A stretch of 45,848 nucleotides of DNA from an uncultured Eggerthellaceae bacterium (GTDB taxonomy: Bacteria; Actinomycetota; Coriobacteriia; Coriobacteriales; Eggerthellaceae): NCBI GenBank assembly GCA_905234635.1, contig CAJOJB010000003.1, forward strand, positions 1-45,848, read 5' to 3'. Below the pieces are notes generated by a model. The model saw nothing but the letters and a program-made list of their open reading frames with translations, was not told the DNA's origin and did no database searches. Positions within the stretch are counted from its first letter, which is position 1. Each line of letters begins with the position of its first letter. Positions 1 through 45,848 of the stretch are shown one piece after another. The position numbers and the translations under genes are program-made.

Positions 1-141
1 TGCGCCTCCAGAAAGGAATATTGCATACTCAACCGTACGTGTTCGACTGAATGTGCGAAAAATCTTTATGTGTTCGGTTCAACCTGCAATTCAAGGTGCA
101 AGGGCGGGCTTTGGAGATTATTCTCCATCCAATAAAAATGC

Positions 142-170
142 TTGACTTCCCTGTTCGGCATTCATACAAT
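142..170 (+). promoter_or_regulatory. Sigma70-type promoter for rpmH
   Basis: TTGACT - 17 nt spacer - TACAAT, about 40 nt upstream of the rpmH ATG. Confidence 0.75.
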
Positions 171-211
171 TTGGAAGTTACTCTTAAAAGATAGGTAAAG
201 GAGAAACACCT

Positions 212-346
212 ATGAAGCGTACATTCCAACCTAACACGCGCCATCGCGCCAAAGTGCATGGTTTCCGTGCGCGTATGTCCACCAAGGGCGGCCGTGCTGT
301 CCTGGCGGCGCGTCGTGCAAAGGGCCGCAAGCGCCTTACCGTGTAG
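212..346 (+). CDS. rpmH: 50S ribosomal protein L34
   Basis: 44 aa [44 protein letters not shown], canonical L34; below the ORF-track size cutoff. Confidence 0.98.
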
Positions 347-358
347 ATTGGCAGGTTT

Positions 359-700
359 GTGTTGGAAACTATAAAGTCCAGCACAGAAATCTCGCGCATA
401 TTTGCCACGGGTAAACGCTTGAATGGTCAGGCTATTACTCTGCTGGTACAAGCTCACGAAAGTACGCACGACCCCCGTGGTCGTGTTGCTTTTGTAGCAG
501 GCAAAAAAGTTGGCAATGCGGTTTGGCGGAGCAGAGCAAAACGCCGCATGCGTGAAATTGCCCGGAGTTTGGGCGGGCCGTGGGACGGTTTCGATGTGAT
601 ATTTGTTGCAAAGCGTGCCACGACGGAGCAGATGTATAGTAAAGTTCGTGAACAGACCGAAAAACTTTTGCAGGGGTACTTAAGGGATAGTAACTTATAG
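359..700 (+). CDS. rnpA: Ribonuclease P protein component
   Basis: GTG start; follows rpmH; RnpA-like motif [19 protein letters not shown]. Confidence 0.95.
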
Positions 701-701
701 T

Positions 702-944
702 ATGCAGCAACTATTTGAAATAGTTAAGAAAATACCAGCTCAGGTAGCTATTTTCTTTATTCGTTGCTATCAGGTGGTTCTTTCCCCCCACTTTCCTTCA
801 AGCTGTCGCTTCGAACCAACGTGTTCGCAGTACGGCGTGGAAGCCTTTAGTAAGTACGGTTTCTTCAAAGGTTTTTCGTTAACGGCAAAGCGTATTCTGC
901 GCTGCAGACCAGGTGGGCCACACGGCTACGATCCTGTTCCTTAA
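702..944 (+). CDS. yidD: Membrane protein insertion efficiency factor YidD
   Basis: 80 aa; [28 protein letters not shown]...[14 protein letters not shown]. Confidence 0.96.
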
Positions 945-989
945 GCAAGGCAGAATGGTTATATTATAGTTAGTTGAGGATAATGAACT

Positions 990-1778
990 ATGTGGGATGC
1001 ATTTAAAGAATTTATCTTCTGGGGTATTCAGGCCGTGTACGGTTTCGTAGGCGACTGGGGTATGGCAATTATCCTGGTAACCATATTGTTCCGTATCGCG
1101 CTTATTCCGCTTATGAGTAGCCAGATCAAATCGTCTTACCAGATGCAGAAAATCCAGCCCAAGCTTCAGGAAGTCCAGCAAAGGTTTGCAGACGACCCCA
1201 TGCGCCAGCAGGAAGAAATGCAGAAGCTTTACGCGGAAGCCAAGTTTAACCCCGTTGCGGGCTGCTTGCCGCTGTTTTTACAGATGCCTATCTTTATGGC
1301 GCTCTTCCAGGTGCTCCGCGAAATGCCTACTTATATTGAAAAGTATAAGCTTACCCAGAGTAACTACGAATTTTATAACCTTATTCCCAACCTTACTTAC
1401 TCCCCCGCTGAAGCGCTGGCAATAAGTGTTCCGACTTTTGTCCCTTATCTTATTCTGCTTGTGGTGTTTGCCGGGGCTACCTTTTTGCCCATGGTGCTGC
1501 AGCAGTTGAATGCGCCGAACTCCCAGCAGCGCAGGCAAACTCTTATGATTTCGGCTTTTATGTCGGTCTTTATGCTGTTTATTGGCTGGTCTTCACCCGG
1601 TGGCGTGCTCCTGTTCTGGGGCGTTTCATCGCTTATTGGTGTGGCCCAGCAGCAGATTACTACGCGTCTTCTTAAGAATGCCGACGAAAAGAAGGCCGAA
1701 GAAATGATTGATATCGAACCTGTTAAGGTTGACGTAACGCGTAAGACCAAGAAGAAGCGTCCAACGAAGTCTCGTTAA
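990..1778 (+). CDS. yidC: Membrane protein insertase YidC/Oxa1
   Basis: 262 aa; multi-TM Oxa1 pattern; conserved gene order. Confidence 0.95.
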   Translation: MWDAFKEFIFWGIQAVYGFVGDWGMAIILVTILFRIALIPLMSSQIKSSYQMQKIQPKLQEVQQRFADDPMRQQEEMQKLYAEAKFNPVAGCLPLFLQMPIFMALFQVLREMPTYIEKYKLTQSNYEFYNLIPNLTYSPAEALAISVPTFVPYLILLVVFAGATFLPMVLQQLNAPNSQQRRQTLMISAFMSVFMLFIGWSSPGGVLLFWGVSSLIGVAQQQITTRLLKNADEKKAEEMIDIEPVKVDVTRKTKKKRPTKSR

Positions 1779-1846
1779 TTGGTAAGCTGCAGTCCCGCTT
1801 GGGGCTGTTGGTATATAACGCAAAATGCGATACGAAGGAGTCTGCC

Positions 1847-2548
1847 ATGACTGAAGAAACCTATTCTGAAGAAATGCCCGAAACCGAAGAAGTTGTCGAA
1901 GAGGCTGATGAAGTGTCCCACGAAGTTGCTGAGTCCGAAGATATCGACGACGATTTTGATGAGCTTGACGAAGGCGATGACGACGACGTTGACCCTGAAG
2001 ACACCGACGACTATGACGCTGAAACGGATGACGATGGTGATAGTAGCAACGATACGGGCGACGAAAACGAGTCTTCCGTAACCGACGAAGAACTCGATCA
2101 GATCGCCGACACCGCTATCGCTGCACTCGAAGACATTCTGAAATATTTTGACATTGGCGAAGTAACCATCGACGAATACGAAGGCGACGAAGGCGAACTT
2201 ATTCTTGATATTACCGGCGACGACCTGGCCGTGCTTATTGGCCGCCATGGGAAAACCCTTGATGCTCTCCAATTCATTATTTCGTCCATTACGGCACGTG
2301 CCATGGGCTTCCGCTACCCCGTGGTTGTTGACGTAGAAGGCTACAAAGGCCGCCAGCGCCAGAAGCTCGAAAACCTGGCCTTTTCAACGGCCAAGCGTGC
2401 GCTTTCTCAAAATCGGAGCGTGAAGATGCGCCCCATGACCCCGTATGAGCGCCGCATTGTACACATTGCTCTTCGTGAATTTGAGGGCGTTTCCACCGCT
2501 TCGGAAGGCGAAGGTGGCGGCCGTCACGTGGTGGTTGTTCCTGACTAA
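1847..2548 (+). CDS. jag: Jag/KhpB RNA-binding protein (KH-R3H) with long acidic N-terminus
   Basis: KH (VLIGRHGKTLDALQFI) and R3H (MTPYERRIVHIAL) motifs; AAGGAG upstream of ATG 1847; ORF track starts upstream at 1799. Confidence 0.93.
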   Translation: MTEETYSEEMPETEEVVEEADEVSHEVAESEDIDDDFDELDEGDDDDVDPEDTDDYDAETDDDGDSSNDTGDENESSVTDEELDQIADTAIAALEDILKYFDIGEVTIDEYEGDEGELILDITGDDLAVLIGRHGKTLDALQFIISSITARAMGFRYPVVVDVEGYKGRQRQKLENLAFSTAKRALSQNRSVKMRPMTPYERRIVHIALREFEGVSTASEGEGGGRHVVVVPD

Positions 2549-2605
2549 TCGCCGTTATGACGCCTGCCGCTCGAAGAGCAGCCTCGGCGAGCCGGCACCT
2601 AAAAA

Positions 2606-2621
2606 TGTTTCACGTGAAACA
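2606..2621. promoter_or_regulatory. parS: parS site 1
   Basis: Exact TGTTTCACGTGAAACA. Confidence 0.95.
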
Positions 2622-2645
2622 CCGCGTCGGCGGTGTTTCTTTTTC
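2616..2645 (+). terminator. Intrinsic terminator downstream of jag, sharing bases with parS
   Basis: GAAACACCGC-GTCG-GCGGTGTTTC then TTTTTCT. Confidence 0.85.
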
Positions 2646-2655
2646 TAGGGGCTTC

Positions 2656-2693
2656 TCATGGACAACCAATGCGGATTTCCTTGTTGTTGTTCT
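2656..2693 (+). repeat. 38-bp direct repeat, copy 1
   Basis: TCATGGACAACCAATGCGGATTTCCTTGTTGTTGTTCT. Confidence 0.95.
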
Positions 2694-2721
2694 AAGATAA
2701 ATAAATTTACCTTCTATCGAT

Positions 2722-2759
2722 TCATGGACAACCAATGCAGATTTCCTTGTTGTTGTTCT
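2722..2759 (+). repeat. 38-bp direct repeat, copy 2 (37/38 identical, offset 66 bp)
   Basis: TCATGGACAACCAATGCAGATTTCCTTGTTGTTGTTCT. Confidence 0.95.
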
Positions 2760-2803
2760 TCGGCGGTCTTTCGTTTTGTAAGGCCTTCCAAGGGGGTATA
2801 CTA

Positions 2804-3484
2804 GTGGACAACGAAAGGAAGCCCGTGGACGACAAACAGCGTCAGCAGATCCAAGACTACTTGCAGGCGGTCTTGCAAACAAACAACGATATTAACCTTA
2901 CGACCATTCACGATTTCAACGATGGCCTTGTTCTCCATATAGAAGACTCGCTTGCTGGGCTTGAAGAAGTTAACAGCGCCCCCGATGGGCAGCTGGTCGA
3001 CCTGGGCACCGGCGGAGGCTTCCCTGGCGCGCCGCTTGCCCTTGCGAGCAGTCGCGATGTTCTCCTGGTTGATTCAACCAAGAAAAAAATCGATGCCATT
3101 ATGGGCATAGTGAACGAATTGCAAATTCCTCGAGTAAAGGCTTATGCGGGACGAATTGAAGAATTGGCCCAGGAACAGCCTGGGGCTTTTGCGGTTGCCA
3201 CAGCACGCGCGCTTTCATCCTTGCCGTCCTTGCTTGAACTGGCGGCACCGCTCCTTATTCAGGGAGGTCATCTTGTTGCCTACAAATCCGATAAGGCGGA
3301 CGAAGAAATAGAGCGTGCGATATTACTTGAACAAAAGCTTGGTATGAAGTTTCTTTCCTGCCGTGACCTGGTGTTAAGCGATGGCATAACGCCCAGAAGC
3401 ATTATTGTCTTTGAAAAGGTTGCACCGCCAACCGTTAAACTGCCCAGGCGTCCCGGCATGGCGCAGAAGCGCCCCTATGCATAG
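2804..3484 (+). CDS. rsmG: 16S rRNA (guanine527-N7)-methyltransferase RsmG
   Basis: VDLGTGGGFPGAPLAL SAM motif; GTG start at 2804 (the ORF-track start at 2735 lies inside the direct repeat). Confidence 0.93.
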   Translation: MDNERKPVDDKQRQQIQDYLQAVLQTNNDINLTTIHDFNDGLVLHIEDSLAGLEEVNSAPDGQLVDLGTGGGFPGAPLALASSRDVLLVDSTKKKIDAIMGIVNELQIPRVKAYAGRIEELAQEQPGAFAVATARALSSLPSLLELAAPLLIQGGHLVAYKSDKADEEIERAILLEQKLGMKFLSCRDLVLSDGITPRSIIVFEKVAPPTVKLPRRPGMAQKRPYA

Positions 3485-3656
3485 CATCCTGCTATGGGGG
3501 TGAGCCCCTGTTTGCCCGCCATAACCCAGATCGCCGTGGGTATTATTCCGCCCAGCCCGTGCTTTTGCAGAAACAGTAGCTCTTGCGTGTGTAAAACGCT
3601 ATAAGCATAAGCCTTTATACGCTCGTGCGATGACAGGCGGCATGGCCCCTTAAACA

Positions 3657-3672
3657 TGTTTCACGTGAAACA
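3657..3672. promoter_or_regulatory. parS: parS site 2
   Basis: Exact TGTTTCACGTGAAACA. Confidence 0.95.
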
Positions 3673-3702
3673 TCTGTGGGCACAAAAAGATTTCCGAAGA
3701 AT

Positions 3703-3718
3703 TGTTTCACGTGAAACA
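3703..3718. promoter_or_regulatory. parS: parS site 3
   Basis: Exact TGTTTCACGTGAAACA, 46 bp from parS 2. Confidence 0.95.
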
Positions 3719-3760
3719 AAAACAAAAGCTATACTCAAATACATACAGAAAGGAGCTCGC

Positions 3761-4918
3761 GTGGGCTTATTCGATGGATTTAAACGTAAAATGGACCAGC
3801 AGTCCGAGCCACCGTTTGTGGTAGTCACCAACGGCGTTGAATCGGGTGGCTTTGGAGGGGTCAGCACTGAAGAAAGCAGCACTGAAGAAAGCAGCACCGA
3901 AGAAAGCCAAGAGCTTGCATCACAGCAAGAGGGCCGCTCTTTCGACCAGGCAGAAGAGCCCGATTTAGCGGAAGGCAACAATGCTGAACCCGTGCAGAGC
4001 GCAGACCTTGTCCCCGAAAGCGCTAGCCCCGCTGCCGACCTCGACGACGAGCCAGAAGGGGAAGACGAAGCCTCGGCGACGCTAGAAATGCCTGTAGCGA
4101 AAAATACGCCTATTAAGACCTATGATGAAAAAGCGCCTGTTGAGCACGCAATAGGCGAAACAAAGATTACCGCCATAATTAACCAAAAAGGCGGGGTAGG
4201 GAAGTCGACGACGGCTATCAACCTGGGCGCGGCATTAGGCCTGCAAAACAAGGCAGTTTTGGTTGTCGACCTGGACCCCCAGGGCAATACAACCAGCGGC
4301 CTCGGGGTTGACAAAGGGCAGATCGAAAAAGATGTCTATGACGTGCTCCTGGGAGACAAAACGGCCGAAGAGGCCATTATTCCCGATGTTTGCACGGGCT
4401 TAGATCTGCTACCAGCAACCATTAACCTTGCCGGGGCCGAAGTGGAGCTCGTGAACGAGATGGCGCGAGAAAACCGCCTTAAAAGCGCTTTAGGGGCCCT
4501 TCGTGGCAAATACGACTATATTTTTATCGACTGCCCCCCGGCGCTCGGTCTTCTTACCGTTAATGCGCTTGTAGCGTCGGACAAGCTTCTTATCCCTATT
4601 CAGTGTGAATTCTATGCTTTGGAAGGTGTGACAAAACTCCTTGATTCAATGAAACGAGTCAAAAACGTGCTAAATCCTTCGTTAGACACGTTTGGAGTGC
4701 TCTTAACTATGTATGATGGTCGCACTATGTTGGCCCGCCAGGTGGCAGATGAAGTGCGTAATTTCTTTGGTTCCAAGGTGTTTGAAACCATTATTCCTCG
4801 CACCGTGCGTCTTTCTGAAGCACCGAGTTTTGGGCAGCCAATTACTGAATACGATCCAAAAGGGAAGGGTGCACAAGCCTATATGAACCTTGCAAAGGAA
4901 GTGATTAATCGTGGCTAA
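3761..4918 (+). CDS. parA: Chromosome-partitioning ATPase ParA/Soj with long acidic N-terminal extension
   Basis: Deviant Walker A INQKGGVGKSTTAINLG; AAAGGAG before GTG 3761; ORF-track start at 3656 would translate two parS sites. Confidence 0.93.
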   Translation: MGLFDGFKRKMDQQSEPPFVVVTNGVESGGFGGVSTEESSTEESSTEESQELASQQEGRSFDQAEEPDLAEGNNAEPVQSADLVPESASPAADLDDEPEGEDEASATLEMPVAKNTPIKTYDEKAPVEHAIGETKITAIINQKGGVGKSTTAINLGAALGLQNKAVLVVDLDPQGNTTSGLGVDKGQIEKDVYDVLLGDKTAEEAIIPDVCTGLDLLPATINLAGAEVELVNEMARENRLKSALGALRGKYDYIFIDCPPALGLLTVNALVASDKLLIPIQCEFYALEGVTKLLDSMKRVKNVLNPSLDTFGVLLTMYDGRTMLARQVADEVRNFFGSKVFETIIPRTVRLSEAPSFGQPITEYDPKGKGAQAYMNLAKEVINRG

Positions 4919-6029
4919 AGCAAACAAACGTAGTGGGCTGGGGCGTGGACTCAGTTCCTTGATGGGTGAAAGTCTGGAAGAAATATCCTCAAGCGATAGT
5001 GACTTAAAAGCTACAAATGAAGAAGCAAAAAAAGCCGTCTCACCTAGGGAAACGGTAGAAAATGTATCCAACGATGCGGCAACTGAAAACTCCGACAGGG
5101 TTCCAGCAGCAGGCGCAAGCGTAGATATGGGCACAGGGGCTAGCAGCGCAAGCACGACAGAAGAAGCTACTCCAGAAAAGCCCCCGGTATATGTTGAACA
5201 AGACGATCACGTAGAAATACGTGGCGTCGTAGAACGTGCGGCCAAGGCAGCCGACGAAGTTGCTTTGGCAGACATTGTTCCCAATCCCGACCAGCCTCGT
5301 ACGCTGTTCAAGCCCGAAGAAATCGAAGAACTTGCGTCATCCATTGAAAAAGAGGGGCTTTTGCAGCCTATTGTAGTGCGACCTGTGGGCGACCGCTATC
5401 AAATCGTGGCTGGCGAGCGCCGCTGGCAGGCGTGCCGGTCTTTGGGTCTGCACAACGTGCCTGTGCGCATTATTAACGCCAACGACGACAAAGCTATCGA
5501 ATTGGCCCTTGTCGAAAACATTCAGCGTTCCGATCTTAACCCCATTGAAGAAGCCTACGGCTACAAGCGCCTTATGGAACGTCGTGGCATGACACAGTCA
5601 GAAGTGGCAGCCGCCGTTTCCAAGGGCAGATCGACCATCGCTAATGCTTTGCGTCTGTTGGAACTGCCCGAAGACGCCCAGCAGTTGCTTTTCGAAGAGA
5701 AGATAACCGCAGGTCACGCCCGTGCGATACTTTCTATTCCAAGTGAAGATGGTCGTAAAAAGCTGACCGAGCGCTTAAAGAATGAACGTCTGAGCGTACG
5801 TGATACCGAAAACCTTGCGCGCCTGCTTTCGGGCGCGGCGACTGCCAAGGGCGACACCCCAAGTCGCGAGCCTTTGCCAGCATCGTTTAAGAAAGTGGCC
5901 CAGGGCCTGCGCGAAAAGCTGAAGACCAACGTGCGCGTCAAAAGTAGTCGCGGCAAAAATCGTATCGAGATTGAATTTAAGGACGAAGCAGAACTTAAGC
6001 GCCTGTTTAAGCAGCTTGCGGGTGAATAA
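4911..6029 (+). CDS. parB: Chromosome-partitioning protein ParB/Spo0J
   Basis: ANKRSGLGRGLSSLMG, IVAGERRWQACRSLG, ALVENIQRSDLNPIEEA. Confidence 0.96.
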   Translation: MAKANKRSGLGRGLSSLMGESLEEISSSDSDLKATNEEAKKAVSPRETVENVSNDAATENSDRVPAAGASVDMGTGASSASTTEEATPEKPPVYVEQDDHVEIRGVVERAAKAADEVALADIVPNPDQPRTLFKPEEIEELASSIEKEGLLQPIVVRPVGDRYQIVAGERRWQACRSLGLHNVPVRIINANDDKAIELALVENIQRSDLNPIEEAYGYKRLMERRGMTQSEVAAAVSKGRSTIANALRLLELPEDAQQLLFEEKITAGHARAILSIPSEDGRKKLTERLKNERLSVRDTENLARLLSGAATAKGDTPSREPLPASFKKVAQGLREKLKTNVRVKSSRGKNRIEIEFKDEAELKRLFKQLAGE

Positions 6030-6115
6030 GGCTCGAAGGGCTAGCGGGCCTCGTAGGTTTCGTGGTGCTTTGATCGCTCCAAGCGCGTTGGGATTACGTG
6101 GTCCACTAGGGTCGA

Positions 6116-7264
6116 TTACCCCTGCATGTTTTTGAGCTGCCCGCACGCGCCATAGATGTCGGACCCGCGCGATGTTCGCACGCTTGCTTCGATACCCGCA
6201 CGCCCCAAACGTTCAGCCCATTGTTGCATATAAGCCTCTGAACAGGGATTATAGGTACTTCCGGGCACTGTGTTCATGGGCAAAAGGTTAATGTGAACCG
6301 AAAGCTGCGCGCAATAGTCAATAAGTGCTGCCAGGTCTTCGTCGCCTGAATTAACCCCGTCAATCATTAAGTATTCAAAGCTTATGCGTCGCCCCGCAGC
6401 GCGCTGGTAATCCAAAAGCGCCGCTTTCAGCTCGTCAAGCGTTATAGACGCCACCTGCGGCATAAGCTTATCGCGCACGTCTTGCTGAGCTGCGTGAAGC
6501 GAAATAGCCAAGGTGAACTGTTCGGGCTCGCTGCCAAAGCGACGTATGCCGTCCAAAATCCCGCAGGTCGAAACAGTAATATGCCGCGCCCCAACATTCG
6601 GGCCTTTGGCGTGATTAATAATACGCAGGGCGGCAAGAGTATTGTCGTAGTTTAAAAACGGCTCGCCCTGGCCCATAACCACCACATTACTTTCGCGCTT
6701 CTCAAAATCTTTAGCCACACAAAGCAGCTGCCATACAATTTCACCAGGCGTTAGGTTTCGCGTGAAACCTTCTTGTCCTGTTGCACAAAAGGTGCAGCCC
6801 ATGGCACAGCCCACTTGGCTAGAAACGCATACGGTAAGTCGTTCGTGGCCTGTTTCCTTGTTGGGCGCGCTGGGAATGCCCACGGTTTCTACTAGGCTGC
6901 CATCGGCCAATTGCAGGATGTATTTACGCGTCCCATCTGCGGAAACGCGCTTATCAGCCACACGGGGAACCCGCAAGGGAGCGCGCTTCGCAAGCTCCTG
7001 GCGCAAGGAAGCGGGCAGGTTGGTCATGTTGTCGTAGCTTGTTGCGCCATGACCATACAGCCATTCAAAAAGCTGATTTGCGCGAAACCTTGGCTGCCCC
7101 AATTCGGCAAGCTGTGCTTCAAGCCCTTCGATCGAATAGGTATCGATGCCGTCGGCTAGGTTGTCACCAGCTCTTCCGACCGCACTTGCTTCGCGCCCTT
7201 GGGTCGATTTTGTGCCAGCGCCTTCGACTGAATACGTGTTAATTTCCTGCGTCATGTTATCCAT
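6116..7264 (-). CDS. rlmN: 23S rRNA (adenine2503-C2)-methyltransferase RlmN
   Basis: Radical SAM CTFCATGQEGFTRNLTPGEIVWQL, VVMGQGEPFLNYDN; start taken as MDNM/MTQE near 7264/7255; the 630-aa ORF extends antisense to ddl. Confidence 0.93.
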   Translation of the reverse strand: MDNMTQEINTYSVEGAGTKSTQGREASAVGRAGDNLADGIDTYSIEGLEAQLAELGQPRFRANQLFEWLYGHGATSYDNMTNLPASLRQELAKRAPLRVPRVADKRVSADGTRKYILQLADGSLVETVGIPSAPNKETGHERLTVCVSSQVGCAMGCTFCATGQEGFTRNLTPGEIVWQLLCVAKDFEKRESNVVVMGQGEPFLNYDNTLAALRIINHAKGPNVGARHITVSTCGILDGIRRFGSEPEQFTLAISLHAAQQDVRDKLMPQVASITLDELKAALLDYQRAAGRRISFEYLMIDGVNSGDEDLAALIDYCAQLSVHINLLPMNTVPGSTYNPCSEAYMQQWAERLGRAGIEASVRTSRGSDIYGACGQLKNMQG

Positions 7265-7324
7265 GATAGCGCATAGCCTTTTGCTATACTCATTACAATG
7301 CAGCCATCGCGCGAAAGGGGCACC

Positions 7325-8266
7325 ATGGCAATCGATCCACGCACCATCAAGCTTGCACTTATCGCAGGCGGCACCAGCGGTGAACGCGAAATCTCTCTTG
7401 CCTCCGGCGACGGCGCTGAAGAAGCACTGCGTGAAGCGGGCTTCAGCCCCGTTCGACTCGATCCCGCCAACAAGGAAGATCTGGCCATTCTTGTCCAGCA
7501 GCCTTTCGATGTCGCTTTTTTGTGCATGCACGGGCGCGGTGGGGAAGACGGCAGTATCCAAGGCATGCTCGATTTGCTGGGCATTCCTTACACGGGCCCC
7601 GGCGTGTGGTCGAGCGCCACGGCCATGGACAAGAACAAGTCGAAGATTTTTTACGAACGGGCCAAGGTACCTACTCCGACTTCGCTGTGTCTCACACAGG
7701 GCTATGACCAGGCCAAACTCGATGAGTTTGTAACGCGCGTAGGCTTGCCCGTGGTGGTTAAGCCTGTTTGCGAAGGCAGTGCCCTGGGTGTCGAAATTGT
7801 TTCTGAAGCAACTGAACTTACCCCCGCCATCGCGCGCTCCTTCGAACTGGATACCGCTGTGCTTGTTGAACAATACGTGGAAGGCGACGAATTGACCGTG
7901 GCCGTTTTGGGCAACGCCGAACCCTTTGCCCTGCCTGTTATTCAAATTGTTCCGCGCAACGACTTCTATGACTTCGACGCAAAATATGCCCCCGGCGGGT
8001 CGCAGCATATTTGTCCCGCCCCCTTAAGCGAAAGCGTGACGGCGCGCGCCCAGGAACTGGGTATTGCTGCCCACAAAGCACTCGATTGTCGTTGCATGTC
8101 GCGTACCGACATGATTGTCGACAAAGAAGACCAGCTTTGGGTGCTCGAAACCAATACCATCCCGGGCATGACTCAAACGTCGCTTTTGCCTGACGCCGCG
8201 CGCGCTGCGGGTATGTCTTTTCCGGAATTATGCGTGAAGCTTATCGAATTCGCACTTGAGGCTTAA
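7325..8266 (+). CDS. ddl: D-alanine--D-alanine ligase
   Basis: GGTSGEREISLASG, HGRGGEDGSIQGMLDLLGIPYTG, WVLETNTIPGMT; AAAGGGG before ATG 7325. Confidence 0.95.
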   Translation: MAIDPRTIKLALIAGGTSGEREISLASGDGAEEALREAGFSPVRLDPANKEDLAILVQQPFDVAFLCMHGRGGEDGSIQGMLDLLGIPYTGPGVWSSATAMDKNKSKIFYERAKVPTPTSLCLTQGYDQAKLDEFVTRVGLPVVVKPVCEGSALGVEIVSEATELTPAIARSFELDTAVLVEQYVEGDELTVAVLGNAEPFALPVIQIVPRNDFYDFDAKYAPGGSQHICPAPLSESVTARAQELGIAAHKALDCRCMSRTDMIVDKEDQLWVLETNTIPGMTQTSLLPDAARAAGMSFPELCVKLIEFALEA

Positions 8267-8268
8267 AG

Positions 8269-8916
8269 CTAAAAACAGAGCAGTAGTTTTACCAGGTAAA
8301 CCACCAAAAATACTACAAGTGCAATAAAAGCCCCGCCAGCTACCATGCAGCCAGGGTTGCGTTTGCGTGCTTGCTCTACCAGCTTGTCGTTCATGCTTAG
8401 CCGACCCTTCACAAGCACGTTTCCTTCCTTGGAAATAGCAGCCCTGCGTCCATTGGGTTGCCACGCGCCACCCGAATCTATAACTTGCGCTACGGATGAC
8501 TGCATCAGGTCCACTTCAGGGCGAATGCCCTCGCCCAGCAGGCGCGCCATGTTTCGCGTGAAAACATCAAAAGAGTCTGCGCATTCTGGCGCATAGGCCA
8601 TAAGCACCACTTCGCCCCAGTGGCCCATGTGACTTTCTTTGCTTGCCTGTTTCACATACACCGAGGCCAGCAGTAGGCGCACGTTCCAGCCCCTGGCTTG
8701 GCAAAGCTGCACGTCATGGGCGGTTTTTGCATCGAGAACACCAATTTCTCCCCCAAAGCGGTTCGCTAAAACCACGGTCGTCTTGCCGCCTTCGTTGCGC
8801 ACTTCAAAAGCTAATTCGTCGCCCACCAGACTGTCGGCGCTCAGTAAATGGACGCCCTGTTCGCGCTCGGGCGCCTGAAATGTTCCATAGCTTCCAAAAT
8901 AGGAGCTTACAGCCAT
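8269..8916 (-). CDS. Hypothetical protein with C-terminal TM segment
   Basis: 215 aa; C-terminal GGAFIALVVFLVVYLVKLLLCF. Confidence 0.7.
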   Translation of the reverse strand: MAVSSYFGSYGTFQAPEREQGVHLLSADSLVGDELAFEVRNEGGKTTVVLANRFGGEIGVLDAKTAHDVQLCQARGWNVRLLLASVYVKQASKESHMGHWGEVVLMAYAPECADSFDVFTRNMARLLGEGIRPEVDLMQSSVAQVIDSGGAWQPNGRRAAISKEGNVLVKGRLSMNDKLVEQARKRNPGCMVAGGAFIALVVFLVVYLVKLLLCF

Positions 8917-9081
8917 AATTTCTCCTCATTCACGGGCTTGGCGTACCCAATGTATCCAGACCATGATAGTCTGAAATGCGCCAAATAGACGCATTAAACA
9001 GAAATGAGTATGACTTCGGTTGCAGAACGGGCGTAGGGTAAATACAAGACAGGTTTGCAACGAGCGTAGAAATATAGATTT

Positions 9082-12000
9082 ATGACTTCGAGCCTCGAAA
9101 CATATATATATGAAACAGCGCCCGCGCGCGTGCATGAACGCTATGCGGCCCTTGCGGCTTATGCCGCTCGGGCTGACTTTGGTGAACTCGATGACGTGGT
9201 GGTCATCGACACCGAAACCACGGGGGTGTCGTTTAGCCACGACGAACTCACGCAAATTGCGGCAGCGCATCTGGTTCGCGGGGAAATCAAAGACTGGTTT
9301 GTCACCTTCGTAAATCCCGGCAAACCCATTCCAGAAGAAATTGCCCACCTCACGCACATTTCGGATACAGACGTAGCAGATGCCCCAAGCCCCCAGGAAG
9401 CCCTGGCGCAGTTGAGCAACTTTGTGGGAACGAGCGACCTGGTCGCCCATAATGCAGCCTTTGACAAGGCATTTTGCACCAAGCACCCTGAAGGAGCAGC
9501 TCTGGCGGAAAACATTTGGATCGATTCGCTCGACCTGGGGCGCATTGGCTTGCCGCGCCTGCGTTCGCATCGCCTTATCGACATTGTGCGCGCCTTCGAT
9601 GCGCCGCTTTCTACCCACCGCGCCGACGCCGACGTAGAAGCGCTTTGCGCGGTCTATCGCATTTTGTTGGCCGCCGTGGCGCACATGCCCGCGCCCTTAG
9701 TTGCTACCATTGCCGACCTTACCTCCATCGAAGATTGGCCTACGGCGCGCGTGTTCCAGTACTTCGCCAACTTGGAAAGTACCAACGACGTCCCACCGTT
9801 TTCCATGCGCAGCATGCGCCAAAACACCTTGGACCAACTTCAAGGTGAGCCCAGATTCGACGCCGCCGCACTTGCGCAAGATGGCCCCCTCGATTTCCCC
9901 AGCTCCGAAGAAATTGAAGCAGCCTTTGCCCCCGATGGCGTGGCCGATGCCATGTATAACAATTTCGAAGCGCGTACGGAACAGGTTGAAATGGCCAAGC
10001 TCGTTGCCGCTTCCTTTGAACGGAGCGAAAACCTGGTTGTTGAAGCGGGCACGGGCGTGGGAAAATCGCTCGCGTACCTGGTGCCTGCTGCTCTTACGGC
10101 TCAGAAAAACAAGATAGGCGTGGGTGTAGCAACAAAGACAAATGCCCTGCTTGACCAGCTTATTCAGCGCGAATTGCCCCTGCTGCAGGAAGCCATGGGT
10201 GAACTGAGCTTTGCCAGCCTTAAGGGCTTTTCGCATTATCCTTGTTTGCGCAACATTGAACGGCTGCTTGAAGGTGGCGTACGCACGGTAAACGTGCAGG
10301 GCAAAGACATTTCCCAGGCCCCGAGCCTGGCGGCGCTGTTGTCCTTTGTCGAACAGAGCGACTACGACGACATCGATGCGCTTAAGATAGACTATCGTGC
10401 CCTGCCACGCTATCTGGTAACCACCAGCAGTAAGGACTGCCTACGCAGAAAGTGTCCCTTCTTTGGGACAAGTTGTTTTGTCCATGGCGCGCGCAAACAC
10501 GCCGAAAGCGCCGACATCGTGGTTACCAATCAGTCCCTGTTGTTCTGTGACCTGGCGGCCGAAGGCGGCTTGCTTCCGCCTCTGCGTTACTGGGTTGTGG
10601 ACGAAGCGCACAACGCTGAAGACGAAGCGCGCCGGGCCTTCAGTATTGGCCTTGACGCGGCTGAAATCCGGTCGCTCGCCAACCGGGTGAGCGCCATTGA
10701 GCCCACGCGCAATCTTTTCACGCGCGCGGAACGCCAGCTGGTGGGCAAGGTCGAAGCCACTGAAGCCCAGGCGCGCACCTATATGGGCGACGCCGACTTC
10801 GCAGAACAAGCTCAGCTGGGGCATTCTACGGGCGACACGCTCGCGTTTGCCTTGTGCGCTAAAGCCAAGAAAGAAGGCAGTGCATTTGCCCAGGCTGCAG
10901 AGGAATTTTGCACCCATATCCACGACCTGCTGTTCTTCGAAGAGCAGGGCAACGGCCGCGCCTATGACCGCGTGGAACTGTGGGTCAACGACGACGTGCG
11001 CGGCAGCTATTCCTTTGGCAACCTGGCGTCGCTTGCGCGGGTTATGTGCGACGCTGCTGAACGGCTTATCAAAGAAGGCCAGGAATTGGTGGCTTTCATG
11101 GAAGAAGTTCCGGGTGCGGCCCACGCTCAACGCGACATCGCGTCCGCCGTGCTTACCTTAAAAGAAATAATCAATGCCTGCGAACTCATTCTGTTCAACA
11201 GTTCTTCCGCGTATGCCTACACGGCCCATCTTGTGCGCAAGGGGCCGGGCAGCGAAGGCTTGGAAGCTCAGCTGCTTTTCGTTGGAGAAACGCTCAACGA
11301 AACATTGTTTGCCAATACGCATAGTGTGGTATTCACGTCGGCCACTATCGCAGTGGCACAGTCTTTCGACAACTTTACCGACGCTCTCGGCCTAGGTGCG
11401 ACCGAATTTTCAAATGTCCGCACCGCCCAGCTGGATTCCAGCTACGACTTTAATACCAATATGACCATCTATGTGGCCAACGACCTACCCGAACCCAATG
11501 CCCCGAGTTATCTTTCGGCCCTTGAACAGCTGCTTTGCGGCATTCACCGTGCCCAGCATGGTTCGGTGTTGAGCCTGTTCACTAACCGCCGCGACATGGA
11601 AAAGTGCTACGACACCGTGCGCGCCGCCCTGGCCACCGAAGACCTGCGTATCGTTTGCCAAAAGTGGGGCGTTTCCACCAAGGGTCTGCGCGACGAATTT
11701 TTGGCCGACGAACAACTTTCGCTCTTTGCGCTCAAAAGTTTCTGGGAAGGCTTCGACGCACCGGGTGCCACCCTTAAAACCGTGGTCATCCCCAAGCTGC
11801 CCTTCGCCAAACCCACCGACCCGCTTTCCTGCGAAAGGTCTCTCAACGACCCCCAGGCCTGGGCCCACTTTGTCCTTCCTGCCGCGGTCCTTGAAACCAA
11901 GCAGGCGGCCGGGCGCCTTATCCGCAGTTCAACCGATACGGGTTCGCTCGTTCTGGCCGACGTGCGCCTGGTCAGCAAAAACTATGGCAAAACCTTCCTC

Positions 12001-12090
12001 AATTCGCTGCCAAGCAATAACATACATATAATGTCTTCGGCAGAAATTATCGAAGCACTTACGAAGGACTATGAGTTGCGCCATGGCTAA
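9082..12090 (+). CDS. DnaQ-like 3'-5' exonuclease fused to DinG-family helicase
   Basis: VVIDTETTGVSF exonuclease motif; VEAGTGVGKSLAYLVPA Walker A; VVDEAHNAEDEAR DEAH box; 1002 aa. Confidence 0.92.
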   Translation: MTSSLETYIYETAPARVHERYAALAAYAARADFGELDDVVVIDTETTGVSFSHDELTQIAAAHLVRGEIKDWFVTFVNPGKPIPEEIAHLTHISDTDVADAPSPQEALAQLSNFVGTSDLVAHNAAFDKAFCTKHPEGAALAENIWIDSLDLGRIGLPRLRSHRLIDIVRAFDAPLSTHRADADVEALCAVYRILLAAVAHMPAPLVATIADLTSIEDWPTARVFQYFANLESTNDVPPFSMRSMRQNTLDQLQGEPRFDAAALAQDGPLDFPSSEEIEAAFAPDGVADAMYNNFEARTEQVEMAKLVAASFERSENLVVEAGTGVGKSLAYLVPAALTAQKNKIGVGVATKTNALLDQLIQRELPLLQEAMGELSFASLKGFSHYPCLRNIERLLEGGVRTVNVQGKDISQAPSLAALLSFVEQSDYDDIDALKIDYRALPRYLVTTSSKDCLRRKCPFFGTSCFVHGARKHAESADIVVTNQSLLFCDLAAEGGLLPPLRYWVVDEAHNAEDEARRAFSIGLDAAEIRSLANRVSAIEPTRNLFTRAERQLVGKVEATEAQARTYMGDADFAEQAQLGHSTGDTLAFALCAKAKKEGSAFAQAAEEFCTHIHDLLFFEEQGNGRAYDRVELWVNDDVRGSYSFGNLASLARVMCDAAERLIKEGQELVAFMEEVPGAAHAQRDIASAVLTLKEIINACELILFNSSSAYAYTAHLVRKGPGSEGLEAQLLFVGETLNETLFANTHSVVFTSATIAVAQSFDNFTDALGLGATEFSNVRTAQLDSSYDFNTNMTIYVANDLPEPNAPSYLSALEQLLCGIHRAQHGSVLSLFTNRRDMEKCYDTVRAALATEDLRIVCQKWGVSTKGLRDEFLADEQLSLFALKSFWEGFDAPGATLKTVVIPKLPFAKPTDPLSCERSLNDPQAWAHFVLPAAVLETKQAAGRLIRSSTDTGSLVLADVRLVSKNYGKTFLNSLPSNNIHIMSSAEIIEALTKDYELRHG

Positions 12091-13309
12091 GCTTCCATTC
12101 GGAAAAAATACCATGCACATCAAAAAAAGCACGGAAGGAACGTCGAACGAAATTTCCTTTTCGGTGCTCGATGCGAAGAAAAACAGCGCCGAAGAACCGG
12201 CCAACAATTCCCCCCGTACCCTTTCTGAACTGGGCAAAGTGTCGCTCTTTACCATGCCGGGCAAGCAAGAAGGCGAAGCGGCCCCCACCGCTTCGGGCTT
12301 TGGAATGGGCCGCGCTCGCAAAATGAATTCACCGCAAATTTCCGTCGGGGGTACTACCCTGGGCGGCAGCCCCGAAGTTATGTTGCGCAAGCAGCGTCGC
12401 CGCGCATGGAAGCTGCTTAACATTGCTGCCATTCTGGTAGTGCTCGGTGTTTTGGTTATGTTCGGAGGCAGGGCGCTAAGCAATTTTATGGAACGCCAGC
12501 AAACCAATCAGAATGCTCTCGACGAAGCCATTGCTTTGCTCGAGCAAACCGACCAGGCTTTTGTTGCCCTCGATGAAGCTATTGCCGCACCCGCTGAAAG
12601 CAACCAAGAAAACTACGATCAGATTCTGGTAGACCTTTCCGCTGCCGCTTCCCGGCTCGACCGCGCAACCAATAGCGCCGAAATGGTTATAGCCGCTCAG
12701 GAAAATTCCCAACTGGTTGAAGTAGCTACGTCGGTTAAAGAATCGGCCATGGCTCGCAAGGACCTTATAGAAAAGGGTCGCACCGTTCTGGTTACTGGGT
12801 CGGCCGCAAAAGCAGCCACTGAACTGGTCGAACAGTCATGGGCAAAAGCGCTTGAAGCCGACGACTTGGCCCGGCAGGCCGCAGATGTGCTTGAAGAAGA
12901 TCAGGCCAAAAACCTTGCCCAGTCCACCGAACTTTCCACGAAGGCCATGGAAGGCTTCCAGGAAGCTTTAAGTATTTTGCGCCAGGCCAAGGAAGCGTTC
13001 CCGCGCGCCGACTTTACCAATCTTGAAGCCTATCTGACCAAGCGTGCCGCAGCCCAGCAAAATGCCCTGGCCAGCAACGCGGCCATCCAGGAGCAAAATC
13101 GCGCAATCGCCGAAGCAAACAGCGCTGCCTATAACGAATCGGAAGAAGAAGCGGCCAAGATCGCGGCCACCTTGCCTGCGAATCCCGCCCAGCCCATCGT
13201 TGATAGGTACGAAGAAATTGGTGGAGCCAGCGACCAGGCCTACCAAGATGCCCGCGCGCGCGCCGCTCGTGCCGACGCCGAAGTGCGCAATTACGTGGGC
13301 GACAAGTAA
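12083..13309 (+). CDS. Single-TM, coiled-coil-like hypothetical protein
   Basis: Overlaps 3' end of the DinG ORF; TM LLNIAAILVVLGVLVMFGGRAL; long Ala/Glu/Gln-rich extracytoplasmic part. Confidence 0.75.
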   Translation: MAKLPFGKNTMHIKKSTEGTSNEISFSVLDAKKNSAEEPANNSPRTLSELGKVSLFTMPGKQEGEAAPTASGFGMGRARKMNSPQISVGGTTLGGSPEVMLRKQRRRAWKLLNIAAILVVLGVLVMFGGRALSNFMERQQTNQNALDEAIALLEQTDQAFVALDEAIAAPAESNQENYDQILVDLSAAASRLDRATNSAEMVIAAQENSQLVEVATSVKESAMARKDLIEKGRTVLVTGSAAKAATELVEQSWAKALEADDLARQAADVLEEDQAKNLAQSTELSTKAMEGFQEALSILRQAKEAFPRADFTNLEAYLTKRAAAQQNALASNAAIQEQNRAIAEANSAAYNESEEEAAKIAATLPANPAQPIVDRYEEIGGASDQAYQDARARAARADAEVRNYVGDK

Positions 13310-13485
13310 CCGCAAGTATTCATTTCGCAGGTATTCGCAAGCGCCTGAAAAGCGGGTGCCGTCAATTATTCAAGGATAAGCAGCGGATTTTACCCTTCAT
13401 CTGGTATTTATGCTTGCCAAATGTCGTATACTGCTACCGATAATATCTAAATTTAGAACAACAAGTAACACGAAAGGCAAAAGCT

Positions 13486-16400
13486 ATGTCTGAAATTATG
13501 GAAGACATTTCGTATCTGTCGCAAGAAATTGGTCCACGACCTGCGGGAACAGAAGAAGAACAGCAGGCGGCGCTCTATATTGCAGACCAAATGCAAAAGC
13601 GTACGGGTTTCACGGCAAACATTGAAGACTTTAATGCCGCCACGCAACCCGGCTTGGTTGAAGCCATTTGTTTTGGTGTGGCAGCCCTAGCCTCGCTGCT
13701 GGCTATCATAATTGGCGCGCTGGCCGTGCCGGCATTTCTTGTTACGCTCGCCTGTGCCATTCTATATGCGTTCGAACTTATCGACCGTCCGCTGCTTTCC
13801 CATGCCTTTGAACGTGGGGTAAGCCAGAATGTGGTGGCGCGCTATCAGCCAGGTGCCGCCAACGAACATGCGCGCGGTCGCAAAGTTATTCTTGTTGCTA
13901 ACTACGACAGCAGCAAGGTTCAGGCAGAGCTTAATGGCAACAAATTCGGCATGTACCCCATGCTGCTTAAAGCGTCTTCTGTTGCCCTGTTAGCCCTGCC
14001 AGTTATTTGGCTGTTCCGCATGCTCTTTGGCGGCGGCGCCCTTTTCTTTAACGTGCTTGCTTGCATTGCTCTCGTGCTTGCGGCATCGCGCGTGGCCCTG
14101 TTTGTCATGCACAAGATGGCTACCTACAACGAAGCGGCCAACAATAACGCCACTGGTGTGGCAACGCTTCTTGAAGTTGCGCGCATCATTGCCGAAGGTA
14201 CCGTTTCCGAAGAAGAACTTGCTGCCATGGAAGCCAAGCGTGCCCACAGCGCTGAAGAAGCCTACGAAGCTGGTGTGGTGCCCGAAGACGCCGAACTCGA
14301 ATACGCCGAAGGTGTGGCCCAAACCGAAGAAGAACGCTTGGCGTCCGCCAAGGCCGCTATTGCGGGAATTACAGGTAGGCCGCTGCGTGAATACCAGGTA
14401 GAACAGATCGATTTCACGCCCATGGCCGATCGTGACGACATTGAACTGTACAACGAAGACATGGACTACGGCGAATATGCCTATAACGAAGACGACGAAT
14501 TAACGGCTGCACTGCCCGCGGTGGAAGTTGAAGCCGAAGTTGAAGCGCAAGGTGCCGCCACTGATGCTGCGCAGGCTGCCACTGAAGCTGAAGCGCAGGC
14601 AAACGAAGCCGAAAGCGCAGCAATCAACGAAGCCACCTTCGTCGAACCTGAACCTGCTGAAAGCGCACCTACCAACATGTGGGCTGCCGCTGGTTTTTCG
14701 ACGCCGGCTCCCGCACCTGCTGTGCCTGCACCAACCAACGAACCCGACTGGTATACCACAGGTCGCGCCAAGGCCGTTAAGCCCGACAATCTGGACAGCA
14801 CCCCCATTCGTCGTTCGCGTTATGCCGACGCGCTGGATGCTGCCCTGGCATCGAGCAGCGCGCACATCGAAAAAGCAGCGCGTATGCTCGACGAAGGCAC
14901 CATCGGCCGCATTAGCGAAATGCAGCGCAACATTAGCGCTGGGAAGTCGGGGGCCCCTCTTAATGAAGCGCCCTTGCAAGATTTGCTTTCCGACGACGTG
15001 AAGCTTGAAGCCGCGGTTGAAGAAGCTGAGCTTGCTGAAGCGGTCGAAGCCGTAACCGTCGAAGCTGCTGTTGCGGAAGCCGTTGAAACTGCTGCCGTAG
15101 AAAGCGCCGTCGACGAAGCGCTCACCGAAGCCGCTGAAGCTGCAGTTGTAGAAGAAGCGGTCGAAACCGCCGCCGTTGAAGCAGCGGTTGCAGAAGCTGC
15201 CGAAGCCGCTGCAAAGCCCCATGTTCCCATTATCGACCTGAACGAAGCTGTTGAAAGCCCTGCTCAACCGCAGGAACCCGCCGCTGGCGAAACCATTGCC
15301 ATGGCACCCATCGACGTGAACGCGCTCAGGGCCGAAGGTGAAGCCGCGAACGCCGAGGCAGCGAGCACCGAAGCTCCCGAGGCCGAAGCCAACGCTGCCG
15401 CAGAAGAACCTGCCGCGCCGTATCGCGACCATGACTTCAGCCAAATTGGAGCCCCCGCCCGTCGCTTCCGCGACATGGACATGGTCAGCATTTCCGCTGA
15501 AAACGGTTTCGAAGAAGACAATGCCCCCGCTCGCTACAGCAACCCGCTGCAGTCCGAGCGCATCCCGCGTATTGCCCACGAAGAAGCCAACCCCATTTCC
15601 GTCATGGAAGAAATAAAGGTAGCCGAACAGGCTACCCAAGAAGAATCCATCGAAGAAAAGCGCGCTGCCCTGCGCAACGCCATTCCTTCGCTTTCGGGTG
15701 AGTTTAGCCCCATCGTGGTAACCGAACCTAAGTCTGAAGAAGAAAACACCGAAGTGTCCAAGACAGGGTCCTTCGCCACCGCCAGTGCGGCCGTCCCCTT
15801 CGAACCGGTGGGTGACGAACTCGTGGCCGACCTGAAGCCGGAAGAGCGCTACGTCGACGACGCCGACGATTCCAGCTTCGAAGAAACCACTACTGAAACG
15901 GGCGCTTACGCTGGTCCTGGCTACGTGGAAATGCCCGAATCGCGCCTGAGCCGCTTCTTCAATCGCTTCCGCAAAAAGCCGGCAGTGGAAGAAGAAAGCA
16001 CCAACGAATGGCTCGACGTGGACGACAATTATCAGGCCCGTGAAGTGGGTGCTGCGCGCGGTTCTTGGGAAAGCTTCCGTCAGGGCGCCGAAGACGCTGC
16101 CGATGGCGCTGCCAACAAACTGGGAAGTGCCGCCGGTGCTTTCGTGGGCGCGGCCGCAGCCGCCGTCGACAAAGTTGAAGATGTCGTTGAAGGCGCTGTC
16201 GATAAAGTTGAAGACGTTATTGAAGGTGCGGTCGACAAGGTCGAAGACGTTTTTGACGGTGACCAAGAAAGCACCCAAGACAGCACTCAAGAAAGCACCC
16301 AAGAAAGTCTCTTCGACGAATACGAATACGTCGACGTGGACGAAGAAGAACGCAATTGGCATGGTGGTGCCTTCTCGCAAATGCGCGCTCGTTTGTTGGG

Positions 16401-17040
16401 CGACGCCGAAGCAGAAGAAGCCGCTGCCGAACTGGTCGACGAAGTTGAAGCCAACGCAGCCGACCTTACTCAGGCCATCGAAATAGAAGATGCCCCTGTG
16501 GCCGAACGTGTCAGTTCCGTGGCGGTGCCGCTGGTCGACACCACCGAAGACGCTCGCATTGCCGAAGAAACCAAGATGATCTACAGCTTCCGCAACCCAG
16601 ACATTAATACCGAAGTATGGTTCGTGGCGCTGGGCGCCGAATACGCTGGCAACAGCGGCATGAAGGCCTTCCTGACAGAACACGCTTCCGATTTCCGCGG
16701 AGCCATCATCGTGAACCTGGAAGCCATGGGTGCCGGCCAGCTCAGTTTCATCGAAGAAGAAGGTCTTGTCCTTATGCAGAAGCCGTCTTCGCGCCTGAAG
16801 CGATTCTTGAGCAAGGCCACTGAAATTACCGGTATTAGCGTCGAAAAGGCACGTATCGACTGGCGTGAAAGCGCCGCGTCGCTTGCCCTGAAACGCGGCC
16901 TGCAGGCGTTCACGCTGGCTGGCATGGAAGGTGGAAAACCCGCATTGTTGGGTCAGGGCGACGACGTCCTTGAAAACACCGACGAAGCACAAGTGGCAGA
17001 AAATGCCCAGTTCATCGTCGAAATGATCAAGAACATTTAG
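13486..17040 (+). CDS. Giant M28-peptidase-like membrane protein split by a ~700-aa acidic/Ala-rich region
   Basis: N-terminus ISYLSQEIGPRPAGTEEEQQAALYIADQM, TM helices, NNATGVATLLEVARI, C-terminal VWFVALGAEYAGNSGMKAFL...VNLEAMGAGQL. Confidence 0.8.
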   Translation: MSEIMEDISYLSQEIGPRPAGTEEEQQAALYIADQMQKRTGFTANIEDFNAATQPGLVEAICFGVAALASLLAIIIGALAVPAFLVTLACAILYAFELIDRPLLSHAFERGVSQNVVARYQPGAANEHARGRKVILVANYDSSKVQAELNGNKFGMYPMLLKASSVALLALPVIWLFRMLFGGGALFFNVLACIALVLAASRVALFVMHKMATYNEAANNNATGVATLLEVARIIAEGTVSEEELAAMEAKRAHSAEEAYEAGVVPEDAELEYAEGVAQTEEERLASAKAAIAGITGRPLREYQVEQIDFTPMADRDDIELYNEDMDYGEYAYNEDDELTAALPAVEVEAEVEAQGAATDAAQAATEAEAQANEAESAAINEATFVEPEPAESAPTNMWAAAGFSTPAPAPAVPAPTNEPDWYTTGRAKAVKPDNLDSTPIRRSRYADALDAALASSSAHIEKAARMLDEGTIGRISEMQRNISAGKSGAPLNEAPLQDLLSDDVKLEAAVEEAELAEAVEAVTVEAAVAEAVETAAVESAVDEALTEAAEAAVVEEAVETAAVEAAVAEAAEAAAKPHVPIIDLNEAVESPAQPQEPAAGETIAMAPIDVNALRAEGEAANAEAASTEAPEAEANAAAEEPAAPYRDHDFSQIGAPARRFRDMDMVSISAENGFEEDNAPARYSNPLQSERIPRIAHEEANPISVMEEIKVAEQATQEESIEEKRAALRNAIPSLSGEFSPIVVTEPKSEEENTEVSKTGSFATASAAVPFEPVGDELVADLKPEERYVDDADDSSFEETTTETGAYAGPGYVEMPESRLSRFFNRFRKKPAVEEESTNEWLDVDDNYQAREVGAARGSWESFRQGAEDAADGAANKLGSAAGAFVGAAAAAVDKVEDVVEGAVDKVEDVIEGAVDKVEDVFDGDQESTQDSTQESTQESLFDEYEYVDVDEEERNWHGGAFSQMRARLLGDAEAEEAAAELVDEVEANAADLTQAIEIEDAPVAERVSSVAVPLVDTTEDARIAEETKMIYSFRNPDINTEVWFVALGAEYAGNSGMKAFLTEHASDFRGAIIVNLEAMGAGQLSFIEEEGLVLMQKPSSRLKRFLSKATEITGISVEKARIDWRESAASLALKRGLQAFTLAGMEGGKPALLGQGDDVLENTDEAQVAENAQFIVEMIKNI

Positions 17041-17223
17041 AAAGCCAGCGGCGCCTTAGCGCACGGCCACGTGCATAGGCTTTCCATGTGTTCAACATTT
17101 ATACTTGCCTTAGAAAAAAGTGTAGGTATAATTGCCAAAGTTAAGACGGAGCGCCTCTGGGCCTCCCGAAATGTAAGAGTGGAGCCACGCGGCTCCGGGA
17201 AAACGAGAGAATAGAGGTTACTC

Positions 17224-17373
17224 ATGGCAATTGAAGCATATTGCGTAAAGTGCAAGGCTAAGAAGATTATGAAGGACCCTGTGGAAAGCACCACGAAGAA
17301 CGGCAAGCCCATTACCAAGGGCAAGTGCCCCGACTGTGGCACCACCATCTGCCGCATTGGCGCCGCCAAGTAA
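17224..17373 (+). CDS. Small four-Cys zinc-ribbon-type protein (DUF5679-like)
   Basis: 49 aa MAIEAYCVKCKAKKIMKDPVESTTKNGKPITKGKCPDCGTTICRIGAAK; not in the ORF track. Confidence 0.88.
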   Translation: MAIEAYCVKCKAKKIMKDPVESTTKNGKPITKGKCPDCGTTICRIGAAK

Positions 17374-17408
17374 CTTACACAGAGTCTACTTAAAAGTAAC
17401 TTATGGAG

Positions 17409-17433
17409 GGCCCGCATTCGCTGCGGGCCTTTT
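17409..17433 (+). terminator. Intrinsic terminator
   Basis: GGCCCGCA-TTCGC-TGCGGGCC then TTTTG. Confidence 0.85.
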
Positions 17434-17451
17434 GTTATAATTTTTCTTCGT

Positions 17452-17526
17452 GCGGGTGTCGCCAAGTGGTAAGGCAATGGCTTCCCAAGCCATTATTCGC
17501 GGGTTCGAGTCCCGTCACCCGCTCCA
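17452..17526 (+). tRNA. tRNA-Gly(CCC), 3' CCA encoded
   Basis: Acceptor GCGGGTG/CACCCGC, anticodon arm ATGGC-TTCCCAA-GCCAT, T-arm GCGGGTTCGAGTCCCGT, TCCA end. Confidence 0.95.
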
Positions 17527-17646
17527 CACACTTTTGCACACGTGAATTCGAGCAGCAAAGCTCTTCGTAAGCGCAAAGTGGCGTGGTCGCAAGGGAATTT
17601 ACGAAAGCTTTTGGATGGCAAAAGCTTTACGTTAGGAGCAATTTGC

Positions 17647-18909
17647 ATGGCTTCGCGCGACGGCGAACAACTAAAAGGCAAACATGTTTCGCAGCCACTC
17701 GTGGCCGAATATGACACCATCGACGATCTTGAAGAACCCGTTTCGGTGGGTGCGTGGCGCCCCGTTGTTTCGGCGAGCAAGGCCACAGGCGGCAGCGGGC
17801 GCTATAACGACTATTCGCGCAACACGGCCAACTACAGCAAGAATCAGCCCAGGACCGAAGGCCCGTCTCTCACGAAAATCTTAGGCATTGCCCTGGCGCT
17901 GCTTCTGGTGGGCGTTTTGGGCTATACGGGCTTTCAGGTGTTTAAGTCTAACTACAAAGAACAGGTAAACCAGCAGCTGCGCCCCGAAAGCGAAGCCGAA
18001 GACACCGCTGCGCGTGAAGTGCTTACGCCTACCACGTCGCGCGACCCCTTCTACATGATGATCGTCGGCGTGGACGTACTCGACGAAGGCGAAACCCAGC
18101 GTTCCGACACCAACATCGTGGCGCGCATCGACCCGCAAAATGGCGTTATTACCATGGTGTCCATCCCGCGCGACACCGCCATTAACCTGGAAGGCTACGG
18201 CACGCAAAAGTTCAACGCCGCCTACGCGTACGAAGGCATTCCGGGCGCCATTAAGGCAGCGGAAAGCCTCCTGGGCGTGAAAATTTCCCACTATGCCGTT
18301 ATCGACTTTAGCGGCATGGTTTCGCTCGTGGACGCCATTGGCGGCGTCGACGTGGACGTACCGGTGTATATTGACGACCCTGATGCAGGTGCTGTTACCG
18401 TGGAAGCGGGCCCCCAGCACCTCGACGGAGAGCACGCATTGGTTTTTGCCCGTTCGCGTGCATATGCTACGGGCGACTTCCAGCGCAGTACTAATCAGCG
18501 CCAACTAATCAGCGCCATGCTCAATCGGGCCATGACGCTTAATACCACCGATCTGCCGCGCGTTATCGAAGCAGCTTCGGAATGCATGACCACCGACATG
18601 TCGGTTACCATGCTTCAGGACTACGCGCTTTACTTCATGAACTTCGAAGAAATTACCGTCTATTCGGTCATGGTGCCTTCGGGCGTAGCCATGAACGAGG
18701 GCGCGTCGTACGTGGTGTGCGACACGGCTGCCCTGCTCAAGGTTATGCAGGCCGTCGACACGGGCCAAGACCCGTCCCAGTACGTGGAAGACTACACCGT
18801 TTCTAACAGCGAAGAAGCCCAGGCCGCAGGCATGCCAGACGCCATTGGCGTGGACAGCCGCCTTACCGAAGGGGGCTACTACGAAGAAGGCGACGGCTAC
18901 TATTACTAA
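17647..18909 (+). CDS. LytR-CpsA-Psr (LCP) family protein
   Basis: MIVGVDVLDEGETQRSDTNIVARIDPQNGVITMVSIPRDTAINLEGYG; ALVFARSRAYATGDFQRSTNQR. Confidence 0.92.
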   Translation: MASRDGEQLKGKHVSQPLVAEYDTIDDLEEPVSVGAWRPVVSASKATGGSGRYNDYSRNTANYSKNQPRTEGPSLTKILGIALALLLVGVLGYTGFQVFKSNYKEQVNQQLRPESEAEDTAAREVLTPTTSRDPFYMMIVGVDVLDEGETQRSDTNIVARIDPQNGVITMVSIPRDTAINLEGYGTQKFNAAYAYEGIPGAIKAAESLLGVKISHYAVIDFSGMVSLVDAIGGVDVDVPVYIDDPDAGAVTVEAGPQHLDGEHALVFARSRAYATGDFQRSTNQRQLISAMLNRAMTLNTTDLPRVIEAASECMTTDMSVTMLQDYALYFMNFEEITVYSVMVPSGVAMNEGASYVVCDTAALLKVMQAVDTGQDPSQYVEDYTVSNSEEAQAAGMPDAIGVDSRLTEGGYYEEGDGYYY

Positions 18910-21600
18910 TGCCGGTTCCTACGCAGAATAACTTCGCGTCCATCCTTGAGGCTCGAGCCAACGAACCGCAAGATTTTATCTGTTTCCTGGACGCAGAATC
19001 GGGCCAGACCTGCACCTATTTCGACTTGCGCCTGCGCGGCGTGTGGCTTGCGCGTGAACTGGAAGCCCAAAACGTGGTGCGCGGCGGCATTTGTGCGGTC
19101 GACATGGCCAATTCGCCCGAACTGCTTTACACCATTGTGGCGGCTGCCTACGGCGGTTTTTCGCTGCTGCTTTTGAACAACAATTTAAGCGGTGCGGAAA
19201 AGAAGCGCCGCGTGGCCGACGTCAAGCAAGCCTTGCGCGTAAAGCACCTGCCTGTGCTCAGCGAATCTACCGCCCACGCCCTTATTGCGGAAGCAGAAAC
19301 GGCGGGCCCCAACGCGCGTAAAGTGCTAGCCCAGTGGGCGCGTCGCGGGGTAGGGGCCTTTGACGAAGATGCCATGGCCTTTGTCATGCTCAAGGCTGGC
19401 GTGGCGGGCCGCCAGAAGGCCGTGCCTATTACCTGGGCGCATTTGCTTTCCGAAGCGCGGGCGTTCAATACGACCCTGTGCAGAAGGCCAGGGCATTTGG
19501 CAGCAGGTCTTGCCCCTTTTCCACATGGACGGCCTGCAGGCTTTCATTCGTTCGGTGCTTAACCATAACGCCATGGTGTTTTATCGCAGCTTCGACGCGC
19601 CGCGCGTGCTTTCCGACGCTTTCACCTATAGTGCCACGCACCTGGCCCTGGGCGACAAGATGCTCCAGGACCTGCTGGACTTAAACGAAGAAGTCATGGA
19701 AAAGACGGGGAAGAGCCCCCTGGAATTGTACGAATGCATTTTGGTGGACGCGGCGCATCCTAATAAGCAAACGCTCATTCGTGCCCTTGGCCAGCACATC
19801 GCGCTGTTCGTGGCCTTTGGTCATACGGAAACTTGTTCGTACTTCGCGGCCGCGCGGCTGGTGGATAGCGAATGCCTTGAATTGGAAATTTTCGACGGCT
19901 ACACCACTACCATTGTCGCGCCTGACGCGTCGGGCTTTGGCCAACTGGGCGTTATTGGCCCCAGCGTGGTTACCGAATATTTGAACGCACGGGCTGCCGT
20001 TACGGCCGACGGCATGCTGCTTACCGGGAGCATGGCGCGTGCTACTGAAAGCGGCACCCTGGTTTTTGCCGAACCGGTTAACGACAGTTTCGATTCGGGC
20101 GGGGAAACCATCAACCCCGAAGACATCCGCAACAAAATAATGGCTTTCGAAGGCGTAACGGACGCCTACGTGTTTGGCGCAACCGACGACGTTTGGGGTT
20201 ATCGCCCCGTGGCTTTTGTTGAAGCAGGCGACGCGGCGTCGCGGCCGGGCTTTAACCGCTTCTATGCCGCCGACGACATGCGCAACCGCCTGTCCACGCG
20301 CCTGGAGAAACCCCACCTGCCCGACCAGTTTGTTTTCGTCAATGAATTCCCGCGTACCAGTGTGGGCAAGGTGGGCATGGGCACCCTCGAGCGCATGTGG
20401 GAAGCCCGCTTGCAGCCCGCACGCGTGGAAATCTGGCACGTGCGTCTGCCGTTGGTTACGCCTATTCGTACGGCTAAAACGCGCTTGCGCAGCCGCGATT
20501 CCATTGTGGTGCGCATTACCGACTATGCTGGTCGCCACGGTATTGGCGAATGCGTGGCCTTCGATACCGACTGGTACACCACCGAAACTCTTGCCACCGA
20601 CCTGCCCCTTATCCGCGACGCGCTGGCGCCGTTGTTGGTGGGTCGCGTGCTGCTGCATCCGAGCGAAGTAACCGAACTCTTCGAAAATGCACCAGGTGCT
20701 ATGGAGGCGCCTCTGGCTCGTGCTGCCCTGGAAAACGCCCTATGGGATTTGTATGGCAAGGTGCGCGGGCGGGCTATTACCCAGCTTATTGGCGCGCGCG
20801 AAAGTATTGCCGAAGAAGGCGCGATTGATGCTGTGCCCGAAGGCTGCGTGCTGGGCGGCGCTGTGGTGGGGCTTGGCACCGTGGCCGAAGTGCTGGCGGC
20901 CGTGGACGAAAGGGTCGAAGCGGGTTATCGCCGCGTGAAGCTTAAAATCAAGCCCGGCGAAGACGTGGACCTGGTGCGTGCGGTGCGCAGTGCCTACCCC
21001 GACCTTATGATTATGCTCGACGCCGACCAAAGCTATAAGGACGAACAGCTTTCCGTGCTGCAAGAACTCGACGAATTCAATATCGAAAGCATTGAAGAAC
21101 CGCTCGACCCCAGCTATGTGCCTACGGTGGGCCCCACGGACTTGTTCGACCGCCTGGCGCGTCTGCAGACGCAGTTGCGTATGCGCGTGTGCTTGGATGA
21201 AAGCTGGACCAACGGGGAAGAGCTGCGCGAAATTCTGGACGCTCATCCCGAATTGCGCTGTGTGTCGCTCAAAATTGCCAAGTTCGGCGGCGTAACTGCG
21301 GCGTTGGACTTCCATAAATGGGCGCGCGAACGCGGCATTGAAGCCTGGCCAGGCGGCATGTACGAAACGGGTATTTCCAAGCGCCTGCATGCGGCCTTTG
21401 GTTTGCTGCCAGGCGTGAATTTGCCAGGCGACATAAACGACAGTTGCCGTTACTTCACGGTGGACATTTGCCGTCCGCCTTTCGAGCTTTCAGGCGGGCT
21501 TATGGTGGTCAACAACACCGACCACCCCACGGGCCTGGGCTGTACGCTCAACGAAAGCGTCCTTGCCAACGTCACCGAAGGCTACTGGCTCTGCGAATAA
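18909..21600 (+). pseudogene. Fused o-succinylbenzoate-CoA ligase (MenE-like) and o-succinylbenzoate synthase (MenC-like), frameshifted near 19475-19483
   Basis: First frame ends ...SEARAFNTTLC then nonsense; second frame resumes AEGQGIWQQVLPLFHMDGLQ and runs through an enolase-superfamily domain (RVKLKIKPGEDVDLVRAVR, MLDADQSY, IEEPLDP, KIAKFGG). Confidence 0.85.
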
Positions 21601-21602
21601 AT

Positions 21603-21668
21603 TGGGAAATTGGGGTCGGAGGATATTTTCCCATTTTTGGGAAAAAATCCTCCGACCCCAATTTCCCA
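21603..21668. repeat. Palindromic hairpin element, copy A
   Basis: TGGGAAATTGGGGTCGGAGGATATTTTCCCA-TTTT-TGGGAAAAAATCCTCCGACCCCAATTTCCCA; one A/A mismatch in the stem. Confidence 0.9.
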
Positions 21669-21733
21669 GTTTCCCAAAAAGAAACCCCCGCACATGGCAG
21701 GGGTTTCGCAAGTTCTTTAAGCGTACCGCTAGG

Positions 21734-22519
21734 CTATACGCAGGTGTAACCACCGTCGACAGCGATCATTTGACCAGTTACATAGCTGGATTCTTCAGCA
21801 CCCAGGAAGACAGCGGCGGAATTCAGTTCGCCGCCCTGGCCGTAACGCTGCATAGGAACGGTGCTCTTGGCAAAGTTCTGGAAGTATTCGGTGTCCAGCG
21901 TTTCGGTGGTCAGTTCGGTGTAGAAGTAACCCGGGCAAATGGCGTTCACGGTTACGCCAGCCGGTGCAAATTCGGCTGCGGCAGCGCGGGTGAAGTTAAC
22001 AACAGCGCCCTTGGAAGCATGGTATGCGCAGGTGGGGATAGCGGTGTTGCCAACCAAGCCATAGATGGAAGCAATGTTGATGATGCGACCATAGGTTTGC
22101 TTGCCAGCTTCAATGTTGGACTGCATGTAGCCGCCAACCTTCTTGCACATGGTGAAAATACTGGTCAGGTCCAGGTTCATCGTGAAATCCCAGTCTTCGC
22201 GCTTGAACTCTACCAGCTTGGTGCCCGTGCCAGCTTCGCCGCCAGCGCTGTTTACCAAAACTTCGATATGACCGAACTTTTCGTCGGCGGCTGCAATAGC
22301 AGCGTCGATAGAAGCATCGTCGGTTACGTCGCATGCATAAGGCAGCACTTCAATGCCGTACTTTTCGGAAAATTCTTTAGCGCTTTCTTCCAGACGCTCG
22401 ACGCGACGGGCCAAAAGCACCAGATTGGCACCCTGCTGAGCATAGCCTTCTGCCATCTGCTTGCCCAGGCCAGAAGAAGCACCGGTAACTGCCACGACTT
22501 TTCCTGTGAAATCGAACAT
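21734..22519 (-). CDS. SDR-family oxidoreductase
   Basis: TGASSGLGKQMAEGYAQQG, NSAGG, catalytic YHASKG, C-terminal VTGQMIAVDGGYT. Confidence 0.93.
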   Translation of the reverse strand: MFDFTGKVVAVTGASSGLGKQMAEGYAQQGANLVLLARRVERLEESAKEFSEKYGIEVLPYACDVTDDASIDAAIAAADEKFGHIEVLVNSAGGEAGTGTKLVEFKREDWDFTMNLDLTSIFTMCKKVGGYMQSNIEAGKQTYGRIINIASIYGLVGNTAIPTCAYHASKGAVVNFTRAAAAEFAPAGVTVNAICPGYFYTELTTETLDTEYFQNFAKSTVPMQRYGQGGELNSAAVFLGAEESSYVTGQMIAVDGGYTCV

Positions 22520-22675
22520 GTTGTTCCTCCCTTACTAGTTGAACACTATTCGTAAGCCCCTGGGATTTCCCAGTCGAGTTCGGCTCGTTCTAATAATATC
22601 TACGGACATGGTATCTGAGGTCAAAATTAATGCTTGCGAAACAATTACTAGGTAAGTGGCTATATGCCAAGAGAT

Positions 22676-22748
22676 GATTTGGGAAATTGGGGTCGGAGGA
22701 TTTTTCCCAAAAGTGGGAAAATATCCTCCGACCCCAATTTCCCAAATC
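22676..22748. repeat. Palindromic hairpin element, copy B
   Basis: GATTTGGGAAATTGGGGTCGGAGGATTTTTCCCA...TGGGAAAATATCCTCCGACCCCAATTTCCCAAATC. Confidence 0.9.
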
Positions 22749-22923
22749 GCCTTACGTAACAAACGTGCTACAGGTGGGCAGGGGAGCACTCTGCGCGGCA
22801 CCCGCGCGCTACAATGTGCGCGAACAAGAAGAACCAGCAAACTGCATGCAGCAGTAAGCTAAGGAAGAACCAGCAAACCGCAAGGTCTAGTAAACCAATG
22901 TGTTTGCACAGGAAAGGAAGCGC

Positions 22924-23526
22924 GTGGACTTTTCTTCCGAAACTATTCAGATAGTCGTTGCCCTGGCGGCGGGCGTTTCGCTTTCGGCTTCATGCGGCTT
23001 TCGCGTGTTCGTGCCGCCACTGATTGTCAGCCTGGCTGCGCTGGCGGGCATGGTGGACCTCAGCCCCGACCTTGCCTGGCTGGGCACCTGGCCAGCAGCT
23101 ATTGCCTTTGGTTCCGCCGCGCTCGTTGAAGTGGCCGCCTATTATATTCCTGCGCTCGACAATTTGCTCGATACTATTTCGGTACCTGCGGCCACGCTGG
23201 CTGGCACCTTGTTGACGGCTGCCATGTTGGGCGTGGATATTCCGCCTGCCGCCCGCTGGATCCTGGCGCTTATTGCTGGTGGGGGAACGGCGTTGGCGGT
23301 GAGTTCTGCCACGGCAACGGCGCGCGGTGCTTCAACGGTTACCACAGCAGGCCTGGCAAACCCTGTGCTTTCAACGGGCGAACTTGCTGCTTCGGCGGGC
23401 TTAAGTGTTATGTCAATCCTTTTGCCGCTGCTTGCTCTGGTGTTGGCGCTTATTCTTGTTATCGCTTTGGTTCGCTGGCGTTCTCGCCGCCGCACTTCAC
23501 ATGCAACGCAAGGGCCTGGCAACTAA
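22924..23526 (+). CDS. DUF4126-like multi-TM membrane protein
   Basis: GTG start after AGGAAG; AAGVSLSASCGFRVFVPPLIVSLAA. Confidence 0.8.
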   Translation: MDFSSETIQIVVALAAGVSLSASCGFRVFVPPLIVSLAALAGMVDLSPDLAWLGTWPAAIAFGSAALVEVAAYYIPALDNLLDTISVPAATLAGTLLTAAMLGVDIPPAARWILALIAGGGTALAVSSATATARGASTVTTAGLANPVLSTGELAASAGLSVMSILLPLLALVLALILVIALVRWRSRRRTSHATQGPGN

Positions 23527-23678
23527 TCTATTTCTATCAGGGTTTCGAAATCCTGCGTTAGATGAAACATGCGCATTACATAAACCGTTTCGCCATTAAA
23601 GCGGTACAACACAACATATTTACGCACATACTGTTCTCGATATTCGAGTTCGGGGGCGAAAACAACGCTATACCCCAT
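23523..23678 (-). pseudogene. Truncated RelE/ParE-type toxin
   Basis: 51 aa MGYSVVFAPELEYREQYVRKYVVLYRFNGETVYVMRMFHLTQDFETLIEID: C-terminal RKYVVLYRF..ETVYVMRMFH pattern present but central region missing; not in ORF track. Confidence 0.6.
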
Positions 23679-23865
23679 ACTTGTCCTTTAAGTTCTTGCG
23701 AATTGTGGCATACGTAGTTGTGTTGCCTTCGTACCCTTCGGCCATAAGATGGCGAAGAAGACTAACAGTGAGGTCGTCGCTGTTGTCTGCGGGTTCTATA
23801 GGCTGAATCAAAATGCCATCTTCCGTAAAAGTACAAAGGGCGTTTGTTTGGTCAAGTTTTGTCTC
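23668..23865 (-). pseudogene. C-terminal part of a small antitoxin-like protein lacking a start
   Basis: Minus frame ETKLDQTNALCTFTEDGILIQPIEPADNSDDLTVSLLRHLMAEGYEGNTTTYATIRKNLKDKYGV*, overlapping the toxin relic start; its 5' side runs into a GGGGACGGAG-type sequence. Confidence 0.5.
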
Positions 23866-23991
23866 ATTTTTACTCCGTCCCCATTTGAGACAGGTGTTTA
23901 CAGATTGGTGTCAGTCGTGCTGCCAGGTACTTCAAATGGCAAAGTAGTGGTATAAATACTCTTGGAAGTCTCCCTCGGGATTCTTCCACCA

Positions 23992-24020
23992 CGAGCCGGG
24001 GGCGCATACTCCCGGCTTTT
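23992..24020. terminator. Terminator-like hairpin
   Basis: AGCCGGGGGCGCATACTCCCGGCTTTTTG. Confidence 0.6.
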
Positions 24021-24025
24021 TGTTT

Positions 24026-24105
24026 TTAGGGGTTTCGCAATAGGCGCACTTTGCAAATCGTAAGAAAGGTCGCCAATTGCGGCAACCATAGCCTCGATGT
24101 CTTTA
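24026..24105. repeat. ~80-bp direct duplication flanking the IS, left copy
   Basis: TAGGGGTTTCGCAATAGGCGCACTTTGCAAATCGTAAGAAAGGTCGCCAATTGCGGCAACCATAGCCTCGATGTCTTTA. Confidence 0.9.
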
Positions 24106-24492
24106 ATATGAGCAGACCAAAGTCAAGAGGCAATATTGGGCCAGACAGGAAAATCCCGTCTGGCCCGTCTATATCTCCACCTGCCTAGTCCCTTGCGATG
24201 GGCGTGTCTTTAATCGACGCTCGTCTTTGCAGTTTAATATCCGCGGGTTCGACTCGCTGGGCAGCAGCAGCTTCCATGAGGAGAGGCACGCCGCCTTATT
24301 ATTGCCCGCTATGTTGCGAGTCGCTGCATCGCATTTCGTTGCTACGGCTGGCGCTGTCACCTTCGTTCAAGAAGAATCTATTCGCGTGCATACCGCAGGG
24401 AGCGGCGCACAAAAAACCTGCAGGAATCAGCGCCAACGACCAATCGATTGCAAGGGCTTTGGCAGGATGAAGGCTCTAAAGAAAAGTCTTCT
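24106..24492 (-). ncRNA. Candidate bridge/seek RNA region (3' NCR of the IS)
   Basis: ~387 nt non-coding downstream of the transposase, including GGGCCAGAC...GTCTGGCCC; assignment by analogy with IS1111 organisation. Confidence 0.4.
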
Positions 24493-25599
24493 CTACAGTG
24501 TTCCTTCACTCATGCGCCCGATTGCCCACATCCAGCATGCCAGCTCACGAGCTGTGGCACAGTTGGCAACACAGGGCTTCTTGCCACGCGTATGCAGCTG
24601 TCGTCGTCTTGCAACCAGTCTCTTGGTTGCCTTAGCGGCATGGTTTTCTATCGATAGGGGCACCTCTGGTGTTGGTGCACACTTTCTCTTGGGCAGAGCG
24701 TTTGCGTAGTGCCAGGCAGATTCAACTACAAGCTTTCGTATATGGGAGTTGCCCGCCTTGGTTATCCCTCCGCGCGCCAGCCTCTCACCGCTGGAATGCT
24801 CAGATGGTACAAGACCTAACCAGGCGGCGAACGCACTGGCGTTGTCGAACCGAGAGAACACGGCAGCTTCTACCACCACGGCGAACGCCGTCATGGTCTC
24901 TACCCCTTTAAGGCAGCGAAGGGCATCCACTCGATCGCGCCAGCGATCTTGCATCGCATATTTCCTAATGTAGTTCTCAATCTGCTTCTTCGTCTGTTCG
25001 AGATGGCGCACTTCTGATATGTAGTAGGCAAAAGCATCTTCGTCAGCTTCTTGGGAGAACTCTATGGTTCGAACCCAGGTCCAAAATGCACGCGTCCAGT
25101 TGGCAATACGAGTGCCTGAAGCATTCTTTTCATCAAAGACATATCCATGACGCATGAGAAACTTCGTCATGCGGTGCCGTGCGCGCACCAGGTCGTCTCG
25201 TACGTCTTCGAGCACACGTGCAATATCACGCATGGCTTCTGTTTCCTCGTCGGGTACGAACACCTCAACAATGTTGCGGCTGGCCAACAGCCTTGCCAAA
25301 AAGACGGCATCCTCACGGTCGTTTTTCTTACGTTTGTCGGCAGCGGGTTTGTGCATCTTAGAGACTGCACCCACCACGCAGTCAACACCTAGAGCGCGCA
25401 GTTCGCGCACGAGCGCAAAACCAGTAACACCCGATTCATAGACCGCTTTGGGTTCCTCGAAGGATAAGATCCAGTCGGCCACTTCTGCTGGACAGTTGTC
25501 AAACTTCTTTGTGGTAACTTCACCTGTCAGTGGGTTAAAAGCTGCTGCGGTAATAGAACGTGCGTGTACATCGAGTCCGACTGAGGTAACATAGCTCAT
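24493..25599 (-). CDS. IS110-family transposase (DEDD N-terminal domain + Tnp_20-like C-terminal domain)
   Basis: MSYVTSVGLDVHARSITAAAFNPLTGE; KNDREDAVFLARLL; AAWLGLVPSEHSSGERLARGGITKAGNSHIRKLVVESAW; start taken at MSYV. Confidence 0.93.
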   Translation of the reverse strand: MSYVTSVGLDVHARSITAAAFNPLTGEVTTKKFDNCPAEVADWILSFEEPKAVYESGVTGFALVRELRALGVDCVVGAVSKMHKPAADKRKKNDREDAVFLARLLASRNIVEVFVPDEETEAMRDIARVLEDVRDDLVRARHRMTKFLMRHGYVFDEKNASGTRIANWTRAFWTWVRTIEFSQEADEDAFAYYISEVRHLEQTKKQIENYIRKYAMQDRWRDRVDALRCLKGVETMTAFAVVVEAAVFSRFDNASAFAAWLGLVPSEHSSGERLARGGITKAGNSHIRKLVVESAWHYANALPKRKCAPTPEVPLSIENHAAKATKRLVARRRQLHTRGKKPCVANCATARELACWMWAIGRMSEGTL

Positions 25600-25679
25600 G
25601 GGAAGCCCCTTCCATGTATGTGGCAACCTGGCCACGGTTGATAACTACACCAACCATTATCGGCCCCGATCCACGGTTT

Positions 25680-25841
25680 ATATGAGCAGAGGGGCTTCCT
25701 TTGGTCTGCTCATATCGTCTAGGGGTTTCGCAATAGGCGCACTTTGCAAATCGTAAGAAAGGTCGCCAATTGCGGCAACCATAGCCTCGATGTCTTTATC
25801 TGTCACTACGGTTCCGCTTTTTAATGTATATTGCATCATCT
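25680..25841 (-). pseudogene. Antitoxin-like N-terminus interrupted at the IS end
   Basis: Minus frame MMQYTLKSGTVVTDKDIEAMVAAIGDLSYDLQSAPIAKPLDDM reads into the IS; resembles N-termini of small antitoxins (xYTLxxGTxxTDxDIExM). Confidence 0.45.
25719..25798. repeat. ~80-bp direct duplication flanking the IS, right copy
   Basis: TAGGGGTTTCGCAATAGGCGC...CCTCGATGTCTTTA matching the left copy. Confidence 0.9.
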
Positions 25842-25935
25842 ACCTCGCTATTCCCAATTCACGCCTAATCTTTTCAGTTACTGGACTCATGGCATGGATA
25901 ATGAGTATCTGCAAGTGTGCTTTTAGGCCCCTGAC

Positions 25936-26397
25936 TTATTCATGTTCCCCGGGGGAAGCAGGGAGATCGATTGTTTCGGGCTTTACGATGGTCTCTATGT
26001 ATTCCTGCGCAGAAATGCGCTTGATGGCGCTGCGCTTGAAAGCCTTTTCGTCGCGCGAAACAATGTAGGCAACGCGCGCTGTTTCGGCACAGGCGCGTAT
26101 GATCCCGTCTTCAAAGTCTGGCTCGTCTGAATACGCCGCCTCTTCGCATACGAAGGCGTCAACCGCCACAGGCGAATACAAGCGCAGCAAGCACTGAATG
26201 TATTCGCGCGCAAACGCTTCGTCCGTTTCGCTCTTGATAAGAAAGTAGGCGTCCTTCAGCGACGTGGCAGCAACATACACCTTAAGCCCGCCATAGGCCG
26301 CTTCGTCTTCGAGCATGCTTGCGAACACGTGCTGTTCCCGCCCAGGAACCGCTGCGTCTATAAGAATGTTGGTGTCGACCAAGATGGACCTAGGCAT
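25936..26397 (-). CDS. PIN-domain (VapC-like) toxin
   Basis: MPRSILVDTNILIDAAVPGR; acidic positions EEAAYSDEPDFEDGIIRACAE, VSRDEKAF. Confidence 0.82.
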   Translation of the reverse strand: MPRSILVDTNILIDAAVPGREQHVFASMLEDEAAYGGLKVYVAATSLKDAYFLIKSETDEAFAREYIQCLLRLYSPVAVDAFVCEEAAYSDEPDFEDGIIRACAETARVAYIVSRDEKAFKRSAIKRISAQEYIETIVKPETIDLPASPGEHE

Positions 26398-26683
26398 AGC
26401 GCCCCGCAATCCGCTGCTTCAGTTCTTCGCTGGTAGCAGTTGCAAGCGAAGAACCTTCAAGCCGCTTTTTCATTTCGCGCAGGCGCTTCAGAGCGCTCGC
26501 CCGCTGTTCGGCTTCGGCTGACGTGAAGCCAATTTCGGGCAGTGCATGCTGGTTGTGAATGTGGTCGAGCAGCACGCTGCTACAGAACTGCCCGTACGAT
26601 ATGCCGTATTCGCGTTCTGCCAGGGCGTCTGCAAAGCTGAGCTTTTCAACATCGGCCCGCCCAGAAAAAGTTTTGGTTCGCAT
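26390..26683 (-). CDS. VapB-like antitoxin upstream of the PIN toxin
   Basis: 97 aa, overlaps toxin start; ISYGQFCSSVLLDHIHNQHALPEIG. Confidence 0.65.
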   Translation of the reverse strand: MRTKTFSGRADVEKLSFADALAEREYGISYGQFCSSVLLDHIHNQHALPEIGFTSAEAEQRASALKRLREMKKRLEGSSLATATSEELKQRIAGRYA

Positions 26684-26695
26684 GTGCTGCCCCTT

Positions 26696-26717
26696 TACTG
26701 TTTACACGTTTACAGTA
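26696..26717. promoter_or_regulatory. Operator-like site of the VapBC-like operon
   Basis: TACTGTTTACACGTTTACAGTA: 6-bp inverted arms plus tandem GTTTACA, just upstream of the antitoxin start. Confidence 0.5.
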
Positions 26718-26892
26718 CTATGAGCTGGGCTTTCTGTCAAGCATTTCAACAAGGTTGCTTTTCATGGTTAACTCCGCTCTATGCAGACAAGCATAGTTTA
26801 CAAGGAACGAAATTCGGATACTCTGTCTTGTGGCCATCGTGGTTGATGCTGTAAGTGTTGCAAAAAGACCAATCAGAAGCAATCGCGGAAGG

Positions 26893-27195
26893 CTATGCTA
26901 AGCGAACGTAGCCAGATGGGAGCTCGGCCACAAGCGCCAATGTGCCACCTACGGCTTCAACATAGCGGCGAATGACATCAAGACTCATCGCGCCAATATC
27001 ACCATTCTCCATGCGTGAAATGCGGTTTTGCGAAACGCCCATTTCTTTAGCCAGCTCAACTTGGGTCATATTGCTTGCTTTGCGCGCTTGCCGCAGGTTA
27101 TACGCATCGATAGTGGCCAGCGTGCGTTCGCGCGCTCCGCGCATTTGTTGCTTAGTTACACCCCGTTTATCTAGGTATTTTTGCAAATCGGTCAT
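26893..27195 (-). CDS. XRE-family HTH antitoxin-like protein (HigA-type), no adjacent toxin recognised
   Basis: NLRQARKASNMTQVELAKEMGVSQNRISRMENGDIGAMSLDVIRRYVEAVGGTL. Confidence 0.85.
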   Translation of the reverse strand: MTDLQKYLDKRGVTKQQMRGARERTLATIDAYNLRQARKASNMTQVELAKEMGVSQNRISRMENGDIGAMSLDVIRRYVEAVGGTLALVAELPSGYVRLA

Positions 27196-27229
27196 AGTCG
27201 ATATTCCACATAGGCTTCCTTTCGCCAAG

Positions 27230-27251
27230 AATATAGCCTTTGAGCTATATT
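27230..27251. promoter_or_regulatory. Perfect palindromic operator of the XRE gene
   Basis: AATATAGC-CTTTGA-GCTATATT. Confidence 0.65.
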
Positions 27252-27256
27252 GTCAA

Positions 27257-27406
27257 TTATTCGCCTATGTTTCGTCCGTCGTCAAAACAGTAGTTGTAGT
27301 CGTCGCACTTGTCGCCCCAGCCGCCAGCTACGCTCTCGAGCTGTTCGTCGGAAAGCTCGTAGCCCTCCTCTTGCGGCTGGTCCGGCACCATCTGGCTGCA
27401 GACCAT
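27257..27406 (-). pseudogene. Chimeric/truncated double-glycine (Nif11-type) RiPP precursor
   Basis: MVCSQMVPDQPQEEGYELSDEQLESVAGG-WGDKCDDYNYCFDDGRNIGE*; the leader N-terminus is replaced by antisense of a TIGR00266 gene fragment; not in ORF track. Confidence 0.55.
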
Positions 27407-27463
27407 GCCGCTTTCGGGCTTCGTGAATGCTGTTGCGCCGCATCTACCTAGCGCTGGCAGTTA
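27384..27463 (+). pseudogene. 3' fragment of a TIGR00266/AIM24-like gene
   Basis: 42 bp identical to 30077-30118, then a diverged tail ending in TAG: (G)TIWLQTMPLSGFVNAVAPHLPSAGS*. Confidence 0.8.
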
Positions 27464-27563
27464 GTGGAGACACGATGAGCCACGCGCCATACAGATACAC
27501 ACAAGAAACGCTGCGTAAGTCGCTGCAGCTCGTTGTCGGTTGTAGTCACGTAGATCAGAGATC

Positions 27564-27773
27564 TTATCCCAGGTTGTTATTGCGACTTTGGTCTGGGTTT
27601 GATACGGGCGTTTTAACACCTCTAATATTACGAACATGGTAGTTCAAATAACCGCCCTGCTCGATGGCTCGAACGAATTGTGAACGGGTCATGTTTGTAC
27701 CCGTATAATTGTCTCGGAATCGCTCATTACGTCCCGTCAAAGACTCCCTTGTAACCGAGATTCGCTTTGCCAT
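27564..27773 (-). CDS. Small hypothetical protein downstream of HigA-ImmA/IrrE
   Basis: 69 aa MAKRISVTRESLTGRNERFRDNYTGTNMTRSQFVRAIEQGGYLNYHVRNIRGVKTPVSNPDQSRNNNLG. Confidence 0.65.
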   Translation of the reverse strand: MAKRISVTRESLTGRNERFRDNYTGTNMTRSQFVRAIEQGGYLNYHVRNIRGVKTPVSNPDQSRNNNLG

Positions 27774-27791
27774 TTGTCTACTCCTTAGTTC

Positions 27792-28874
27792 TTATGCTGT
27801 TACATCTACCAATAAGTCATTTCCGTAGTTATACGAAAGCATCCGACGCTTATGCATTTCCGCCACTGCAACTCCTGGTGAAACGCCAACCCTATTTGCA
27901 GTACGCTTTATATCTCCCGAACGTGTTAAGCCGTGAAAAGGAGAGAGGCCACCACTGCCAAACAAAACTTTTTTTGCAAACTCATTGGCAGCTTTCTCTT
28001 CAATACCCAGTTGTTTTTTAGTCTTCGCTAGTCCGTAGACATCATCGCTTCTTTCGTCGTTAAGAATGTGTCCAAGCTCATGAAAAATGGCCCATGTTAT
28101 GTAACCGTCCTTTTTTCGTCGGACTGAAAAAACAACAACAGGTGCGTCATTAACCCAATAAGTCACCCCATGCAAAGGGAAGTTTTTTGGCGGAGCGCAA
28201 TGCAACATGGTTACACCGGCTTGTGCAAGAAGGGCTTGCATATCTGACAACATTTTCTTATCAGGGCGAAGGGAGCGCTCTTTCAATAATGGAATTGTGT
28301 CCAATAGTTGCGATTCAGAATAATTCGATTCAAACCTGTGTCCGTCGGAGTCCTGCCTTTCAGCTTGAGCAATCCAGGCAAGCAACATTGCAGGATCCAA
28401 GTCTTTCTTAAAAGACTCCTTCAAAGTTGCAATAGCATAGCCGCTTTCAACTTCAACCTTGCAACGATGTTCATACGCTTCGATAGTTCCGCAGTTAACA
28501 AAACTAAGAAAATCGGCGACTAATTGACCAGGATTACGCTTATTGGCAGTTGTTGCGCTAACTTTTCGTAAATAGGTACCTAAACTGTCAGAAATGAGGT
28601 AAGCATATTGAGCAAGATGGTCTGTATCGGCAAAGCGAGCGCAGTCCGCATCATATTGTGCCTGATAAAGCAACCAAGCTTTTGCTGGAATCGATGTAAC
28701 ACGTTCAAGCCGTGTCGCAACTGTGGAGGAAATTGGAGCTTTAGCGTTCAAGATCTCGTTTATAAGCTTTCTGCTTACCCCAACACGCTCTGCCAGCTGT
28801 GCTTGTGTTACATTGGGGTTCTCCTCAATCCACTCTGCTAGATATTCACCTGGAGCAACAGCATAATTTCTCAT
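27792..28874 (-). CDS. XRE HTH + ImmA/IrrE metallopeptidase fusion (HigA-type antitoxin)
   Basis: HTH VTQAQLAERVGVSRKLINEILNAKAPIS; zinc motif AIFHELGHILND; start taken at MRNYAVAPGEYL. Confidence 0.9.
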   Translation of the reverse strand: MRNYAVAPGEYLAEWIEENPNVTQAQLAERVGVSRKLINEILNAKAPISSTVATRLERVTSIPAKAWLLYQAQYDADCARFADTDHLAQYAYLISDSLGTYLRKVSATTANKRNPGQLVADFLSFVNCGTIEAYEHRCKVEVESGYAIATLKESFKKDLDPAMLLAWIAQAERQDSDGHRFESNYSESQLLDTIPLLKERSLRPDKKMLSDMQALLAQAGVTMLHCAPPKNFPLHGVTYWVNDAPVVVFSVRRKKDGYITWAIFHELGHILNDERSDDVYGLAKTKKQLGIEEKAANEFAKKVLFGSGGLSPFHGLTRSGDIKRTANRVGVSPGVAVAEMHKRRMLSYNYGNDLLVDVTA

Positions 28875-28879
28875 CGTAA

Positions 28880-29209
28880 TCATCCTTTATGGTAGTCCTC
28901 AATCCCTTGAACTTCTGCTGCGGTTGTCGCTAGTATGCTTTCTATCCTTATTTCTCCATTAGATAACGGCTCGATAATCAAACGTTCGTTGCTTGAAACC
29001 TTTCCAGCCCACTGTCCGCTTCGATTTCCGTGCAACGGATGCCAATTACCCAAAGGGTCATTGGCAATAACATCTCTAAGCGTTGCATGAACCTCCAATG
29101 CATTGATGCGTAGTCTTAGCTTCTTTTCGATATCGGCTCTTCGCTTACGCATTTCTTTTTCATCGGTACAAAGCTTCTCGATCGTTTTATTTTTGAAAAT
29201 TAGCTTCAT
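28880..29209 (-). CDS. HigB/RelE-type toxin
   Basis: MKLIFKNKTIEKLCTDEK...NPLGNWHPLHGNRSGQWAGKVSSNERLIIEP-like HigB pattern; immediately upstream of the HTH gene. Confidence 0.85.
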   Translation of the reverse strand: MKLIFKNKTIEKLCTDEKEMRKRRADIEKKLRLRINALEVHATLRDVIANDPLGNWHPLHGNRSGQWAGKVSSNERLIIEPLSNGEIRIESILATTAAEVQGIEDYHKG

Positions 29210-29210
29210 G

Positions 29211-29284
29211 TGTAACCTATCTGGTTACATGTACATTACAAATGTAATCATAAACCAAAACAAGATGTAACGCAATAGGTTACA
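29211..29284. promoter_or_regulatory. Multi-palindrome operator of the HigBA-IrrE operon
   Basis: TGTAACCTAT (29211-29220) / ATAGGTTACA (29275-29284), with inner ATTACA-AA-TGTAAT (29235-29248). Confidence 0.65.
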
Positions 29285-29479
29285 GAGTTTTATTGCTCAA
29301 ATTAGTATACGAGTTTGTATACAAATCAAGTAAAAAGTGAAAATTCGATTATTAGAAAGTGCAAGCTAGTCAATACTTGCACGTGAATCCTTTTAATTTG
29401 GCATAATGTAGGCAAGGCTTTATTGGCCAACAGCAGCAACAACGGCAACAACGTAGAGGCACAACAGAAAGGAAATGGT

Positions 29480-30157
29480 ATGCAGTACGAAATAATTGGT
29501 GGAGCGTTCCCCGCGGTGGTTTGCACCCTGCAAGCTGGCGAACAAATGAAAACCGAAAAAGGCTCCATGGTGTGGATGGACAACGTCATGGAAATGCAAA
29601 CCGAAGGCGGCGGCGTAGGCAAAATGTTCGGCAAGATGTTTTCGGGTGAAAGCATGTTCCAAAACATCTATACCGCCAAGGCACCGGGGCGCATCGCGTT
29701 CGGGTCAAGCTTCCCGGGAAAGATTATGCCCATCGAACTGCAGCCGGGCCAAGCCGTCGTCGTGCAAAAGATGGCATTCCTGGCGTCGGAAATGGGCGTG
29801 GATTTGGCCGTGCACTTCAACCAGAAGCTGGGCGCTGGCTTTTTCGGCGGCGAAGGCTTCATTATGCAGCGCTTAAGTGGGCAAGGCGTGGCGTTCATCG
29901 AATGCGACGGCGACTTTGTAAGCTACAACCTGGCGCCTGGGCAGTCGATGCTGGTGGACACAGGCAATGTGCTGGGCTTTACGGGCAACGTGCAAATCGA
30001 AATCGAGCGTGTCAAGGGTGCGAAGAACATCGTGTTTGGCGGCGAAGGCCTGTTTAATACGAAGCTTACCGGCCCTGGCACCATCTGGCTGCAGACCATG
30101 CCGCTTTCGGGCTTCGTGGACGCTATTGCGCCCCACCTGCCCACCGCTGGGAGTTAA
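29480..30157 (+). CDS. TIGR00266/AIM24-family protein
   Basis: MQYEIIGGAFPAVVCTLQAGEQMKTEKGSMVWMD...GGEGLFNTKLTGPGTIWLQTMPL. Confidence 0.9.
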   Translation: MQYEIIGGAFPAVVCTLQAGEQMKTEKGSMVWMDNVMEMQTEGGGVGKMFGKMFSGESMFQNIYTAKAPGRIAFGSSFPGKIMPIELQPGQAVVVQKMAFLASEMGVDLAVHFNQKLGAGFFGGEGFIMQRLSGQGVAFIECDGDFVSYNLAPGQSMLVDTGNVLGFTGNVQIEIERVKGAKNIVFGGEGLFNTKLTGPGTIWLQTMPLSGFVDAIAPHLPTAGS

Positions 30158-30237
30158 TAAGCGAAAAGTATCCGGACGTGGAACAGCGGTATCGCTTCGA
30201 ACTGCAGAACATCGAAAGCATCGTGCACGAGGGATAG
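30151..30237 (+). pseudogene. Short coding remnant overlapping the TIGR00266 3' end
   Basis: Frame ELISEKYPDVEQRYRFELQNIESIVHEG* with no start codon. Confidence 0.35.
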
Positions 30238-30270
30238 CACTCCGGGCGCCCTTGTTGCCAGCGTCATGAG

Positions 30271-31359
30271 CTACTTTGCAGCTTCTCCAAAAAGATAAAA
30301 AGTACTTGGCGCGACAGTATGCTCTATGCCAACGTATTCGAGTTGTTTTGAAGGATCGGCTATGTCCTTCGAAACAATAGCCATTGTGACATCCCGCTCA
30401 ACCGCTTTGTACGGCGGCAATGTGCAGTTCAATATTGCCTCAACCAAATAAGGGTTGTTGTAACGCCGCATCATAGACGCGCCTTTGCGCATTAGTTCAG
30501 AATTTACCCGGTAGCAACAATCTAGCATTTTGCTTATGGACAAAACAAAGGCCATCTCATTAAGGTTGTTAAACATAAAGCGAATACAAGTGCGTAGGTT
30601 TTCGTAATAGCCGAGTTCGACATCACACCAATCTGGCACCATCAAGTCTTCCTCGGGCTTAATATTGATAAACCCCCACGGGCCTGGCTTGTCGAACGCT
30701 CCATCTTCGAATACCACGAATGTTTCAGCGTTCTGGCATGTAATACAGCATATGCGTCCGTAGGTGGAGGGCATGGCGCTTGCTATCCAGAGCGAGCCTG
30801 CGGTGTCTGCGGGGGCAGGAATAGTCTCCTGTACATACCACGCTAGTATTTCCAATAGCTGGTCATATTCAGGTAGTGCTTGAAGTTTCTTAAACTGTTT
30901 CAGCTTGTCTACGTCTTCGTCGTATGTAAAAGTACGTGTGCTTTTAGGTAGCCTCTCGCGGTCCCAGGGGATAGGCACACCCCAACCTTCGCCCGTATCA
31001 ACGATTACTTCTAGGCTTCCACCTGGGCGCCCTGTTTTCATCTTGTTACGAAGGTCTTTGCCGTCTGATTCATACTTGGCAATGGTTTGCGTTTCGGCAA
31101 AATCGAGCTCCTGGTCAGTACCGCTAAAGGGTGCCCAAAGCATCTTCTTCGGGAAAAGCTGGGGATCCATATGCCTATACTCATGTAGATGCTGCACGTG
31201 CCTACTACGAACGTCATTCGATTTGCCGACATAATACGTGCCGTCAGTAAATTCGTAAACGTAAATGCCACGGGCCTCTTCGTCGGTAAGGTCGGTTGAA
31301 ATTGAAGCACGTCCCTCTATATCAAGCTCTTTGAACCTTAACTTGCTTTTAGTCATCAT
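30271..31359 (-). CDS. GIY-YIG nuclease-domain protein
   Basis: RGIYVYEFTDGTYYVGKSNDVRSRHVQHLHEY; start M or MM at 31356/31359. Confidence 0.88.
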   Translation of the reverse strand: MMTKSKLRFKELDIEGRASISTDLTDEEARGIYVYEFTDGTYYVGKSNDVRSRHVQHLHEYRHMDPQLFPKKMLWAPFSGTDQELDFAETQTIAKYESDGKDLRNKMKTGRPGGSLEVIVDTGEGWGVPIPWDRERLPKSTRTFTYDEDVDKLKQFKKLQALPEYDQLLEILAWYVQETIPAPADTAGSLWIASAMPSTYGRICCITCQNAETFVVFEDGAFDKPGPWGFINIKPEEDLMVPDWCDVELGYYENLRTCIRFMFNNLNEMAFVLSISKMLDCCYRVNSELMRKGASMMRRYNNPYLVEAILNCTLPPYKAVERDVTMAIVSKDIADPSKQLEYVGIEHTVAPSTFYLFGEAAK

Positions 31360-31415
31360 AAACCGCCCTTGGTAAGACTAGTTGCTATTTTGGGTATATA
31401 GCGAAATTAGTCTGA

Positions 31416-31655
31416 CTAGTTTTCAAAGTAGTCGCCGTCAATGCGCTTTATTTCGTAAGAGCGCTCTGTTGTTACACCAAGATTGTACTTAATCATAAGT
31501 TCAGTAAGCTTTTCATCATCAATCAAGATAATGGTTGCATGCGAAAAACTCTTGGCGTACTCGGCCGCCTTCGAGGTAAACGTCGATGTTGTAATAAACA
31601 CCCCACGAGTTACCGTGTTAAGAGCGCCACCGTTCGCGCTTCCCTTTCAAAACAC
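31416..31655 (-). pseudogene. C-terminal fragment of an Mrr-type restriction endonuclease
   Basis: Open frame KGSANGGALNTVTRGVFITTSTFTSKAAEYAKSFSHATIILIDDEKLTELMIKYNLGVTTERSYEIKRIDGDYFEN*. Confidence 0.75.
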
Positions 31656-31864
31656 AATCTCTTGTTACGAATACCATTAATTCGTGCCCTCAACGATTCG
31701 TGAGAACTCTCTAAAAACAAGCTCTTCAATATCCTTTTCGTCCATGACATCTAAGAGCCGAACGCTCCCAGCCCTTGAGATAGCTTTTGCCAATTCCGTA
31801 TAATACTTAGTCTTTTCTTTATTGCCGAATCTGTCATATACTTTATATTTATCATGGTCATTTT

Positions 31865-32488
31865 TTAGACCTCCACTTCCTCATCCTCGCTGCTTCCATC
31901 ATTTCCAATAAGCCCTTCGGTGAAGTCCTCGAGTCCTCGACAAGACGCGTTGTTCAGAACAAGCTGAGCAAGTTCAAATGCGTCATGTTGTTCAAGCTCA
32001 TCAATAGTAAGCGGCTTCCCCTTCTCTCTTTGAAAACTGCTTCTTACTGCATTGAACCAACTTCGCCCATCGACGATGTCTTCTATTTCTTCATATTGTT
32101 TAGTTTTTATCTCTTGAAGACAGAGTGCTAGGACTGGAATTGCCAAAATTGAAAAGGCAACATTATTATTCCTGGAATCTGTCTTAATGAGGTTTACTTT
32201 TTTAAGGACATCCTTATCACCTGGACCAATAGTTGTGTCATTGTCGGGATTTGGAGTAGGGCCTGGATTCGGCTCTGGAATATCGCCACCATCATTGGGA
32301 GGATGCAGTTGACCATCTTCTCCATCGTCGTCGATGTTACCTTTGCCAAACTCGAAACTTTCGCCATGTTCTCCACTTTTTACCGTCTTCGGAACTCTTG
32401 CGTTCGTAACTAGGACATCAGATACTGCCTGCTTTTCTGAGGGAATCGTTTCCCCTGGTATTTGCCCATAATCATCTTGCGATGGCAA
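31865..32488 (-). CDS. Hypothetical, probably remnant; Pro/Gly/Asp-rich linker
   Basis: 207 aa; GDIPEPNPGPTPNPDNDTTIGPGDKD; frame open upstream into an HD-domain fragment. Confidence 0.45.
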   Translation of the reverse strand: MPSQDDYGQIPGETIPSEKQAVSDVLVTNARVPKTVKSGEHGESFEFGKGNIDDDGEDGQLHPPNDGGDIPEPNPGPTPNPDNDTTIGPGDKDVLKKVNLIKTDSRNNNVAFSILAIPVLALCLQEIKTKQYEEIEDIVDGRSWFNAVRSSFQREKGKPLTIDELEQHDAFELAQLVLNNASCRGLEDFTEGLIGNDGSSEDEEVEV

Positions 32489-32535
32489 AAACTCACCTGC
32501 TCCAAGAATATCAGTAGAATCGCCCGAACTACTCC

Positions 32536-32661
32536 TTAGAAAAGCAGCAATGTTTCCATAGGGTGCACGATATAGGGCGTGTCTGTGCCTTTGCGCGGCT
32601 GCCCATCATGTGCCCTGACAGCAAATACAATCGCCCTTGTGAGGATACTATGTTTAGGCAT
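32536..32661 (-). pseudogene. N-terminal fragment of an HD-domain (RelA/SpoT or MESH1-like) hydrolase
   Basis: MPKHSILTRAIVFAVRAHDGQPRKGTDTPYIVHPMETLLLF*. Confidence 0.7.
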
Positions 32662-32693
32662 GAACAGCACCTTCCTTACTAGGTTTTACGCTC

Positions 32694-32984
32694 TTATCTA
32701 AACTCATCCGCATGCTGGTCAAAGAACTCTTTGTATGTTCGTATATTGGGTAGCTCCGTCCACTTCTTCACGTCAACTGGGTCGGCGTCCAGGTCGTAGA
32801 TTTTGGCGCCGCGAACGCTTAGCAGGAATGGCGAATGGGTCGCCATTATTATCTGGCAATCGCGTTCCTGCGCCGCTTCTTCAATAAATGCCTTGAGTTC
32901 GAGCTGGCGTTCAGGCGACAGGCTATTCTCGGGCTCGTCGAGCAGGTACAGCCCCCCGTCTTGAATCTTTTCCGTGAAATACAT
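32694..32984 (-). pseudogene. C-terminal fragment of an ABC/AAA-type ATPase
   Basis: GLYLLDEPENSLSPERQLELKAFIEEAAQERDCQIIMATHSPFLLSVRGAKIYDLD; no Walker A. Confidence 0.8.
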
Positions 32985-33030
32985 CTGCGCACATTCACCA
33001 CCTCATTCCCTATCCTAGAGCACAGAAAAA

Positions 33031-33684
33031 TTACGCCAGTCGGATAGGATGCCGGACCACCGTCTTCAGCTTTTCGGGAGCAGTGCGCCGAGCGTCGCTC
33101 AGATAAATTTCATGATGCCTACGCGTATCCGTAATATCCAGCGCATAACCCTGCGCTTCCATAAACGCATGCATAGCATCCACGGTGGCGGGTTCGTCGT
33201 CGTAGGGGCCAACATGCAGGCACTGCACGCACAACCCTTCTTCGATAGTCAGGAATTCCGCCTTCGTGAAGTCGGGTGTAGGTGCGCCGTCCTTCGGCTT
33301 TTTCTTGCGCGCAGCTTCTTCCACCGCCCACGCGAAGTCTTCTTCCTCCACAAAATCGGGCAAGCGAATGGCAGAAATCCACTGGAAGCTTTCCTTGTGC
33401 GCGTAGTCGACGCCCTGTATGCCGTCTTGCCACCAGAAGCCTTCGAGCGGCGGCACCACATAGTCGAAATACCCTTCGATGCGCCTGTCGCCCTTCTTCG
33501 ACATCTTAATGGTGAACGCCACGCCGTAGAGTACATTAAGCGCCTGCTTGTATGCGTCGCCTTCCACATTCGGGTCACCCGACCCGCGCACGGCGACAAA
33601 ATTCATAGGCGGCACGTCCACGATACTGGGCTTGCGCGGCGGCAGGTAAAACTCCTTGTATTCCTTCTTGTAGTCGAATGGCAT
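33031..33684 (-). CDS. GyrI-like domain protein
   Basis: MPFDYKKEYKEFYLPPRKPSIVDVPPMNFVAVRGSGDPN...IEEGLCVQCLHVGPYDDEPATVDAMH. Confidence 0.85.
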   Translation of the reverse strand: MPFDYKKEYKEFYLPPRKPSIVDVPPMNFVAVRGSGDPNVEGDAYKQALNVLYGVAFTIKMSKKGDRRIEGYFDYVVPPLEGFWWQDGIQGVDYAHKESFQWISAIRLPDFVEEEDFAWAVEEAARKKKPKDGAPTPDFTKAEFLTIEEGLCVQCLHVGPYDDEPATVDAMHAFMEAQGYALDITDTRRHHEIYLSDARRTAPEKLKTVVRHPIRLA

Positions 33685-33724
33685 AATGCTCCTTCTGACA
33701 GTAAGACTTGTAAACAAGCTTTGG

Positions 33725-34681
33725 CTAGTCCGTAAGTTCCCATACACCTGCACGTGCGCTGCCACGACGAACAAGCCTCCCCGAAGCTTTCAGCGCGGCT
33801 ACCGTACGCTCCGCCGACCGCTTCGAGCAGCCAAGATACAGAGCAAGATCGTCCACCCTTGCGTGCGGGTTTTTCGCAAAATACGCCAATGCGCGTTCCT
33901 GCCGGGCGCCAAGTTCGTCGCCTCCAGGCATATACGTTAGCAGCGCGTCGCGTATGGCCTGCAGCATGAATGTAACAAAAGGCTCGCAGCTGCCTTGGGT
34001 TTCAGATTTGACAAAAGCTGCATAGTAGCCCTGCTGACGGTCCAAAATAATGCTTTCAACAGGAAGCCATGCTAAAGCTGCACGCCAATGCGAAAGGATA
34101 AGCGTGTGCCACAACCGCCCCACGCGCCCATTGCCATCTGCAAAAGGATGGATGAATTCAAATTCATAATAAAACACACATGAAGCAACGAGAGGATGGA
34201 GCTTAGTGGTGCTCATCCATTTAAAGAGGTCGCCCATTACCTTGGCTACATAACGTGCAGGGGTGCCCGCGTGTATAAGCATTTCGCCATCGAAAACGCC
34301 TGCGTTCTTGGAGCGAAAGGTGCCGGGGGCGTCAACCAACTTTTTCATCATTACGCCGTGGGCGCGCAAGAGGTCTTCGATACTAGTAGGGTTCAAAGTA
34401 TCCATTAAGTCATAGGCACGCTGTGCATTTTTTACCTCTAGTATTTCGCGCTCGGGGCCTAGCACGCGCTTGCCATCGATAATAGCTGTCACCGTTTTTT
34501 CGGACAGGGTATTGCCTTCAATCATCAGGGATGACCGAATGGTGCGAATGCGCAGTTCACGATGCAAGTAAGGGGCAATGCTTTGCCCAGACGCGGCAGT
34601 AAACGAGCCAACAAGTTCAGCTATTTCCATGCAAAGTGATTCGATTTCAGCGTTAGTGGTAAAGGGCGGTTCGTAAGGCAT
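33725..34681 (-). CDS. Fic-family protein
   Basis: Fic motif HPFADGNGRVGRLW; inhibitory-helix-like SSLMIEGNTLSE; C-terminal winged-helix-like region. Confidence 0.93.
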   Translation of the reverse strand: MPYEPPFTTNAEIESLCMEIAELVGSFTAASGQSIAPYLHRELRIRTIRSSLMIEGNTLSEKTVTAIIDGKRVLGPEREILEVKNAQRAYDLMDTLNPTSIEDLLRAHGVMMKKLVDAPGTFRSKNAGVFDGEMLIHAGTPARYVAKVMGDLFKWMSTTKLHPLVASCVFYYEFEFIHPFADGNGRVGRLWHTLILSHWRAALAWLPVESIILDRQQGYYAAFVKSETQGSCEPFVTFMLQAIRDALLTYMPGGDELGARQERALAYFAKNPHARVDDLALYLGCSKRSAERTVAALKASGRLVRRGSARAGVWELTD

Positions 34682-34756
34682 GTTGACTCCTTAAGTTTTA
34701 CCGCCACTATTTTACCGCCAATGGCGGTATAAAAGCAACCGCGACAGGAGGATCTC

Positions 34757-35326
34757 ATGGCCGAATCTGCAATCAACACCAAGGCATTTCGTTCTTTGAG
34801 CTACGGCGTCTACATTATCAGCGCGTTGAACGGCAGCAAAAAGGCAGGTTGCGTGGTTAACACGTTCCAGCAGCTGACCTCGGCGCCCGCGCGTGTGAGC
34901 GTAACCATTAATAAAGAAAACGCCACGACAGGCGTAGTGCTTGAGTCTGGCCGCTTTGAAGCGAACGTGCTAGCGGAAAGCGCGCCCATGGAGCTCATTG
35001 GGCTCTTCGGTTTTCAAAGCAGCAACGACGTGGACAAGTTTGCGGAAACCGCCCATGCGCTTGACGCGGCCGGCGACGCCGCCACCGATGCCACCCCCGC
35101 TGGTGCCAGTGCTGCTGCGCCCGCCGACGCTGCTGCCGAAACTACCGCCGCCGACGCCGCTGCCGAAACTACCGCCGCTGAAGCAGCCCCTTCAGCCGTT
35201 CGCCATGGCTGGAGGTGCACCTTCTGTGGCTATGTGGAAGAAGGCTACGGCGAACTGCCCGAAGACTACAAATGCCCCATCTGCGGCAAGGGTCGCGATA
35301 TGTTCAACCGCGTTGAATTGGGCTAA
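34757..35326 (+). CDS. Partial flavin-reductase-like domain + Ala-rich linker + rubredoxin-like domain
   Basis: RSLSYGVYIISALNGSKKAGCVVNTFQQLTSAPARVSVTINK; C-terminal WRCTFCGYVEEGYGELPEDYKCPICGKG. Confidence 0.88.
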   Translation: MAESAINTKAFRSLSYGVYIISALNGSKKAGCVVNTFQQLTSAPARVSVTINKENATTGVVLESGRFEANVLAESAPMELIGLFGFQSSNDVDKFAETAHALDAAGDAATDATPAGASAAAPADAAAETTAADAAAETTAAEAAPSAVRHGWRCTFCGYVEEGYGELPEDYKCPICGKGRDMFNRVELG

Positions 35327-35374
35327 AACTTCAACCTTGAAACACAGGGGAAAGTTCCCGGTGTCCCAAAAAGT

Positions 35375-35394
35375 ACTGCCCCAAGCGGGGCAGT
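35375..35394. terminator. Hairpin between convergent genes
   Basis: ACTGCCCC-AAGC-GGGGCAGT. Confidence 0.6.
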
Positions 35395-35429
35395 ATTCGT
35401 TGACCATCAAGTTTGTTACGGCACCAGCA

Positions 35430-35630
35430 TTACGCGATATCCGCTGAACAGACCTGGTAGCATTCTCGGTCGGAACACCACAGCGTCCAGTGAATGCCAC
35501 CCGAAATAGCCTTGAGCTCTTCGTCGGTCAATTCATAGCCTTCTTTTTCGGCAAGAGCTACAAGCTCTTCTGGCGTCTTGCACGCGCGGGCCTTTTCCTG
35601 CAGTTCAGGGCTTAATTCTTTGAAATCCAT
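35430..35630 (-). CDS. Nif11-type leader RiPP precursor peptide
   Basis: 66 aa MDFKELSPELQEKARACKTPEELVALAEKEGYELTDEELKAISGG-IHWTLWCSDRECYQVCSADIA; GGAGG upstream. Confidence 0.8.
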   Translation of the reverse strand: MDFKELSPELQEKARACKTPEELVALAEKEGYELTDEELKAISGGIHWTLWCSDRECYQVCSADIA

Positions 35631-35726
35631 GTCTGCCTCCTCGTTCGTCTTTTCTGTTACCGCCAACTCTACATGCGAAGTGTGTACGCAAGCTAAAGTA
35701 GTCGCTCTGCAATATATAATGAAAAC

Positions 35727-36260
35727 ATGAGATTATTTGTCGCTGCAGAATTGCCCGATGGTGTGCTGGATGCCCTGGTGGAAACGCAGGCCGCACTGCG
35801 AGAATGCGTTACAGGTCGCTACGTCGCACCCGATTCCTTGCATGTGACGCTCGCGTTTTTGGGTAGCGTGGATGCATCGCGTGTCCCTGCAATCGCGGAC
35901 GCCCTGGACGATGCCTGCGCAGGGCTCGCTTCTTTCAATGTAACCACGACGGGGTTGGGCAGTTTTGGGCGGCGCGCCCAAGCAACGCTCTGGCAGGGTT
36001 TTGGCACAAGCGACGAATTCACCCACCTGGCTCAATGCGTTCGAAAGGAACTTACGGATAGGGGCTTTTCGTTCGACAGCAAGACCTTTTTGCCGCACGT
36101 TACGCTTATGCGCAAGGCCGACATTCGCAGTGGCGTGCTGCCCATGCCATCCATTGCGAGCGGCGCAATAAGCACGGTGACCTTATTCAAGTCCGACCTT
36201 TCGGGCCCTTACCCCGTGTACGAACCCCTTCACCGTGTGGTGCTTGCCGAAAGCGCATAA
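35727..36260 (+). CDS. thpR: RNA 2',3'-cyclic phosphodiesterase
   Basis: Two HxTx motifs: HVTLAFLG and HVTLMRKA. Confidence 0.93.
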   Translation: MRLFVAAELPDGVLDALVETQAALRECVTGRYVAPDSLHVTLAFLGSVDASRVPAIADALDDACAGLASFNVTTTGLGSFGRRAQATLWQGFGTSDEFTHLAQCVRKELTDRGFSFDSKTFLPHVTLMRKADIRSGVLPMPSIASGAISTVTLFKSDLSGPYPVYEPLHRVVLAESA

Positions 36261-36357
36261 GGTTTGGGCTCGTACGGCATGCGCTGAGTTTTGTTTCGCT
36301 GTCTCTTGTGAGTCGCATAGAGTTGAATTGCGCGTAGCGTGGTAGTACGCTTTGAAC

Positions 36358-37533
36358 ATGCAATATCGCAAGGACAAAAACGGGCAGACCATTTCGCAGC
36401 TAGGATACGGCTGCATGCGTTTTTCGCGCAAGGGCACCGGCATCGACTATGAAAAGGCCGAACGCGAAATCCTGCGCGCCATTGAACTGGGCGTGAACTA
36501 CTTCGACACCGCCTACATTTACCCTGGAAGCGAAGAAACCCTGGGTCGCGTGCTCGACCAAAACAGCTGCCGCAGTCAGGTGCTCGTAGCCACCAAGTTG
36601 CCGCAATATACCGTACGTTCGGCGGCGGCCATCGACAAAACTTTCCGCGAACAGCTCAAGCGGCTGCGCACCGACTACGTGGACTATTACCTCATGCACA
36701 TGTTCACCGACATGCTGGAATGGCGGCGCCTGCAAAGTCTGGGCATCGAAGACTGGATTGCGGCGCGCAAGGCGGACGGCAGCATTCGCAGCATCGGCTT
36801 TTCCTACCATGGCAACACCGAAGCCTTCCTGCCCATTTTGGAAGCTTACGACTGGGATTTCTGTCAGATTCAGTACAACTACCTGGACGAACACAGCCAG
36901 GCGGGGCGTGTGGGCTTGGAGGCTGCGGCGGCGCGTGGCATACCCGTAGTGATAATGGAACCCCTGCGCGGGGGCAAATTGGTGGAACTGCCCGCCGAAG
37001 TCAAGGCTGCCCTAGACGCCAGCGGCACCGGTTGGACGCCCGCCGAATTGGGCCTGCGTTGGCTGTGGGATCAGCCCGAAGTAAGCTGCGTGCTTTCGGG
37101 CATGAATTCGCTTGACATGGTGGAAGAAAACGCACGCATTGCCGCTAGCGCCACGGTGGGGCACTTTACAGAAGCAGACTTTGCCCTGGTCGAGCGCGTA
37201 AAGCAAATTATCTGCGAGCGCGAAAAGGTGGGTTGCACGGGTTGCCGTTACTGCATGCCGTGCCCCGCGGGCGTGGACATCCCTGGTAATTTTCACTACT
37301 ACAATCTTATGGGCATGTATTCGAAAATGTCGGCGCGTTTCGAATTTGCGCGCAACATGGGGCTGCAGGAAAAGCCGGGTTTTGCAAGCCTGTGTACCGA
37401 ATGCGGTGCCTGCGAAACGCACTGTCCGCAGCACCTTCCCATTCGCCAACTTTTGAAGCAAGCCGACCGCGAACTGCGCCCACTTCCATATCGCGTGGGC
37501 CTGGCAATCGCGCGCAAGGTCATGCATCGTTAG
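36358..37533 (+). CDS. Aldo/keto reductase with C-terminal 4Fe-4S cysteine motifs
   Basis: LGYGCMRFSRKG, NYFDTAYIYPGSEETLGR; CTGCRYCMPCPAGVDIP and CTECGACETHCPQHLP. Confidence 0.93.
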   Translation: MQYRKDKNGQTISQLGYGCMRFSRKGTGIDYEKAEREILRAIELGVNYFDTAYIYPGSEETLGRVLDQNSCRSQVLVATKLPQYTVRSAAAIDKTFREQLKRLRTDYVDYYLMHMFTDMLEWRRLQSLGIEDWIAARKADGSIRSIGFSYHGNTEAFLPILEAYDWDFCQIQYNYLDEHSQAGRVGLEAAAARGIPVVIMEPLRGGKLVELPAEVKAALDASGTGWTPAELGLRWLWDQPEVSCVLSGMNSLDMVEENARIAASATVGHFTEADFALVERVKQIICEREKVGCTGCRYCMPCPAGVDIPGNFHYYNLMGMYSKMSARFEFARNMGLQEKPGFASLCTECGACETHCPQHLPIRQLLKQADRELRPLPYRVGLAIARKVMHR

Positions 37534-37589
37534 CGCCGTCCTGGGCGTGCTTCATTCTGATGTTGTTCGGTATTGCCGCGTTGCGCTGT

Positions 37590-39008
37590 TTACTGTAGCT
37601 TTTCGAGCCAGGCGATAAATGCGTCTCTGTTGGCATCGCGTCCATCGCACCACAAAGCAGGCAACTTATCCCAGTTGACCTGGCCTTTATGGTCGAATGA
37701 CCCCTGCGCTTCCTTCAGGTTTTCTTCGAAGCGTGCTGCGCCGTCATGGGCACAGTTCGCCACGGTCTTCAAGCCCTGCGCGTCTTCAATTTCCAGGATG
37801 GTGGCAGCAAGTAGCATCGCAAGCGAACCGCCGTCCGCCCCTTCAGGCACGCCAAAAACATTCCGATAAAGGTACGTGGTGTTAATGAAGCGCTTTATGT
37901 TCAGCGGACTGGGGTTCTTCAGCAGGGTGCTAATCACGCGCGCGAATTCGCCAGCAAGTTCTTTGTCGTCCTTCAGAAGACCGCCGATATATTTTTCTAG
38001 GTTGCATACGCTTGAAGGAATGCGAAGTGGCACTTGGACAATCTTTTCGAAGAACATCTTCTTGCGGCTTTCGTCGACCTTGTCGCCGTGCTTTTTGCGC
38101 ACACCGTCGCGTACGGTCTGTTCGTCAATTGCGTATATAAAAATGCACCTGGGGCAGTCGAGGTAGGTCTTAACCTGTTCCATCAGACCTATGGCAGCTT
38201 CGGGGTCGACGTGGTCGAGGCCGTCGACGAATACGACGAATCGGGAATCGGCCGTTTTACCGTTTTTCTGCGCGGCCTGCAAGAGTGCTTTAGAAAATTC
38301 GTTTTGGAAGTTTTCGATGTCTTTGCTGCTTATAAAATCTTCTTTCGATTCAGATTTTGAGGCAGCCTCTGAACCAAAGATTGAATCGAATATCGTGCCA
38401 AGCAAAGAATCGTCGTCGGACCTTTTCCCGTTGCTGTAATTCGAGCCGACAATTTGCGAAACGGTCGACACTAGTCCAGCGAAATTTTCCGCTTCTTCGC
38501 GTGTAATGCCCGAAATTTTCAAGAGCATTTCAACGAAAAGGTTTTCGAGAAGGCTAGCGCGCGGGTTTGCGACCGACTGCTGCCAGGCGTCAACGCTTGC
38601 GACGGTAATAATGTCTTCACAGTACTGCGACATGCGCGAGCTGGATGTTTTCGCGGGTTCAGCTTTTATGGGTTCGCCCTTCGTAAAAGCGTTGGCCACC
38701 AGTTCGCCTTCCATGAAAGTATCCGCTGCCAACTCGCCTTCCGCGGGCGCGCTTTCGTTCGTCTCGCTTTCCACCGACGCATCTTCGCCCGAGTTTCTTT
38801 CTGCGCGAAGTTCGGCGTCCAGCAGGTTAATGAGCGAAGTTTTGCCCGAGCCCCAGTCGCCCTGGATTGCAATGGTCATGGGCGTTGCACATTCTTTGAT
38901 GAATTCCGCAATTCCCTTTACGAAGCCATCACGGAAAAGAGTGTCTTTGTTTGTTGCGACGTCGGCCAGGGTTCGAATCTTTGGCGACGCATCAATTTGA
39001 TTAGCCAT
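37590..39008 (-). CDS. KAP-family P-loop NTPase
   Basis: IAIQGDWGSGKTSLINLLDAELR; RFVVFVDGLDHVDPEAAIGLMEQVKTYLDCPRCIFIYAIDEQTV; NPSPLNIKRFINTTYLY. Confidence 0.9.
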   Translation of the reverse strand: MANQIDASPKIRTLADVATNKDTLFRDGFVKGIAEFIKECATPMTIAIQGDWGSGKTSLINLLDAELRAERNSGEDASVESETNESAPAEGELAADTFMEGELVANAFTKGEPIKAEPAKTSSSRMSQYCEDIITVASVDAWQQSVANPRASLLENLFVEMLLKISGITREEAENFAGLVSTVSQIVGSNYSNGKRSDDDSLLGTIFDSIFGSEAASKSESKEDFISSKDIENFQNEFSKALLQAAQKNGKTADSRFVVFVDGLDHVDPEAAIGLMEQVKTYLDCPRCIFIYAIDEQTVRDGVRKKHGDKVDESRKKMFFEKIVQVPLRIPSSVCNLEKYIGGLLKDDKELAGEFARVISTLLKNPSPLNIKRFINTTYLYRNVFGVPEGADGGSLAMLLAATILEIEDAQGLKTVANCAHDGAARFEENLKEAQGSFDHKGQVNWDKLPALWCDGRDANRDAFIAWLEKLQ

Positions 39009-39376
39009 GGTAGTACCAGTTTCCCTTTTCTTCAGTTGCTTTTACGTCGTATATATTGTACGCACCGTGGCATGTTTTGTCTTGCTGCCTCCTGAGCTTT
39101 GCCCGCGGTGGGGAACAGAGAACTGTCCTCTGTGTTCTTCCCTTGTGTTCTTGCTGCCTGCCACCCTATGTTCTGCTGGGTAATTGGGACAATCGGACGG
39201 AAAACTGCGCATAAGTTATGAAAAGGTTCGCGTTTCATTTGGGGGACGCGCTTGAACAGCTTGTGGCAATGCTTAATCAGCTGCGCGCTCAAAACGGCAA
39301 AGAAAGCGGTGAAGTATGTGCGTAGTAAAAGGTCTTTGGAAGTTTACTCGCTGGTTATTCAGAGCAGCGTTTAGGT

Positions 39377-40216
39377 TTATGTAGAAGACTGTTCGAATGA
39401 AGCGACTCTTGCTATTAGTGCGTTCGCCCACTTGACTGCATCAGCAGCGCTTTCGACAACATCTAGGCTCCCACGCTGCGCTACATAGAGTGCTTCCCAG
39501 TTGGTACCGATAACAATTGTCGGCGGCCACGCCTGCTTTTTGCGGTATGCGAAAAGCCGCTCGCAGGCCTGGCGGGTCTTGACCCAATCAACGTTCCCAG
39601 TCTTGTCGATGAGCTGCAAGTCGATTAAGTCGTGCACGCGTTTGCTGCCAGGCTCGCTTGCTCCATGCAGCTTTTGCGCTATCTGGTAGTGAAGGGGCAT
39701 ACATGCGATTGGGCCAATTGTCGGGAATCCAAGCCTCTCAAGGTATGAGTTCGCCTCTGCAGGCACGACGTATTCTGGCTCGTCTGCATCTCCGATTTCA
39801 TTGTGCCCAACCTCAAGCGCAACCGTGCACCACGCCTTGCTCAGATAGCTAAGCTTCACGTCAAGTGGTTGCATGACATATGGTTCTGGTACTCCTTCTG
39901 GGTGTGCAGGCTCCCGCGAAACCACGCGACCCGTGAATCCCTGCCAGCCTTCGGTAAGGGCCTTGTCGAGTAGGTCGATAAACTCCTCGAGATCTTTGCT
40001 CCTTGCGGCGTCGAGGTCGGTCGTGTAGCGCGTCGCGGCATCACCGAAGCGCATTTTAAGCGACGTGCCTCCCTTCACTACGCCATCAGGAAGCATATGA
40101 CCGACGATGGCGTTGGCTATAAGAGAGCGGACGTTGACATAAGCCTTTTCTCCAGCAGCCATCCTCCTGATGGCGTTGTCAAGCTTGTGCATACTGTTCG
40201 GTCTTGTGTCTGTCAT
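39377..40216 (-). CDS. AbiEii-type nucleotidyltransferase toxin
   Basis: VVKGGTSLKMRFGDAATRYTTDLDAAR; overlaps upstream AbiEi-like gene. Confidence 0.88.
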   Translation of the reverse strand: MTDTRPNSMHKLDNAIRRMAAGEKAYVNVRSLIANAIVGHMLPDGVVKGGTSLKMRFGDAATRYTTDLDAARSKDLEEFIDLLDKALTEGWQGFTGRVVSREPAHPEGVPEPYVMQPLDVKLSYLSKAWCTVALEVGHNEIGDADEPEYVVPAEANSYLERLGFPTIGPIACMPLHYQIAQKLHGASEPGSKRVHDLIDLQLIDKTGNVDWVKTRQACERLFAYRKKQAWPPTIVIGTNWEALYVAQRGSLDVVESAADAVKWANALIARVASFEQSST

Positions 40217-40740
40217 GAAAGCTCCTCTAAAAGCTCTTGCTCCTCTGCACGCGTCAGATATCCCTTTGCCCGCGCCTTAAGCGTCGCGTCGCGAAGACGC
40301 TCGTCCATAATCCTGCCGCGACACGAATAAATGGCATCTGCGACAGTCTGCGACGGGATGCCTTCGTAGAGAGTTATCTTTCCGCCCTCTGGAATATGAA
40401 AAACTTTCATGTAGAGCGGCAGCTTCCTGCGAACCCTGTTTGGCGTTGCTACGTGCATATAACTTGGATTCGTGGGCGCCAACTCATGCATGGCTATGAC
40501 CGACTCGCCGTAAAGATACGCCCCTGGGCCGACGAGGGCTACTGCTTCTGCGTAGGAATCGTAGGGTGTCGGAATATAATGTGTGATTCTGTAGAGCCCT
40601 TGACCGACGCGCTCCACTTTGCCCCGCTGAGCGTACTGCACTAGCTCGTTGTTGGTTACGCCAATCGCGCGCGCTTGCGCGGAGGTTATAAGGCCGTAGT
40701 TATCTGCAGCCAATTCATATATGTCGTCATACTTTGTCAT
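40213..40740 (-). CDS. AbiEi-type antitoxin/transcriptional regulator
   Basis: GLITSAQARAIGVTNNELVQYAQRGKVERVGQGLYRI; PSQTVADAIYSCRGRI. Confidence 0.88.
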   Translation of the reverse strand: MTKYDDIYELAADNYGLITSAQARAIGVTNNELVQYAQRGKVERVGQGLYRITHYIPTPYDSYAEAVALVGPGAYLYGESVIAMHELAPTNPSYMHVATPNRVRRKLPLYMKVFHIPEGGKITLYEGIPSQTVADAIYSCRGRIMDERLRDATLKARAKGYLTRAEEQELLEELS

Positions 40741-40908
40741 GGCAGAAGTATAACGAAAACATTATAGTTTTGGCAATAATCAGCCTAGTGTGCGTAGTTT
40801 GTCTTTCAGGAGACCAGCGGCAAGTTGTGCTTCGATTTGTTTAGGGGCATTCCCGATGTAGAAAACCTCGTTGCCATTTCTCACTTGTTTGGCATTTTTA
40901 CTGATGAG

Positions 40909-41105
40909 CTAGGGTTCTTGCCAAATCCTGTTGCTTAACGGTATGGGCGAGTCGTGAATGTCGCTCGTGGTGGAAAAGACCTTCCCATTCTCGGCCATAA
41001 GCGGCAAGGGCAGGTTGGCCAGCAGGAAGTGCCCCAGGTGGTTGGTCTGGAAGACAATGTCCATGCCGTCTGCACAGTATCCGAGGCCAGCGTTTTGCCG
41101 AATCT
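40909..41105 (-). pseudogene. Internal fragment of an SDR oxidoreductase
   Basis: Minus frame [64 protein letters not shown]. Confidence 0.75.
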
Positions 41106-41108
41106 TTT

Positions 41109-41144
41109 ATTCCTAAACTTTGAAAGAATTTCATTTTTAGGAAT
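41109..41144. promoter_or_regulatory. Inverted repeat upstream of truncated ATPase
   Basis: ATTCCTAAA - 18 nt - TTTAGGAAT. Confidence 0.5.
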
Positions 41145-41166
41145 AGGTGTCATAATAAGCGACGAG

Positions 41167-41370
41167 ATGATTCAAATGAAGATTATAGACAGGCCTGATT
41201 ACCTACAAACACTCATAGATGTCATGGGAACCCCCGACATCAAGGTCATCACCGGTGTACGACGAAGCGGCAAATCGAAACTGCTCGAAGCCTTCCGAAA
41301 TTACGTGATCGCCAACGTCAAATTCGTCATAGCAGAATCTCCTTTCTATTTCTCGTCTTTTGGGGTGTAG
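41167..41370 (+). pseudogene. N-terminal stub of an AAA ATPase (DUF4143-type)
   Basis: [48 protein letters not shown]... truncated by unrelated sequence. Confidence 0.75.
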
Positions 41371-41723
41371 TAAGGATTTCTTCTTTCGCCAATACAGGCA
41401 ATAGCGGAAACGCAGGTTGCATCGGGGTCGTCGTCAATTGCCTTAATGCATCTGCTGTATTGAATCTTTGCTTGAGCCATTCCCGCGTTCTCAAGAAGGT
41501 ACTTCAGCTCGTCCCTTGTCAGCCATAATTCTCTGAACTGCTTTTCTATTTCTGCTGGCAAAGTTGGCCCTGATTCAAATGATCTGTAGTCAAACATAAG
41601 CCGATAGTACTCTTTTAATTCTTCGCTTGGTGCATTGTCAAAAATCCTCTTCCAATAAGGGTTTTCCATAAACAAATCGAATCCTTTTCCCACTTCGCTT
41701 TCCTTTCCGTAATCGCCTACCAT
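41346..41723 (-). CDS. Hypothetical protein (small acidic, immunity-protein-like composition)
   Basis: 125 aa intact ORF, overlaps stop/start with next gene. Confidence 0.6.
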
Positions 41724-42154
41724 CGCACTCCAATTGCGTCAAAATCCTCGTCATCAAACTCATCAAGGAGCTTGCCTCGCTCCTTTACCCACTGAGCAAG
41801 TTGCTTGATTGGATAAGGTGGTAAGTCATCATCCGAAGGGACACAGTAGACCCCATTAAGAGCAAGGTCCTCGATGTCAAGGCCATCGCTAGGATCTGGC
41901 AATCCTGTTGCCTGGATAATCTGCTCTATCGTTTCTTCGCGAGAAGCCTCATCTTCTAGGAAAGCATCGAACAATTCTTTTCCAAAAAGTATTTCAAAGA
42001 AGCTAAAAGGATAGAGATAATCTTCACCGGATTCATCAACTACTCGAAAGAACGGCATCTTAGGGGTCGGAAGGCTAATGGCTATAACTTCGTACTCTCT
42101 TCCTTCAATCAGATCACCGTACTCGCCGTCTCCCAAATACCGTACTGCAATCAT
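41717..42154 (-). CDS. Hypothetical acidic protein
   Basis: 145 aa; translationally overlapped with neighbours (41717-41723, 42151-42154). Confidence 0.65.
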   Translation of the reverse strand: MIAVRYLGDGEYGDLIEGREYEVIAISLPTPKMPFFRVVDESGEDYLYPFSFFEILFGKELFDAFLEDEASREETIEQIIQATGLPDPSDGLDIEDLALNGVYCVPSDDDLPPYPIKQLAQWVKERGKLLDEFDDEDFDAIGVRW

Positions 42155-42885
42155 TGCTCCACCGCCCAGCGGAGAGTAACGCTACAAGAAACAGGAATGT
42201 CTTCTGGATTTAAGTCGGGCGTACCATCCGGACTGCGAAAAACATCTTCAGAGCCCAAGCGGAACACCGTTTCGCTTTTGTAGCATTCGGTTCTGTTCCC
42301 AATACTGCTTGCATACCTGTATTCATGATTGATTGCCTCAACGCTTCCTAGTTTAATGTTCGCTGCTGCAGCTAAGACTTCTGCCCGCTTTCGAGCTTCC
42401 GCTACAGCTTGCTCAAGCAGTTCCCGCTCATGGATCTCGGGATGCTCAAGTCTATAGTTGAAGCTGAAACTGAAATATCCATCAATATCGTTAAGTGCTG
42501 ACCAGATTGTCTTAACAAGCTTTAAATCCATGGGAAGCTCAACCAAAAGGCTACCCTCATATTCGTAGCCGTCTACCTCTTTGCGTACTCGCCGATATTC
42601 TTCTCTATGGCGCCCTGAGTAATTTTCTTCGATCTTTTCATAGACCCACTCGTAATGTATGGTCACTGAAAAAGGTCCAGTAGCTATGGCGTCTTCAGTT
42701 ACCCCAACCTTTACAAGAGCTTCTTTAACAAGCGCATAGTCTTCGTTGTAAGCCTCGATGCACTCTTCGCGCGAGTCTTTATCTGTGCCGAAATCGACCT
42801 CTATTGTGAATAGGTCTGGTACATACTTACCCTCTGAGGCTGCACCAATGGTAATTCCATTTTCTAAAATACTGTCGTACCTCAT
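42151..42885 (-). CDS. SIMPL/DUF541-like protein
   Basis: ITIGAASEGKYVPDLFTIEVDF...AVAEARKRAEVLAAAANIKLGSVEAIN. Confidence 0.65.
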   Translation of the reverse strand: MRYDSILENGITIGAASEGKYVPDLFTIEVDFGTDKDSREECIEAYNEDYALVKEALVKVGVTEDAIATGPFSVTIHYEWVYEKIEENYSGRHREEYRRVRKEVDGYEYEGSLLVELPMDLKLVKTIWSALNDIDGYFSFSFNYRLEHPEIHERELLEQAVAEARKRAEVLAAAANIKLGSVEAINHEYRYASSIGNRTECYKSETVFRLGSEDVFRSPDGTPDLNPEDIPVSCSVTLRWAVEQ

Positions 42886-42985
42886 AGCTGTCCCTTCGTC
42901 ATATTCCGATACGTATACAGTAACGCGTAAACAGGTATTAACGAGTACCGCGCATGGTACTCAGTAACACTATTCAGCGGTCTAT

Positions 42986-43039
42986 GGTTGATTGACATTC
43001 CTACTGCCACTTATGTTGCATTAGGAATGTCAATCAACC
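42986..43039. repeat. 18-bp perfect inverted repeat between divergent operons
   Basis: GGTTGATTGACATTCCTA - 18 nt - TAGGAATGTCAATCAACC. Confidence 0.95.
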
Positions 43040-43141
43040 TTCCTCATCGACAGGGTGTCGCTAAGTCCATTACATGGGACACATCGAATCGCCAGTTAGG
43101 GGATAATAACAGCAACGTAATTCATAAGAGAAGGGATAGCT

Positions 43142-43672
43142 ATGGCCAAGAAATGTCCGCATTGTGGCGCAGGCGAGGCCGCAGAGATTCTCTATGGAAT
43201 GCCAGCGTACAGTGAAGAGCTCGAAGAATCCCTAAAAAACGGTGAAGTATTCATCGGAGGATGCCTCATTACGGGCGACGACCCCAAGTACAAATGCCGT
43301 TCGTGCGGCTTCGAGTACGGTAGACCCAGCGGGGACCCCGCCCTATCCGATTTCGAGATTGTTACAGATATGTATGAGTTATACGAGCCAAACTATTCAA
43401 CGCTCGATGAAGCCGCAGAGGCCCTAAAGTCCGGAGAGACAGAGCGCTTGTTCTTTGGATATGAGGGCAAGGCATACATAATCGATGCCGTTAACGGGTA
43501 CTGCATCCGTGTTCCCAAAATAGATTTCAAAAAAAGCGGCTGGCGAGGTAATAAAACCATAGCAGGGCCGTTTGAGACTTTCGAAGAACTGATTGCGGCA
43601 GCAGCGATAGGCGGAAAGACTCTGGCAGAAATTGCCAACATGATTCCTGACGGATTCTACGAGGGGTGGTAA
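43142..43672 (+). CDS. Two-CxxC zinc-ribbon hypothetical protein
   Basis: KKCPHCGAGEAAEILYGMPAYSEELEESLKNGEVFIGGCLITGDDPKYKCRSCGFEYG. Confidence 0.75.
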   Translation: MAKKCPHCGAGEAAEILYGMPAYSEELEESLKNGEVFIGGCLITGDDPKYKCRSCGFEYGRPSGDPALSDFEIVTDMYELYEPNYSTLDEAAEALKSGETERLFFGYEGKAYIIDAVNGYCIRVPKIDFKKSGWRGNKTIAGPFETFEELIAAAAIGGKTLAEIANMIPDGFYEGW

Positions 43673-43674
43673 AC

Positions 43675-44343
43675 ATGCTGTCCGAAGTAATCGAGAGTTA
43701 CCTTTGCGATCTATTGGTAAAGCGGTTTAAGAAATACCCCCTGGGAGAAGCTATAGAAGAGGAAGAGCTGCTGAATTCCCTTCCTGATTTTGAAAAACAG
43801 CAAGACGGTACATATGTCATTAACCGCATGAACACCGTTTTCGATAGGGACGACCTGGACAGTATTGTTGTTGAAGCGCTCAACAAACTTGAAGATGAAG
43901 GGTATTTTGTTGACGGCTTCTACACGGACGAATACCGCCTATTCAAGAGACTAATGCCCGGAGACAGCGTCGACTGGGCATCCCTTAGAAAAATGAAGTA
44001 CAGGGAGTGGCTCGAACTGAGCATAACCTCAGATAAAGGATTTGCTCTCGATGGCAATACATTATCCGAGGCAAAAGGACGGTTTGAAGAAGATCCTGGG
44101 AAGAGCGTCAGCCTCTCCGGTGAGCAGTTGGTAAAGCTACGCCATATTCTTGAGGACGCAGATGTGCTCAATTGGAAGAAAAACTATCAGCCCGAGGGCT
44201 ATTTAGTGTTGGATGGCACTTCCTGGGATTTCAAGATGGTTTTCGAGGGCAATAAGGTGTTTGCTTCTAGCGGAAGCAATGCATGGCCTGACGGCTTCGA
44301 TGAGTTTTACGAAAGTATCATGAGCATGCTCGAAGAAGGGTAG
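43675..44343 (+). CDS. Hypothetical protein
   Basis: Intact ORF overlapping the previous stop region. Confidence 0.65.
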   Translation: MLSEVIESYLCDLLVKRFKKYPLGEAIEEEELLNSLPDFEKQQDGTYVINRMNTVFDRDDLDSIVVEALNKLEDEGYFVDGFYTDEYRLFKRLMPGDSVDWASLRKMKYREWLELSITSDKGFALDGNTLSEAKGRFEEDPGKSVSLSGEQLVKLRHILEDADVLNWKKNYQPEGYLVLDGTSWDFKMVFEGNKVFASSGSNAWPDGFDEFYESIMSMLEEG

Positions 44344-44351
44344 GTTTCGTC

Positions 44352-45470
44352 ATGAAGGTTAAAGACCTGGCATTTCGAGACGTTTTTGAAAAGTTTCTTA
44401 TCCTTCGCTGCACATGGAATGATGTTAGACCGAAGGATAGCGATGTCTCGGAGTTTCCTTGGCCAGACGAAGCAGATGCACTGCTTGTATATGCCTACGA
44501 CAGTATTGGCGACAATTTATCCTTGAGCATCCTTTGTCCAGTCGTATTTGACGAAAACCGCTTTCTGACTGAAAAGACACCTAAGAAGGTTAATGCCAAA
44601 GGATGGGGTCTTGGCGGCAGTATTAACGAGAGGGTTCTTGACGTAGAAGCCGTTCTCCCGAACCAAGAAGAAATGGCAGAACTCGGTCTTCTGTCAGAAA
44701 CGGTCTTTTGGGGTAATGCTGACAAAAAGCGAATGCTGGCTGCAACGTCTATTGATCCGCTTCGAACGTTTTCTAACTACGACACCTTTGAGGTTGAGAT
44801 AGATTGCGACAGTTATGGCATGGTACCTGCGAGGGTAAGGCTTACGGACTATCGAGAAGGCACATTCAAAGGGAAACTGCTTGATATGCTCGACGATGGC
44901 ATTGAGATATACGAGAACGACGAGCTGGCCGTGCGCGTTGATGGTGCATACGATAATGGCTTGCCCAGGCTCGTCGGGACAAAAATTCCCTATGAGCCCC
45001 CAGTTCCCCGTAGTGATGTAACTCCAGAAATGCATGCAGCAGTAGAACTGTGGACAAACGGTCTAGGGAGTTCGGCTAAGCGTTTCGAAGGCGAAGATCC
45101 CATGCCCCCAAAACAGAAGAAAGCCACGAAGGATTCTTGGCGAAGCAGGAGAGATATGCCATCGCGCTATGAAGATTTCTATCTAGGATTAGAGATAACG
45201 TCAGCAGAGAAGGAGATTCTTGAGTATGGACATATCCCTATGGAAATGGAAGACCACTGGTACATGTATTACGAAGACGATGTGATTCACTATCACCGTA
45301 GCTGGACGGGGTATTGCATGTTCGAAGCAAAAGTTGAGCCTTGTGAAGACCACTATATCGTTTCGGAGTGTCGTGTTAATAGGTATCCGGGGCACAACCG
45401 AGGAACAGATGTTGAGTACGACAAGTATTGGCTTGCGCAGTTGATACTTTGGGAAATTGGAAGACAATAA
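44352..45470 (+). CDS. Hypothetical protein
   Basis: 372 aa intact ORF 8 bp downstream of the previous stop. Confidence 0.7.
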   Translation: MKVKDLAFRDVFEKFLILRCTWNDVRPKDSDVSEFPWPDEADALLVYAYDSIGDNLSLSILCPVVFDENRFLTEKTPKKVNAKGWGLGGSINERVLDVEAVLPNQEEMAELGLLSETVFWGNADKKRMLAATSIDPLRTFSNYDTFEVEIDCDSYGMVPARVRLTDYREGTFKGKLLDMLDDGIEIYENDELAVRVDGAYDNGLPRLVGTKIPYEPPVPRSDVTPEMHAAVELWTNGLGSSAKRFEGEDPMPPKQKKATKDSWRSRRDMPSRYEDFYLGLEITSAEKEILEYGHIPMEMEDHWYMYYEDDVIHYHRSWTGYCMFEAKVEPCEDHYIVSECRVNRYPGHNRGTDVEYDKYWLAQLILWEIGRQ

Positions 45471-45489
45471 CGGAAACGATAAGCCTTCT

Positions 45490-45591
45490 TGGTCGCGGGG
45501 ACGGGATTTGAGCCACGTGACCTTCGGGTTATGAGTCCGCGTTTCCAGTATCGGGACGTCTCGTGACGCCCGTCTGTCCAATTAGCCATAG
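45490..45591 (-). other. Degenerate tRNA-like element (CAT anticodon loop, encoded CCA)
   Basis: Minus strand TATGGCTAATTGGACAGAC...GCGGACTCATAACCCGAAGGTCACGTGGCTCAAATCCCGTCCCCGCGACCA; 3' half tRNA-like, 5' half does not pair and is too long. Confidence 0.4.
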
Positions 45592-45610
45592 TCTCCCTCT
45601 CGTCTAAGCG

Positions 45611-45848
45611 TCAGTACGTTGATGCGCGCGACTCTGTGAGGAGCCATGCGCCGTCGCGCTTCTCGGCCCGCAGGTCCTGCTGTAGACGCCAGGTATGGCG
45701 CCCGCCGCCAAACACAGCCGCGTTCACGCGCGAGCAGCCGCGGATGGTGGCTGTCTCCCCGCCGGGGGTGACCTTCACGTCTATCGAGTCGTGCTCGGTC
45801 GAGTAGTAGTTCAGCGTGCCGTCGAGCACGGCGTCGATGTAGGCGCGC
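45611..45848 (-). CDS. SnoaL/NTF2-like protein, 5' end outside window
   Basis: RAYIDAVLDGTLNYYSTEHDSIDVKVTPGGETATIRGCSRVNAAVFGGGRHTWRLQQDLRAEKRDGAWLLTESRASTY*; open at window end. Confidence 0.65.
   Translation of the reverse strand, partial: RAYIDAVLDGTLNYYSTEHDSIDVKVTPGGETATIRGCSRVNAAVFGGGRHTWRLQQDLRAEKRDGAWLLTESRASTY

Follow-up and report, generated by a model that had tools for sequence, protein, structure and literature searches.

The closest described relatives of the system reported here are the prochlorosins and synechococsins, in which a conserved Nif11 leader precedes a hypervariable core and scattered precursors are served in trans by the promiscuous ProcM/SyncM (PMC10783134). Nif11 precursors also travel with the genes of NHLP/N11P export (TIGR03794/03796/03797), namely those for a peptidase-ABC transporter, a second ABC transporter and an HlyD protein (Haft 2010, PMC2887384), and Eggerthella lenta is already known to have NHLP-type precursors, with leaders of 71 residues (PMC4289311). 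NCBIfam already has a category for radical SAM enzymes whose annotated substrates are Nif11-class peptides (TIGR04064, TIGR04103). In the literature that we searched, mostly from outside the subscription journals, no Nif11/radical SAM system is described from the rumen or from Coriobacteriia.

Here we analyse a Nif11-type precursor gene in a stretch of 45,848 nucleotides (the window). The window is from contig C3 of the metagenome-assembled genome (MAG; 1.71 Mb, 81% complete, 132 contigs) of an uncultured gut member of the Coriobacteriia. Like prochlorosins, precursors of this type are scattered and join a conserved leader (59% mean pairwise identity) to a hypervariable core (26%, as against 21% for shuffled cores). 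Unlike prochlorosins, they are paired with a candidate enzyme of the radical SAM/SPASM type, occur in gut Coriobacteriia, carry a constant early Trp and share a promoter-like motif. Since the 81%-complete assembly yielded no LanM, we do not regard the system as a prochlorosin one. We propose, with a probability of about two in three, that the window gene encodes one of the substrates of a RiPP system dispersed over the genome, in which a maturase encoded on contig C18 acts in trans, export is by the transporter of the same cassette, and expression mostly follows a shared promoter.

An intact Nif11-type precursor gene in the window

The 66-amino-acid open reading frame at 35430-35630 (minus strand) has exactly the sequence, frame and strand given in the first-pass annotation, and we confirm it as an intact, genuine Nif11-leader precursor gene. 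Its product scores above the cut-off of both leader models, PF07862 (39.9 bits against 23.8, E=5.1e-10) and TIGR03798 (34.8 bits against 32.3), so that the Nif11 leader proposed for it stands. The Nif11 model covers residues 7-39 of the leader MDFKELSPELQEKARACKTPEELVALAEKEGYELTDEELKAISGG (35496-35630, minus strand), which ends in the double-Gly cleavage site ELTDEELKAISGG. The 21-residue core that follows, IHWTLWCSDRECYQVCSADIA (35433-35495, minus strand), had been described as holding two Cys and two Trp; the Trp residues are indeed two, at positions 3 and 6, but there are three Cys, at 7, 12 and 16. The ribosome-binding site was rightly called good: GAGGAGG (35636-35642, minus strand) lies 5 nt before the ATG. 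On the other side of the gene we found an intrinsic terminator, a 9-bp stem followed by CTTTTT (35374-35395, minus strand), and with this terminator and its strong ribosome site the precursor looks like a one-gene unit. Comparison of the window leader with the leaders of 63 relatives gave 780, 351 and 1638 differences at codon positions 1, 2 and 3, respectively. This excess at third positions indicates that the precursor evolves as a protein, under protein-level constraint.

Cores vary around an early Trp

From related genomes we collected about 125 precursors, up to 24 per genome and spread over many contigs; core statistics were calculated on 112 short cores. A Trp falls within the first five residues in 100 of these 112, where within-core shuffling predicts 36 and never exceeded 53, and 110 of the 112 contain at least one Cys. 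Over all cores, C[ST]D is enriched (15 occurrences against 2.9 expected). The CxxxD/E spacing is not enriched in the collected cores, and we dropped it as a ranthipeptide signature. A few cores are shared between genera. One of them, WSC[DS]SFGERSDCHLNQWYE, recurs in six genomes that represent several genera (L035, L158, L042, L080, L136, L172), against a background of freely varying cores.

The window core conforms to the general family pattern of an early Trp followed by Cys, and at that level it is conserved in relatives. The exact core has no recognisable ortholog among the collected precursors, the best scores being no better than those of its own shuffles. By eye, it is like cores of the form W..C[ST]DxxC; since the shuffled window core scores equally well, this likeness is only suggestive, although C[ST]D is enriched over all cores.

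A subset of the family departs from the short-core form. Fifteen of 144 precursors (L174, L152, L076, L136, L201, L131, L138 and others) have zinc-ribbon-like cores of 33-50 residues with two CxxC pairs, mostly keeping the early Trp; they resemble small zinc proteins placed behind a RiPP leader, and hardly resemble cross-linked peptides. Double-Gly leaders also occur on unmodified bacteriocins. Both points speak for a reading in which the Nif11 leader serves only C39 cleavage and export, and the product is a plain Cys-containing or disulfide-bonded peptide. The constant early Trp and Cys of the cores, together with the repeated adjacency of a SPASM maturase to family precursors (see below), make this reading very improbable.

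Candidate maturation and export genes lie outside the window

The first-pass annotation had reported no LanM, radical SAM, YcaO or C39 gene in the window. We likewise found no RiPP maturase in the window and no RiPP enzymes near the precursor. The window does contain one radical SAM gene (6116-8008, minus strand), but it encodes RlmN and was rejected as a maturation partner. In the 81%-complete assembly neither a LanC-like domain (PF05147) nor YcaO (PF02624) gave a match, and LanM/LanC and YcaO were set aside as partners. Among the 14 radical SAM genes of the source genome, RiPP-enzyme-like ones occur only on contigs C18 and C59. Ten of the 14 were identified by family model: AhbC and RlmN scored above the family cut-off, and HemN/HemW-like, MiaB, TIGR03960, NrdG and AmmeMemoRadiSam members were recognised on fragments. 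MoaA, MtaB, RimO and Elp3 were assigned by eye from their translations.

The C18 genes form a cassette encoding an ECF sigma factor, a short HlyD protein, a peptidase-ABC transporter, a second ABC transporter, a STAS protein, an isopentenyl (IPP) isomerase and a radical SAM/SPASM enzyme. The relative G004 (RUG11413, 96% complete, 10 contigs) shares it at 82-95% identity, and its presence in this nearly complete genome indicates that the C18 cassette is not a binning accident. As in NHLP/N11P export, genes for a peptidase-ABC transporter, a second ABC transporter and HlyD stand together. The C39-peptidase transporter exceeds its cut-off (TIGR03796, 934 bits against 853). The cassette differs from the described systems in that the second ABC transporter falls just below its cut-off (TIGR03797, 688 of 709 bits), HlyD is a short, 170-aa form conserved in relatives that reaches 56 of 156 bits against TIGR03794, and the accompanying enzyme is a radical SAM protein instead of a TOMM or lanthionine synthetase.

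The C18 maturase belongs to no named family at its cut-off. The nearest family is TIGR04463 (212/525 bits); for PapB (106/340) and the SCIFF maturase (59/425) the scores also fall far below the cut-offs, and with 59 of 519 bits the enzyme is not a member of TIGR04064. A structure model built from 51 sequences (pLDDT 90.7), which replaced a poorer one from 15 sequences (pLDDT 55), shows an N-terminal domain of three strands followed by three helices, and its best solved relative in structure comparison is CteB, a thioether-forming maturase. The system thus resembles the ranthipeptides (CteB/SCIFF, PapB/freyrasin) in its SPASM radical SAM maturase and Cys-rich cores, and differs from them in scoring far below the named maturase families, in its Nif11 leader and in its core spacing.

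At least three further Nif11 precursors are encoded in the source genome, two on C59 (cores WISCPGVCEEVGCVGDSWC and AHTCNDVVCWEVCPFLDLLEAGFLV) and one on C53 (core ANWCWSVCPKYDDSRYNPSMPG); C84 carries a more divergent Gly-Gly precursor. The genome thus holds other leaders as well as maturation and export genes away from the window, which supports the earlier suggestion that the stand-alone precursor may be modified in trans.

The second RiPP-like enzyme offers a different partner. On C59 a small radical SAM gene sits between the two Nif11 precursors, small radical SAM homologues in G117, G120, G121 and G128 also adjoin Nif11 precursors, and the leader of the window precursor shares its type with that of the first C59 precursor. 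The window precursor might then be a substrate of the C59 enzyme and not of the C18 maturase. We consider this unlikely: G001-G005, which belong to the same genus, yielded no small C59-type enzyme, not even G004, which is 96% complete and has at least 11 precursors, whereas a C18-type maturase was found in every genome of the genus except G001.

Maturase and precursors occur together across genomes

The pairing of the C18-type maturase with Nif11 precursors extends beyond the genus. Among 140 genomes of the family, Nif11 precursors are present in all 21 that encode a C18-type maturase and in only 14 of the 119 that do not (Fisher 5e-16, a value inflated by kinship, for which it is uncorrected). 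In named genomes, a Nif11 precursor lies within 1.5 kb of the maturase gene, often within 200 bp, at 27 of 55 loci, including those of Oribacterium sp. C9 and Lachnospiraceae JC7. The hosts comprise ruminant-gut Coriobacteriaceae, Eggerthellaceae, Atopobiaceae and Olsenella on the side of the Coriobacteriia, and elsewhere Clostridia, Lachnospiraceae and Flexilinea/Chloroflexi. Among cultured relatives, Olsenella intestinalis KCTC 25379 has a maturase of 65% identity. At the remaining loci, among them those of the source genome and G004, no precursor is close by, and if precursors are served there at all, this must happen over a distance.

A promoter-like motif shared by precursors and cassette

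Upstream of the precursors we found a bipartite motif, CGAGACGGA-N12/13-GCGTATAAT, placed about 40-90 bases before the start codons. Trained on one half of the precursors and tried on the other, it was found in 56-66% of the held-out precursors and in 3.4% of 358 control genes; overall, some 60% of precursors carry it and about one third lack it. The motif also stands upstream of the C18 cassette (20.5 bits), where it is the only site of at least 12 bits in 20 kb, and at the same place before the G004 cassette (22.7 bits). It precedes 12 of 19 maturase genes, compared with 3.75% of random stretches. When G000 and G004 were searched with a strict form of the pattern, 16 sites were found (6 and 10, against 4 and 6 for a reversed-pattern control), and nine of them stand before the cassette or before Gly-Gly precursors. 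As these counts exceed the control only moderately, the pattern is informative through what follows it and not through its count. By itself, the pattern brought up Gly-Gly precursors overlooked by the Pfam model.

That precursors, maturase genes and export operon have this motif in common suggests a single dispersed regulon. In spacing and sequence the motif resembles an ECF-type promoter, which would make the ECF sigma factor of the cassette the obvious candidate for its recognition. The regulon may also take in non-RiPP genes, as a strong copy of the motif (19.4 bits; 39055-39084, minus strand) lies in the window directly upstream of a gene for a KAP-type P-loop NTPase (37590-39008, minus strand).

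Two conserved proteins are encoded behind the motif. The first open reading frame after the cassette promoter specifies an 81-aa protein ending in DEEDLELLAAAGIILPPLDETTR (L053:2824-3069; same place in L219), which has no Pfam match and is possibly an anti-sigma or leader-like protein. The other is a 151-aa membrane protein, a possible immunity protein, found in both G000 (C36:16640) and G004 (C7:28505) (L357, L366).

A proposed model for maturation in trans

How might the C18 genes act on the window precursor? With its N-terminal domain, the C18 radical SAM/SPASM maturase would recognise and bind the Nif11 leader, and the radical SAM and SPASM clusters of the enzyme would then cross-link the Trp/Cys-rich core, through a Cys thioether or a link involving Trp. 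The C39-peptidase domain of the transporter is predicted to cut after Gly-Gly, and the peptide would be exported together with the partner ABC protein. Many lone precursors would be served in trans in this way, most of them co-activated through the shared promoter, which is probably under the control of the cassette's ECF sigma factor.

We regard as evenly balanced the broader proposal of a combinatorial library, dispersed through the genome and controlled by a sigma factor, in which many unlinked Nif11 precursors, their Trp/Cys cores hypervariable, depend on a single promiscuous radical SAM/SPASM enzyme and a single exporter, and in which a dedicated promoter switches on most of the precursors together. 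Ruminant-gut Coriobacteriia would then possess a radical SAM equivalent of the prochlorosin system, with a maturase that has spread to Clostridia and Chloroflexi. Since mining based on gene clusters overlooks precursors encoded at a distance from their enzyme, radical SAM/Nif11 chemistry is probably undercounted; a rule that combines leader and promoter finds such dispersed precursors. If one radical SAM enzyme accepts at least ten unrelated cores per cell, nature would be offering a promiscuous tool with which to cyclise peptides; the promoter in common opens the pairing in trans to direct test.

Surroundings and turnover of the window precursor

The window precursor is flanked by a convergent flavin reductase-rubredoxin gene (34757-35326, plus strand) and a divergent LigT/ThpR-type gene (35727-36260, plus strand). 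G004 keeps the window's order of adjacent genes for flavin reductase, ThpR and an aldo-keto reductase, and no precursor gene separates those for flavin reductase and ThpR; the precursor was therefore either gained in the window genome or lost in G004. A search of viral contigs, phages and plasmids gave no match, and carriage of the precursor by phage or plasmid was dropped.

A second Nif11 precursor lies 8 kb away (27257-27406, minus strand). It has lost the 5' half of its leader and is missed by the Pfam model; an HMM trained on the family detects it (30 bits, E=1.5e-8). Its core, WGDKCDDYNYCFDDGRNIGE, is near-identical to cores of precursors in G120 and G124. Precursor genes evidently turn over fast. 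A gene for an IS110-family transposase (24493-25635, minus strand) is close to the decayed copy, consistent with a plastic region.

The regulon motif is absent upstream of the window precursor, where the best score is 1.7 bits. This absence, the empty site in G004 and the lack of an orthologous core all count against the window gene being a C18 substrate in trans, as does the 81% completeness of the MAG; together, the first three suggest that the precursor was perhaps newly gained or is poorly expressed, and it may be young or silent. Taken further, and with a clearly decayed precursor so near, they would fit a decaying or silent orphan, gained or left behind, whose expression has been lost. 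The gene nevertheless has a complete reading frame with a canonical leader, is preceded by a strong ribosome site and is followed by a terminator of its own, and the motif is also missing from that third of the family's precursors noted above. We therefore judge it improbable that the window gene is such an orphan, and continue to favour a substrate of the C18 system.

A palindrome around ACCGCCA(A/T)TGGCGGT was seen at 34690-34740 of the window, upstream of a Fic gene. It occurs in G004 as well (L054:18808-18840), upstream of a Nif11 precursor that neighbours a nucleotidyltransferase/HEPN-like gene pair, the pair being read by eye.
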